A DNA stretch of 48,387 nt from Nitrospirota bacterium (lineage in GTDB: Bacteria > Nitrospirota > Nitrospiria > Nitrospirales > Nitrospiraceae): NCBI GenBank assembly GCA_005877775.1, contig VBOJ01000073.1, forward strand, positions 1 to 48,387. The letters run 5' to 3'. Below the pieces are notes generated by a model. That model worked only from the letters and a program-made list of their open reading frames with translations, did not search any database and was not told the origin of the DNA. How positions within the stretch are numbered: the first letter of the stretch is position 1; each line of letters opens with the position of its first letter. Below are positions 1-48,387 of the stretch, piece by piece. The position numbers were made by a program, and so were the translations under genes.

Positions 1-1673
1 CGGAACCAACGCCCGAGCGGCACCGCGAAGCCGTGCTTGGGGCGGCCCAGAATCCCTTCCGGCAAAATCCCGCGGAGCGCGCGTTTGAAAAGATGCTTTG
101 TCCTGCCGTTGCGCAGCTTCAGCTCGGCCGGAATGGTCGCCGCAAACTCGACGAGTTTGTGATCGAGCAGCGGAACTCGAGCCTCGATCGAATGCGCCAT
201 GCTCATCCGGTCCACTTTGGTCAGGATGTCCAGCGGGAGGTAGTGGTGCAGATCAAAGTGTTGCAGCACGGACAGCCAGTTTCCGTTCCCGTTGCTCAGG
301 TGCCCGGTTCCAGGGCGCCCGGGGTCATAGTGTGAAAGCTGTTCGCACACGTCGGGTGTCAGTAGTTTCTGTTGCTCGTCGTGCCTGAAGAGCGTCGACG
401 CATCGAGGTAACGTTCGGGATCAGGCAGCGAGAAATGGCGGAGGAGATTGCGCCCCCTCATCCCATCGGGCATGAGCCTCGACAGAGTCCCGAGCGCCCG
501 CCGAGCGGGAGTCGGCAGGAACCTGGCGCGCCGTTCCCTTCCCTCAACGACATATTTCTCGTACCCCGCGAACAGCTCGTCGCCGCCGTCGCCGGACAAC
601 ACCACCGTCACGTGGTCGGACGCCAGCTTCGAAACCATATAGGTCGGAATGGCGGAGGAGTCGCCGAAGGGCTCGTCCAGATACCAGGCCAGGTCTTCGA
701 GAATGTCCAGCGCATCGGGCTCGAGCATCAGCTCGTGGTGCTCGGTGCCGAACCGTTCCGCCACCAGCCGGGCATGCGGCAGCTCGTTGTACTCCTGATC
801 GCCAAAGCCGACCGAAAACGTCTTCACAGGACCGGAGGTCAGACGCGCCATCGTGGCGACGACCGCGCTGGAGTCGATCCCTCCACTGAGGAAGGCTCCC
901 AGCGGCACATCACTGACGAGATGGAGCCCAACGGACTCCTTGAGCAGCGCTCGTAACTCTTCCCCAAAGTCCTCTTCGGACCGGCCGTGGTCCGGTTCGA
1001 AGCACACCTCCCAGTAGCGCTCGCACCGCAGCCCTTCCCCCGGCGATGCAACAAGCAGGTGCCCTGGCTCCAACTTCCGCACCCCCTCGATGATACTGTC
1101 CGCGGGCGGGGTGGTGAGAAACGTCAGGAGATGGCTGACGGATGGCCAGTTGAGGGTCCGTTCGACCTCAGGTAATTGCAGGATGGATTTGAGTTCCGAG
1201 GCAAAGAGCAGCCGGCCGCCGATGCTCCCGTAGTACAGCGGCTTGATCCCCAGACGGTCCCGTGCCAGCAGCAGGGTTCTCCGACGCTCGTCCCAGAGCG
1301 CGAAGGCAAACATCCCGCGCAGGTGCTCGACACAGTCAGGTCCGTGCTCCTCGTACAGATGGACGATCACCTCCGTGTCGGTGGCGGTCGCAAACGTATG
1401 TCCGCGATCTTCCAACTCGCGCCGGAGTTGCCTGAAGTTGTAGATCTCACCGTTTAACACGACCCAGACGGTGCCGTCCTCATTGCTTACTGGTTGATGC
1501 CCTGTCTCCAGGTCGATGATGCTCAACCGACGCATCGCGAGCCCGACGCCTTCATTTAGATAGATACCCTCGTCGTCCGGGCCGCGATGGAACATCGCTG
1601 CGCACATCCTGCGCAGCTCGTCCACCTCCACAGGCCGTCCGTTCAAGCTCATGATCCCGGCTATGCCGCACAT
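1..1673 (-). CDS. asnB: Asparagine synthase (glutamine-hydrolysing)-type amidotransferase, partial (C-terminus off window)
   Basis: The class II glutaminase domain starts with MCGIAGI, giving the catalytic Cys2 that releases ammonia from glutamine. The asparagine-synthase domain carries the ATP pyrophosphatase loop SGGIDSS near residue 262. About 557 codons are visible of an expected 600-650, and the frame is still open at base 1. The frame is continuous and conserved motifs run throughout. Proteins of this kind inside EPS loci usually amidate a sugar acid or a lipid-linked intermediate rather than supply asparagine to the cell, so the role here is inferred as polysaccharide decoration. The start lies 13 bp after the flippase stop, so it is the last visible gene of the EPS operon. 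A housekeeping asparagine synthetase cannot be excluded. Confidence 0.93.
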   Translation of the reverse strand, partial: MCGIAGIMSLNGRPVEVDELRRMCAAMFHRGPDDEGIYLNEGVGLAMRRLSIIDLETGHQPVSNEDGTVWVVLNGEIYNFRQLRRELEDRGHTFATATDTEVIVHLYEEHGPDCVEHLRGMFAFALWDERRRTLLLARDRLGIKPLYYGSIGGRLLFASELKSILQLPEVERTLNWPSVSHLLTFLTTPPADSIIEGVRKLEPGHLLVASPGEGLRCERYWEVCFEPDHGRSEEDFGEELRALLKESVGLHLVSDVPLGAFLSGGIDSSAVVATMARLTSGPVKTFSVGFGDQEYNELPHARLVAERFGTEHHELMLEPDALDILEDLAWYLDEPFGDSSAIPTYMVSKLASDHVTVVLSGDGGDELFAGYEKYVVEGRERRARFLPTPARRALGTLSRLMPDGMRGRNLLRHFSLPDPERYLDASTLFRHDEQQKLLTPDVCEQLSHYDPGRPGTGHLSNGNGNWLSVLQHFDLHHYLPLDILTKVDRMSMAHSIEARVPLLDHKLVEFAATIPAELKLRNGRTKHLFKRALRGILPEGILGRPKHGFAVPLGRWF

Positions 1674-1685
1674 GGAGTCTTTCCC

Positions 1686-3179
1686 TCAGCTTCCCTGGAG
1701 CTCCTGAGCCCGGGATGAGCCGATGCCCAGTCTCCGGAACCAATCTGCAAGCAGGGCCCATTCGCTCTCACGCACGAGTCCGACGCTGAATGCTATCCCA
1801 AGATACGACACAGTATAGACGAGGCCGGCTGTCACCAATCGGGGCAGCGCCGCAACATCAAGGCTCGAGCTCACAATCACAGTCGCCAAACCTGCCGCCG
1901 CGGCTACGGCTCCGATCCCCAGAAGATTTCTCCAGGGCAGCAGGTCCGCAAGACCAACCTGCCAGAGATATTTCATCCTGACCAGTCCCAGTCCTTTGCC
2001 GAGAGCTGATGCCAGCACCGTGATCAGGACCGCTCCCACCAACTCCAGGGCCGAGAGAAACCAATGAAGACACGCTGCGATCATCAGCAGCCTGATCACG
2101 TTGAGCGCGAGCAGAAAACGGGTTTGGGCGTAGACGCGCAGCAACCCGTCCATAGGAATGACAGCCAGCAGGATGGCGCTCGACCAGACCATGAAGATCG
2201 GGACGCTGGCGAAGTACGCTTCTGTGAAGAGTAAGACGATCAGGTCGCGGGCCGTGACGAGCAGCACTCCGAACAGGGGGAAAAAGATCAGGGCCAGCTT
2301 GCGGATTGTGTCGTGCCACATATCCACCACGGCGTTGTCTCGTCCCTCCTTGATCTCCTCGGCCATCTTGACCATCATCACATTCACGGTCGAGGTCGCC
2401 ATGAGATCAACGAGCGGCACCTGCAGGCATCCCACCGAATAGATGGCGAAGGTGGCGGCGTCAAAGTAGTAAGACACGGCATACTGGTGGAGCGTGTCTT
2501 GCATAACATGGACGAGAACGTAGAGTGCGAACGGGGCAGCATAGATGAATTGATGTTTCAGGAACTCGAGATTCGGCCGAAGTGAGCCGTCGAACTCCTG
2601 CCAGACGTACCATGCCATCGCGCATAACCGGAGCGACGCAAAAGCAATGGCTCCGATGAGGAGCCATTCCAGCTTCGGCACTAGCAGCACGGGCAGAACA
2701 CACAACATGGCTCGCGCGAAGTCGGAGCAAGCGTAAGACGTTGCAGCCAGGCCGTACCGGTTGCGCGAGGTCATTACGATCTCTAAGCCAGACGCCGCCA
2801 GCATCAGCAGAGCAAAGAGACCTAGGAACGGGATCAGCGGAGCGAGCCCGGGATTGCTCATCCACCCTGCGATCATGTCGCCTGCCATTGTCAGAAAGAC
2901 CAGGCAGGCGAGCCCGGCGGCAGCGAGGACCAGCGTGGAATTGACGACATAGCTCCCGCTGTCCCTGACGGCGCGAGGGAGAAAATAAAACAGGCTTTCA
3001 GCCATCCCGAGCTGGACGATCCCGAAGAGGGTCCCATAAATCAGAAACATCTGCTTGTAGGTTCCGAACTCGGCTTGATCGAAAATTCGCACCAGGATGA
3101 TCGGCAGGCAAAACGAGACCGCAAAGCCCAGGGTGCGTCCCGTCATCAAGACCAGAGCCGGCCTAAAGGTTGAGCGCAT
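1686..3179 (-). CDS. Polysaccharide flippase (Wzx/oligosaccharide flippase family)
   Basis: This 497-residue protein is almost entirely hydrophobic, with about a dozen predicted membrane helices starting near residue 10. The first 70 residues have the character of the Wzx/RfbX-MurJ superfamily (an early Arg, then a long helix pair, then an F/Y-rich loop). Such proteins move undecaprenyl-pyrophosphate-linked repeat units across the inner membrane. With the O-antigen-ligase-type polymerase (13982-15340) and the Wzz-type protein (18102-19691) it would complete a Wzx/Wzy export route. The ATG overlaps the 3' end of the deacetylase gene by 17 bp, which suggests translational coupling. The family call rests on topology and general sequence character, so the exact subfamily is open. 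Confidence 0.85.
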   Translation of the reverse strand: MRSTFRPALVLMTGRTLGFAVSFCLPIILVRIFDQAEFGTYKQMFLIYGTLFGIVQLGMAESLFYFLPRAVRDSGSYVVNSTLVLAAAGLACLVFLTMAGDMIAGWMSNPGLAPLIPFLGLFALLMLAASGLEIVMTSRNRYGLAATSYACSDFARAMLCVLPVLLVPKLEWLLIGAIAFASLRLCAMAWYVWQEFDGSLRPNLEFLKHQFIYAAPFALYVLVHVMQDTLHQYAVSYYFDAATFAIYSVGCLQVPLVDLMATSTVNVMMVKMAEEIKEGRDNAVVDMWHDTIRKLALIFFPLFGVLLVTARDLIVLLFTEAYFASVPIFMVWSSAILLAVIPMDGLLRVYAQTRFLLALNVIRLLMIAACLHWFLSALELVGAVLITVLASALGKGLGLVRMKYLWQVGLADLLPWRNLLGIGAVAAAAGLATVIVSSSLDVAALPRLVTAGLVYTVSYLGIAFSVGLVRESEWALLADWFRRLGIGSSRAQELQGS

Positions 3180-4368
3180 GGGGTACGACTTCCGCGTGCG
3201 ATGAAGAGGTCGGAGCAGTCAGCTCTCCCGGACCCTCGCCGGTCGGCTTGGAAGAAGTCGAGGTGTCTCCGGGATCCGAGGCGGGCCATCTGTGGTTGTG
3301 TTCGCACGTAGCCATCATGTCGAAGATCCAGTGCGCGTGGCAGCTCATGATGCTGGAGGAAAATCGGCCGAGCGCATCCACGCAGGACTTTTCCCACAGA
3401 AACTTCCGCGGGATGGTCAGCCGCGGGTGGACGGAATCGCGGCGGAGGCAGGTGGTATAGCCGTAGCGGTAACCTGCATCCGCAACCAAGCCGACTACCA
3501 CCGCGTTGAACCGTCCGTCCGGATAAGCGAAATGAGTAATCTGGGTTCCAAGCTTGCGCTCCAACGTCAGCCGTGAATCCGTCGTCTCATGTGCCACGCG
3601 TTGCCAGCTTTCGTTGGTCAACAACGCGTGCGTCTTGGTATGGGAGCCAATGGTCATGCCGACGCGATGCATCTCAGACACCATGTCCCAACTCAACGGA
3701 TGCAGTTCTTGGAAACCGCTCTCGTCAATGGGCACGGCTGCTTCCAGGGCTTCAATCACGCGATTGATCTTCTCCTGGGGGAAGGCCGTGAACAGAATCC
3801 GCATGGTCAGAAACGGGTCGCGAAGGGTTGCGCTCATCTTGTTCGGCGCCGGGAGCGACAAGCCGAGGGTCGCGCACAACTGGACCACGTCGCGCGAAAC
3901 CGCTTTCCCCGTTGAAAAGGCGCTCGTCAGCAACAGATAGAGCTTGTCGTAGATTGAAAGGCGGGTGGTTCCGATCAGATCGGTCACCACGAACAGGCCG
4001 GCCGGAATCCCCTTTCGCCTGAGAAGGGGGAACGCATGGTGATACACCCCAGCGTACCCGTCGTCGAAGGTGATCGCCACCGCCGGCTTCTCGAATGGTT
4101 CGCCGCCTTCAAGCCGGGCGCCAAGTTCGTCGAGCGAAATGAAGCGGTACCTACGTCCGAGCCAGTCCAGGTGGCGCTCCAGCATCTTCAGGCTAACCAG
4201 GTTCGGGAGGATTGCACGACCTTCATGGGCAGCCGTATCCTCCACCACCGCGTGGTAGCCGATCACCCAGGGCAGATTTTGAGGAGTGGTGAGGGACCCG
4301 ATCAACGCATTCGCTCCGGCCCACTCCAGCGCACTCGCAAACCCTGTTTTCGCAAGCCTGCGCAGCAT
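3163..4368 (-). CDS. Polysaccharide deacetylase (NodB-type) family protein
   Basis: This is a carbohydrate esterase family 4 protein. It has the metal-binding and catalytic motif TFDDGY (residues 100-105) and the second motif SHTKTH (242-247). Family members remove N- or O-acetyl groups from polysaccharides or their lipid-linked precursors. The frame extends upstream to 4425, but the ATG at 4368 has a good ribosome site (GAGAGGG) and sits 10 bp after the previous stop, so I chose it; the longer version would overlap the upstream gene. The last 45 residues are a Ser/Thr/Pro/Glu-rich, probably disordered tail that is unusual for the family. No signal peptide is obvious, so it may act at the cytoplasmic side on nascent repeat units. 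Confidence 0.9.
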   Translation of the reverse strand: MLRRLAKTGFASALEWAGANALIGSLTTPQNLPWVIGYHAVVEDTAAHEGRAILPNLVSLKMLERHLDWLGRRYRFISLDELGARLEGGEPFEKPAVAITFDDGYAGVYHHAFPLLRRKGIPAGLFVVTDLIGTTRLSIYDKLYLLLTSAFSTGKAVSRDVVQLCATLGLSLPAPNKMSATLRDPFLTMRILFTAFPQEKINRVIEALEAAVPIDESGFQELHPLSWDMVSEMHRVGMTIGSHTKTHALLTNESWQRVAHETTDSRLTLERKLGTQITHFAYPDGRFNAVVVGLVADAGYRYGYTTCLRRDSVHPRLTIPRKFLWEKSCVDALGRFSSSIMSCHAHWIFDMMATCEHNHRWPASDPGDTSTSSKPTGEGPGELTAPTSSSHAEVVPHALNL

Positions 4369-4378
4369 GCTGCCCTCT

Positions 4379-6031
4379 CTATATTTCTGCGCGTCGCACG
4401 GATGAGAGCCGATCAGCGACTGCATGCGGGATGGCCTCCCGTGCGAGTCTCTTGGTGGCTCGGTCCAACTCGACCGCGCGTTGGCGGATCAGTCCGCCTA
4501 CGTACGGAGGATATAGTTCCACCCGCCCCAGCTCCCGCGCCTCGCGCGCCCACAGGAATTTGTACGATTCGTGGCCGTGGAGCAGGTCATACTCATCGGC
4601 GCCCTCCTCGATTGCGCTCTTGATGGCCAGTCCCATTGCGACCAGACCGACACTGTGCTTGCTGTATCGGGGATCAAACCCGGACTGATAAAAGTAAAAG
4701 GTCCGGTGGTACCTGAAGCCGTACAGCGATGCGGCCGGTTGCCCGTCTACCAGCAGAACAAACAGCCGGAGCCAGCCGCGTTCCAGAGCCAACCGACTCA
4801 GCTCTTCGTGGAATGCCAGAAGACTCTGCTTGTGCAAGCCATCCGAGCCGCCCCTGTCCCGCCAACGCTGGTGGTGCAATGTGATCAGGTTGGCCAGGGC
4901 CACACGCCGTTGCTCCTCGGATCGGACGGATTCGAACTCCACGGTGGCCTGTTTGGCGAGGTTCTTGAGCCTCCGTTGGAAGTTGTACCGGTGCTCCGGC
5001 CCCAGGCTGGCGAGATACGACTCCCAAGAGTGGCCTGACAAATTAATCAACGGACAGAGGTTGATCTTGGCTTCGGAGCAACCCCACCCGCGTGCCTGCA
5101 GCTCCGCGGTAAGCCCGGCCACCAAGCTGGACCGTCGGTTCAGGTGAGTCAGCATGACCATGAGCCGCTCTTGCGCCAAGAAGTCAGCCAGCAGGCGGCA
5201 GATGTCCGGTTCTTTCCCGCGCCGGATGATGAGGTCCAGATAATCGGACCCCACGCTTCCGGTGCCCAGGAATTCCAGCGAGCGGCACGGAATCAAGCCG
5301 ACCACGGTCCAGGATCTGACCGCGAACGGCGCGATCGCCACCAGCTCGCGGCCGCATCGCACCGTGATGAGAAATAGCTTTCGCCCTTCGGCCAGGTTTT
5401 TCCACCAGGTCCACAACCATTCCCAGGTCAGAAACAGGCAGTCGGCGGTGCTGTTTCGGAGCAACTCGTTCCACTCCTGCTTGAGAAGCTCAAACCTCTC
5501 GGGTTCCTGGATGATCTCGACAGTGGTCCCATCCGGGACCTTGCGTTCCGGACCGTTGTCTCCCGCCGCCATGCCTGGTGGGAAGGCGCCGTCATGGTAA
5601 TCCGTGATGTCGATGTCTCTTTGAATCACTCGGGCCGGAACGCCGGCCACAACGGAACGGCGCGGAACGTCTTCGAGGACGACGGCGTTGGCACCGACCA
5701 CCGATTCTGCACCGATGCGAACGGGGCCCAGAATCTTCGCGCCTGCTCCAATAAAGCAACGGTCTCCGACCACCGGGACTCCCCATAGGCGGGAACGACC
5801 ACCGATCGTGACCTGCTGGCCGATCGCCACATTGCTGCCGATCCGGCAACGACTGTGGAGGACGACCCCCATCCCACCGTGGCCGAATGTCGTGCCTTGA
5901 CCGATCTCCGCCGACATCGGGATGGACGAGTTGTAGATCAGAAAAATCAGGCGATGCATAAGCTTGGGAACAATGGGGATGCCCCGCGTATAACACCAAT
6001 GACCGGCACGGTATAAGGTGATAGCATTCAT
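4379..6031 (-). CDS. Fusion: hexapeptide (serine-acetyltransferase-like) domain plus CelD/BcsL GNAT domain
   Basis: Two acyltransferase modules share one 550-residue frame. Residues about 40-140 form a left-handed beta-helix of hexapeptide repeats like the C-terminal half of CysE/colanic-acid acetyltransferases, ending in the typical VVAGVPARVI. After a linker of roughly 30 residues, residues 170-520 match the CelD/BcsL family (GNAT-like, FemAB-related fold), with the early Trp-rich stretch TWEWLWTWW and a late region near HGHESYKF. The first domain would O-acetylate a sugar; the second would transfer an acyl or aminoacyl group. The ATG is preceded by AAGGG at 8 bp. The join is in open frame with no sign of a sequencing shift. 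The fusion is unusual; the substrates are not predictable from sequence. Confidence 0.85.
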   Translation of the reverse strand: MNAITLYRAGHWCYTRGIPIVPKLMHRLIFLIYNSSIPMSAEIGQGTTFGHGGMGVVLHSRCRIGSNVAIGQQVTIGGRSRLWGVPVVGDRCFIGAGAKILGPVRIGAESVVGANAVVLEDVPRRSVVAGVPARVIQRDIDITDYHDGAFPPGMAAGDNGPERKVPDGTTVEIIQEPERFELLKQEWNELLRNSTADCLFLTWEWLWTWWKNLAEGRKLFLITVRCGRELVAIAPFAVRSWTVVGLIPCRSLEFLGTGSVGSDYLDLIIRRGKEPDICRLLADFLAQERLMVMLTHLNRRSSLVAGLTAELQARGWGCSEAKINLCPLINLSGHSWESYLASLGPEHRYNFQRRLKNLAKQATVEFESVRSEEQRRVALANLITLHHQRWRDRGGSDGLHKQSLLAFHEELSRLALERGWLRLFVLLVDGQPAASLYGFRYHRTFYFYQSGFDPRYSKHSVGLVAMGLAIKSAIEEGADEYDLLHGHESYKFLWAREARELGRVELYPPYVGGLIRQRAVELDRATKRLAREAIPHAVADRLSSVRRAEI

Positions 6032-6139
6032 TTCACAACCCTTACAGAAACGACAAGGGAGACCCGTCCTTACCAGGCCTCGATCTGGGATGCTAGTTCC
6101 AAAGCATGCGCTGTGTGAACAGGTGAAGCTGAGATCGTG

Positions 6140-7297
6140 CTAAAAGTGCAAACGAAGGGTGAGGACCTGGTCGGCCACATAGTCTACCTGTGCCGGGGTC
6201 ATGTCCTGATGAATGGGGAGTTCCAGGAGATGGTCGCGAAAGAACCGGGCATCCGGGCCTTCCTCCCGTTTCGCCTCAGGATAGCCGTAATTCCAAAGCT
6301 CCACAGCTGCGATCCCGCGTGCCCATAAGGCTCGAGCAGCGACGCTCTTATCCGGAACCAGGAGGGGAAAAAATAACGGACACACTCCTTTTGCTAGTTC
6401 CTTGTCCCACAGGGGAATCCTGCCCAGTAATTTTTCGCGCATCAGCAGATAATTCTGCCTCCGCTTCTGGCAAATCAACTCGTAATCAAACCGGTTCAGC
6501 AACCAATGACAGAGAGGAGACATTCCGACATTAAGGTTTGCTACCCGATATCCCGCCGACTGGAACTCCGGAGAGATATCTCCAACTGGCAATCGTTGCA
6601 CGCCGATGGAGGTCAGAGCTCTGCCTGCAGCTCTTTTCGCCGAAAACAGCGCGTTCCCGACGATTTCTGACTGGCTTCGAATCCACTCCAGCATCAATTC
6701 CAGGCACCGCCCAACGACCGACGTCCCATCACAGCGCCTTAATTCCATGTTTCTGAGAGCGCTCAATACATTTCTGTTCTGAATTAACAGCCCACCGTTA
6801 GGAACGGGCACCGTCTTATAGAGACAAAAGATGGCGTAGTCACCAAATGATCCGAGCGGCTCTCCGTCGAATTCGCTGCCCAAAGCCAATGCACAATCTT
6901 CGATCAGGATCATCCCTCGCTCTCGGCACAGCGCCATGAGTTCCTTCATCGGTTGGGGCCAACCTAGATAGTGGATCACGTACATGGCCCGAGGATTGGA
7001 TCGGCACAATCGGCTTAACTCATCCAGGTCAGGCTCCATATTTCGATTGATGTGGTAGTAGCGAACGGATGCTCCTGAGGCCCGGACCGCCCAGACCTCG
7101 ACGCCGCTGTGGTAGTCGGGCATCAAGACGGTATCTCCCTTCTGGAATCCGAGCGCGCGCAGCAGGTAATAGATCCCGCTACGGGCCACGTAAAAATAGG
7201 TCTTGTGAGGAGCGCTAAAAGGAAACGGCAGGCCCCTTTGCGAGGGAGCGCCTACAAAATAACTGGGCTTGAGGCCCGGCCAGCACGGCACGTACAT
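6140..7297 (-). CDS. DegT/DnrJ/EryC1/StrS-family aminotransferase-like protein
   Basis: The 385 residues have the fold-type I PLP aminotransferase layout of sugar aminotransferases. The Glu-Asp pair in LIEDCALALG (133-134) places the PLP-ring Asp, and Lys161 in the context CLYKTVPVPNGG is the expected Schiff-base lysine. In this family the enzyme usually puts an amino group on a nucleotide-linked keto-sugar, which a later acyltransferase can modify. Two acyltransferase genes flank it (4379-6031 and 7331-8584), which fits an amino-sugar that becomes N-acylated. The lysine context differs from the common SFxxxK motif, so a divergent substrate is likely. The gap to the next gene downstream is about 108 bp. 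Confidence 0.87.
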   Translation of the reverse strand: MYVPCWPGLKPSYFVGAPSQRGLPFPFSAPHKTYFYVARSGIYYLLRALGFQKGDTVLMPDYHSGVEVWAVRASGASVRYYHINRNMEPDLDELSRLCRSNPRAMYVIHYLGWPQPMKELMALCRERGMILIEDCALALGSEFDGEPLGSFGDYAIFCLYKTVPVPNGGLLIQNRNVLSALRNMELRRCDGTSVVGRCLELMLEWIRSQSEIVGNALFSAKRAAGRALTSIGVQRLPVGDISPEFQSAGYRVANLNVGMSPLCHWLLNRFDYELICQKRRQNYLLMREKLLGRIPLWDKELAKGVCPLFFPLLVPDKSVAARALWARGIAAVELWNYGYPEAKREEGPDARFFRDHLLELPIHQDMTPAQVDYVADQVLTLRLHF

Positions 7298-7330
7298 GGA
7301 GGTCCTGATTCCTTCTGAGGGTCCGATCCC

Positions 7331-8584
7331 TCAGGGCATTCTGCGAAAACCCGACAAGCCACTCAGCCTCACCACGGGATCGCGCAGGAATCGATAACAC
7401 CGTAGCCTTTCCAGGCTTGGCACCACACGAAACTTGGCGTAGTAGAGGAGACGAATTCGTAAAGAGGTCGAAAAGACGTATAGCCAATAGTGAGATCGTG
7501 TTTGCTTGGTCCAGTGAAGTTTCCATGATTCACTGGCCCCAAGGAATTCATATTCAGCCAGGCCGCGTTCGCAGGCATCACGAAAGACCAAGTAACAGAG
7601 GAGATTGTAAGGAGAATAGGTGGCGTACTGTGGGTCATAACCGGCCTTGAGCACAAAGAGCTTGTTCCTGTAACAAAGAGCGTACGCAAAGGCGATCCTG
7701 CTCTGACCGACTGTCAAAAAGATCAACCGGAGCAAGCCGCTTCGCGAAGTCGCTCCAGCCAGTTGAGTTAAAAATCTCTTGAGCTCCGACTGGCAGAGAA
7801 TGGCCGTCCCCGATCGACTCTTCCAGTCCGATGCCTCGATCCGAAACCCGTCATTCAAGGCGGCGTCCAGTTGTTCACCCGAGGAGATGACCTCCAACTT
7901 CACCTCGCCGAGTTGGCCCAAGCGGTATAGCCATCGACGCACATTGTGTCGCTGGTTGGAACTGAGTCCTTTCAAATACGCCTCCCACCCGCCGGTCAAG
8001 TCGATGAAAGGCGAGTCCAACGAGCGCCAGATGCCTGTAAGGAACCCATCTGCTGTCGCCAGCCTAGGCAGCTCTTCCAATGCCCTGGAGCCGGCTGGCA
8101 ACTGGCACAACCGCACGACATCCCACAGCCCCTTTTGGGTCATGAGGTGCCTCCAAATTGCACGACAGGCCTCCTGCGAGCTCCGCGTCAGGACGAGGTC
8201 GAAACGCTCGGTATAAACATTGGAAATAAACTCCATCAGGCGTACCGGGCACCCGCACATACGTCCACGGCTCAGCATGAACGGAGCAATCGCGACAGCC
8301 TCCTCTCCCGCTTTCACGACGAAAATGCGAAGTTCCTTCCCAGTGCCGAAGCAGTCCCACCAGATGCGCACCCAGTCATGCCTGAGAAATGGATGATCGA
8401 TTCCTGCCCGCTCAACCAGGTGATCCCACACCGGCGCCAGCGATAGGAACGACCCGAAGTCAGAAATCGTCTCGACAGTGAGCCTGCGATCCTGAAACGA
8501 TCTGGTGCTGGCACCGGTACGACGCCTGTCCCCATCCAGTGGCCGCTGAGAAGTCGTCTTCGCTTCTGCCAATTTCGGACTCAT
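7331..8584 (-). CDS. CelD/BcsL-family GNAT acetyltransferase
   Basis: This 417-residue protein resembles the second domain of the fusion at 4379-6031. Both have a Trp-rich early motif (WVRIWWDCFG here), a central segment SSNQRHNVRRWLYRLG like the FemAB-type peptide-binding region, and a late region with LGASESWKLHW. CelD/BcsL proteins sit in cellulose and EPS loci and are thought to acylate the polymer or its precursor. The first 35 residues are polar and probably disordered. The start ATG at 8584 follows the next upstream gene by 29 bp. The donor (acetyl-CoA or an acyl-ACP) is unknown; the ACP encoded at 9827-10108 is a candidate by proximity only. Confidence 0.85.
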   Translation of the reverse strand: MSPKLAEAKTTSQRPLDGDRRRTGASTRSFQDRRLTVETISDFGSFLSLAPVWDHLVERAGIDHPFLRHDWVRIWWDCFGTGKELRIFVVKAGEEAVAIAPFMLSRGRMCGCPVRLMEFISNVYTERFDLVLTRSSQEACRAIWRHLMTQKGLWDVVRLCQLPAGSRALEELPRLATADGFLTGIWRSLDSPFIDLTGGWEAYLKGLSSNQRHNVRRWLYRLGQLGEVKLEVISSGEQLDAALNDGFRIEASDWKSRSGTAILCQSELKRFLTQLAGATSRSGLLRLIFLTVGQSRIAFAYALCYRNKLFVLKAGYDPQYATYSPYNLLCYLVFRDACERGLAEYEFLGASESWKLHWTKQTRSHYWLYVFSTSLRIRLLYYAKFRVVPSLERLRCYRFLRDPVVRLSGLSGFRRMP

Positions 8585-8613
8585 AGCCTAGCCTGCCTGC
8601 CTTGACCAGTTTC

Positions 8614-9762
8614 CTATTTGAAGCGCATGCACCATTCGCCTTCGAGCCGGGTGAGAACCGCATCCCCGGAATGGATGGACTGGAGGAGGTCGGGGTCGTG
8701 GGCATGAACCAGCACCCACATGCCGCGATGGTGATAGACACACGAGCTGCTGCACAACTCCTGCAAGAACCGGGGCTCGAGCCGGCCGGAGACGGCGACC
8801 ACTCCTTGCCGCCAGGCCTGATAGGACAAATGATCGAGCACGTCCGTGATCGAATGCTCCCTCGCTCCCAGGTGCAACACCTCTCCGATGCCTCCCCGCT
8901 TCAGATAGTACAGGTACCAGCCGAGGAGAGCGCCTGCCGCGTTTCGAACCGCCACCTTCTGAAACACGCCATGCTCCGCTTTCTGAGCCAGGATCTCAAA
9001 CAGCCACTGCAAAGAACGCTCGTCGTACTCCGCCCGCACCGACCGGTCGCGCGAGAATTCGGCCATGCCGGCCAGCAGCGTCTGCGCGTCCAGCTCCTCT
9101 CCAGCCATCTCAGGCGGCGTTTGGCAGAAGGGGCTCCGTGGCATCCGGGTGGCGAAGCCGTCCAGGAGCCGGCACACCGCCTGGGCTGTGGCGACAACCG
9201 GCGCGGGCAGGCGGTGCTTCCCAACCCGAGCCAGAACAAACTGGCTGGGCCGCAACAGCCGCCCCCAATACAGGCTGTACAACCTGGCGGTCACGCCCCC
9301 GGCACGTTCCCAGAGTCGGCGGGAGGTGTTGCTGGCTTCGTCGGCAATGGACAGGTCCTGCGGGCCGGACAGAAAGGCCTTCATGAGCTGCACGGCCGCC
9401 AGCGTGAAGCGACGGTCCGGTTCAACGATAAACTGGGAGCTGATCGCCGCTTGGATCGGTCGCCCTCGGAACGACATCCACCGTGGCATGACCCCGAGAA
9501 ACCCCACGATGGCGCCATCCGTGTCTTGATAGACGAGGGAGGACAGCTCCTCGTCGTACCACGGGTTGTTCAGAAAGATCTCCCGGAAATACGACGCGTA
9601 CGACCTCTGCATCTGGTCGGTCAGGTGATCGCCGGTGCCAAACACCCTCCGGTGCAGCTCCGCAACCTGCGGAATGTCTTCCTCGACAAACGGTCGGACC
9701 TGTCCCCTCTCGACTCGAGGAAGCTCTCGTGACGCTCGGTCTCTCACATCCCACCTGGCCAT
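8614..9762 (-). CDS. GNAT-family N-acetyltransferase-like protein
   Basis: The N-terminal 150 residues follow the GNAT pattern: an early V-R-P-F/E-D-I-P beta strand and helix (residues 21-35), then VYQDTDGAIVGFLGVMP and a strand-helix with ISSQFIVEPDRR where acetyl-CoA normally binds. The second half (200-380) appears to repeat a GNAT-like fold (GWYLYYLKRGG, then a helix with LDHLSYQAWRQG). This double-GNAT shape is known for some enzymes acting on amino-sugars or peptides. The 382 codons are intact. The gene follows the ACP gene by 64 bp and is probably in the same transcript. The exact acceptor cannot be read from the sequence. Confidence 0.8.
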   Translation of the reverse strand: MARWDVRDRASRELPRVERGQVRPFVEEDIPQVAELHRRVFGTGDHLTDQMQRSYASYFREIFLNNPWYDEELSSLVYQDTDGAIVGFLGVMPRWMSFRGRPIQAAISSQFIVEPDRRFTLAAVQLMKAFLSGPQDLSIADEASNTSRRLWERAGGVTARLYSLYWGRLLRPSQFVLARVGKHRLPAPVVATAQAVCRLLDGFATRMPRSPFCQTPPEMAGEELDAQTLLAGMAEFSRDRSVRAEYDERSLQWLFEILAQKAEHGVFQKVAVRNAAGALLGWYLYYLKRGGIGEVLHLGAREHSITDVLDHLSYQAWRQGVVAVSGRLEPRFLQELCSSSCVYHHRGMWVLVHAHDPDLLQSIHSGDAVLTRLEGEWCMRFK

Positions 9763-9826
9763 CTTGTCTAAACGTCCTCCTCAGCTCCACACACCAGTCC
9801 GTGCCATGCCACCACGCGTGCGCGGC

Positions 9827-10108
9827 TCAGCCTTGGCACCCCGACGGACTGGTCCCACTTCCGATTTGTCTCTGACTCCTGACGAAGTCCGCGATCCGTG
9901 TGAGCGAGCGCACATGCTCCACATCGAGATTCTCAATGGAAATGGTGAGTCCAAACTCCTGTTCCAAATGCACCAGCAAGTCGACAAAGGTCAGGGAGTC
10001 CATCAGCCCCGCCTTTAATAAGTCCGTCTCAGGAGACAGCACGTCCAGCTCGAGCTTGTCCCGAAAAATCGCCGTGATTTTAGGGAGGGTGTCTAGTTCT
10101 CCTGACAT
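9827..10108 (-). CDS. Acyl carrier protein
   Basis: This 93-residue acidic protein has the ACP four-helix pattern and the phosphopantetheine site GLMDSL, with Ser38 as the attachment residue. An EQEFGLTI helix-III segment and a final RIADFV helix complete the fold. The last 15 residues (Gly/Ser-rich) extend beyond the normal ACP end. The start is 1 bp from the carbamoyltransferase stop, so the two are tightly coupled. Dedicated ACPs next to adenylation enzymes are a feature of exosortase-associated EPS loci, where the ACP would hold an activated acyl or aminoacyl group. Here the neighbouring adenylation enzyme is broken, so loading would need another ligase. Confidence 0.92.
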   Translation of the reverse strand: MSGELDTLPKITAIFRDKLELDVLSPETDLLKAGLMDSLTFVDLLVHLEQEFGLTISIENLDVEHVRSLTRIADFVRSQRQIGSGTSPSGCQG

Positions 10109-10109
10109 C

Positions 10110-11255
10110 TTAAAATCCGTTGTGATGAAATATTATTCGCGCACGAGGGACACGGCCGCGAGGCCTGAGCGACGTCTCTTCAGGGTCGCGGGGGAGCCCT
10201 CTGGTTCCGAGGCAGCGGGCGGCGCGGCGGCGGACCCGCACATTCTCCAGGAACAGGACGTCAATTCCCGTGCGCAAGAAGGTCTCCATCGCCTCGCGCG
10301 GCGTATTGACGATGGGTTGGCCCTTGACGTTGAAACTGGTGTTGAGCAGCATCTCCCGCCCGGTCGTTTTCCCGACCGCATACAGCAGACCATGGAAATC
10401 TTTGTTGTCGCGGGCGGACACCGTTTGGACCCGCGCCGAGCCATCGATATGGGTGACGGCCGGCAAGGCCTGGCGACAGTGCTCCCGGACCGGCACGGTC
10501 ATGATCATGTAGGGCAAGGCGGTCATGGGTTCGACCTCAAACCAGTGATGCACTTGCTCGAGGGACACGGCGGGGGCAAACGGCCGGAAGGCTTCCCGCT
10601 TCTTGACCATGACATTGATGCGGTCGCGCATCTCGGGATGCCCCGGATTGGCCACGATGCTCCGATGGCCCAGCGCGCGGGGCCCAAACTCCATTTTCCC
10701 GCGGTACCAGGCCACGACTTGCCCCTCGGCAATGCGCCGCGCCGCCTCCTGGCAGGTCTCCTCGAACGTCGCAAAACGAACGGCATCAATCAAATCTCGA
10801 AATTCACTCAGAGCAGCATTGACTTCTTCCATGGCATAGGCGGGGCCGAAAAAGGGCACCGGCGATCGCTGGTTGCGCACCCGGCCGACCTGCGACGCCC
10901 GATACAGCGCCGCGCCGACGGCCGCCCCATCATCCCCGGCCGCCGGCTGCACATAGAGCTCGTCGAAGAGGCCCGCCCGCAAGAGCTGGCCGTTGGCCGT
11001 GCAGTTGAGCGCCACGCCGCCCGCCAAGGCCAGCCGGCGGAGACCGGTGCGGGCCCCGAAGTGTCCACAGAGGTGCCGCATCACGCGGTCGAGACAGGCC
11101 TGGAGCGCCGCCACCACCACCGCTCCATCGATGACCAAGGCCGCTGCCGCATCGTAGCCCTGACACATCCGATACTCCCGGTCATCGAGCCCGGGCCAGT
11201 GGGCCTTTTGGAAGGCGACCGACTGTTCCAGCCCGCTCACGCCGAGAATCTTCAT
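10110..11255 (-). CDS. Carbamoyltransferase (NodU/TobZ/CmcH family) with a large internal deletion
   Basis: Full-length family members run to about 570-600 residues; this frame has 381. The first 48 residues look like the normal N-terminus of the Kae1-like domain (MKILGVSG, then GYDAAAALVIDG). The sequence then jumps straight to LQACLDRVM, which normally follows some 200 residues later. The lost block includes the HxxxH metal-binding motif of the carbamoyl-transfer site. The rest is well preserved: LAGGVALN (77-84) and a complete YrdC-like half containing KMEFGPRALGHRS (188-199), which forms carbamoyl-adenylate. A 40-residue Arg-rich tail extends past the usual end. The gene is expected to be transfer-inactive. 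The start overlaps the upstream gene by 4 bp (ATGA). Confidence 0.85.
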   Translation of the reverse strand: MKILGVSGLEQSVAFQKAHWPGLDDREYRMCQGYDAAAALVIDGAVVVAALQACLDRVMRHLCGHFGARTGLRRLALAGGVALNCTANGQLLRAGLFDELYVQPAAGDDGAAVGAALYRASQVGRVRNQRSPVPFFGPAYAMEEVNAALSEFRDLIDAVRFATFEETCQEAARRIAEGQVVAWYRGKMEFGPRALGHRSIVANPGHPEMRDRINVMVKKREAFRPFAPAVSLEQVHHWFEVEPMTALPYMIMTVPVREHCRQALPAVTHIDGSARVQTVSARDNKDFHGLLYAVGKTTGREMLLNTSFNVKGQPIVNTPREAMETFLRTGIDVLFLENVRVRRRAARCLGTRGLPRDPEETSLRPRGRVPRARIIFHHNGF

Positions 11256-11647
11256 AGGAGCCCTGACCGGGGCGCCGGTCGGTGCTGCAGGAAGTGTGCG
11301 GTCAGGGTGTTCCGATCAATTTTGCCGCTGGCATTCTTCGGCAGGGTGTCGAACGCCAGCCATAACGAGGGCACCATATACGGCGGCAGGACCTTGCCCA
11401 GTGCTTGCCGGAGCCCGATCGCAGTCACCTCCGTCTCGGGCTGGGGCACGTATGCGCAGCAGATGCGTGTCCCCTCAAAGCCATCCGCATCAATTTTTGC
11501 ACCTCCGTCTTTGAGGATCCTGGCGAGCTGATTGGACAAGCCTTCCAATCGGGCGTAGGTCAATGTGTCGTCGCTCCCGACAACGGCGACAGCCTCAGGG
11601 CAGCGCTCGGCCTGGCCGGTAATGAAGTCCGCTAGCAACTCTGGCAT
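11252..11647 (-). CDS. Adenylation (AMP-forming acyl/aminoacyl ligase) enzyme remnant, core deleted in frame
   Basis: The 131-residue frame joins the two ends of an adenylation enzyme that normally has about 500 residues. Residues 1-49 match the N-terminus (ERCPEAVAV, LTYARL, SNQLARIL). Residues 56-115 match the C-terminal subdomain (DGFEGTRICCAYVP, LPPYMVPS, NASGKID with the catalytic-type Lys109). Everything between is missing, including the P-loop and the core motifs that bind ATP and substrate. The protein therefore should not activate a substrate. It still has a strong ribosome site (GAGGTGG) and overlaps the monooxygenase gene by 16 bp, so it is still placed for translation. Whether it is a relic or a small partner protein is unknown. 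Confidence 0.8.
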   Translation of the reverse strand: MPELLADFITGQAERCPEAVAVVGSDDTLTYARLEGLSNQLARILKDGGAKIDADGFEGTRICCAYVPQPETEVTAIGLRQALGKVLPPYMVPSLWLAFDTLPKNASGKIDRNTLTAHFLQHRPAPRSGLL

Positions 11648-12660
11648 TTAGCCACCTCGCGAGCGCGATTGAATGTCAGAGTTACGTGGTGCAATTCTTC
11701 GGGATTCGTTGGCACGTCTAGAATGAACGTGCGGTACCCTGCGGCCATATAGCCCGCCAACTCTTCCGCAACGCGCTCATAGCTCCCGACCAAATACGGA
11801 CACATGGTCTTATAGTTCTGAAACGGAACGAGCCAATAGGTGTCCTGCGCCGCCTCTCGCCCTATCTCCGACAACTGCTTATGCCAGACAGAATCCGAGA
11901 CCTTCATCGCCAACTGATGGGCAAGCTGGCCCCTGCGATCTTCCGGGAAGCGAGCATGGGCGACCTCCCAGGCCTCTTCCTCGCGCTTACGGCTGATGAT
12001 GCCCACCCGGATTCCTGAATCGACGGACTCATCAGGCGGCTCGCCCTGACATTCCTTCGCCGGCTTCGGATACTTGACCGCGGTCGCGCCCATCGCTTTT
12101 GCGGCTGCCAGGCCCGCTTCGGACGATCCGGATACAAAAATTCCAGGAAACAGCTCCTGCGGCAGAGACGGCGACAGCTTCAATTTGTCCACCTTGTAAA
12201 ATCGCCCGTCGTAGCTCACTATGGCGTGGTTGGCCAGAAGCCGCCTGATGATCGTGGTGTATTCGATAAGTCGTTCGTAGCGTTGATCGTGCGGAGTGGT
12301 GTCATTCAACGCCGTCAAGTCATTCTTGAACCCGCCTGCCACCATATTGAGGTATAGGCGTCTCCCGTGGAGGTACCCGAACGATGTGACCATCTTGGCC
12401 ACCGCGTAGGGATGCATGTAGGCCGGCTGGACCGCAACAAGCGGACAGAGCGACTCGGTCTGCTGGATGATGATCTGGGAAACCAGCCACGGATCGACCA
12501 GGGAGTTGTCGGTGTATACGAGGATGCCCCTGCACCCCGCCTGTTCGCTCCACCGTGCAACATCCACAACATTTCGGACATAGGCCGTGGGGTCGGCGCC
12601 GCTGGATTGCGGACAGGTCGAAAAGATCTCGATGCCTGCGTCAAGCATGACGTTCTGCAT
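11632..12660 (-). CDS. LLM-class flavin-dependent monooxygenase (alkanesulfonate monooxygenase-like)
   Basis: This 342-residue protein has the luciferase-like monooxygenase TIM barrel. Visible elements are the SEQAGCRGILVYTDN strand, the VAVQPAYMHP segment, LNMVAGGF, a DGRFYKV strand, and FVSGSSEAGLAAAKAMG, which binds the FMN phosphate. The overall pattern is closest to SsuD-type enzymes, which use reduced FMN and oxygen. No flavin reductase is nearby. LLM proteins also occur as tailoring enzymes beside adenylation enzymes and carrier proteins in natural-product clusters, and this gene overlaps the adenylation remnant, so oxidation of a carrier-bound group is a reasonable guess. It appears intact. 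Confidence 0.88.
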   Translation of the reverse strand: MQNVMLDAGIEIFSTCPQSSGADPTAYVRNVVDVARWSEQAGCRGILVYTDNSLVDPWLVSQIIIQQTESLCPLVAVQPAYMHPYAVAKMVTSFGYLHGRRLYLNMVAGGFKNDLTALNDTTPHDQRYERLIEYTTIIRRLLANHAIVSYDGRFYKVDKLKLSPSLPQELFPGIFVSGSSEAGLAAAKAMGATAVKYPKPAKECQGEPPDESVDSGIRVGIISRKREEEAWEVAHARFPEDRRGQLAHQLAMKVSDSVWHKQLSEIGREAAQDTYWLVPFQNYKTMCPYLVGSYERVAEELAGYMAAGYRTFILDVPTNPEELHHVTLTFNRAREVAKCQSC

Positions 12661-12681
12661 AGTGCTCTCCTCTGTTGCTGT

Positions 12682-13956
12682 TCAGTTGGGTTCACGCATT
12701 CCGTGCGAACTGCCGCGCACCTGTGTGCCTCCGCGCGCGCCGGCCACTCGGAGCCTTGACCCGTTGAGGAGCTTCAGATACAGACGCTCCGTCTCTTGAA
12801 CCATGCGTTCGAGGCTGAAGCGCTCGACAACTCGCTGCCGCCCCGCCTGGACGAACCGGGAAGCCAGTCCGTGATTGTCCAGAAGGCGGCAGATGGCCTC
12901 GGCTAGCGCCGCCGGATCGCGCGGCGGCACGAGCAGCCCCGTGACGTCTTCCTCCACAGCTTCGGGATTGCCTCCCACCCTCGTGGCCACCACCGGCACT
13001 CCCGCCGCCATGGATTCCAGCAGCACGTTGGACAAGCCTTCGCTCAGCGAGGGCAGCACCGACACCGATGCCTCCGCCAGCACTTCCGGCACGTCGAGCC
13101 GGAAACCCGTAAAGACGACACGTTGGTCGACCCCGAGGCGGAATACATACCGCTCCAGCTCTTGCTTGTACGCGTCCCCGTCCACCGGGGCGACGTCCCC
13201 TACGATCAGGAAGCGCGCCGTCGGTACACGCGCGGCCACGATCGCCGCCGCCTCGAGGAAGTGCTCGAGCCCCTTGGTCCGAGTGAGACGGGACAGCACC
13301 ACCACTAGCGGACAATGCGAGGGCAGGCCCAGTTCCCGGCGCAGGCCGGCTCCGTTTCTGTTTCTTTGAAACCTGGAGCAGGCGATGCCGTTAGGGATCA
13401 CTGTGATCTGTTCCTGGCAGTAGCCTTCCGCGATCAGCCGTTGTCTGATCGCCTCAGCATTCACCACAATCCTGTCGGCGAGGCGGCAGACGAGTTTCTG
13501 CACTCGCCGTTGCAGGGGAGTCCACACCTCCCCGGTATCTCGAATCGACGCCAGAATGATTGGAACGCCTGCGAGCCGTGCGGACGGGATGGCGAACACG
13601 TTGGGATAAAAACCATAGGTATGGAGGATTTGAATGCGACGGCGTCTGAGGGATTCTGCAAAGCGGAACTGTTCTTTGAACGTACCGGGACGGTACAGGC
13701 TTTTGATCTTGTATTCCGAAACCGGTATCCCGCTGGCTTCGAGCTCCGTCAGCAGGTCTCCCCGGCGTCCCAAGCAGGCCAGGTGGAGTTCGAACAAGCA
13801 AGGGTCCAGCGCCTTTCCCAGGTTCAGAAACTGCCGCTCGGTTCCGCCGATGGCAAAACAGGTGATGAACTTCTGCAAACGAATCCTGCCCGGCTGAGCT
13901 GGGATAGAGTGCTGAGATGCGGGGATAATGTCGGCTGGCACACTTTCAATGAACAT
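12682..13956 (-). CDS. Glycosyltransferase family 4 (GT-B)
   Basis: The 424-residue protein shows the GT-B layout of family 4 retaining glycosyltransferases. The N-terminal domain holds GGTERQFLNL (acceptor side). The C-terminal domain holds the strand VVVLSRLTRTKGLEHFLEAA, the strand RFLIVGD, and the nucleotide-sugar motif SLSEGLSNVLLESMAAGVPV with its catalytic Glu pair (EGxxxxxxE). The frame extends upstream to 14109 but overlaps the preceding gene; the ATG at 13956 has GAGAG ahead of it and gives the normal family N-terminus. It would add one sugar to the lipid-linked repeat unit on the cytoplasmic face. It is the only glycosyltransferase in the visible locus besides the initiating sugar transferase, so others should lie outside the window. 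Confidence 0.93.
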   Translation of the reverse strand: MFIESVPADIIPASQHSIPAQPGRIRLQKFITCFAIGGTERQFLNLGKALDPCLFELHLACLGRRGDLLTELEASGIPVSEYKIKSLYRPGTFKEQFRFAESLRRRRIQILHTYGFYPNVFAIPSARLAGVPIILASIRDTGEVWTPLQRRVQKLVCRLADRIVVNAEAIRQRLIAEGYCQEQITVIPNGIACSRFQRNRNGAGLRRELGLPSHCPLVVVLSRLTRTKGLEHFLEAAAIVAARVPTARFLIVGDVAPVDGDAYKQELERYVFRLGVDQRVVFTGFRLDVPEVLAEASVSVLPSLSEGLSNVLLESMAAGVPVVATRVGGNPEAVEEDVTGLLVPPRDPAALAEAICRLLDNHGLASRFVQAGRQRVVERFSLERMVQETERLYLKLLNGSRLRVAGARGGTQVRGSSHGMREPN

Positions 13957-13981
13957 GGCTCTCTCGGGACCGAGCGACGAA

Positions 13982-15340
13982 TTAGCGCCGATCAGGGGCA
14001 AGCTGCCCCACTGAAGTTTGGTACACGGCTTTGGCAGCGACTGCCAGCCCAGCGACATAGTAAAAGTAGAAGTTGTAGCTGACCGGGTGGAACGGACCCG
14101 CAACGGCAAAGGCGACCAGGCTCACCTGGATGCCTTCGGCGAGAAGGAACAAATCCCGCAAGGCTGTCACACGAGCGGTCGATCGCTGAACACACATGAC
14201 ACTCTTCACGCACCCGATTAACAGCAAGAGGAACAGAGTGAGTCCGGGGACGCCTAGATCGACCGCATATTCGAGGTACACATTGTGCACAACCCTCCAG
14301 GCAACCCCGCGGGCCTCATTCAGCGCCAGGGTGTTCATCCCCACACCACCCCCTACGATCGGATGAGCCAGGACGTAGTTGAAAGCAGCCGCCGTGTCGT
14401 TCCACCGCTCCTGCGCCGATCCGGTCTGGTCTGCTTTGATATCTGTAATCGTGCTCAAACGGTCGAAATAACTGGATGGGAGCAAGGGAACGCACAGGAA
14501 CGCTACGAGGAGAGCCGACCAGGCCCATGACCGTTCCGGCCGATTGCGGAGTTTCCATAGGTAGATGGTGAATGTCGCCGCCAGGGTCAGGAAACCCGCA
14601 CGGGAGTAGGTGATGATCACCGTTACCAATTCCAACAGGATGGCACCAAGCAACAAGGCGCGAGCCAGTGGTTCCCGGTGGATCAAAAAGAGCGCCACGC
14701 TTAATGGGAGGATCAGGTTGATCATGAGAGCCAGATCGTTCGGGTTCTTCGTCAACGCGGCATTGTTCCCCACGAGGCGCGGCAAAAGGCTGCTTTCGGC
14801 CATGAACGTCCCGGAGAGGAAATTAGCCGCCGCCATCGCGGCAAGCCCCACCGCCATGAGGCTCAGTCCCCAGGCCACGTGACGCAGTCTCGCGACCGTG
14901 ACCACGGTGTGGCTGAGCAACCAGAAGATTGTCAGCGTCTTGAAGTATTGGTCAAGGAGGAACGAAAGGCTGCCTCCCGGCCAGGAGGAAAACGGAATGG
15001 TGAGGACGGCCCAGCCGACCAGGTATGCAGTGATCCACATCTCGCGCACGCGCATCATGAGGGGGCGTCCATGAATGAACCGATCGTACAGATACGCTAC
15101 AATGCCTATGAGCGCCGCGATCAGCGCAATCCGGAAGGACGCGAGAGCCGGAACGTAGGATTGCGGCGCAAACAACAAGATGAACGTGAAGCCCATCACC
15201 GCCCAGAACGGGACGGGGCTGGCTGCGACCGGAATCGGCGCAACAGCCGGCCAGCCTGCTTGCACCTGCGTGAGGGCCACAGCATCAGGCCGCCACCATT
15301 CCGCGCCTGTTTCGCGACTCATCCACCAATCGCGTGTCAT
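13982..15340 (-). CDS. O-antigen ligase/polymerase-type membrane protein (Wzy-like)
   Basis: This 452-residue protein has about ten to twelve membrane helices and one large periplasmic loop. The loop carries the Wzy_C/O-antigen-ligase signature: AHPIVGGGVGMN, then VVHNVYLEYAVDLGVPG with the conserved His-Asn. Such proteins polymerise or ligate undecaprenyl-linked sugar chains in the periplasm, and in exosortase-type EPS loci they are often annotated as putative O-glycosylation ligases. The ATG overlaps, as ATGA, the stop codon of the WecB-like remnant just upstream (15337-15546). This tight join suggests the remnant was once a normal member of the operon. Confidence 0.9.
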   Translation of the reverse strand: MTRDWWMSRETGAEWWRPDAVALTQVQAGWPAVAPIPVAASPVPFWAVMGFTFILLFAPQSYVPALASFRIALIAALIGIVAYLYDRFIHGRPLMMRVREMWITAYLVGWAVLTIPFSSWPGGSLSFLLDQYFKTLTIFWLLSHTVVTVARLRHVAWGLSLMAVGLAAMAAANFLSGTFMAESSLLPRLVGNNAALTKNPNDLALMINLILPLSVALFLIHREPLARALLLGAILLELVTVIITYSRAGFLTLAATFTIYLWKLRNRPERSWAWSALLVAFLCVPLLPSSYFDRLSTITDIKADQTGSAQERWNDTAAAFNYVLAHPIVGGGVGMNTLALNEARGVAWRVVHNVYLEYAVDLGVPGLTLFLLLLIGCVKSVMCVQRSTARVTALRDLFLLAEGIQVSLVAFAVAGPFHPVSYNFYFYYVAGLAVAAKAVYQTSVGQLAPDRR

Positions 15341-15546
15341 GAATGCTGGGTGAAGCTTTTCGTCGTTGCCATCGCCTGCGGGGATCCCGTTGGCTGACGC
15401 TCTAGCAGGATTCCAACGATCCGTTCCGCCGCCCGGCCGTCCCAGAAGGGAGGAGGCCCGGATGGGTGAGGCGGATGCTCCAGATTCCAGAGGGCCTCCG
15501 TCACAATCCTCCCCGGATCGGTGCCGATGAGTCGATTAGTTCTCGG
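15337..15546 (-). pseudogene. wecB: Remnant of a UDP-GlcNAc 2-epimerase (WecB-type) gene, C-terminus only
   Basis: Directly after the stop of the sugar-transferase gene, and in the same frame, the minus strand encodes RLIGTDPGRIVTEAL and then DGRAAERIVGILLERQP. This matches the end of WecB-type non-hydrolysing UDP-N-acetylglucosamine 2-epimerases (VGTDPERI, then DGRASERIV). The remaining 300 or so residues are absent and there is no in-frame ATG. The 69 codons end in TGA overlapping the next ATG. I infer that a deletion removed most of the gene. The full enzyme would have made UDP-ManNAc, so the organism may have lost this sugar from its EPS unless another copy exists. The identification rests on motif recognition, not on an alignment. 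Confidence 0.65.
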
Positions 15547-17142
15547 TCAGCTTTCCTTGCTCGCCGCGGCATCCAGCCGACAGCCGTGGCCATGCGCCTG
15601 CGTAAGCGGCAACGTTTCGGCCCAGGCCGTCTCGACCGCACACCGGTTCTGTGGAGAGGGTTGCCACCTCGACGGTGTCGGCAGATCCGCCTGAACTGAG
15701 TCCGTTGAGGTCGCCTGATGGTTCACCGCTTTCGTATCTGCGGCGATCGTCCGGGCTCCGTCTTCTCGCATTTCGTGCCCCAAGAAGACGATCTTGACTG
15801 TCTCGAAGAGGATGCGGAGATCAAGCCAGATGGAAAGATATTTGATGTAGTAGAGGTCATAGCACAACTTCTCGATCTCTTCCTCGAGGTCATTTGCGTA
15901 GCGATAGCGGACCTGCGCCCAGCCGGTGATCCCCGGTCGAACCATTGACCGGAAGGAGTAGTACGGAATTGGCGCGCCGGATTCAGAAGCATTTCGTGAC
16001 ACCAGGACAAAGAGTTCAAAGTTCGAGGCTGGGTGCGGCCTTGGTCCCACGAGGTTCATGTCGCCGCGCAGGATATTGACGAACTGAGGCAGCTCGTCGA
16101 GCCGGAACTTGCGGAGCCAACGGCCGACCCTGGTAATCCGGTCGCCGTTGTCCTTGGCCCATTCCGACCTGTGGCTGCTGACCAGGTGCATCGTGCGGAA
16201 CTTAATCAATTGGAAACGTCTTCCTCCTTTGCCCACACGCTCCTGAACGAAGAAGACGGGACCGGTGGAGTCCAGCTTAATCGCCAGGGCGATCAGACCG
16301 AGGAGAGGAGCGCAGAGGACGAGTCCGATGATCGACACCAGGAGGCTAATCGTGCGTCCGAACGCCAGATCGAGGCGGAATTTCCGGAAATCTCTTGAGA
16401 AAATGAGGTTGCTCGGCATGAGCGATTCGATGGCGAGCTTCCCGGTCAGCCGTTCGTAGACCTCGATGCCGTCCTCCACGACGATGCCGTTGACCCGGGA
16501 CTCCAGAAGGTCATTAACCGGCAGCCGTCCACGGCGCTCGGTCAACGCCGCCACAATCCGGCTGGGTCGAACCTCCTCGATGATGTGGCGGAGGTGCCTG
16601 CGGGAACCCAGAAGCAGGTGACGAGGGACAACTGGATCCGACGACAGGACGTCATCGACTACACCGATGACCTTACAATGCTGCCGAGCTTCAAGCTCCG
16701 CAATCAAGGACTGAGCCAGCGGCGTGGCTCCCAGAATCAGCACGCGATCGAGGAACAAGCGGCTCTTCATGACTCCATAGGACGCGGCCCGGATGAGCAG
16801 CAGCAGACCAGCCGTGGTGAGAAAACTGGCGACGACGGGTCCTGCGGAAAACTGAGCTTGCGGGAGCAGCACATACAAAAGGGACCCTGCCAGCACCACG
16901 GCGGCGCCGAACGATCCGGGCAGGCGGGACAGAAACTGCGGAAAGCTGCGGACAGTTCGGAAATCATAGAGGTCGTTGTAGTAGAAGGTCACGCCGCAGC
17001 AGAGCGACAGCGCGAGGGCCTGTGCAGGCCAGTTCGCCATCTCGATCGGGCTGACCGCAGAAAGGTCTGCCCACATGATCGTCGTCGCGTAGATCGCCGT
17101 GAAGATCGAGCACATCTCGATGAACAGGAGGATGAGCATCAT
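15547..17142 (-). CDS. Undecaprenyl-phosphate sugar phosphotransferase (WcaJ/EpsB type), with an atypical C-terminal tail
   Basis: This initiating enzyme moves a sugar-1-phosphate from a nucleotide sugar to undecaprenyl phosphate. The N-terminal half has several membrane helices and a Rossmann-like CoA-binding-type domain (VLILGATPLAQ). The C-terminal bacterial sugar transferase domain shows KFRTM, LDELPQFVNILRGDMN, VGPRPH and RPGITGWAQV. The normal family end comes near residue 457 (after IVFLG). A further 74 residues then follow with no family character, ending at the TGA that precedes the WecB remnant. I think the tail is deletion-derived sequence read through in frame. The general type matches the sugar transferases of PEP-CTERM-associated EPS loci. 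Confidence 0.93.
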   Translation of the reverse strand: MMLILLFIEMCSIFTAIYATTIMWADLSAVSPIEMANWPAQALALSLCCGVTFYYNDLYDFRTVRSFPQFLSRLPGSFGAAVVLAGSLLYVLLPQAQFSAGPVVASFLTTAGLLLLIRAASYGVMKSRLFLDRVLILGATPLAQSLIAELEARQHCKVIGVVDDVLSSDPVVPRHLLLGSRRHLRHIIEEVRPSRIVAALTERRGRLPVNDLLESRVNGIVVEDGIEVYERLTGKLAIESLMPSNLIFSRDFRKFRLDLAFGRTISLLVSIIGLVLCAPLLGLIALAIKLDSTGPVFFVQERVGKGGRRFQLIKFRTMHLVSSHRSEWAKDNGDRITRVGRWLRKFRLDELPQFVNILRGDMNLVGPRPHPASNFELFVLVSRNASESGAPIPYYSFRSMVRPGITGWAQVRYRYANDLEEEIEKLCYDLYYIKYLSIWLDLRILFETVKIVFLGHEMREDGARTIAADTKAVNHQATSTDSVQADLPTPSRWQPSPQNRCAVETAWAETLPLTQAHGHGCRLDAAASKES

Positions 17143-17198
17143 TCTTTTTGGTTCCCTGTTTGGACCGGATTGAGTGAGAAGAGTTGCCCCGGGCGCCC

Positions 17199-18065
17199 CT
17201 AGCTCTTCGTGAGTCGTTGCTTCAAGCGCTGTTGTCGGTGTTCTTGTTGTTGGGAGTAAGCGCTGTAGTATCCGTAGTAGTGCGAGATGAGATGATCGTC
17301 GTAGTTGAGCACCAGACCAACCAGCTTGGCCGGGTTTATGATGTTCAGTGCTTCCTCCACCAGCTTCTGCGGGGTCTTGTGAGCCGCGATCACCATCAGA
17401 AAACCGTCAACCCATTTTTCGATCATCCGGCAGTCAGGCACCAGGACGAACGGGGGTGTATCGAGCACGATGTAGTCATAGCTGGTGCGAGCCTCTTCCA
17501 GCAGTTCCCGCACTCGGGCCGATTTGAAGACCTCGTCGGGAAGGAGGGGGCACCGACCGGCCGGCAGTACCGCCAAATGAAATCCAGGACACTCCCGTAC
17601 CACATCCTTCAAGGCATACTCCGGGTTCATGATGGCGTCCGCGAAACCGGGGACTTCGGATTCTGTCATCCCCAATTGCCTTGCCACAGACGGCAGCCGC
17701 AAGTCGGCATCCACCAAGAGAACCCGCGCTTCGTGGGACTGGGCCATTGCCCCAGCCAGGTTGATGGCCGTGGTGGTCTTGCCGTCCCCGGGGGTCGCAC
17801 TGGACACAGCGATCACCTTGAGCGCGCCGGTTTGCTGCTTCTGCTGCAACAGGAAGCCGAGCGTCCGGTATTGTTCAGCCTCGACCGAGGTTGGGGCGAG
17901 GAGGCTCACCAGATGCGCATCCGGCGCTGCCCTTTTTCCTACTTTCCTCTGAACCTGCGTTTCGGGACCTCTGCTTCCCATCTCGAGCTCCAGGAGCCTG
18001 TGCAGATGCTGCGCCTCATCCAGCGACTCCAACGACTGATTCCTTTCCTTGTCTTGGCTTGCCAT
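17199..18065 (-). CDS. EPS-locus tyrosine autokinase (CpsD/CapB/BY-kinase)
   Basis: The protein is a P-loop BY-kinase. It has Walker A ATPGDGKTTTAINLAG (near residue 91), Walker A' VLLVDADLRLP, Walker B DYIVLDTPP, and a Tyr-rich C-terminus (HYYGYYSAYS) that is the expected autophosphorylation cluster. These kinases, together with the Wzz-type protein, control polymer length and export through cycles of phosphorylation. The frame opens at a GTG at 18098, but the ATG at 18065 has GAAGG ahead of it, so I chose that. The Wzz-type stop is 36 bp upstream. No membrane helix is present, so it must use the Wzz-type partner to reach the membrane. Confidence 0.93.
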   Translation of the reverse strand: MASQDKERNQSLESLDEAQHLHRLLELEMGSRGPETQVQRKVGKRAAPDAHLVSLLAPTSVEAEQYRTLGFLLQQKQQTGALKVIAVSSATPGDGKTTTAINLAGAMAQSHEARVLLVDADLRLPSVARQLGMTESEVPGFADAIMNPEYALKDVVRECPGFHLAVLPAGRCPLLPDEVFKSARVRELLEEARTSYDYIVLDTPPFVLVPDCRMIEKWVDGFLMVIAAHKTPQKLVEEALNIINPAKLVGLVLNYDDHLISHYYGYYSAYSQQQEHRQQRLKQRLTKS

Positions 18066-18101
18066 GGGTCCTTCAATGGTCTTGGCGACGCCTTCCACAG
18101 C

Positions 18102-19691
18102 TCAGGAACGGCCTCCACCCAGCAGCCAGACCAACGGTTCATTGCCGTGAGCGACATAGTACGTCACGCCGATGATCAGGACGAGGCTCAGCCCTGACGC
18201 CGTCGTCCTGAGGCAGAACTGCCAATGACTCCGACGCCTGTCTGCATCGGTCACAATCCGAGGAATGCTCACCAGCACCGGCACTTTGGTGAAGGCCCGA
18301 AGGTCTTCCACCTTGTGGAATGTCGTATCCCGCTGCTCAGCCAGCAGCACCGCACCAGCGGCCAGTCCAGTGGACAGAATGAGCCCAATCAGGATCAGCT
18401 TGAGGCGGTTCGGTGCAGCGGGAGATTTGGAGGGAATGGCCGAATCCAGGATGCGGAACTGCTCGCCTTTCTGGCGTTGCTCCATGTTCCCCGCGAGTTG
18501 GGCATCTTCGTACCGTTGGAGCAGCGAGTAGTAGAGATCCTTCGTCATCTTGTAGTCCCGCTCCAGCTGCTGAAACTCCTGCTCATGCTGAGGCGACTTT
18601 TCGACCCGCCGTTGGTAGGTGGCGAGGTCCTTCCGCAAGCGCTGTTCTTCGGCCTTCACGGCCTTAAGTTCAGCGTCTACGTCTCGGAGGACCTGCTTCA
18701 GCTCGGTGGGCGAAGTAACCAGCACCGCCGTCTGCGCCGGATCCAGCTTGGCCTCCCGCGCCAGTTCGGTGAGTTTGTGCTCGAGCGCGGCGATCTCCCC
18801 TTTCAACCGGATCACGTCCGGGTGCTTCTCGCTAGCGCGCGTGCGGAGTTCGGTCAACTCCACCCTCGACCGCTCGAGTCGCCCGGGAAGCGTATCGGGG
18901 CCGGAGGCTGCGCCTCTGGCAGAACCGCCCACACTTGCCTCAACCAACTCCTTCGCCAGCTTGTCCCGCCGTTCAGTGATCCGGATCTGATTCTGGCTGT
19001 TCAGGTGAAGATCCGCATTGAGCCCTTGGAGCGTCGCCAGGTTGGCCTGCATCTGTTCCGGCAGCTCGCCCATGTGCCGGTGCTTGAACTCGCTGAGCCG
19101 CCGTTCTTGTTCCTCCTGTCGCCGTTTCATCTCCTCCAACTGGGCTTTGAGGAGCACGACCGTCTCGGTGGCCTGGCGTCCGCGCATCTTCACGTTTGCC
19201 TCGACGTACATCGAAGCCAGTGAGTTGGTGACCTGGGCCACAGTCTCCGGGTCCCTGCCTCGGTAGCTGAGGCTGAAGGCGATCGTGGCGCCCGGGTTGG
19301 CTGTCTGTTGATGCATCTCCTTGAGTTCCAGTTGGATATCGCGACGCATCCGTTCTACCAGCCCCTCCAAGGGGACTCGCCCTCGAAACTCCGGATAGAG
19401 GTTGAAGTGAGTGATCAGGTCCAGAATCCGGGACCGGCTCATGATTTCCTGGCTGATCGTCTGCAGCCGGATTTCAGCCTCGCCGGTGACAGACGCCTTG
19501 ACGAAGGATTCCGGGACCTGCTGATGCTCCACGAGCACAGTGGCAGTCGATCGATAGAGATCCGGCAGGGCCAGGGCGAGACTGACCGTCGCAACAAAGG
19601 GGCCGGCAAAGAGCAGGATCGCCAACCATTTTCGACGATTCCACACCTCGATCAGCCCGTCCCAACCTTTGCGTCTCTGCTTGTCGTCCAT
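18102..19691 (-). CDS. Polysaccharide chain-length determinant (Wzz/GumC-type) protein
   Basis: Two membrane helices (residues about 22-45 and about 430-450, the second with LKLILIGLILSTGLAAGAVLL) bracket a large periplasmic region rich in coiled coil (about 160-400). The overall shape is that of Wzz/GumC co-polymerases. A last helix near residue 500 is an extra feature of the PEP-CTERM-type subfamily. The partner kinase is encoded next, and the export protein precedes it. The protein sets chain length and links the kinase to the export channel. The ATG has GAGGGACGAG upstream. Confidence 0.92.
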   Translation of the reverse strand: MDDKQRRKGWDGLIEVWNRRKWLAILLFAGPFVATVSLALALPDLYRSTATVLVEHQQVPESFVKASVTGEAEIRLQTISQEIMSRSRILDLITHFNLYPEFRGRVPLEGLVERMRRDIQLELKEMHQQTANPGATIAFSLSYRGRDPETVAQVTNSLASMYVEANVKMRGRQATETVVLLKAQLEEMKRRQEEQERRLSEFKHRHMGELPEQMQANLATLQGLNADLHLNSQNQIRITERRDKLAKELVEASVGGSARGAASGPDTLPGRLERSRVELTELRTRASEKHPDVIRLKGEIAALEHKLTELAREAKLDPAQTAVLVTSPTELKQVLRDVDAELKAVKAEEQRLRKDLATYQRRVEKSPQHEQEFQQLERDYKMTKDLYYSLLQRYEDAQLAGNMEQRQKGEQFRILDSAIPSKSPAAPNRLKLILIGLILSTGLAAGAVLLAEQRDTTFHKVEDLRAFTKVPVLVSIPRIVTDADRRRSHWQFCLRTTASGLSLVLIIGVTYYVAHGNEPLVWLLGGGRS

Positions 19692-19717
19692 GGTGCTCGT
19701 CCCTCGCGCCCGCCCGT

Positions 19718-20326
19718 TTACGGCACGACGATGATGTCCCCGGGTTGGAGGAGGAAGTTCTCCCGGGCTCCGGCTCCGTTGGACGACACGACCTTGTTGT
19801 AATTGAAGAGGATCTGTCTCCCGTCCTGGCGGATCACGACGATCCGCCCGCGGGCGGCGAATTCACCGAACCCTTCCGCCAGCGCCAGAACGTCCAGCAC
19901 CGTGGCGCGGCCTTTTAGCTCGTGGCGGCCAGTCCTTTTGACCTCTCCGATCACGGAGACTTTGAAGCTATGCACTTCGCGGACAATGACAGAGACCTCG
20001 GGCGAGGGGACGTATTCGGCCAACTTCTTGATCAGGGCGCTCCGAAGCTGCATGGGAGTTAGGCCAGCCGCCTGGATGTCGTTCACGAGCGGTAAAGAGA
20101 CCTTGCCGTCCGGTCGCACGGGGACAGTCCGGCTGATGGCCGCATTGTTCCAGACGGAAATATCGAGCACATCCTCGGGCCCGATCCGGTAGTCACTCGA
20201 GTCTTGAGTCTGGTCCTGTTCGGGAGCCGGAGCCGGAGCGGGAGTCGGCTGCTGGGCTGCGGCCCGGCTGTCAGGAACCGCCGAGAGGACCATTACCACG
20301 GTACAGAGTAGCCTGAGCATCAGCAT
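19718..20326 (-). CDS. Polysaccharide export protein (Wza type)
   Basis: A signal peptide (about 22 residues) is followed by a Pro/Ala/Glu-rich spacer and then the poly-export motif YRIGPEDVLDISVW. The PES domain reads PVRPDGKVSLPLVNDIQAAG, and SLBB-type strands follow (VIGEVKRTGRHELKG, then LLQPGDIIVVP). These proteins form the outer-membrane or periplasmic part of the channel for capsular or EPS polymer. The ATG at 20326 follows GAGGGGTGCC and sits 22 bp after the outer-membrane-protein stop; the frame opens further up but overlaps that gene. At about 202 residues it is shorter than Wza, like the short exporters of PEP-CTERM loci, and has no lipobox cysteine that I can see. Confidence 0.93.
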   Translation of the reverse strand: MLMLRLLCTVVMVLSAVPDSRAAAQQPTPAPAPAPEQDQTQDSSDYRIGPEDVLDISVWNNAAISRTVPVRPDGKVSLPLVNDIQAAGLTPMQLRSALIKKLAEYVPSPEVSVIVREVHSFKVSVIGEVKRTGRHELKGRATVLDVLALAEGFGEFAARGRIVVIRQDGRQILFNYNKVVSSNGAGARENFLLQPGDIIVVP

Positions 20327-20348
20327 GGCACCCCTCACAGGGCAACCG

Positions 20349-21548
20349 CTATTCCAGATATTCCAGACGTGTTGGATAGGTGAAGACAAGCCCGAACCAG
20401 ACAAGATCGCGCAGAATTTCCACGTTGGTCGCCGTGGAGCCGGTGAGTGGATTGAAACTGCCCTTCTGCAAGTAGAATAGATAGGACATTCTCAAGGCCA
20501 GCTCCTTGGTCATTTGATAGCTACCCTCGAAGTTCACCAAGTAGACCGATGACGTGAAGGTCTGGCTCGTAACCTTAAAGAGGGTCGGCGCGACGCTGAG
20601 GCGAAAATGTTGCAGGGGTTCGAAACTGCCGCTGATGCCATAGCTCTCGGCTGTCGCAGGTCCGCCCTGCCCGACGATCGTGGCGAGGCTGCTGGAGTAA
20701 GTGAACGAGAGTTCCCCGCCTTCCACCTTGTGCTGGATTTTGGCCAAGGCCTCGGGCTTGCTGTCCAGCGCTCCAGCGGTGAAGCGTGGGCCGGCTCGCA
20801 GACTCACTTTGGTTTGCGCCGTGAGATCCCGCGACCATCCAAGTGTGAAGGCATGAGAGGTGGTTGAGCCGAACCCTCCGAATGTGAAATGACGGCCGAT
20901 GTACCCGGGACCCACCGTATCATGGGCTGTGATTCGGCGGTCGAGATCAAGGCTGGTAATGTGAGAATCGATCGAGGTGCCTCCCTGGATCAGGTACTTC
21001 GAGTACAGGTAATCCCCCTTGGCTTTCGTTAAGGAGTCCGGTCTGTATTCGAGAGTAGGATTCGCGGAATAGCTCTCGGCGCGGATACGTCGAACTGCCA
21101 CCCCAGTCCCCGTCAGGGCATTCAGTTCAAAGGGCGTTCTCGTCTGAAAATAGTCTCCTTTGGCCGAGAGCGACAGTGACGGAGACGGCCTGGATTTGAG
21201 CTCGATCGAACCCTGCTGTCGCATCTGGGCGGTGGTCAGCTCCTGATGCTTGTTATAGAACTCCGAGTCGAATGTATAGCGGCCCATGAGGGTCAGGGGT
21301 GTGGATTGGTAGCCGGTCAGTATGTTCGGACTCACGCGCGTAAACCAGTCACCCTGGCGCCGGGAAGAAGGCGAAAAGAACAGGTTGTCGTCGTACACTT
21401 CACCGACAGCGAGCGAAGGGACCACATAAAAGTCCTCCGGAGGTTTGTCCTTCGTAGGTGGCATCTGACTCTTGACGACGGTGGAGGAAAAGACTCCCAG
21501 GAGGACGAATGTCCATGCCACAATCGCCTGCTCCCCCCCGATCCGCAT
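20349..21548 (-). CDS. Outer-membrane beta-barrel protein of the EPS locus
   Basis: After a signal peptide (about 27 residues) the protein alternates polar and hydrophobic residues in strands throughout, and ends with an aromatic-rich strand, the pattern of a transmembrane beta-barrel. Motifs such as DDNLFFSPSSRRQGDWFTRVSPNI match the family of uncharacterised outer-membrane proteins tied to PEP-CTERM EPS loci. It is likely to be the outer-membrane pore or an anchor for the polymer. The gene follows the NusG paralogue by 82 bp and is the first structural gene of the operon. Confidence 0.85.
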   Translation of the reverse strand: MRIGGEQAIVAWTFVLLGVFSSTVVKSQMPPTKDKPPEDFYVVPSLAVGEVYDDNLFFSPSSRRQGDWFTRVSPNILTGYQSTPLTLMGRYTFDSEFYNKHQELTTAQMRQQGSIELKSRPSPSLSLSAKGDYFQTRTPFELNALTGTGVAVRRIRAESYSANPTLEYRPDSLTKAKGDYLYSKYLIQGGTSIDSHITSLDLDRRITAHDTVGPGYIGRHFTFGGFGSTTSHAFTLGWSRDLTAQTKVSLRAGPRFTAGALDSKPEALAKIQHKVEGGELSFTYSSSLATIVGQGGPATAESYGISGSFEPLQHFRLSVAPTLFKVTSQTFTSSVYLVNFEGSYQMTKELALRMSYLFYLQKGSFNPLTGSTATNVEILRDLVWFGLVFTYPTRLEYLE

Positions 21549-21630
21549 GGCCTGTTATGCTCCGCCGCTGGAGAATGATTTTCCACGCGCCCATGTCCCG
21601 GATACTCTTTCAGTTCAATCGCAGTGACAC

Positions 21631-22197
21631 TTAGGCGGCAACCGCGAGGGTACAGTCCACTTCCACCGCCACACTGCGTTGGAACAGATCGATCGAAACG
21701 ACCAAGAGTCCTTTGTTCGGTTTGGTGTGGACCAGGATCCCCTCCACGTCCCTCAGCGGTCCGCTCGTGATCCGCACCCGCTGCCCTGTCCGCAAATAGG
21801 GATACGACAAGGCGGGCACTTTCGCCTCCACCACTTTCTGAATCGTCTCAATCTCAGCGGTAGGAACCACGCCAAGTCGCCCCCACCCACTGCCCAGGAC
21901 GCATACCAAACCTCTAGCTTTGAGGATTTCCGTATAGCGGGGGTGGTCCAAGTCATCGCGCAAGAAGAGATAGCCGGGGAACATGGGGGCAAGGATCCGG
22001 TGTCTGGCCACTCCGCGCCTGGACCAGAGCTCGATCTTAGGCAGAAACATCTCGAACCCTTTGCCTTGGAGATAGTCATGGACCCGCTGCTCGCAGTGAC
22101 TGTGGGTCCAGAGCGCATACCACTGCCCGGCGTCGAGCCTGTGACGCTGGGTGTGGGTGCGGATCAGAGTGTTAAACGGCTCCGGTGCTGTGGTCAT
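21631..22197 (-). CDS. NusG-paralogue antiterminator (RfaH/UpxY/LoaP type)
   Basis: The NGN domain begins with QWYALWTHSHCEQRV and includes FPGYLFLRDDLD. A KOW-type end follows with GQRVRITSGPLRDVEGILV. Specialised NusG paralogues travel with RNA polymerase and suppress termination in long operons; RfaH, UpxY and LoaP all serve polysaccharide or metabolite clusters. Being the first gene of a 22-kb locus fits this role. The frame opens at GTG 22263, but the ATG at 22197 gives 188 residues, close to family length, so I prefer it; neither has a strong ribosome site. A hairpin in the leader (22289-22310) may be the loading signal. Confidence 0.9.
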   Translation of the reverse strand: MTTAPEPFNTLIRTHTQRHRLDAGQWYALWTHSHCEQRVHDYLQGKGFEMFLPKIELWSRRGVARHRILAPMFPGYLFLRDDLDHPRYTEILKARGLVCVLGSGWGRLGVVPTAEIETIQKVVEAKVPALSYPYLRTGQRVRITSGPLRDVEGILVHTKPNKGLLVVSIDLFQRSVAVEVDCTLAVAA

Positions 22198-22288
22198 GAC
22201 CTGTTCAGGTAAGGCTTCGCCCCCTTTGGTTTGGATCTCTTCATCCAACCAAACCGAAAACACGAGTCAGTTATTTGGCGGCCAAGGT

Positions 22289-22310
22289 CCCCAGCCTAGG
22301 CAGGCTGAGG
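22289..22310 (-). promoter_or_regulatory. Leader RNA hairpin ahead of the NusG paralogue gene
   Basis: On the minus strand the RNA would form a 9-bp stem (CCUCAGCCU paired with AGGCUGGGG, one G-U pair) closed by a GCCU tetraloop. It is not followed by a U run, so it is not an intrinsic terminator. It lies about 90 nt upstream of the chosen start of the antiterminator gene. By analogy with the hairpins that recruit LoaP, it could load the NusG paralogue onto polymerase. The stem is seen in the sequence; the function is inferred. Confidence 0.5.
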
Positions 22311-22421
22311 AGCACAACCCCTAAATGAGAAATCCGTGAATGCTGGGCTAGTGATGACCCTGGCCATTTATTCCACGGTGATACTTTTCGCTAGAATTCT
22401 GCTGATCCCCATCACCTGTTC

Positions 22422-22574
22422 TCAGCACGGCGTTGCGGCAGACTTCAAGTCGTCCGTGCTGCGGCATCCGATGCCGGCTGAATCGTAGCCACGGTATTCC
22501 ACCAGCTTCAGGCACTCCATCACGATCGGCACAGCATCTTGATTCCCAAGGAAACCGACGATACCTCCACACAT
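22422..22574 (-). pseudogene. glmS: Remnant of glmS (N-terminus of glutamine-fructose-6-phosphate aminotransferase)
   Basis: The minus strand encodes 50 codons starting with [10 protein letters not shown], then [24 protein letters not shown], then a stop at 22422-22424. Intact GlmS starts MCGIVGY and has [12 protein letters not shown], so the match is strong and includes the catalytic Cys2. An extra Gly sits after Cys2-Gly3. After the conserved part the frame is lost; a neighbouring frame continues with [10 protein letters not shown], like the next part of GlmS, so a frameshift plus truncation is likely. No glutaminase activity is expected. The other 550 residues of GlmS are absent. Confidence 0.7.
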
Positions 22575-22626
22575 AAGCCGTGAACTCCCTCGCAATGAGC
22601 AACTGTGTTTGACAGGAATGTAAAAC

Positions 22627-22663
22627 GCGTGTTAAGGCGTGTTATATGCTCGAAAATATTCGA
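22627..22663. repeat. Short direct repeat and AT-rich palindrome in the intergenic region
   Basis: GCGTGTTA occurs at 22627-22634 and again at 22637-22644, a 10-nt period (one helical turn). It is followed by TCGAAAATATTCGA at 22650-22663, with 5-bp arms. The layout could be an operator for a regulator of the divergent or minus-strand transcript, but no promoter is clear nearby. Confidence 0.3.
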
Positions 22664-22825
22664 AAACGCCTCGGAACACTATCAGCGGAATACCGGAATA
22701 TCGTTGGGGGAAAAACCGGCATTGCTAAGGGGAGAATCCTTTAAAGGCAGGGTAGGACTTTCACTGCTGAATCGCCCAGACGAACAGGTAGACAACCCGG
22801 AACACAATCGCTCTCATGCATATTG

Positions 22826-23026
22826 TTACATCCCTGCAAAACACCCTCGATAGTTAGCAGCCCTTCCTTGTCGCATCGTTGCCATCTGCTTCACTAGTTC
22901 CCCCTCTTCGGCATTGGTGCTAAGCTCGCGGTCCAACCGAACCTCCAGCAAGCAGCCCAGGAGCTTGTTGTAGATCAGGGCCGGCTTGAGACCGATCGCC
23001 TTGAGATCAGTGCAGGTGAGAGAGGG
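22826..23026 (-). pseudogene. Remnant of a CCA-adding enzyme/poly(A) polymerase family gene (C-terminus)
   Basis: The minus strand encodes LTCTDLKAIGLKPALIYNKL, then LLEVRLDRELSTNAEE and LVKQMA. This resembles the conserved C-terminal end of bacterial tRNA nucleotidyltransferase family enzymes (DLIALGLKPGP, then DGE, then E and V). The catalytic head domain is not present; upstream sequence in this frame soon meets a stop. The Gly-Pro-Gly of intact proteins is changed to PAL here, which fits decay. The identification rests on a short segment. Confidence 0.5.
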
Positions 23027-23327
23027 TCTGACGTGCAGACTGATTGTAGACCTATTCGACCAGCGGCGCGCGCACGCCACGAAAACGTGGAAGGGTCAGC
23101 GGACGTTCTGAGAAACGCACGGGGAGAATGGGAAGGTGGAACTCGACATGCAGACTGATGAGGAGGACTCAGGTGAACCGGATTCTTGCGCCAACATGAT
23201 TCGGTCATTCTTGAACATCTGCCCGACGAATTTCGCCTCTTCTCATTTGGCCGGTTGCCCAGACCGCTCCGCCGACAGATAAAACCAGTTGATTTCTTAA
23301 CTAAACCATTCCGAAGGAGGGGTGGCA

Positions 23328-23419
23328 TGGACCTTGCTGAGGCTTTTCAGCCCTCAGGGTTCCTAACACCCAATAATTACGGGCAACTTCACTTTAACCA
23401 GACAGCCTTGGGAGGATAG
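23328..23419 (+). CDS. Possible small ORF (30 codons)
   Basis: An ATG at 23328 follows a strong ribosome site (AAGGAGGGG) and opens a 30-residue frame that begins MDLAEAF. The stop TAG is part of the ribosome site of the exported-protein gene that begins at 23422. The arrangement would let translation of the short frame influence the next gene, as a leader peptide does. No family resemblance is seen, and the product could be chance. Confidence 0.35.
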
Positions 23420-23421
23420 AC

Positions 23422-23730
23422 ATGAAGACCACGACAGCAATCGTTGCTCTCACGGTCACGTTAGGGTTCGGTGCAGCCGCTATTACCCATGCGGCCGATG
23501 GAAAAAAGCCCGCCGCAAAGTTGGACACCAAGCCGGGGCCAGCCTACCAGATGGTGCAGGGGAAGCTGAGCAAGATTGACGGTGATTTTTACGTGGTGGA
23601 AGATTACGAGGGCAAAGAAGTGCGGATCTATGTGAGCAAAGATACGAAGAAGATGAACGGTCCGAAAAAGCCAGGCGATTCCATCAGGGCTGAGATTACG
23701 ATGGGCGGTCACGCGAACTCCATCCAATAA
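23422..23730 (+). CDS. Small exported protein of unknown function
   Basis: The 102-residue product has a clear signal peptide with a cleavage site after THA (near residue 24). The mature part is basic and has a beta-strand pattern (QGKLSKIDGDFYVVEDYEGKEVRIYVS, then GDSIRAEI), like a small OB-fold or DUF5666-type periplasmic domain. The ATG has GGGAGGA ahead of it, and a strong terminator follows. It is likely to be a single-gene transcript. I do not recognise a named family. Confidence 0.8.
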   Translation: MKTTTAIVALTVTLGFGAAAITHAADGKKPAAKLDTKPGPAYQMVQGKLSKIDGDFYVVEDYEGKEVRIYVSKDTKKMNGPKKPGDSIRAEITMGGHANSIQ

Positions 23731-23764
23731 CGGCTCAACGAACGGAGCGAAGGTTCTCTCCCTG

Positions 23765-23795
23765 AATGGGCTGACCTTGCACAGGTCAGCCCATT
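23765..23795 (+). terminator. Rho-independent terminator after the small exported protein gene
   Basis: A perfect 12-bp stem, AATGGGCTGACC with GGTCAGCCCATT, around a 7-nt loop is followed by CTTTT. It lies 35 bp after the stop at 23730. On the minus strand the stem is the same but has no T run, so it serves mainly the plus-strand gene. Confidence 0.85.
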
Positions 23796-23983
23796 CTTTT
23801 GGAAATGCTGGCGAGGGTTGCACCGTGACAGTGATCTCCTGCAGCCCCACGCAACGTCGAGGTAGGACTCTTGTTCCGCTGACGACCTCACATAACCGGC
23901 GCCAAACAAACAGCGACAGCGCAACCATATCTGGTTGTGAGATGCCCTGAGTCCCATCACGAACCTGAATCTCAGCCTCGACT

Positions 23984-24724
23984 TTAGTTGGTTGCCTTCT
24001 TAAAGACAATGTCGCCGTAATACGCCATCGCTGTCTCTCGCGTATTGTCGGTGTCGGTCATGATCGCGACTCCATTGATCATCGACGGTTCATCCCCGAA
24101 CGCCTTCTTGTAGTCCTCGTAAACATTCCGTTCTTCACTGACCCAGGCATTGAGTTTCTCTTTCCCGCTCTCCAGCACGAACATCATGCTCTCCTTCGTG
24201 TAGGGGCTGGGCGCCACCGTGCCCACCGGCGCTTTGCTCTCCCAAATATAATTGATCGCTCCCAGAGGCAACTGTTGCCCATAAATCATCCGATAGGCCT
24301 CTCGCCCGGCCTTCTCGAAAAACCCCACGTTACTGGCATGATACTCAAAGGTGATATACAGCCGTGCAGGGTAGTCGTCTCCCTCCTTGCGGAAGACATC
24401 CCCCTTGCTCAGCACGTTCGCCACCTTCCATCGCCACTGGACGATCGGATACTCCCGAGGATTGATGTTGATCTCCCTGGTGAGACCGGACGACGCTGAC
24501 TCGCTGACAGCTTTCACGGCCAGGGTCCCGTCGTTTTTGACCAGCGAATATTTTGTGTGTCGCGGAATTTTCGGGAAGGTCAGTAGCTTCCATCCGGCCG
24601 GCACCGACTCCCCTTCCCGCCCGGCCGAGAACTTCCCCACTTCAATGACCGCTCCAAACTCTGAATATGCAATCGAGGTCAAAGCAAGCAGCACAACGAA
24701 CGCCCCTGTTGGCTTTTGCAGCAT
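23984..24724 (-). CDS. DUF3047 domain-containing exported protein
   Basis: After a signal peptide (about 22 residues) the 246-residue protein carries the DUF3047 pattern: VPAGWKLLTFPKIPRHTKYSLV, YPIVQWRWKV, ARLYITFEY, then INYIWESKAP and GVAIMTDTDNT. The family has a jelly-roll-like fold and unknown role. The ATG is adjacent to the stop of the MerA-like gene (24725), so they form an operon with the TVP38 gene. Confidence 0.9.
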   Translation of the reverse strand: MLQKPTGAFVVLLALTSIAYSEFGAVIEVGKFSAGREGESVPAGWKLLTFPKIPRHTKYSLVKNDGTLAVKAVSESASSGLTREININPREYPIVQWRWKVANVLSKGDVFRKEGDDYPARLYITFEYHASNVGFFEKAGREAYRMIYGQQLPLGAINYIWESKAPVGTVAPSPYTKESMMFVLESGKEKLNAWVSEERNVYEDYKKAFGDEPSMINGVAIMTDTDNTRETAMAYYGDIVFKKATN

Positions 24725-26266
24725 TTACCTCGTCCAGGAAAACCACTTACTGAGGATGTTTTTTGTCCGTTGGGTGAAGTGGGCCTTGCGCCAGAGGTTG
24801 ACGACTTTCTTGTTGACCTCGGCCTGCGTGGGATAGGGGTGAATAGTCCCCGCAATGATTTTCACTCCGGCGCCGGCCTTCATCAAAACCGAGAACTCAT
24901 TGATCATGTCGCCCGCATGGGCCGCCACGATGGTCGCGCCGAGGATCTTGTCCGTGCCCTTTTGGATGTGGACCCTGGCAAACCCTGTCTCCTGACCATC
25001 CAGGATAGCCCGGTCCACTTCATCCAGTTTGTACGTGTAGGTTTCCACGTCCAGACCCTTGGCTTTGGCGCTTGCCTCATACAACCCCACGTGCGCAATC
25101 TCCGGCTCCGTATAGGTGCACCAAGGAATGATCAGCGAGTCCGTGCTGGCATACCCCAGTCCGAATGGATGCGGGAACAGGGCGTTTTGGATCACGATCT
25201 GCGCCATCGCATCGGCTGTATGGGTGAACTTGAAAGGAAAGCAGATGTCTCCAGCCGCATAGATCCGCGGATTCGTCGTCCGGAGTCGCTTGTTGACCTT
25301 TATGCCATCCTTCAGGTCATACTCGACACCGACTGTTTCCAGTCCCAGTCCCTCCACATTCGGCGCGCGTCCGATCCCGACCAAGATCTCATCCACCACC
25401 AGCTCCTTCATACCTCCGTTCATCGCGTAGTGGACCACTTTCTCGTTGCCACGTCGCTCGATCCGCTGGACTTTCGAATGAAAGACAAAGCAAACTCCGT
25501 CCTTGTTCATCTGTTCCTGGACCACCTCCGCTGCATCCGTGTCCTCCCGAGGAAGGATGTGGCCCGTCATCTCGAACAGGCACACGCGGCTCCCAAAACG
25601 AGCGAACGCCTGGGCCATTTCACACCCGATGGGGCCAGCCCCGATTACAGCCAGACGGGGCGGCAATTCGGTCAGCGTGAAGAGAGTCTCATTGGTCAGG
25701 TAGCCGACCTCCACCGTACCAGGGATGCGAGGGGCCGCGGCGCGAGCGCCAGTGCAGATGGCAGCCTTCTTGAAGACCAAGGTCTTATCTCCAACCTGGA
25801 TCGTGTCCGGCCCTGTGAACCGACCTTCTCCAATGTACACATCCACCCCCAATGACTTATACCGATGAGCTGAATCTGTGTGGCTGATCCGAGCTCGCAG
25901 TTTCCGCATACGTGCCATAGCAGCCGCAAAGTCGTATTTGACACTATCGGGGATGTGCAGGCCGAACTCCTCGGCGTGGCCGACCTCAGCCCAGGCACGC
26001 GAAGCGCGAATGACTCCCTTCGATGGCACGCACCCGACATTCAGGCAGTCGCCGCCCATCAGATGTTTTTCGATCAAAGCCACCTTGGCGCCAAGGGCCG
26101 ACGCAATCGCCGCTGCCACCAGCCCTGCGGTGCCGGCACCGAGCACCACCAGGTTGTATCTGCCTGTTGGCTGCGGATTCATCCAAGCAGGAGGGTGAAC
26201 GTTGTTGACCAACCGTCGGTTGTGCTCGTCGTTCGGCAGGACCGTGACGATCTCGTGAGTGGTCAT
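24725..26266 (-). CDS. MerA-like FAD-dependent dithiol oxidoreductase
   Basis: The 513-residue protein is a class I pyridine-nucleotide-disulfide oxidoreductase. Its FAD motif is VVLGAGTAGLVAA (residues 40-52). The redox disulfide motif GGDCLNVGCVPSK holds Cys74 and Cys79. A second Rossmann motif (AVIGAGPIGCEMAQAFARFG) binds NAD(P)H. The dimerisation domain ends with TIHPYPTQAE, the His-Glu base pair. The C-terminal vicinal Cys pair of true mercuric reductases is absent, so Hg(II) reduction is unlikely. A 30-residue extension precedes the FAD domain. The pairing with TVP38-type membrane proteins recurs in other bacteria, which suggests an envelope-linked thiol or electron-transfer role. Confidence 0.92.
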   Translation of the reverse strand: MTTHEIVTVLPNDEHNRRLVNNVHPPAWMNPQPTGRYNLVVLGAGTAGLVAAAIASALGAKVALIEKHLMGGDCLNVGCVPSKGVIRASRAWAEVGHAEEFGLHIPDSVKYDFAAAMARMRKLRARISHTDSAHRYKSLGVDVYIGEGRFTGPDTIQVGDKTLVFKKAAICTGARAAAPRIPGTVEVGYLTNETLFTLTELPPRLAVIGAGPIGCEMAQAFARFGSRVCLFEMTGHILPREDTDAAEVVQEQMNKDGVCFVFHSKVQRIERRGNEKVVHYAMNGGMKELVVDEILVGIGRAPNVEGLGLETVGVEYDLKDGIKVNKRLRTTNPRIYAAGDICFPFKFTHTADAMAQIVIQNALFPHPFGLGYASTDSLIIPWCTYTEPEIAHVGLYEASAKAKGLDVETYTYKLDEVDRAILDGQETGFARVHIQKGTDKILGATIVAAHAGDMINEFSVLMKAGAGVKIIAGTIHPYPTQAEVNKKVVNLWRKAHFTQRTKNILSKWFSWTR

Positions 26267-26282
26267 CGGCGGACACCCTTTC

Positions 26283-27008
26283 TCATGACTTCACGGCGGT
26301 GATTCGACGATAGAGCACCGGGACCAGGGCCAAGAGCCCCAGGAGAGTAAACGCGAGTAACACGTTGGGCGACGCGATTTCTTTCAGGGAATTGATCGTG
26401 CCGAGCTGACGGCCGGCGTAGGCGTAGACGAAGGTCCCGGGAATGATACCGAGCGCCGTGGCGACAACATAGGCACCGAGATTCACTCTGGTGAGACCGG
26501 ACACCAAATTGACCAGGAAGAAGGGAAAGATGGGAATCAGCCGCAGGGTCAACAGATAACTGAAGGCGTTTTTCGCGAAGCCTGCCTGAATCGGCTCTAG
26601 GCGATCTCCAAATTTCCTTTCAACCCAGTCGCGCAAGAGATACCGTGCTGTCAGGAACGCCAGCGTCGCGCCGGTCGTGGCTCCCACGTTCACATAGACT
26701 GTCCCGAGTACGGTTCCGAAGAGAAATCCGCCGGTAAGAGTCAGAATCGCCGCTCCCGGGAGAGACAAGGCGGTTACCACGCAGTAACTCACGATAAAAG
26801 AACCAACCGCAGTGGCATAGTTGGCCTCCGTATAGGCCAGCAGGCGATCTCGGTTGGCCTTGAGCACATTCAGGGAAAGATACCGATGAAGATCGAAGTA
26901 AAAGAAGGCACCGATCGCCGCAGCAATCACCCCAGCGAGAACGATCTTTCCTGTCTTGGACGAAGACTCCTGCGCTGACGTTGGCATAGGTTCGGCTGGA
27001 CTGATCAT
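26283..27008 (-). CDS. TVP38/TMEM64-family (DedA-like) membrane protein
   Basis: A 241-residue inner-membrane protein with five or six helices. The SNARE-associated/VTT-domain core is visible as ALSLPGAAILTLTGGFLFGTVLGTVYVNVGATTGATLAF, followed by RLIPIFPFFLVNLVSGLTRV. VTT proteins are linked to phospholipid scrambling or undecaprenyl-phosphate flipping. It lies 16 bp before the MerA-like gene in one operon. A short polar N-terminus precedes the first helix. Confidence 0.9.
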   Translation of the reverse strand: MISPAEPMPTSAQESSSKTGKIVLAGVIAAAIGAFFYFDLHRYLSLNVLKANRDRLLAYTEANYATAVGSFIVSYCVVTALSLPGAAILTLTGGFLFGTVLGTVYVNVGATTGATLAFLTARYLLRDWVERKFGDRLEPIQAGFAKNAFSYLLTLRLIPIFPFFLVNLVSGLTRVNLGAYVVATALGIIPGTFVYAYAGRQLGTINSLKEIASPNVLLAFTLLGLLALVPVLYRRITAVKS

Positions 27009-27351
27009 GGCTGCCTGTCTTTCCTATGTCAAATCTCTCAGTCCTCAGCCCGCATCGCAGAGTTCTGTGAAGGCTGTCTCATTGTCTCAGTCGCACCAGC
27101 AGCACCATCATGACACAGCCGTGAATTGCACGAAAGAGTCCATCTTACTGGCCCGTTGCATCTGTCGGTTTTTATGGACCACCGAGTCCAAGAAGTTGCC
27201 ACGACAGACACCAGGACCCTCGCCCGTCTCGCGGGTACTGGACCGGGATCAGCTGAGTCATGAGGCCTTGCTCCGAGCAGGAGACCTCGGAAGCCCGTAC
27301 GAGCTTCATTCAGCGGGTGGCCCGCGAATAGATCTGGACGATCACTGAGAA
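27009..27351. other. Intergenic region without a recognised gene
   Basis: Both strands are open over parts of this 343-bp stretch, but no frame has a family motif, a good ribosome site, or a signal peptide. It should hold the promoter of the TVP38-MerA-like-DUF3047 operon on the minus strand; I could not place the boxes. Confidence 0.4.
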
Positions 27352-28194
27352 TCATTTGTCCGGGCGCCAAAAGGCGTCGTTCAACAGCATCGCCAGGCGC
27401 GCTCCAGCCCTTGCAAGCCGGCCACTCACTACCGGCAAGCTGGCTCGAACGTACGGATCTCCCAGATTGCGATCGGCGGGCAAATCGTAGGCGGTTGTAA
27501 TCGCAGCCTGGTGCGACTCCAAGGCCCACTCACGGGCGGTTCCCCGCTGGATCTCTTCAAGGGACTGCCGCTCGAGCCAATCATTCAACATACGGATGTA
27601 GTCCATTTCGCTGAGACCGGCCCGCTGGATCAATCCCACATCCCACACCGCGTGCAGATTCCAAGGTTTCTCGTTGAAGGGATTGATCCGTTCACCATCG
27701 AAGAGCACGTCGAGCGTGGTGCCGCCCTCATGGTCTCTGAGGCAATGGAGGGGTTGATGGACGTCGCCGACGAGATGGGTCAAAAATTTAAGCGCTTCCA
27801 GACGATTGTTCCTGCTCCGGCTTCGATCGGCGAGGATCGCCCGAAACCGTTCAATGGCGGCCACCACACAATCGCCTTCACGAGGAGTCATACAATCACG
27901 CGTCGGGTCATACCCCTGCCCGTCCCTCGGGATGTTCACGAAGTGCCAGGGAGCAGTCTCAGGCCGATCCTTTCGAATCTCATCGGCCCAAGTGGCTACT
28001 GAAGAGAGGTGATCGTCACCGAGCAGCTCTTGGACGGTCGCAGCAGCATGCTTCTGGAGCCGGCTTTCCGCGATCGCTGCAATGATCCGATGCCCTTCCT
28101 GCCCCCAGGCAAACAACTCAGCCGGAATCAGGCACGTCGCACAAAGGCACAAGAGAATGGCCGCTCTGCGGGAAAATGACCTCTTCAGAGTCAT
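27352..28194 (-). CDS. S1/P1-type zinc nuclease, exported
   Basis: A signal peptide (about 29 residues) ends just before WGQEGHRIIA; the mature N-terminal Trp is the first zinc ligand in this family. Further ligands are seen as ATWADEIR, HFVNIP, LTHLVGDVHQPLH (HxxxD) and NLHAVWD. The enzyme cleaves single-stranded DNA or RNA and has 3'-nucleotidase activity, probably in the periplasm or outside. The frame opens at GTG 28203, but the ATG at 28194 has GGAG at 9 bp. It stands alone on the minus strand. Confidence 0.93.
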   Translation of the reverse strand: MTLKRSFSRRAAILLCLCATCLIPAELFAWGQEGHRIIAAIAESRLQKHAAATVQELLGDDHLSSVATWADEIRKDRPETAPWHFVNIPRDGQGYDPTRDCMTPREGDCVVAAIERFRAILADRSRSRNNRLEALKFLTHLVGDVHQPLHCLRDHEGGTTLDVLFDGERINPFNEKPWNLHAVWDVGLIQRAGLSEMDYIRMLNDWLERQSLEEIQRGTAREWALESHQAAITTAYDLPADRNLGDPYVRASLPVVSGRLARAGARLAMLLNDAFWRPDK

Positions 28195-28728
28195 ACCTTC
28201 CACTCCTGACCTGAAATCCGAAGTGATTCATGCGAGATCTCAATCTTCTCACACAGGGGAGATAAGGAACAGAGGAAGAGCGTCTTGAATTGGCCCGCGA
28301 GTTGTAGGACCCGCCTACGTTTGATTGACCTCAGGCTGATTCCCTCGATCTCGACCTCAGACTCTCACTGCTGGAAGTTCACGCCCCGCAGGGTACTTCA
28401 CCGAAGAACCATGCTGCGCTAAGCATGCACAAAGAGATTGCGGGTGCGCCTTGGTAATTAGTGCATGACACCTAATCATGTGGGGGACAGCTCCGACCCC
28501 TTTCCGCACCGTTCCAGGTCCCAGAACGTGCACGAGTCTGCCAAACTTTGCTCCCCTGTGCCGAGCATTGCAATCTCTCAGCCGCCGTGGGACATCCGTT
28601 CGAGCGTACGTCTTACAAGTCTATGATTTTATGTTTGTTATTTGCAATGCACCGGCCTCCTTCTAGGCACTGGCCTTGCACTATCCCTGCTGGGCCAACT
28701 GAGCAAGCGGTGGAGTGAAGAGGAAGCA
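28195..28728. other. Divergent intergenic region
   Basis: This stretch of about 530 bp separates the nuclease gene from the TPR gene. It holds an imperfect palindrome ATTAGTGCATGACACCTAAT near 28456-28475, which could be a regulator site. I saw no gene, RNA or repeat of known type. Confidence 0.35.
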
Positions 28729-29388
28729 ATGCGAAAAACGATGCTGTGGGTGCTTGCGATTCTGTTAGGTGTCCTGAGCTCTGCTCCCGGGAGCGCCTCG
28801 GTGCACGAATCCGCCAGGGAGTTGAGCACAAAGGCGCAGAGGCAATGTGACCTCGGGCGACGGGTCCAGGAACGGTCGATTCGGCTCGCCCATTTTCAAA
28901 GGAGCCAAGCGCTCGCTGAACAGGCCATCGCGTTGGACGACCAGCTCGCCAATGCGCATTTCGCCCTCTTTTGCAGCCTCGGCGAGCAGATGCGGATTGA
29001 CGGTGAGAGTCTGTCGTCGCTGCTCGCATTCAGGCGAATGATGAGGGAACTTGATCGGACCCTGGAGCTGAACCCGGACCATCTGAATGCGCTCTCCTCT
29101 AAAGGGACCCTCTTAGTCCGGCTCCCGGTTCTCCTCGGCGGAGATGCAGCCAGGGGCGAGCAAATGCTGCGGCTAGTCATTCAACGAGATCCGAAGGCGG
29201 TGAATGCCCGCTTGACTCTAGCCAAGATCTATGCGATTCGCGGCAACCGTCATGAAGCGATCGCCCTGGCGACCAAGGCTCTGAAGATCGCTCAGGCCGA
29301 GCATCTCGCTGATCTGGTACTGGTAGTGCATGCTACTTTAGGAGAGTTGCGGTCAACTCATACTCAACTCGCCAAGGCACAACGATAG
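28729..29388 (+). CDS. TPR-repeat exported protein
   Basis: The product (219 residues) has a signal peptide (about 23 residues) followed by helical repeats of TPR type. Visible repeats include ALAEQAIALDDQLANAHFAL, LDRTLELNPDHLNALSSKG and LRLVIQRDPKAVNARLTLAKI. TPR proteins hold partners together; no partner is evident here. The frame opens at 28642, but the ATG at 28729 has GAAGAGG ahead and the signal peptide starts there. Confidence 0.8.
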   Translation: MRKTMLWVLAILLGVLSSAPGSASVHESARELSTKAQRQCDLGRRVQERSIRLAHFQRSQALAEQAIALDDQLANAHFALFCSLGEQMRIDGESLSSLLAFRRMMRELDRTLELNPDHLNALSSKGTLLVRLPVLLGGDAARGEQMLRLVIQRDPKAVNARLTLAKIYAIRGNRHEAIALATKALKIAQAEHLADLVLVVHATLGELRSTHTQLAKAQR

Positions 29389-29487
29389 CGTCGCCGGATA
29401 CCACCACGAATCACTTCCCACAAATCCTCCCAGTTCCCGCAGGATACCTCAATATTTGGAACAGGAATGTCCGAAACACGATGGCGC

Positions 29488-31497
29488 TCATGCTGTTTTG
29501 ATTCGCCGCCCCGCTTTCTTCTTCCCTGCGCCCGGGAGGAGTATTATAGGTTTTTGGCTCAGCACATCCTCGACCAGCGCGCGAAGGACCTCTGCCACAG
29601 ACCAGGCCTGGGCAACACAGCCGCGGGGGGTATGGGGTGCTTCAGCGTCAAAGATCTCTGAGACCTGGCCCAGACAGGCTTCGCTGAGGTGCTGTTCGAT
29701 CCCGGTGAAAAGTTTGCGCGCCTTGTGACGTGCCACTGTGGTTCCGCCATGGGTGCTGACCCACGCTGCCACGAATGGGCCAAGGAGGAATGGCCACACA
29801 GTGCCCTGGTGATAGGCCCCATCGCGTTCTGCCACGGAGCCTTCGTACCGCGGGCGGTATCGCGGGTCACCTGAAGCCAACGTTCGTAGGCCAACCGGGG
29901 TCAACAACTGCTCTTCGACCACTCTGACAACTCGCATGGCCTGCTCTCGACTGAGCAGCCTCTTGGTCAGTGAAACCGCAAAGATTTGATTGGGCCGCAG
30001 AGACGCATCATCGCCTTTCTCTCCGTCAATCACGTCATACAGATACCCTCCCGCTTTGTACCAGAAGCGAGCACGGAACGACTTCATTGCACGAAGGCAG
30101 TCCGCGCGACAGCGCGCAGCAAAGGCGGGATCGCCCAAACGGGTTCCAAGTTGCTCCCCAATTCCGAGGGCCCTGATCCATAGCGCCTGGATTTCCACCG
30201 GCTTCCCGTGGCGCGGCGTCGCCATTGCATCCATCCAGGTGAGCTGGACGCCTGGCGCGCCACCCGTAACCAGCCCATCTTGATCCACTTTGATGCCGTA
30301 CCGAGTTCCTTGCCGATATCCATCGAGGATTTGTCGGACTGTCGGCCATGCAACCTGCTTGACAGTCTTATCGTCCCCGGTGTAATCGAGATACCGGCCC
30401 AGGGCATAGATAAACCAAAGCGATCCGTCAATTGTGTTGTATTCAGGCATGTCGCCTGAATCGGGAAAGCGATTTGGGATCATCCCCTGCGAGACATGAG
30501 CGGCGAAGGCCTCGATGATCTGCCGCGCCACGTCATACCGACCCGTCACCAGACACAAGCCCGGTAATGACAGAAAGGTGTCGCGCCCCCAGTCCGTGTG
30601 CCAGGGATAGCCCGCGATGACGGTTTGGTACTTTCCACGTTCGGAGATATAGGCTTCGGTTGCAAACCAGAGTGACCGCAGCAAAGGATCGCCTTTGGGC
30701 GCTCCGGTCCCCACAGTCTTGCGCCGGCGCTCCTCGTCCTTCGCGAGAGCTTCTACATTGATGGGATCAGTCAATTCCGTAGTGAACACCACAGAAGCCA
30801 GTCTCTCATACGAGAGCGTGAACGCCATCTCGCCTGGAGACCACCAATCTTCCTCGTAATTCAGCCCGCGCTCTTGCTCCACTGGAAAGTGGACGCGCCG
30901 AAACCAGTCAGGCAGATGTCGATACTTCCCTGTATGCAGGGCTCTGATGTGGGGAAGATCCCCATAGGGCTGCCACGCCACGAGCCCCTCTCGCACCACT
31001 GCCTCAGTATGGATGGCGCCATTCTCATGGTGCAAAGAATGATAATCCCGGCCGGTGAGCATCGGGCGAATCACGAGCCGCGCCGAGCACGTTGATGGTT
31101 CAGCCAGACGCCATCGGATCACGACGAGGTCCCGCCCGCGCAGACTGAAGATTTCGCGCAGCACCTTGATCCCGTCTAGAACATAGGTCCAGGTCGGCCA
31201 GGGCTCGGTCGAGAAGCCGACGCAGCGTCGGTAGCCGTCGGGGTGGACCGCGCCGGGGTAGAGATTCGTTGAGAGGGGAAACGAGCTGCCGTTGATGTCG
31301 AGGCGTTCCTCGATATGATTTACCAGGACCAACCGCTCCGCTGGTGGCTTCCTGGCAACCAGGAGCAGCGCATGGTACCGGCGCGTGTTCGGTCCCGCGA
31401 CCGTGCCCGACGCGAACCCACCGCGCCCGTTCGTTTCAAGCCACTCTAATCCCAGCGCCCGATCCAAATTTTGGCAGGTGGCTTGATCAATCTTCAT
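29488..31497 (-). CDS. Glycogen debranching enzyme-type amylo-alpha-1,6-glucosidase
   Basis: This 669-residue protein has the archaeal/bacterial debranching layout. The N-terminal GDE domain starts ALGLEWLETNGRGGFASGTVAG. The C-terminal (alpha/alpha)6-barrel domain has AGYPWHTDWGRDTFLSLPGL, with the catalytic Asp-type residues, and HQGTVWPFLLGPF. It should hydrolyse alpha-1,6 branches of glycogen in the cytoplasm. A Lys-rich tail ends the protein. The neighbour at 31604-34324 is a second glucosidase in the same direction, so the pair may be co-transcribed despite a 100-bp gap with a hairpin repeat. Confidence 0.93.
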   Translation of the reverse strand: MKIDQATCQNLDRALGLEWLETNGRGGFASGTVAGPNTRRYHALLLVARKPPAERLVLVNHIEERLDINGSSFPLSTNLYPGAVHPDGYRRCVGFSTEPWPTWTYVLDGIKVLREIFSLRGRDLVVIRWRLAEPSTCSARLVIRPMLTGRDYHSLHHENGAIHTEAVVREGLVAWQPYGDLPHIRALHTGKYRHLPDWFRRVHFPVEQERGLNYEEDWWSPGEMAFTLSYERLASVVFTTELTDPINVEALAKDEERRRKTVGTGAPKGDPLLRSLWFATEAYISERGKYQTVIAGYPWHTDWGRDTFLSLPGLCLVTGRYDVARQIIEAFAAHVSQGMIPNRFPDSGDMPEYNTIDGSLWFIYALGRYLDYTGDDKTVKQVAWPTVRQILDGYRQGTRYGIKVDQDGLVTGGAPGVQLTWMDAMATPRHGKPVEIQALWIRALGIGEQLGTRLGDPAFAARCRADCLRAMKSFRARFWYKAGGYLYDVIDGEKGDDASLRPNQIFAVSLTKRLLSREQAMRVVRVVEEQLLTPVGLRTLASGDPRYRPRYEGSVAERDGAYHQGTVWPFLLGPFVAAWVSTHGGTTVARHKARKLFTGIEQHLSEACLGQVSEIFDAEAPHTPRGCVAQAWSVAEVLRALVEDVLSQKPIILLPGAGKKKAGRRIKTA

Positions 31498-31533
31498 TTT
31501 AGTGTGAGTTCCTCGAAGAGTCAGCGGGCGCTG

Positions 31534-31600
31534 AGTTCGTAGTTTTCAGTGTTTAGTTTTGAGTTCACAACTGAACACTCAAGACTCATAACTCAAAACT
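31534..31600. repeat. Heptamer-type inverted repeat between two glycosidase genes
   Basis: 7-nt units (AGTTTTC, AGTGTTT, AGTTTTG, then AACTCAA, GACTCAT) run through this site. The inner arms AGTTTTGAGTT (31555-31565) and AACTCAAAACT (31590-31600) are an 11-bp perfect inverted pair. It abuts the stop of the GH63-type gene, and could end or protect its transcript. Confidence 0.6.
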
Positions 31601-31603
31601 ATT

Positions 31604-34324
31604 TTATTCTCCGCTCTGTTGAATCAACTTCGCGACCAGTCCCGTCCAGCCGGTCTGATGGCTGGCCCCGATCCCCGCGCCATTGTCGCCGTGGAAGTAT
31701 TCGTAGAACAACACCAGATCTCGCCAGTGCGGGTCTTGCTGAAACTTCTCGGTGCCGCCGTAGACCGGCCTTCGTTCATCAGAACCTCGGAGAAAGATGC
31801 GAGTGAGGCGGCGGGACAATTCCGCAGCGACCTCCCAGAGGGTGATCATGTGACCAGAGCCGGCGGGATATTCCACCTTGTAGTCGTCCCCTAGGTAGTA
31901 ATGGAATTTCTGCAAAGACTCGATGATCAGGTAGTTGACCGGAAACCAGACGGGCCCGCGCCAGTTCGAGTTGCCGCCGAAGAGCCCAGTGGTGGACTCA
32001 GCCGGTTCGTAGTCCACACGATGTTCCATCCCATTGACCCGCAGCACGTAAGGATGCTCGTGATGGAAGCGCGACAGGGCCCGAACCCCATGGGGAGAGA
32101 GAAATTCTCCTTCATCCAGCATGTATCGCAGCACCTGCCGTAATCGGTCCCGATTGACCAAGGACAGAAACCAGCGCATGCCGCCATCCTGCGTCGTCTG
32201 AATCTCCACATGCTCCCCAAACTCCTGGCGATTCTCGATAAACCATTGCATCCGTCGCTTGAAGTCAGGGAGGCAGTCCACAATCTCCGAATCCAACGTC
32301 TCCACGGCAAACAGAGGGATCAGGCCGACCATCGAGCGGATTTTGAGTGGGTGATGGCTCCCATCTGGCAGATGCAGCACGTCGTAGTAGAAGCCGTCCT
32401 CCTTGTCCCACAGTTCGATCCCTTCGCCGGCGATGTTATTCATCGCATGGCAAATATAGACGAAGTGTTCGAAGAACTTGCTGGCCACGTCCGAATAGGC
32501 ACGGTTCTCACGCGCCAGCTCCAGCGCGATCGTCAACATGTTCAGACAGTACATGCCCATCCAACTCGTGGCATCCGACTGTTCGATGTGGCCGCCGGTC
32601 GGCAGCGGTCTGCTTCGGTCGAAGACCCCGATGTTGTCCAGCCCCAGGAACCCCCCTTGGAAGACGTTCTTGCCTTCTGCGTCTTTGCGATTGACCCACC
32701 AAGAGAAGTTCAGCAAGAGTTTATGAAACACGCGCTCGAGGAATTGCCGGTCACCGACCCCTCGGCGCTTCTTCTCGATCTTGTAGACCCGCCAGGCTGC
32801 CCAGGCGTGAACAGGAGGATTGACGTCCCCGAAAGCCCCCTCGTAGGCCGGCAGTTGCCCGTTGGGGTGCATGTACCATTCGCGCAACAACAGAATCAGT
32901 TGGTCCTTGGCAAAGGTCGGATCCACCAGAGCAAGCGAGATGCAATGGAAAGCTAGGTCCCAGGCGGCGTACCATGGAAATTCCCATTTATCCGGCATGG
33001 AGAGGACATCGGCGTTGTACAAATGCGTCCAGTCACTGTTGCGTCCCCGCAGACGTTCAGGGGGTGGCGGCGGGCCAGCAGGATCGCCCGCAAGCCACCG
33101 ACTGACATCATAGTGATAGAACTGCTTGCTCCAAAGAAGGCCAGCGAAAGCCTGACGCTGCACGCGACGAGCGTCATCGCTGTGACAAGCCGGGGCCAAT
33201 TGTTCGTAAAACTCGTCCGCCTCCTTCTCTCGTTTTGTGAGGATAGCATCGAACGCCTGGCCGAAGCTCGACCCACGCGACTCCTGATCAGTGAATCGCA
33301 ACCTGATCGTCGCGGCCTCCCCCGGTCCCAAGGGCAGCACATAGTGAGCAGCGGCCTTCGAGCCGATCTGCTCCGGGTTAACCGCCTCCTTCGCCCCATG
33401 AACGATATAGTCATTGACGCCATCTTTCACATAGCGCGCCCCATCCAGCCCGTAAAGCCGACGCGGGTTCGTTTCATTGTCGGTGAAGAGCAGTTGCGGG
33501 AGACCGTCGCACAGCAGCAAGCGACGTCCATAATACTCATGGTCGAGCTCAATGACGCTCGCGTCTCTAACAGCCTCGCCCCTGCGAAGCTGAGGCCGAA
33601 TCGGCCCAAGTCCCCAGGACCAGGTGTTGCGAAACCAGATGGTGGGCAGCACGGTCACTTCCGCGGCTTCCGGACCGCGATTGAAGACTTGCAGCCGAAT
33701 CAGAATGTCCTCCGGCGAAGCCTTCGCATACTCCACAAAGACATCGAAATAGCGATCCTCATCAAACAGGCCGGTGTCAATGAGTTCGAACTCTGGAGCC
33801 TGTTTCCCGCGACGCCGGTTCTCCTCCACCAGCCGCGCATAGGGGAATTCCGCCTGCGGGTACTTGTAGAGGTAGCGCATGTAGGAATGCGTGGGCGTGG
33901 AATCCAGGTAAAAGTAATACTCTTTGACGTCCTCCCCGTGATTCCCTTCATTGCCCGTCAGGCCGAAGAGCCGTTCCTTGAGAATCGGATCGCGGCCATT
34001 CCAGAGCGCGAGGGCGAAGCAGATCATCTGATGCCGGTCACAGATCCCGGCTAGCCCGTCTTCATTCCACCGATACGCTTTGGATCGCGCATGGTCGTGA
34101 GGGAAGTATTCCCAGGGTGTGCCGTACGGGCTGTAGTCCTCACGCACCGTCCCCCAGGTACGCTCACTGAGATAAGGCCCCCAGCGCTTCCAATGCTTCT
34201 CTCGCCTGGTATCCTCTTCTAGCCGATGGCCTTCAGCAGTCATCGGCAGACCACCCGCCTCCGCTGATGGTCGGGTTTTTCCCTGGTGAGAAGAAGCTCT
34301 CCTCCTAGAATGTGATTTCTTCAT
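31604..34324 (-). CDS. GH63-like (MGH1-type) glucosidase, cytoplasmic
   Basis: The 906-residue protein has the (alpha/alpha)6-barrel of GH63-related glycosidases. Markers are [34 protein letters not shown] near the start, the [16 protein letters not shown] and [15 protein letters not shown] segments, and [21 protein letters not shown] near the end. Large bacterial proteins of this kind are poorly studied; an alpha-glucosidase acting on small glucosides or glycogen fragments is likely. The frame opens at GTG 34393; the ATG at 34324 has GGGAAGG ahead of it and was chosen. The first 35 residues are basic and disordered, with no signal peptide. Confidence 0.9.
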
Positions 34325-34550
34325 GTTCCTTCCCGCACTATTTCCCCGGGGCTGCTGAGATGCTCCCTGGGATGGCCTAGTTGACAATACCACTCCCGGT
34401 TTGGTTCTTCTACTAGCACATAATGCGAACCGGTAGAATACGAACTTCTCGGTTAGTCGCTGGACTCAGCACAATCTTATACCGGAATTTGCCGGTCAGT
34501 ATGAAAGGCTCCTGTACCTGGAACGACAATAGGCTTAGATGGAGGACACT

Positions 34551-34616
34551 GTGGATGTCAATGAGCGAATGATCAAGACCAAGGAGACTTGGGCCAAGCA
34601 CAAGCGCATTCTTTAA
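34551..34616 (+). pseudogene. Truncated copy of the 5' end of the sulfite-oxidase-like gene
   Basis: The plus strand encodes DVNERMIKTKETWAKHKR and then stops after 22 codons. The intact gene at 37905 begins DTNDRLIKTKETWAKQKR. Of the first 21 residues, 14 are the same, and the DNA is also similar. All of the molybdenum domain is lacking. It begins with GTG, and the homology ends at TTTAAGGAGG. It is likely to be the stump of a duplicated or rearranged gene. Confidence 0.7.
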
Positions 34617-34676
34617 GGAGGTGATCAGACGCCAAACTCGAAGAGAGTTTAGGGAACCTGCACTAGGGGAGGGAAG

Positions 34677-35120
34677 CTAATTTCCAGGTTCCCGCAAGAG
34701 CTTGTAATTGAATTCTGTAATTTCCTGCTCTGCCTCCGATTCAGGCACAATCATGAGGTGAGGTCGAAACATCAAGATGCCCTGCTTAAATCCCATTTTT
34801 AAGAAATAAGTCTGTCCTGCCTGAGCATAGAGGGATATCGTATCCGTCGTTTCCGTTTTGGCGGAAAACTCAATCAATCCCGGATCAGTGACGTAAGGAT
34901 AGTAGGTTCCGCTGTACATTGAGTTGACGATAGTGCCGTTCGCTTTTATGTCGATCGAGGAAAGCCACAATATTAAGCTCGGTCTATAGACGTACACGAT
35001 AGCCTTCCCCTCTGGAATTCGGTCGTGTCTCACATAGGGCTGATTGACGGTCGGTGCACACCCCGTCAGTAATATGGCAACGATCAAGCCCTCAATTAGC
35101 CTCCGCGACCTCGCGGTCAT
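34677..35120 (-). CDS. DUF2846-type lipoprotein
   Basis: The 147-residue product has a lipobox LLTGC (Cys21) after a short signal helix. The mature part shows the DUF2846 pattern: GKAIVYVYRP, a DIKANGTIV strand, then LIEFSAKTETTDTISLYAQAGQTYFLKMGF. These are small beta-sandwich lipoproteins of unknown function. It is the last gene of the four-gene envelope cassette that starts at 37698. Confidence 0.85.
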   Translation of the reverse strand: MTARSRRLIEGLIVAILLTGCAPTVNQPYVRHDRIPEGKAIVYVYRPSLILWLSSIDIKANGTIVNSMYSGTYYPYVTDPGLIEFSAKTETTDTISLYAQAGQTYFLKMGFKQGILMFRPHLMIVPESEAEQEITEFNYKLLREPGN

Positions 35121-35156
35121 TGATTTACCATCTGTTGAAGACTCCGCACCGAGCGT

Positions 35157-35756
35157 TTAAGAGGGCGTTTGTATCCACTTGAAAGAAGCTTCTATTCTCT
35201 CGAACGTCGTAACTTCCAATGTAAAATAGTGCCGCTTAGGGGCTTCATACACGAGCGAATAGAAGGAGTCCTTGACAATGCATCCATAATAGATGCCTTG
35301 TTTTCGTAACCCATCCTTTGTCTGGTATGCATAGACAAGTTTGAACCCAGACACCTCTCCGATTTTCGCCGGACTATTCTCAATCGTCTCGGGATTGAGA
35401 ATATTCGGATTCGACCGAATGTTGTCGAAGGTGACCTCGGCGAGTTCCTGTGGCGGCATTCCCGTTGAGAGTTTCTTCTTGGTATAAGGTAGGTCGGCTC
35501 CCACAGGGCGCTTACTAACTCGGATTGATTGGAGCCCAAAGCCGTCTCGCGTCAACAAGAGCAGGACACCATCTTGGGTGATTACCGGATCGGAATCAGC
35601 CGGCGTATACCGCATCCAGCCAGGAGGCAACTCTAATTCGATCTGGCCCGAGCCAATGAGTTGTTTGCCTCCCACCATGCCCCACGTCGCTTGCCGCTGC
35701 GTCGCACATCCAAACAACACCATCCCGCCAGCGAGCAAACAAAGCCATCGTTGCAT
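35157..35756 (-). CDS. Lipoprotein of unknown function
   Basis: The product has 199 residues and a lipobox LFGC (Cys17). The mature part has a beta-rich pattern (IELELPPGWMRYTP, GVLLLLTRDGFGLQSIRVSKR, then FKLVYAYQTKDGLRKQGIYYG). I do not recognise a named family. It lies 12 bp after the M48 protease stop and is therefore in its operon. Confidence 0.8.
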   Translation of the reverse strand: MQRWLCLLAGGMVLFGCATQRQATWGMVGGKQLIGSGQIELELPPGWMRYTPADSDPVITQDGVLLLLTRDGFGLQSIRVSKRPVGADLPYTKKKLSTGMPPQELAEVTFDNIRSNPNILNPETIENSPAKIGEVSGFKLVYAYQTKDGLRKQGIYYGCIVKDSFYSLVYEAPKRHYFTLEVTTFERIEASFKWIQTPS

Positions 35757-35768
35757 CGTTCTTACCCG

Positions 35769-36938
35769 TTACTGTCGTGCTAAGTCCTTCAGTTGTTGTT
35801 CGACATGGGCGCGGTCAGGCGCTTGTGGCGCCAGTTCAAGATAGCGTTGCAACTCGGCACCGGCCTCTCGCGTCTGCCCACGCTTGACATAGAGCGTCCC
35901 GATCGCCCTGTGCGGATCAGCATAAGTTGCATCTGCCTCAATCGCTTTGCGATACGTTGGCTCGACCCGGTCCCGATCACCAGGTTCGTCGCGCTGTCGA
36001 AACACCTCGCCAAGGTAATATAACGCTCGCGCATCAGTTGCTTTCCACCGCAACACTCGTTCCAGCGTCTGCTGGGCGAGCCCGAAGCGGCCGATCGCGA
36101 GGTCGGTCCTGGCATTCTCCACGAACAGCGGGAGCATGCGGGCTTGGTAACGCTCTTCTCCAAGCTCCCCGGTTCGCCCGGCGTAACGTTCCGCTAGAAG
36201 TTCGCTGTAGCTTTCCACTCGCTCCGTGAGGCGCGGATGCGTACCAAAAAAGAATGGCTCATTGACCTTGCGCTCCTCCAAATCCCGTTTCAGATGCTCG
36301 AAGAGCTTTGGCGCTTCCTGCGGCGAATATCCCGCAGCCACCATGAGTGCCAAGCCTTCCTGATCCGCTTCCGCTTCCCGGCCGCGCGAATACCCAGTCA
36401 CGGCCGCCACATAGCCGACTGCGCCCAACGCCGTCACCGCCGCTCCAAAAACCCCAAACGGCAAGGCCACCATTTGGAGCGTGGCCAACGCGGCACTGGA
36501 CCGTCGACTGCCTCGCAATTCTTGGATCGTATGCCGATGGGTCGCGTGGGTAAGCTCATGACCCAACAGGGTCGCGAGTTGAGCTTCGTTCTCCATCCTT
36601 GCCAGGATGCCCGTATGCACGTAAATGATCCCGTTTGGGAAAGCGAAAGCGTTGAGCAGCGGATTCTTCACGATCTTGACCTGAATCGTGAGAGGACTAC
36701 TTTTCATCGCTTCGGGAACAAGCTTTTGAATCACCTCTTTGAGATAGGCAGTGATGACAGGAGCGTCGTAGATCGCGCCGCTCCGGTCGAGCCTTTTCTC
36801 CTCTTCAAGAACCGTTTTCCACAGCCGTTGCTCATCATCCTCGAGTTGGCCACTCTGTCCCTTGCCAAGTGGCTCGACTGAGGCACAGGAAATCAGCCAC
36901 AGAAAGATCAGCAGGGGGAGCACGTTGGAGAGGCGCAT
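35769..36938 (-). CDS. M48-family metalloprotease lipoprotein with TPR repeats (BepA-like)
   Basis: After a lipobox LISC (Cys18) the protein has an M48 zinc-protease domain with HELTHATHRH (HExxH at 127-131) and the third ligand in GREAEADQEGL. The C-terminal half has TPR repeats (LAQQTLERVLRWKATDARALYYLGEVF, AGAELQRYLELAPQAPDR). The layout matches BepA/YfgC, which degrades or assembles outer-membrane proteins. The frame opens at 36995; the ATG at 36938 gives a proper signal peptide and lies 10 bp after the previous stop, though its ribosome site is weak. Confidence 0.93.
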   Translation of the reverse strand: MRLSNVLPLLIFLWLISCASVEPLGKGQSGQLEDDEQRLWKTVLEEEKRLDRSGAIYDAPVITAYLKEVIQKLVPEAMKSSPLTIQVKIVKNPLLNAFAFPNGIIYVHTGILARMENEAQLATLLGHELTHATHRHTIQELRGSRRSSAALATLQMVALPFGVFGAAVTALGAVGYVAAVTGYSRGREAEADQEGLALMVAAGYSPQEAPKLFEHLKRDLEERKVNEPFFFGTHPRLTERVESYSELLAERYAGRTGELGEERYQARMLPLFVENARTDLAIGRFGLAQQTLERVLRWKATDARALYYLGEVFRQRDEPGDRDRVEPTYRKAIEADATYADPHRAIGTLYVKRGQTREAGAELQRYLELAPQAPDRAHVEQQLKDLARQ

Positions 36939-36948
36939 CAATCCAGCC

Positions 36949-37698
36949 CTACTGTCGACCAAGGTTCGGTAATTCTTTGATGAAGTCTTGCACAAACGCT
37001 ATGGCGTCTTCCGATTCACGGAGGTCGTAAACCTGCACCGTCCGGTAATACCAGAGAATCGATCCCGTCTTGGCGTCGACAAGCGCTACGCTCATTAAGT
37101 TGCCTCCACCTCGTGGAATGGCCACAACACCCAAAGCGGCACCAATGATCATGGTCCCGGCCTGAAGCGCTTTGCGGCCTCCAGAAGAACGTCGGTCAAA
37201 ACCCTTGACCAGCAGAAAGGCATCGGCCTGCTCGTCCAGCCCCTGGATCTCCGATCCTAAAGAATAGGTGAATTGTCTTGCTTTTTCGGGAAAGAACTGG
37301 CGTTGCCTGTAATCAAAGGTGTGGAGCAAGATGCTGTTGTTCACGACCGTGAAGAGAGCCTGTGTCTCATCGAGATTGGCGCTGGTCGCTGGTGAAAGAC
37401 CACTTTCGGCCAACCGCGTAACCCGCAAATCGTCAAACTTTTTGAGTTCCGTCTCCAGCACCACGTGCACGTTGCTGTTCGCGGCCGCGCTCCATTCCTC
37501 CATTCTTTCGACGCTCCCGCCCGCCCCTATTTCGTACATCTCAACCTGCGGCGGAAGCAGCACCACTGATTTGATTAGCTGCCGCTTGGCTTCTAGGTCC
37601 GGGTGGCTTCGAGACAGCTCTGAAGCCATAGCCCAAGTCGGCAAGCACAGAATGGCCGCGACAATCAGAAGATGAGATTGTAAGGTTCTCATGTTCAT
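36949..37698 (-). CDS. Exported protein of unknown function
   Basis: The 249-residue product has a signal peptide ending at WAMA-S (about residue 25). The mature part has SVVLLPPQVEMYEIGAGGSVERMEEWS, then a DDLRVTRL strand, and near the end LMSVALVDAKTGSILWYYRTV. The last motif is typical of envelope proteins with a stress or assembly role (GNA1162/CsgG-like fold is possible). The ATG has GGAGG at a proper distance. It leads the cassette with the M48 protease. Confidence 0.8.
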   Translation of the reverse strand: MNMRTLQSHLLIVAAILCLPTWAMASELSRSHPDLEAKRQLIKSVVLLPPQVEMYEIGAGGSVERMEEWSAAANSNVHVVLETELKKFDDLRVTRLAESGLSPATSANLDETQALFTVVNNSILLHTFDYRQRQFFPEKARQFTYSLGSEIQGLDEQADAFLLVKGFDRRSSGGRKALQAGTMIIGAALGVVAIPRGGGNLMSVALVDAKTGSILWYYRTVQVYDLRESEDAIAFVQDFIKELPNLGRQ

Positions 37699-37904
37699 GA
37701 GGCCTCCAAGACTAAAAGAATTTCGTTTTGCAGGCCACTATACGAAAGTGTTATATGTCGTCGAAATTGCTTCCATCGCCACTAGGGAAGCTAGGTAAGT
37801 TTTGGCGTTCATCTATCCTCCAGTATCTGTGCACAAGGATGCAGGAATAAAACTTGTAAGGTCCTGATTTCTCAGCCTACTCTTGTGACAAGCAGGGGCT
37901 CAGT

Positions 37905-38555
37905 ATGGACACAAATGACCGTCTGATCAAAACCAAGGAGACGTGGGCCAAACAGAAGCGGGACACCTCCGGGAGGGAGGTCGAGGGAGAGGAGGCCGAA
38001 CACGAGGGACTGCCGCCCGGTCAACACCTGGTCAACACCTGGCCGGTTCTCGATCTAGGCCACAAGCCCGAGATTGCCCTGGACGCCTGGCGCCTGACCG
38101 TGAGGGGGTTTGTTACCAACCCCATCACCTGGACCTGGCAGGATTTCCTTGCGCAGCGGCAGTTCAAATCCGTCTCGGACTTTCACTGTGTCACCTCCTG
38201 GAGCAATTTGGACAATGAGTGGGAAGGCGTGAGCTTCAAGCGGCTCATTGAAGTCGTGAAGCCGTTGTCGCTGGCCAAATTCCTCTTGTTCAATTCCTAT
38301 GACGACTATACGACCAACCTGCCGCTGGAATCCTGCGACGATGACGATGTGTTGCTGGCCCACAAGTGGAACGGGAAGCCATTGACGAAAGAGCACGGCG
38401 GGCCGGTACGGATGATCGTGCCGAAGCGCTATGGCTGGAAGGGCGCCAAGTGGGTGAAGGACATCACGTTCTCGGACCGAGATCAGAAGGGCTTCTGGGA
38501 AGTCCGGGGCTACTCCAATAGCGCGCTTCCTTGGAAGAATGACCGATATAGCTAA
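37905..38555 (+). CDS. Sulfite-oxidase-like molybdopterin oxidoreductase
   Basis: The 216-residue product has the sulfite oxidase molybdenum domain. DFHCVTSWS holds the Mo-ligating Cys95. LPPGQHLVNTWPVLDLG leads the domain, and TTNLPLESC and VPKRYGWKGAKWVKDI close it. No heme or dimerisation domain is present, as in the short YuiH/YedY-like subfamily. A polar N-terminus of about 35 residues, with no Tat signal, suggests a cytoplasmic protein. The ATG has AGGGG ahead. It stands alone; its stop converges with the DUF3565 gene at a 2-bp gap. Substrate unknown. Confidence 0.92.
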   Translation: MDTNDRLIKTKETWAKQKRDTSGREVEGEEAEHEGLPPGQHLVNTWPVLDLGHKPEIALDAWRLTVRGFVTNPITWTWQDFLAQRQFKSVSDFHCVTSWSNLDNEWEGVSFKRLIEVVKPLSLAKFLLFNSYDDYTTNLPLESCDDDDVLLAHKWNGKPLTKEHGGPVRMIVPKRYGWKGAKWVKDITFSDRDQKGFWEVRGYSNSALPWKNDRYS

Positions 38556-38557
38556 TC

Positions 38558-38749
38558 CTACTCTTGCCCCTCGCATTTCTTGCAATTCAGCACCTGCCCG
38601 AGGTGTTGCGTACGCCCTTCCTCAGTGAAAACCCAGGGCCGATTCGTCAAGGGCGGCTGATGACGCACATGCTGCCCATGCCCGCATGCGAGATCTGCCA
38701 CCCAGTCGCCGTGCTCGTCTTGGTGAAAGCCGACGATGCGTTGTTCCAT
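38558..38749 (-). CDS. DUF3565 domain protein
   Basis: The 63-residue product begins EQRIVGFHQDEHGDWVADLACGHGQHVRH and has a CxxC pair near the end (NCKKCEG). It matches the small DUF3565 family, with Cys and His in a zinc-binding pattern. The frame opens at 38830, but the ATG at 38749 avoids overlap with the PrsW-like gene (stop 38760). Function unknown. Confidence 0.85.
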   Translation of the reverse strand: MEQRIVGFHQDEHGDWVADLACGHGQHVRHQPPLTNRPWVFTEEGRTQHLGQVLNCKKCEGQE

Positions 38750-38759
38750 GCTCCACATA

Positions 38760-39464
38760 TTATAGTGAACGGTGAGGAGACGCCTTCTGGCACTCACGGA
38801 TGCTCCGGAGCACGATCCCCCACATGACAACCATTAAGACCACCTCCCCGACGACTGCCTCAGGGAAGTGCGACGCAAAAAAATTGAACAGCCCATGACA
38901 CAGGATCGCCAACAAGAGTCCTCTCTGAATCATGGCGTTGCCCTGTGCTGGATCAGCGAACTTTGCCCTTCCCAGAGCAGAGCCCCACATGCTGGAATAC
39001 AAGACATGGCTTGGCACACTCAGGAATGCCCGAACCACAAACACGGACGCCACCACACCGAACGGCGACAGAGTCTCCGTGGATTGCGCCATATCCGACG
39101 CATTCAAGTAGGCCGCTAGGAGATACAGCCAGTTTTCCATGGAAGCAAAGCCTAGGGCCAGCGCCGCCGTGTAGATGATCCCATCAAGCGGTTCGTTAAA
39201 CTCGGCGCTTCGATAGACCGTTAACCGAACCCCCGAGTACTTGAGCCCCTCTTCAATAATCGGCGCAACGAGAATGATTGCGAACAAGGACTCTGTGAAC
39301 AGGAGCTCGAGCACCGTCGCCGGGATACCCAACCCCATACCAAGAAGGAAGGTCATCACGATCAGCCTCTTGGGCTCAGGTTCCAGCTTGTCCTTCTTAT
39401 AGAAGAACCAGAGCCAAAAGAGGCCCGGAGCAAAAGCCGCCAGCAATAACGTGACGAAGCTCAC
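38760..39464 (-). CDS. PrsW-family intramembrane metalloprotease
   Basis: About seven membrane helices are seen in 234 residues. The conserved motifs are EEGLK (Glu71, Glu72), the FxxxEN-type segment GFASMENWLY, the helix SVPSHVLYSS (His153) and CHGLFN (His190). The family includes PrsW of Bacillus, which cleaves an anti-sigma factor. A GTG start is used, with GAGG ahead. No sigma/anti-sigma pair is nearby, so the target is unknown. Confidence 0.9.
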   Translation of the reverse strand: MSFVTLLLAAFAPGLFWLWFFYKKDKLEPEPKRLIVMTFLLGMGLGIPATVLELLFTESLFAIILVAPIIEEGLKYSGVRLTVYRSAEFNEPLDGIIYTAALALGFASMENWLYLLAAYLNASDMAQSTETLSPFGVVASVFVVRAFLSVPSHVLYSSMWGSALGRAKFADPAQGNAMIQRGLLLAILCHGLFNFFASHFPEAVVGEVVLMVVMWGIVLRSIRECQKASPHRSL

Positions 39465-39528
39465 CGGTGATCGCCCTCATTGTGGCGATCGCCATGGTCG
39501 TTTTGATGGAATCCGATGATGCACTGGT

Positions 39529-39960
39529 TCATAGTCGCCAGAAATAGGCCTCATCCTTCGCAAGAGCAAGAAATCCTTCATCAATGGGGCAGTAATAGTA
39601 GACGTACCAGGTGGTCGCAAAAGATCCATCTCTCAAATCGTTGGGCCACCACGACGCCTTGAGACCGGGAGATATGACGTTCGCGCCCGCCACTTGATGA
39701 CAGTTTTTGATTACCTCCTCGCGCTCAGCCTCGCTAAACTTGAACTTCATGAGGATCTGGTATGTAGAGGCGTTGTGCATCTCATTGATCGAGGCGGCTG
39801 ACTTCGGCAACAACGTGGGGAAATAGCCTCCACCCAAAAGGGCGCCTGCCTTCTTTGCGTCATCATATGTGTTGAACTGCAATTCTTCGGTTTGACCGAA
39901 GGTGCAAGCGGCAGAAATGAGCAGCAAGAGTATGGCCAGTGCGTGAGCCAGTGGTTTCAC
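39529..39960 (-). CDS. Exported protein or lipoprotein of unknown function
   Basis: With a GTG start at 39960 the product has a signal peptide with the core LAILLLLISAAC, either a lipobox or a normal cleavage site. The remaining 125 residues have a Cys pair (one in NCHQ, one in YYCPID) and aromatic-rich segments (STYQILMKFKFSEAEREEVIKNCHQVAG). An ATG at 40041 in the same frame is possible but would bury the signal helix. I do not recognise the family. Confidence 0.7.
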   Translation of the reverse strand: MKPLAHALAILLLLISAACTFGQTEELQFNTYDDAKKAGALLGGGYFPTLLPKSAASINEMHNASTYQILMKFKFSEAEREEVIKNCHQVAGANVISPGLKASWWPNDLRDGSFATTWYVYYYCPIDEGFLALAKDEAYFWRL

Positions 39961-40262
39961 TTCTCGAAGATGTCCCGCTCCGTCAGCCTTGCCGTCAGGA
40001 CAAACCGACCCGTTGCACCCCATGCTAAGACCTAACCGCATCGAGGATGACTAGCTCGTCGCCTATGACTTCTGTGGAATGAACGGTTCCGCACAGCATC
40101 GCGAATAATCCATCCCCAGCCGCTGCTCGATTCATGCTAGTCTTCCCGCTGATCAGCAGCAGTCACTGATGCGACTGACATTCGCTGCACGGCCGACATG
40201 GTGATCTTTACTCATCTGGATCTAGTAGTGTGCAGATAGGAAGTCTCTTTGAGGAATATACC

Positions 40263-40577
40263 ATGAAGGTACAACCCTACAAGACGATGACTGAAGCCCT
40301 TGAAGATCTGAAGAAGAGAGGATTTACCGCCAACTTCGAATTGCTCAACAATGTGTTTCGAGCAGTGGACAGCGGAAAATCGTTTCAGGCCGACGACTTG
40401 ACGATCGTCGAGCACCACCGATTCGAAGGAGCCAGCGATCCTGATGACATGTCGGTGGTCTATGCCATCGAAGCCAGCGATGGCACGCGAGGGATCCTGG
40501 TTGACGCCTTTGGAGTCTATGCCAACCCTGATCTTGGGGCATTCCTTCAGAATGTGAAGATGCGGGAAGACCGCTAG
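40263..40577 (+). CDS. Small protein of the misnamed 'phosphoribosylpyrophosphate synthetase' family
   Basis: The 104-residue product begins YKTMTEALEDLKKRGFTANFEL and contains FQADDLTIVEHHRFEGASDPDDMSVVYAIE and GVYANPD. The family is common in Bacteroidetes and other bacteria. It is annotated by transfer as PRPP synthetase, but is far too short and lacks the motifs of that enzyme. The ATG has GAGGAA ahead. Function unknown. Confidence 0.85.
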   Translation: MKVQPYKTMTEALEDLKKRGFTANFELLNNVFRAVDSGKSFQADDLTIVEHHRFEGASDPDDMSVVYAIEASDGTRGILVDAFGVYANPDLGAFLQNVKMREDR

Positions 40578-40578
40578 T

Positions 40579-40773
40579 GTGGTTGACATTCCGACCGAAG
40601 ATTATGCTGGACATCGCGCATCTTCAATGCCTCATCGACGCCTTGATGCCATCCAGCCTCATCACCGGCTCGTCGCCGACCACTTCCGCCGAGTGGGAAA
40701 TGCGCTGAGCACGAAGCATCCCGACGCCTATTTGAATGAAATTGCATGGCTGATACAATCCGAGGCGCGTTGA
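40579..40773 (+). CDS. Small hypothetical protein
   Basis: A 64-codon frame starts 2 bp after the previous stop. It contains PHHRLVADHFRRVGNAL and PDAYLNEIAWLIQSEAR, which look like helices of a small coiled protein. A GTG or ATG start is not well supported by a ribosome site. It overlaps the next small ORF by 28 bp. I cannot name a family. Confidence 0.45.
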   Translation: MVDIPTEDYAGHRASSMPHRRLDAIQPHHRLVADHFRRVGNALSTKHPDAYLNEIAWLIQSEAR

Positions 40774-40985
40774 CGGAGCTGGCCGAGCTGATCGCCGTCA
40801 ACGTCGAGCGTGCACCGGGCCAGACTGAAAAACGTCTTGTTCTGTTGAGGGGGTTTGTCGAAGCACACCGCCTCAATCATGCCGTCACTGATGATCCTGA
40901 CCTTGCCCTCTTAGACCTGCTGCTTCAGCAGCCTGAGATGCTGGTCCACAATCTCCAGAAGCTTTGGATGAAAGGAATGAGTTAG
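40746..40985 (+). CDS. Small hypothetical protein
   Basis: The 79-residue product is helical and acidic (ALTELAELIAVNVERAPGQ, LALLDLLLQQPEMLVHNLQKLW). The overlap with the previous ORF and the codon pattern suggest a real gene in a small operon with the 40263 gene. No family resemblance is seen. Confidence 0.5.
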   Translation: MADTIRGALTELAELIAVNVERAPGQTEKRLVLLRGFVEAHRLNHAVTDDPDLALLDLLLQQPEMLVHNLQKLWMKGMS

Positions 40986-40998
40986 GGTCTGGGATGCC

Positions 40999-41514
40999 TC
41001 ACTTTCCCGCCGGCACCTTGAACTTGGGTGCCGCTCCGATACTGTCCAATCCAGCCTGGGCGCAGGCATCGTCTAACTGAGTGCCAGGGGCGCCGCCAAC
41101 CCCGATCCCGCCGATGACCTCGCCTCCAATCTCGATCGGCAGGCCACCGCCCAGGATGAGGATTCTGTCGTTCATCTCCCGCAGGGCTTGGAGCGTCGGC
41201 ATCTTATTGATCAGCTCAGCCAGCTCACTAGTTGGCCGCCGTAGGCTGGCCGCGGTATAGGCCTTCTTGCTGCTGCTATCTGTCGTGTGCGGACCAGCTC
41301 CATCTCCCCGCAGCAGGGTCTTCAATACCCCGGCACTGTCCACCACCGACGCGCTGACGCGATAACCATCCTGTTTGCACTTTTCGACCGCGGCAGCCGC
41401 AGCCTTGCTCGCCAGAGAGAGCGGCAACGTTGGTTCGCGAGGCAAGTCCTCCGCCACAGCCACCGCATTGATACATAGGAGCATCGGCACGAGAACCAAT
41501 CGCACGCACTTCAT
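40999..41514 (-). CDS. GlcG/HbpS-family heme-binding-type exported protein
   Basis: The product has a signal peptide (about 21 residues), then SLASKAAAAAVEKCKQDGYRVSASVVDSAG and ILGGGLPIEIGGEVIGGIGVGGAPGTQLDDACAQAGLD. This matches GlcG/HbpS proteins (PduO C-terminal-like fold). Some members bind heme or corrinoid; here the role is unknown. The ATG has AAGGAGG ahead, and the upstream extension to 41538 is not needed. Confidence 0.9.
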   Translation of the reverse strand: MKCVRLVLVPMLLCINAVAVAEDLPREPTLPLSLASKAAAAAVEKCKQDGYRVSASVVDSAGVLKTLLRGDGAGPHTTDSSSKKAYTAASLRRPTSELAELINKMPTLQALREMNDRILILGGGLPIEIGGEVIGGIGVGGAPGTQLDDACAQAGLDSIGAAPKFKVPAGK

Positions 41515-41704
41515 CCAGCCCTCCTTTTTCCGGCACAAGAACCTGGTTGGATGCGAGTAGTATCAGCGGGGTAGGATGATGTCAAGTGATGTGCGTGGAG
41601 TAACACCCGCAGACAGCCTAGCGGAAGTTGCGCGGGAACGATGCTCCGGGAGAGTTCTTAACTCAGGAAAACCCCAACTGGGGAGGCTGTGAGGGAGGGT
41701 GTGA

Positions 41705-41890
41705 CTAACTCCAGGTGATGTGGTCCTGGTTCAGGAGATAGTCAATTAGTTCGATACTGTCGCGCATGGCTAGTTGTGCGTGCTCGGACAGAGGCAGAAT
41801 CGCCCCGACGGGTCTTCCTGGTTCCAAATCTTCCAGGGAAGGGATCCCTTCCGGGCCGACCTTCTCATGCTCTGGGCGGTAGCTGGCCAT
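41705..41890 (-). CDS. Small hypothetical protein
   Basis: A 61-residue acidic product (GPEGIPSLEDLEPGRPVGAILPLSEHAQLAMRDSIELIDYLL). A candidate sigma-70 promoter lies 49 bp upstream. The ribosome site is a modest AAGGG at 9 bp. No named family. Confidence 0.55.
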   Translation of the reverse strand: MASYRPEHEKVGPEGIPSLEDLEPGRPVGAILPLSEHAQLAMRDSIELIDYLLNQDHITWS

Positions 41891-41938
41891 CCTAATCTAC
41901 CCTTCTTGTTCTCCTCCGGCTTTGAGCGCTCGCTATTA

Positions 41939-41966
41939 ACTATAGCAAGTCTTGCGCCAGACGCAA
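41939..41966 (-). promoter_or_regulatory. Candidate sigma-70 promoter for the small gene at 41705-41890
   Basis: On the minus strand TTGCGT, a 16-nt spacer, and TATAGT match the -35 and -10 boxes. An inverted repeat TTGCG/CGCAA overlaps the -35 box and could bind a regulator. It is a motif match only. Confidence 0.4.
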
Positions 41967-42053
41967 ACTTGATGCTTTTATCATACCACATGGATTCCTC
42001 CTATCGTCGAGTGCATGTGTAACTTACTGATTTAAAGTAATATTTTTCTGCTT

Positions 42054-43100
42054 TCAGGGAGATCCATCGATTGGCGCCAAAGCCCCGAGGTAGGCAAACC
42101 CGCCAACTTTTGTCAGAGGAGTATCGGATCGTAACCTGAAATCATCATGGCTGGGGTCCACAAACCGAGGGTCAACCGTGAGGTCCGAATCCGCTTTCAG
42201 CTCCGGCGCCGGCACGTTCGGAGAACCGGCTCGGAGGTAGTTGCCCTCACTGTTGGAGACGGCGTTGTAGGAAATATTGGCGGTGCTCGTGGCCCCGACC
42301 ACGAACCCGACCTTATTCATTCCGACGATATTGCCGGAGACGTCGCTTCGCGAGGTCCCCAAAAAAGCGACTCCGCCGCCATTCTTGACGATGGTATTGT
42401 TCAGTAGCACGGCGTGTGCGCTGTCCGTGACCACGACCCCCTCAAACAGACTCCGCGCGATCACGTTCCGTTCCAGGCGCACATCCGACTTGCCTGCAAC
42501 CGTGACCCCATGGTCATTATCGTGGATGAAGTTGCCGACCAGCAGGACCTGGGAATCAGCCAACTGGACACCGGTGGTTTCGCTACCACCGATCACGCAC
42601 TGCTCGATTCGAACCTCCTGGACCTGTTGTCCGAACAACATCCCGTTGATCCGGACCTCGCGAAGCACTAAGGCACGCCCATTAAAAATCCCCATCGCCA
42701 GGCCGCCATGCTCTTGGATAGTCAATCCGCTGATCTCCACCTCTGTCGCCCCATAGGGCCACTTCCCGACGTGAAACGATCCGACCCGGTTGCGCCCTAG
42801 GATCTTGACTTTGTCCGCTCCATCCCCAACGAGCCTGAGTCGATGCTTGCTATGGATGGTCACATCCTCCGGATACTCGCCAGCCCTGATCCGGATCGTA
42901 TCACCAGAGGCGGCATGGTCAATCGCCTCCTGGATGGACCGGTACTGTCCTGTGCCATCAATCGCCACCACCAAGACGCGAGACTCCTGAACAATCGGTG
43001 ACTGCACGGTCTCATCAGCATGAACCATGACCCCACAGCACAGCAGCGGGACCAACACAGCTCCAAGACGGGCAGCTTGAGGAGAAAGAAAAATGGCCAT
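42054..43100 (-). CDS. Right-handed beta-helix repeat (NosD-like) exported protein
   Basis: After a signal peptide (about 28 residues) the product has GTGQYRSIQEAIDHAASGDTIRIRAGEYPEDV, the usual start of a parallel beta-helix. Repeats follow throughout (VRLERNVIARSLFEGVVVTDS, AVLLNNTIVKNGGGV, DVSGNIVGMNKVGFVV). It may bind or cleave polysaccharide on the surface or in the periplasm. The frame opens at 43178; the ATG at 43100 gives the signal peptide, though it has no strong ribosome site. It overlaps no other gene. Confidence 0.85.
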   Translation of the reverse strand: MAIFLSPQAARLGAVLVPLLCCGVMVHADETVQSPIVQESRVLVVAIDGTGQYRSIQEAIDHAASGDTIRIRAGEYPEDVTIHSKHRLRLVGDGADKVKILGRNRVGSFHVGKWPYGATEVEISGLTIQEHGGLAMGIFNGRALVLREVRINGMLFGQQVQEVRIEQCVIGGSETTGVQLADSQVLLVGNFIHDNDHGVTVAGKSDVRLERNVIARSLFEGVVVTDSAHAVLLNNTIVKNGGGVAFLGTSRSDVSGNIVGMNKVGFVVGATSTANISYNAVSNSEGNYLRAGSPNVPAPELKADSDLTVDPRFVDPSHDDFRLRSDTPLTKVGGFAYLGALAPIDGSP

Positions 43101-43144
43101 GACAGCGTGATACAGGGAAGCAGGCCGAAGAGTCAATGGGCAGT

Positions 43145-43310
43145 CGTCATCCATCAATCGTGAAAAGAGGGGCGTCACTCGTCATTCGTCAATCGCACAG
43201 ATGACGAATGGTTGATGGATGATGGTCCCTGGCTAACAGTTGATGAAGCCTTACTTTCAGTCCATTAACCATTCCGCATCGGCCATGAGCCATTGACCAT
43301 TGGTCATTCA
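43145..43310. repeat. Heptamer-type repeats with nested inverted arms
   Basis: Units GTCACTC, GTCATTC, GTCAATC and others recur at a 7-nt period. TCATCCATCAA (43147-43157) pairs with TTGATGGATGA (43212-43222), and CATTCGTCA with TGACGAATG inside. A second group from 43262 has CCATT/TCATT units (CCATTAACCATTCC, GCCATTGACCATTGGTCATT). They lie upstream of coaE. Confidence 0.55.
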
Positions 43311-43328
43311 CACGTGCTATGCTCCGGC

Positions 43329-43931
43329 ATGATCTTGGTCGGACTCACCGGAGGTCTCGCCACCGGGAAAAGCACCGTCGCGCGCATGTTTCAAGACTGC
43401 GGGGCGATGCTGATCGACGCCGACCTGTTGGCCCGCCTTGTGGTCGAACCGGATAAGCCGGCCTGGAGGGAGATTGTCCGAGCGTTCGAGAAGCAGATTC
43501 TTCGTCCAGACCGAACCCTGGACCGTTCCGCGCTGGCAACTATCGTCTTTCAAAACCGGACCAAGCTTCGCCAACTCGGCGCCATCATCCATCCGCGAGT
43601 GGCCCGTGAGCAGTCCCGCCTGACTCGAGAGGTCGCCAAGAAGCACCCCCACGCGGTCGTTCTTTACGACGCGCCCGTGCTGATCGAAGCCGGCGCACAC
43701 AAGCGCATGGACAAGATCATTGTGGTGTCCGCTCCACAAGAGACGCAGCTCAAGCGGCTCTGCAATCGCAGCCATCTCACCAAAACCGAAGCCCTTCGCC
43801 GGATTCGCTCCCAACTCCCGCTGGTGCAAAAAGTCAAGCTGGCCGATTACGTAATTGACGGCACTCTGTCCTTTGAGCAGACCAAACACGAAGTCCAGCG
43901 GATTTATACAGAGCTGCGGCGAATGGCGTAA
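43329..43931 (+). CDS. coaE: Dephospho-CoA kinase
   Basis: The 200-residue product has the P-loop GGLATGKST (residues 8-16), the DADLLAR segment, the HPRV motif near LGAIIHPRVAREQ, and DAPVLIEAG. It phosphorylates dephospho-CoA, the last step of CoA synthesis. The frame opens at 43293 but the ATG at 43329 starts the family's normal N-terminus (MILVGLTGG). It precedes trxB by 44 bp. Confidence 0.95.
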   Translation: MILVGLTGGLATGKSTVARMFQDCGAMLIDADLLARLVVEPDKPAWREIVRAFEKQILRPDRTLDRSALATIVFQNRTKLRQLGAIIHPRVAREQSRLTREVAKKHPHAVVLYDAPVLIEAGAHKRMDKIIVVSAPQETQLKRLCNRSHLTKTEALRRIRSQLPLVQKVKLADYVIDGTLSFEQTKHEVQRIYTELRRMA

Positions 43932-43975
43932 TCCAGCCCCTTCCGCTTGATCATTCGCTGTGTTAAAGTCCTGCC

Positions 43976-44896
43976 ATGCGGCATGTCGTCATCATCGGAT
44001 CAGGGCCGGCCGGGTTGACCGCTGCGATTTACACTGCGCGGGCTAATCTGTCGCCCCTATTGATCGAAGGCTTGCGGGCCGGCGGCCAGTTGACCACCAC
44101 GACTGAGGTAGAAAACTACCCGGGCTTTCACCATGCGATTATGGGGCCGGACCTGATGAGAGAGATGCGCGCGCAGGCCGAACGGTTCGGAACCGAATTT
44201 GTGGCCGGCGAGGTCACCGCCGTGGATCTCAAGCGCAGCCCGCTCAGCCTGACGGTTAATGGTGAGGAACGCCTGGAAACCAAGACGCTCATCATCGCCT
44301 CTGGCGCGTCGGCCATTCAGCTCGGCATTCCCGGCGAATCCCGACTCATGGGGCACGGTGTCTCGACCTGCGCTACCTGCGACGGCTATTTCTTCCGAGG
44401 CAAAGAACTGGTCGTGGTCGGCGGCGGCGACAGCGCGATGGAAGAAGCCACGTTCCTCACAAAGTTTGCCACCCGTGTGTCTGTCGTCCACCGACGGGAT
44501 AAGTTACGGGCATCCAAGATCATGCAGGACCGAGCGTTCAAGAATGAGAAGGTCACCTTTATCTGGAACTCGGTTGTGGACGACATTCTGGGAGATAAGG
44601 TGGTCACCGGAGTCCGTGTGCGAAACGTAGAGACAGGTCGAACTTCGGAATTGAACTGTGCGGGCGTGTTTGTGGCCATCGGCCACAGTCCCAACACCAG
44701 CCTGTTCGCAGGCCAGATCGAGATGGACACCAAGGGCTATATCCTGACCAAGAACGGGACCGCCACGAACGTGCCGGGAGTATTTGCAGCCGGGGATGTC
44801 CAGGATTCCCGCTATCGGCAGGCCGTCACCGCCGCAGGCTCTGGCTGCATGGCCGCGATGGATGCTGAGCGATACCTCGAAAGCCGTGAGGGGTAA
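43976..44896 (+). CDS. trxB: Thioredoxin reductase
   Basis: The 306-residue product has FAD motif GSGPAGLTAAIY, the redox pair STCATCDG (Cys132, Cys135), the NADPH motif VVGGGDSAMEEA and the C-terminal GVFAAGDVQD. It reduces thioredoxin with NADPH. The last codons (SREG-stop) are made by the start of the heptamer repeat. It lies between coaE and thiI. Confidence 0.96.
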   Translation: MRHVVIIGSGPAGLTAAIYTARANLSPLLIEGLRAGGQLTTTTEVENYPGFHHAIMGPDLMREMRAQAERFGTEFVAGEVTAVDLKRSPLSLTVNGEERLETKTLIIASGASAIQLGIPGESRLMGHGVSTCATCDGYFFRGKELVVVGGGDSAMEEATFLTKFATRVSVVHRRDKLRASKIMQDRAFKNEKVTFIWNSVVDDILGDKVVTGVRVRNVETGRTSELNCAGVFVAIGHSPNTSLFAGQIEMDTKGYILTKNGTATNVPGVFAAGDVQDSRYRQAVTAAGSGCMAAMDAERYLESREG

Positions 44897-44963
44897 GGCG
44901 TGAGGCGTAAGGCGAGTTTGTCTTTCCTTTTACCCCTGACGCCTCACACCTAACGCCTCACGG
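44884..44963. repeat. Heptamer-type inverted repeat between trxB and thiI
   Basis: Units GTGAGGG, GTAAGGC, GTGAGGC, GTAAGGC run on the left, CTGACGC, CTCACAC, CTAACGC, CTCACGG on the right. The 24-nt arms (44884-44907 and 44940-44963) pair with three mismatches. The left arm starts inside trxB. It could end part of the transcript or shield its 3' end. Confidence 0.65.
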
Positions 44964-44971
44964 TCGTTGCT

Positions 44972-46156
44972 ATGAGATGCGCGATTCTCCACTACCACGA
45001 ATTGGCCCTCAAGGGTCGCAACCGGCCCTACTTCGAGCATCGGCTCGCGCGCCATCTTCGACTCGCCCTTCGCGACCTCGGTGTGACGCAGGTTGCTCCC
45101 TTGCCCGGACGTATTCGCGTCACCCTCGGGGAGGACACAGCCTGGGAATTGGTGAAAGCCCGACTTGCCAAAGTCTTTGGAGTCGTGCATTTCTCGCTCG
45201 CCCAGTCGGTGCCGCTGACCCCGGACCTGCCCGCAACGCTGGAGGCGATGAAATCAGCCATCGGGGAAATGGTGCGCGAGCAGCAGTTCAACACGTTCCG
45301 CGTCTCAGCGAAGCGCGCCGACAAACGCTTCCCCATGACTTCGATGGATATCGAGCGGGAGATTGGCGCCCACGTCTGCGCCCTGACCGCCAAGCGGGTC
45401 AGTCTCAGCAACCCGGACCTGACCATCTCCGTCGAGATGCTGACCAAGGAGGCCTACTATTCCGTCAAGCGTGAGGCCGGCCCCGGCGGACTGCCGACCG
45501 GCAGCAGCGGCAAGGTAGCCTGCCTCATCTCCGGCGGCATTGATTCCCCTGTGGCGGCTTACCGTATGATGAAACGCGCGTGCAGGGCAGTCTTCGTGCA
45601 CTTCCACGGACGGCCCTACGTCAGCCGTGCCTCTGAAGAAAAGGTCCGTGAGATCGTCGAAGCGCTGACGCAGTACCAACTCTATTCGCGACTGTACCTG
45701 GTCCCGTTCGGCGACATTCAGCGGAAGATTGTGCTGGGAGCACCGGCGCCATTCCGGATCGTTCTGTACCGCCGGATGATGGTGCGGATTGCCGAGGAAT
45801 TGGCGCGACGCGAGCGGTGTTGGGCGCTGGTCACCGGCGACAGTCTGGGGCAGGTGGCGTCACAGACACCGGAGAACCTCAGCGTGGTGGAAGAGGCAGC
45901 TCAGCTTCCGATTCTCCGTCCGCTGATCGGCATGGACAAGATCGAGATCACGGAACAGGCTCAACGGATCGGCACCTTCGAGACCTCCATCGAACCGGAT
46001 CAGGATTGCTGCAAACTGTTCGTGCCGCTTCATCCCAGCACCAAGACCAGCCTGGACCATCTCAGAAAGATCGAGCAGGGGTTTGACCTCGGCGCGCTTG
46101 TCAAGCAGGGCTTAGAACAAGTGGAGCTGGCTGAGTTCAAATTCCCTGCTCACTAA
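44972..46156 (+). CDS. thiI: tRNA 4-thiouridine sulfurtransferase
   Basis: The 394-residue product has an N-terminal ferredoxin-like and THUMP region (to about 165) and the PP-loop ISGGIDSPVAA (187-196), which adenylates U8 of tRNA. The Cys pair in QDCCKLF is seen near residue 350. The C-terminal rhodanese domain of E. coli ThiI is absent, as in many bacteria, so sulfur must come from a separate protein. It follows trxB by 75 bp. The stop overlaps that of the SRPBCC gene by 4 bp. Confidence 0.95.
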   Translation: MRCAILHYHELALKGRNRPYFEHRLARHLRLALRDLGVTQVAPLPGRIRVTLGEDTAWELVKARLAKVFGVVHFSLAQSVPLTPDLPATLEAMKSAIGEMVREQQFNTFRVSAKRADKRFPMTSMDIEREIGAHVCALTAKRVSLSNPDLTISVEMLTKEAYYSVKREAGPGGLPTGSSGKVACLISGGIDSPVAAYRMMKRACRAVFVHFHGRPYVSRASEEKVREIVEALTQYQLYSRLYLVPFGDIQRKIVLGAPAPFRIVLYRRMMVRIAEELARRERCWALVTGDSLGQVASQTPENLSVVEEAAQLPILRPLIGMDKIEITEQAQRIGTFETSIEPDQDCCKLFVPLHPSTKTSLDHLRKIEQGFDLGALVKQGLEQVELAEFKFPAH

Positions 46157-46743
46157 GGCGATCGCTCCGCGACCCTTTCCCTTAAAATCCGGAAATGAGT
46201 TTCAAGGTTCCGCCGGAGCTCCATGGCCATGAGCCAATCCGGGGCCCAGGTGTCCACTTCCACCAGGAGCTCGAATTCCGCGCGCGTCACGGCTCCGGAG
46301 CCATCCGGGCTGAGTTTCCAGGTCCGGTGATACCGCTTGAAATCCCCCGCAACCAATGTGGTGACCAGTCCCCCGTCCGGCAGCTCACGAGACTCACAGA
46401 GTAGCCGGCGTTCGCCGGGCAGAAGAGCGTGTTTGATGTAGAGATCGGTCAGGACACGGTCATCGCGCCGTTCAAGATGGGCAAGACGCATACGGACACC
46501 AAACAGCTCAGGCCACTTCGCATAGTCCGTCAGGACGGTCTGTACGATTCCGGGCGGAGCCTGGAGACGAAGGGTGGCCACAGCCCGCACGCCGCCGGCA
46601 GGCTCGATGCGGACCTCCAGCTTTGCCGGATCATCAGGAGCAGACCAGGCAGGAGGAAGAAGCTGATCGAGACCCCCGAGGGCATTCAGAGACGCAACGA
46701 CAAGCAACACCATTGCTCGTCGTGTGCTTGGTAAGCGCACCAT
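46153..46743 (-). CDS. SRPBCC/START-like exported protein
   Basis: A signal peptide (about 34 residues) is followed by the polyketide-cyclase/START-type fold: RLQAPPGIVQTVLTDYAKWPELFG, VLTDLYIKHALLPGERRLLC and FKRYHRTWKLSPDG. It could bind a hydrophobic ligand in the periplasm. The gene converges on thiI. Function unknown. Confidence 0.88.
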   Translation of the reverse strand: MVRLPSTRRAMVLLVVASLNALGGLDQLLPPAWSAPDDPAKLEVRIEPAGGVRAVATLRLQAPPGIVQTVLTDYAKWPELFGVRMRLAHLERRDDRVLTDLYIKHALLPGERRLLCESRELPDGGLVTTLVAGDFKRYHRTWKLSPDGSGAVTRAEFELLVEVDTWAPDWLMAMELRRNLETHFRILRERVAERSP

Positions 46744-46788
46744 GACTGGATGCTCGCGAGTCTGCGCCGGTCAGGAACTCACACGTCT

Positions 46789-47901
46789 CTACCCGATGAT
46801 GACTTCGAGCAGGCGCTGGTGAATGCGGCGGACTCGTTCAAGCTGGCCTTTGGCCGGAAAACGCTCATAGAACCCTTCGGCCCGAAATTCTTTCGTCAGC
46901 CCGGCCCAAGGCTTGAGGGTATCCGCGAAGGGTTTGGGGGATTTGTCTAGCTCCCACTGCCCCATCAGCTTGCGGTCCACGATGAGGTCGTCCAGCACCC
47001 GGATCAGCGCCTTGAGCGACACGTCGCGCGTGAAGGTGTACCGCTCATTGTTCCCCCAGACCTCGCTCATGACCTCTTTTGCACCTTTCAAATAATCCCG
47101 CACGAGGGCGTAGCACTTGTCGGTTCTCGTGCCGAGGTGTGACTCGATCCAGCGACCGTGGTGCTTCACCAGCTTGTGTAACTCGTTGAACATCTCTGAC
47201 TGGAGAATCCATTTCTCCTGCTTGCTCCGCCCCCCCAATCGATTGATCTTGTACTGGAGCGGAGAGTCGGCCTCGCCATAGAGCAGGTTGACCACTTTCG
47301 CCGCGAACTTCTTCTCCGGACTTTCCCACGAAACCTTTTCGTAGAGGTCTACCAAGTGGGAGCGGTTGATGCGCGTGTGCGTGGAGTTGATGATGACGAA
47401 CATCTCCGTCGCAAACTCAGCGCTCCGGCCGTCGAAGAGCACGCAGGGCACCTCGACCTTGTCGATTTCGTCCGGGTGATGCTCTCTGAAGAAGCGCAGC
47501 CCGGCGATTCGGTGCTGGCCGTCAATGATCAGATACTTGCCCTTCGGCTCGCTCAGGTGCCCGATGGAGTCGGAACCATCCAGCTTGCGGAAGTTCAAGG
47601 TTTCATCGGTGAAGAGCAGCACGGTGCCAGGCACCATCGGCTGCGCGACCACGGTCTCATAGAAATTGACGATCTGTTTGATCTTCTGGCGATTCAGGAC
47701 ACGCTGAAAGCTTCGCTCGTTTCGTTCGATGCTCGAAATGAATTGGGCGACCTCATCATGCTCCGAGATTCGGCCCTGCGGGATCTCTTCTCCCTCGAAG
47801 TAGTATCGACTGGTAAACCGAACCTTGTCCAGAAGGTCGGCCGCCTTATAGGAAATGAAATAAAAGATGCTGTCTTTCTGCTTTACGCGCGTCGCAAGCA
47901 T
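46789..47901 (-). CDS. DGQHR-domain protein (DndB/DpdB-like)
   Basis: The 370-residue product has the signature KYLIIDGQHRIAGLRFF near residue 125 and a following FVIINSTHTRINRSHL. This is the DGQHR domain of DndB-type proteins, which regulate DNA phosphorothioation, and of DpdB in 7-deazaguanine DNA modification. No dnd or dpd genes are in view, so the role is open. The ATG has AAGGAG ahead. PolX lies upstream on the same strand, 25 bp away. Confidence 0.9.
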   Translation of the reverse strand: MLATRVKQKDSIFYFISYKAADLLDKVRFTSRYYFEGEEIPQGRISEHDEVAQFISSIERNERSFQRVLNRQKIKQIVNFYETVVAQPMVPGTVLLFTDETLNFRKLDGSDSIGHLSEPKGKYLIIDGQHRIAGLRFFREHHPDEIDKVEVPCVLFDGRSAEFATEMFVIINSTHTRINRSHLVDLYEKVSWESPEKKFAAKVVNLLYGEADSPLQYKINRLGGRSKQEKWILQSEMFNELHKLVKHHGRWIESHLGTRTDKCYALVRDYLKGAKEVMSEVWGNNERYTFTRDVSLKALIRVLDDLIVDRKLMGQWELDKSPKPFADTLKPWAGLTKEFRAEGFYERFPAKGQLERVRRIHQRLLEVIIG

Positions 47902-47926
47902 GGTGTCTCCTTCTCAATAATTCATG

Positions 47927-48387
47927 TCAGCGATGACCTGTGGTAAGCGCCGGCAAAATCTCCTGCGGTCCTAACGTATTGATCACATCAGACGGTTCCA
48001 GCGCTCCCTTTCGGGCCACGTTCACTCCGAAGGGCACATCTTCCAAGCCCTCCGTGGCATGGGCGTCGGGGTTGATGCTCACCCTTACGCCCTGTTCCTT
48101 CGCATAGCGGCAGAGCCGCCAGTCAAGATCGAGCCGGTGGGGATTCGCATTGATCTCCACGATCTTTCCATACTGCTTGGCTGCGTCTATCACCCGCTTC
48201 ATGTCAATCTGGTAGCCTTCGCGCGACAGCAGCAACCGGCCAGTGGGATGGCCCAACATCGTTACATAGGGATTAGCCAGAGCCCGAATGACACGCGCTG
48301 TCTGTTCTTCCTCCGGTAAGCTGAACCGGCTGTGTACGGATCCGATGACAAAATCAAACCGAGCCAGGACATCATCCGGATAGTCCA
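47927..48387 (-). CDS. polX: DNA polymerase/3'-5' exonuclease PolX-type PHP domain, partial (N-terminus off window)
   Basis: The frame is open to the window edge. The last 153 residues show the PHP domain: FDFVIGSVHSRFSLPEEEQ, MLGHPTGRLLLSREGYQIDM, IVEINANPHRLDLDWRLCRYA and VSINPDAHATEGLEDVPFGVN. Metal-binding His and Asp residues are present. The rest of PolX (polymerase and thumb) lies outside. It is a DNA-repair enzyme. Confidence 0.9.
   Translation of the reverse strand, partial: DYPDDVLARFDFVIGSVHSRFSLPEEEQTARVIRALANPYVTMLGHPTGRLLLSREGYQIDMKRVIDAAKQYGKIVEINANPHRLDLDWRLCRYAKEQGVRVSINPDAHATEGLEDVPFGVNVARKGALEPSDVINTLGPQEILPALTTGHR

Follow-up and report, generated by a model that had tools for sequence, protein, structure and literature searches.

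Probable recent decay of accessory surface-sugar enzymes in an exopolysaccharide operon of a Nitrospirota bacterium

Results

The window (the whole stretch of DNA that was analysed, 48,387 nucleotides, contig C255) belongs to a draft, metagenome-type assembly of 3.06 Mb in 309 contigs, which is 92% complete with a contamination of 2.65%. Its minus strand carries an exopolysaccharide (EPS) operon of the PEP-CTERM/exosortase A type with genes for a tyrosine autokinase, a sugar transferase (TIGR03013), a PEP O-ligase (TIGR03097) and a GT4 glycosyltransferase (TIGR03088), and the GT4 gene is followed by a module encoding a luciferase-like flavin monooxygenase (LLM), an AMP-ligase, a carbamoyltransferase (CarbT), an acyl carrier protein (ACP) and GNAT enzymes. 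The components that characterize XrtA/PEP-CTERM EPS clusters, EpsB_2, the XrtA tyrosine kinase, the stp2 glycosyltransferase and PEP_O_lig, were detected by family matches in a single operon; these matches score below the curated cut-offs and the assignment is based on these components, not on the exosortase itself. The operon is tightly packed: there is a 16-bp overlap between the genes for LLM and ligase, and ATGA overlaps connect ligase with CarbT and the frame of a WecB remnant with Wzy. The features are given below from upstream to downstream; G080 is a genome of the same order.

15547..17142, minus strand: EPS polyprenyl glycosylphosphotransferase (EpsB_2/XrtA type), intact, upstream flank; TIGR03013, protein residues 13-456 on profile 7-440/443; 61% to G080 SugT
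15394..15540, minus strand: remnant of WecB (non-hydrolysing UDP-GlcNAc 2-epimerase); join at ~15540; 67% identical across 49 aa with the intact WecB in G087:C70; TIGR00236 C-terminus, E 0.036
13982..15340, minus strand: Wzy_C/O-ligase, exosortase A associated, intact; TIGR03097; 58% to G080 over 436 aa
12682..13956, minus strand: GT4 glycosyltransferase, intact; TIGR03088 7-374/374; 65% to G080, 81% to L029; start is ATG, placed by inspection
11632..12660, minus strand: LLM, intact; PF00296 10-313/314; 73% to G080
11252..11647, minus strand: AMP-forming acyl/aminoacyl ligase with a 408-codon in-frame core deletion; join at ~11494-11500; intact in G080
10110..11255, minus strand: carbamoyltransferase (NodU/CmcH type) with a 720-bp in-frame core deletion; join at 11106-11112 (GGCGGCG); native stop lost
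9827..10108, minus strand: ACP, intact, DSL serine present; PF00550, E 4.8e-11
8614..9762, minus strand: GNAT-like acyltransferase, intact, downstream flank; 60% over 367 aa to G080
7331..8584, minus strand: FemAB-like GNAT, intact, downstream flank; PF13480; 57% to G080 over 380 aa

The 131 amino acids of the ligase correspond to the first ~50 and the last ~75-80 residues of AMP-ligases, joined directly, and match PF00501 at positions 4-44 of 384 and PF13193 at positions 22-76 of 76. The orthologue from G080 is intact and has 538 amino acids, and the offset across the join in the window is 408 codons, which corresponds to an in-frame deletion of 1224 bp. Similarly, the CarbT of 381 amino acids matches Pfam Carbam_trans_N only at positions 276-346 of 346, and its match to Carbam_trans_C is complete. 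When compared with a 586-aa allele encoded on contig C115 of the same bin, it displays a deletion of exactly 720 bp (240 codons), again in frame, by which residue ~49 is fused to residue ~292 of the intact allele and the catalytic core loses its HHxxxH and IDGxGE motifs. About 7 bp of microhomology at this join can be deduced, with C115 standing in for the true ancestor. Also, the CarbT stop codon has been lost via substitutions and a small indel and the tail now ends 1 bp before the ACP start. In the case of WecB, a 67-codon frame between the sugar transferase and Wzy genes, which runs to a TGA overlapping with the ATG of the next gene, holds the last ~49 residues of the enzyme. The family match alone is weak (TIGR00236 positions 314-364 of 366, the extreme C-terminus), but an intact WecB from the EPS locus of G087, with a frame of 409 codons, gives a clear match: its C-terminus and the remnant are 65-67% identical along 49-51 aa. 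Neither Epimerase_2 nor a further WecB-family epimerase was found anywhere in the 92%-complete assembly.

When compared with G080 or with family models, the LLM, GT4, Wzy, sugar transferase, ACP, both GNATs, an aminotransferase, a deacetylase and a flippase align over most or all of their extent, and the genes neighbouring the remnants are full length. The original prediction, that three enzymes within 6 kb have lost their middle or front and that the genes around and between them are intact, is therefore borne out. No other gene of the 48-kb window that could be assigned to a family appears to lack its core in a comparable way, and at a rough estimate (about 0.05) a random scatter of events is unlikely to have placed three such genes within 6 kb. 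Elsewhere in the window, a CysE/EpsC-like hexapeptide acetyltransferase and a FemAB-like GNAT form a single 550-aa frame (4379-6031), these being separate genes in different frames in G080, and a DndB-like (DNA phosphorothioation-associated) protein is encoded near the contig end (46789-47901).

Contig C115 (G000:C115, L101; 3,068 bp) contains a ligase core interrupted by a run of N, the ligase C-terminus, the full CarbT with its frame intact and the start of an ACP gene, in the same order ligase-CarbT-ACP as in the window. Flanking the CarbT join, the two contigs are 83% identical on the ligase side and 87% on the CarbT side, reaching 90% over the gap-free 3' part of CarbT. With regard to the check proposed in the original prediction, segments missing from ligase and CarbT are thus present elsewhere in the assembly, although in the form of a diverged copy. 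Because C115 differs from the window by 10-17% in nucleotides and its flanks fall short of near 100% identity, an artefact in which a piece of the window contig was displaced was rejected; judged by this divergence, C115 is a diverged allele or a paralogue and not excised DNA. Two alleles in one bin possibly reflect a strain mixture. No other near-duplicates were found in the bin within the 16-kb stretch searched, and LLM is single copy, with no second copy in the bin.

When changes in CarbT are polarised by the full outgroup set, 12 synonymous and 17 nonsynonymous ones fall on the window branch, compared with 32 and 12 on the C115 branch (Fisher p=0.014); restricting the outgroups to the two nearest genomes gave p=0.14. 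The C-terminus of the ligase displays no branch asymmetry (8:11 vs 6:12, synonymous to nonsynonymous, outgroup-polarised). Between remnant CarbT and the intact C115 allele, omega is ~0.22.

Short forms common to many genomes, named in the original prediction as evidence that would count against it, were not encountered, neither a short ligase nor a short CarbT occurring in any of 119 relatives, and a conserved short form of these two enzymes was rejected on this basis. Direct comparison within the genus is not possible because the same-genus genome G001 has no LLM gene. In a close relative (L029), the LLM gene at 1155-2095 (92% aa in the conserved part) contains two frame-breaking gaps of 35 and 41 bp, and the frame of its ligase continues to the end of the contig. 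In L105 (G009:C160, ~2280-2345), an otherwise conserved CarbT has a frame-breaking gap of 92 bp with respect to G027, which is either real decay or an assembly error. At L036 and L103 of G080, carA and carB adjoin EPS genes (nucleotide-sugar dehydrogenase, carbamoyltransferase). Between sugar transferase and Wzy, the G080 operon apparently contains genes for a nucleotide-sugar dehydrogenase, carA, carB and a carbamoyltransferase (contigs C261 and C154, joined by inferred gene order), and this arrangement supports carbamoylation as a putative trait of this operon type.

Discussion

We consider it reasonably probable that the locus has undergone a recent, probably multi-step and non-polar decay of accessory surface-sugar enzymes in an EPS operon, which is ordinary biology, namely pseudogenisation of a known kind. 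Slippage or illegitimate recombination at microhomologies of a few bases would probably have removed the catalytic cores of ligase and CarbT, and a third deletion would have removed all of WecB but its C-terminus. In-frame deletions would be the ones to survive because translation of the downstream genes in a tightly packed operon continues, which would amount to a filter for non-polar deletions. Lacking the ATP-binding core in one case and the HHxxxH/metal-binding core in the other, the ligase and CarbT fragments are very probably enzymatically dead, and the WecB remnant, as read from its sequence, cannot supply ManNAc. From this we infer a glycan without the carbamoyl/acyl mark and without the WecB-derived ManNAc sugar. 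A loss of surface-sugar enzymes by separate deletions fits with the data (three joins, additional decay of CarbT, WecB absent genome-wide), and the predicted stepwise course is plausible. To speak of one specific decoration is too strong, as WecB provides a sugar precursor, ligase and CarbT belong to a modification module, and ACP, LLM and GNAT are intact. Phage pressure as the driver of this loss is a guess.

The strongest alternative is an assembly artefact, in which differing alleles of co-occurring strains confused a short-read assembler so that it joined across missing segments. Local errors have been described for assembled metagenomes, notably for those made with IDBA-UD (PMC7111523), the same bin holds the second, diverged allele with its N gap on C115, and draft contigs of relatives show the out-of-frame gaps of 35, 41 and 92 bp in otherwise conserved genes of the same module. 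However, deletions of 720 and 1224 bp are both in frame, which is expected by chance in one of nine cases, and they appear far larger than the normal misestimate of a short-read gap. A misjoin at a k-mer repeat was ruled out, no repeat of k-mer length being shared at any join. Also, the independent loss of the CarbT stop is not expected from an assembler, and the excess of nonsynonymous change in CarbT (significant with the full outgroup set, not with the two nearest outgroups), the absence of WecB from the entire bin and the unaffected remainder of the 48 kb likewise count against an artefact. Because of the in-frame deletions, the CarbT microhomology, the lack of a k-mer-sized repeat, the loss of the CarbT stop and the branch asymmetry, a real deletion, counting in the redundancy variant discussed next, is likely and an artefact is rather unlikely.

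In that variant, C115 would be an intact second ligase-carbamoyltransferase copy and the window copy a decaying duplicate, so that the modification is kept. Presence in the same bin, the identical gene order and the intact 586-aa CarbT agree with this, but short contigs such as C115 (3 kb) are easily assigned to the wrong bin (PMC7111523), and neither a second LLM in the bin nor near-duplicates of other operon genes in the 16-kb stretch were detected, making redundancy improbable. The function of ligase and CarbT may persist in the genome or population via C115, and loss of the trait in the strain of the window hinges on its status: should this contig hold a paralogue, the modification may have been retained. 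That the short forms serve as dedicated small proteins with a function of their own is extremely unlikely: although the frames are open and remnant CarbT is still similar to the intact allele, catalytic cores are absent, none of the 119 relatives has a short ligase or CarbT, and the low omega is explained by shared history before the deletion, the window branch being enriched for nonsynonymous change.

If the decay of accessory enzymes is real, a surface-polysaccharide locus has been caught in the middle of its simplification, and the intact allele of two broken genes in the same bin could be used for studying variation of surface glycans between strains. A more general proposal, that tightly overlapping glycan operons preferentially lose accessory enzymes by in-frame core deletions, with translation of the downstream genes maintained, and so can simplify their glycans one gene at a time while the operon stays whole, is doubtful; this locus would then be a snapshot of such a process. 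Caution is also advisable with draft-genome fragments annotated as 'ligase' or 'carbamoyltransferase', which may be core-less. The literature on the ligase-LLM-ACP-carbamoyltransferase module and on short-repeat deletion in pseudogenes yielded nothing directly on point.

With NodU/CmcH-type carbamoyltransferases, the CarbT of the window shares a complete C-terminal domain and the N-terminal ~49 residues, whereas it lacks the 240 codons that include the metal/carbamoyl-adenylate core. With PEP-CTERM/exosortase A EPS clusters (TIGR03013, TIGR03088, TIGR03097, TIGR03018) the operon has the same components by family match, but here an LLM-ligase-ACP-GNAT module is added and ligase, CarbT and WecB are broken. 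A further likeness is to pseudogenised surface-polysaccharide genes (O-antigen, capsule or EPS accessory genes), where accessory enzymes are inactivated by deletion in an otherwise intact glycan operon; in contrast to these, the present case consists of three remnants within 6 kb, with two in-frame internal deletions in tightly overlapping genes, in a single draft genome.

Follow-up and report, generated by a model that had tools for sequence, protein, structure and literature searches.

Likely recent loss of two enzyme cores by in-frame deletions in overlapping genes of a Nitrospirota polysaccharide cluster

Two overlapping genes, encoding an adenylation enzyme and a carbamoyltransferase, have each lost the part that codes for the catalytic core in an assembled polysaccharide gene cluster of a soil Nitrospirota bacterium, and both deletions keep the reading frame. 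The best explanation, to which we assign a probability of about 0.6, is that both enzymes were lost recently, by in-frame deletions in an operon with translational coupling, so that a side branch of the exopolysaccharide cluster would now be disabled. Ordinary gene loss is thus the most likely process.

Organization of the locus

The stretch analyzed here (the window, 48,387 nt) is a contig of a metagenome-assembled genome (MAG). The two remnants lie between an intact luciferase-like monooxygenase (LLM) gene and intact genes for a carrier protein and an acyltransferase (Table 1). Elsewhere in the window, positions 4379-6031 encode a 550-aa protein that fuses a hexapeptide serine-acetyltransferase-like domain to a FemAB/GNAT-type domain, and a DndB-like (DNA-sulfur-modification-associated) protein is encoded at 46789-47901, near the window end and outside the polysaccharide cluster.

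Table 1. Features of the operon and the two deletion junctions (window coordinates)
Feature	Position	Strand	Evidence
GNAT-like acyltransferase, intact, syntenic with L031	8614..9762	-	Pfam Acetyltransf_9 (weak); alignment with L031 12409-13506
Acyl/peptidyl carrier protein, intact, DSLTF phosphopantetheine site	9827..10108	-	Pfam PP-binding, E 4.8e-11
Class III carbamoyltransferase remnant, 381 aa	10110..11255	-	Carbam_trans_N 276-346 of 346 only, plus full Carbam_trans_C; 720-bp deletion vs C115
Junction of 720-bp in-frame deletion, carbamoyltransferase gene	11105..11112		7-bp overlap of BLAST blocks and base-level comparison
Adenylation-enzyme remnant, 131 aa	11252..11647	-	Pfam AMP-binding and AMP-binding_C; DNA flanks match L031 and C115
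Junction of ~408-codon (~1.22 kb) in-frame deletion, adenylation gene	11494..11502		L031 homology stops at 11502, C115 homology at 11494
GAGGTGG ribosome-binding site	11652..11658	-	4 nt before the stub ATG, read directly in the sequence
Luciferase-like monooxygenase (LLM), intact, overlaps adenylation gene	11632..12660	-	Pfam Bac_luciferase, E 9.6e-34; 75 related loci

The stub joins the two ends of one adenylation enzyme

The adenylation remnant (the stub) is an open reading frame of 131 codons with an ATG start, and its product joins the first ~50 residues of a stand-alone amino-acid adenylation enzyme of ~538 residues to the last ~80. It overlaps the LLM gene by 16 bp and shares an ATGA overlap with the carbamoyltransferase gene, the next in the operon; together with the GAGGTGG site, these features agree with the original prediction that the frame, ribosome site and operon overlap had been kept.

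In Pfam searches, stub residues 12-51 matched positions 4-44 of 384 of the AMP-binding profile (E 1.5e-4, below the gathering score), and residues 55-109 matched positions 22-76 of 76 of the AMP-binding_C profile (E 4.7e-6, above the gathering score). A phmmer search against the PDB matched both ends to the same NRPS adenylation chains, e.g., 6mfy (E 8.7e-18). At the DNA level, a single alignment of window 12647-11502 with L031 8066-9214 (73%) runs from the LLM gene into the first part of an adenylation gene that is intact and 538 codons long, so that the N-terminal region of the AMP-binding family is present in the stub by both profile match and DNA continuity. On the other side, window 11494-11106 aligns without gaps (83% DNA) to C115, a contig binned in the window's own MAG. 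These flanks place the junction at about 11494-11502. Both stub halves derive from one gene, as had been proposed from the sequence, and the comparison with full-length enzymes assigns both to the same family.

The loss is larger than the 370-380 residues first estimated: measured against the full-length ortholog L039 (538 aa), ~408 codons are missing. They include the TSGSTG P-loop (L039 residue 174), the core and the hinge motif GYRIELGE (L039 residue 434), and the ATP-binding P-loop/core motifs (TSGSTGxPKG etc.) are absent from the stub. The first ~21 positions of AMP-binding_C are also gone, and the stub has no complete C-terminal subdomain with hinge, despite retaining the catalytic Lys of the GKIDR motif (K109). 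With the P-loop, core, hinge and beginning of the C-terminal subdomain all missing, the product cannot be an adenylation enzyme.

Full-length relatives

Scanning GTDB contigs with an LLM alignment yielded 75 loci. In about 50 of these, the gene directly after LLM encodes an adenylation enzyme of ~530 aa; the ~50 loci come from Nitrospirota, Acidobacteria, Gemmatimonadota, Planctomycetes, Proteobacteria, Actinobacteria and other phyla. L039, which lies on the same contig as L031 (Nitrospirae NS_12), exceeds the score threshold of TIGR01733, the model for amino-acid adenylation. Intact orthologs at the same place in relatives (L039/L031 and the ~50 loci), together with C115, where the adenylation gene's 3′ part is intact, support the prediction of an in-frame deletion from a full-length gene.

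None of the 75 loci has a short adenylation form comparable to the stub, the form that the original prediction had suggested looking for in sister strains. The sole other clearly shortened adenylation gene among them, after the LLM gene of a Verrucomicrobiota MAG (L113, 8038-9243), lacks 405 nt (135 codons) when compared with L046; this independent deletion also keeps the frame and took out a smaller, different middle part. One further candidate, L108, was rejected because its gene is broken by an N run.

The LLM gene and an overlapping stand-alone adenylation gene form a pair that is conserved in the ~50 loci, often with a carbamoyltransferase gene nearby. For the LLM-adenylation-carbamoyltransferase set, as for short adenylation remnants, a literature search turned up no paper. 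The pair is a widespread module across bacterial phyla, and is more worth following than the stub itself.

A second in-frame deletion in the carbamoyltransferase gene

The neighboring carbamoyltransferase gene is gutted as well, which the original prediction had not seen. The reference is C115 (L026; a G000 contig; positions 1-3068, i.e., 3068 bp with a 46-bp N run), where an intact carbamoyltransferase gene (586 aa) follows the intact 3′ part of an adenylation gene, an arrangement that matches the gene order of the window; the DNA of the two is 83-88% identical to that of their window counterparts. The matching blocks are window 10083-11112 and 11106-11494, and between them exactly 720 nt (240 codons) of C115 are missing, in frame. 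The remnant thus joins the first ~50 residues of the 586-aa enzyme to residue ~290 onward. Only about 7 bp of sequence is shared at this junction. A short imperfect GTGGCGGC-type repeat occurs at each end of the lost piece and is read as Val-Ala-Ala in one and the same frame; slippage between its copies would thus automatically give an in-frame deletion.

The remnant matches just the last fifth of Carbam_trans_N, and the YrdC-like domain is kept whole (Carbam_trans_C 1-169 of 170, E 6.7e-68). In GdmN, H133, H137 and D156 are three of the four iron ligands of the Kae1-like domain, which performs carbamoyl transfer (PMC9633730). Residues H139, H143 and D158 of the C115 version align with these ligands and fall within the lost 240 residues. 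The remnant therefore lacks a Kae1-like domain with its H, H, D, D ligand set, and the D333 region is retained.

The window carbamoyltransferase has Tyr at residue 34 (QGYD), the site of the proposed general base H27 of GdmN, as do L026 and L030. Carbamoyltransferases from other phyla have His there (QGHD), and the Tyr of the Nitrospirota lineage occurs in intact copies too.

Selection on the remnants and age of the deletions

Between the window and C115, YN00 gave dN/dS values of 0.11 for the carbamoyltransferase N-part, 0.16 for its C-part and 0.28 for the adenylation C-part. At sites invariant in seven outgroup carbamoyltransferases, ~8 changes occurred in the window alone versus ~4 in C115 alone, a non-significant difference that gives a hint of possible relaxed selection on the window remnant; the lack of a statistically clear relaxation counts against the preferred explanation. 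Because dN/dS is low and the remnants show no clear decay, the deletions either arose recently relative to the split between the window and C115 or are absent from the living genome. If real, they would be recent, which fits the earlier suggestion of a recent deletion.

The alternative implied here is an assembly artefact, in which the genes are intact in the living genome and their middles dropped out of the contig when chimeric reads or a mixture of strains entered the assembly of a complex metagenome. We regard this as less likely than a real loss, but its chance is appreciable and it is the most probable of the rivals. Besides the absence of clear decay, it draws on the divergent contig C115, which spans exactly the same stretch in the same MAG, and on related MAG contigs whose LLM, adenylation and carbamoyltransferase genes have small deletions that break the frame. 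Frame-breaking indels of 19-89 nt were found in L096 (35 and 41 nt), L112 (89 nt), L106 (19 nt), L044 (31 nt) and L041 (35 nt), so deletion errors are plausible in such assemblies; this size class is biased toward frame breaks, since small in-frame gaps hide within single BLAST hits. However, the losses of 720 and ~1220 nt far exceed those indels and usual short-read insert sizes. Neither junction shows a repeat longer than an assembler k-mer (at the adenylation junction, whose intact left side is known from more distant relatives only, no clear repeat was seen), and simple misassembly through such a repeat was therefore rejected. Along the retained blocks the window and C115 differ by 10-19% in DNA, so dropping a piece from C115 would not yield the window. 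Moreover, the other window genes that were scanned appear intact, and none has truncated domains like those of the two remnants.

Both window deletions keep the frame, which also argues against an artefact, but chance alone would give this in 1 of 9 cases, a point that weakens the frame as evidence for a real loss. All three large deletions found in the surveyed LLM, adenylation and carbamoyltransferase genes (405, 720 and ~1220 nt) are in frame, for which the chance is 1/27, a figure from a small, post hoc sample in a survey prompted by the window events themselves.

The L096 indels lie in an LLM gene (1155-2074) whose identity to the window is a mosaic of ~87%, ~96% and ~75%, a pattern that may reflect recombination, a pseudogene or an assembly error. 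The record name of L096 indicates the same soil campaign as that of L039.

A retained short protein or a decayed duplicate

The stub might alternatively be expressed, alone or with the 381-aa carbamoyltransferase remnant, and kept for a non-catalytic role such as carrier-protein docking. The retained frame, ribosome site and overlaps, the conserved remnants and a confident AlphaFold model of the C-terminal part (pLDDT 82-92, residues ~61-120) would suit such a role. That confidence says only that a known sub-fold can be modeled, and the pLDDT below 50 for the N-terminal 58 residues, which might count against the idea, means little in turn, since the run had alignment rows for the C-terminal part only; in alignments extended to the N-terminal part, that part came out misplaced. 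Against a retained role stand the absence of a comparable short form from all 75 loci, the truncated start of the C-terminal subdomain and the loss of the carbamoyltransferase core next door, which favors loss of the pathway. We therefore consider a retained role very improbable. For the same reasons, the part of the original prediction that saw the stub as a possible scaffold for the nearby carrier protein found no support, and with no comparable short form it was rejected as a lead; the recent deletion, its other part, stands. Least probable of all is a paired miniaturization of neighboring enzymes, in which both gutted genes would make short folded proteins with non-catalytic roles in the carrier pathway.

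A variant of the preferred explanation holds that the window copy is a decayed duplicate and that an intact paralog, represented by C115, does the job in the same cell. C115 sits in the same MAG bin and has the same gene order; but its G+C content is lower in the matching blocks (0.60 and 0.54 versus 0.65 and 0.64 in the window), and no other part of a second cluster was found in the MAG. With a MAG contamination of 2.65%, C115 might instead come from a sister strain or species. A duplicate is accordingly improbable. No near-identical copy of the locus beyond C115 was found among 396 genomes of the phylum and 27 genomes reached via the loci, mostly from one soil project.

Discussion

A recent loss of both enzymes would bring these observations together as follows. 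The ancestral operon probably comprised the LLM, a stand-alone amino-acid adenylation enzyme, the carbamoyltransferase and the carrier protein. Judging from these families, it may have served as an accessory branch: the adenylation enzyme would have activated an amino-acid-derived unit for loading on the carrier, and the unit would have been oxidized by the LLM and carbamoylated. Two independent deletions would then have taken out the catalytic cores: the adenylation gene would have lost ~1.22 kb and the carbamoyltransferase gene 720 bp, the latter probably by slippage or recombination at the short Val-Ala-Ala-coding repeat. Because the adjacent carbamoyltransferase was gutted too, loss of the pathway is indicated. 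The gene overlaps suggest translational coupling, in which frame-keeping deletions would still let ribosomes reach the carrier-protein gene and the genes downstream. Frame-breaking deletions would be costly for the carrier-protein and acyltransferase genes, and therefore frame-keeping alleles would be those that remain.

The locus thus offers a compact example of likely pathway loss through frame-keeping deletions in two overlapping genes. It also cautions that MAG contigs with large in-frame deletions give plausible-looking short open reading frames.

Both stub ends belong to the stand-alone NRPS-type amino-acid adenylation enzymes (TIGR01733), which resemble DltA and the exosortase-A-associated ligase TIGR03098. 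Compared with these enzymes, the stub has no catalytic core, neither P-loop nor hinge, and a C-terminal subdomain whose start is missing. The carbamoyltransferase remnant shares a whole YrdC-like domain with the class III O-carbamoyltransferases TobZ, GdmN and NovN, and the intact C115 enzyme matches GdmN with an E value of 6e-115; relative to this class, the remnant is without 240 residues of the Kae1-like domain, including three of its four iron ligands. Pseudogenes of a known kind arise in bacterial operons with overlapping genes when an internal deletion keeps the frame. The window resembles them in its clean junctions, its intact neighboring genes and the intact orthologs found elsewhere, and differs from them in that two adjacent genes are hit, both in frame, and in that a full-length sister contig is present in the same MAG.
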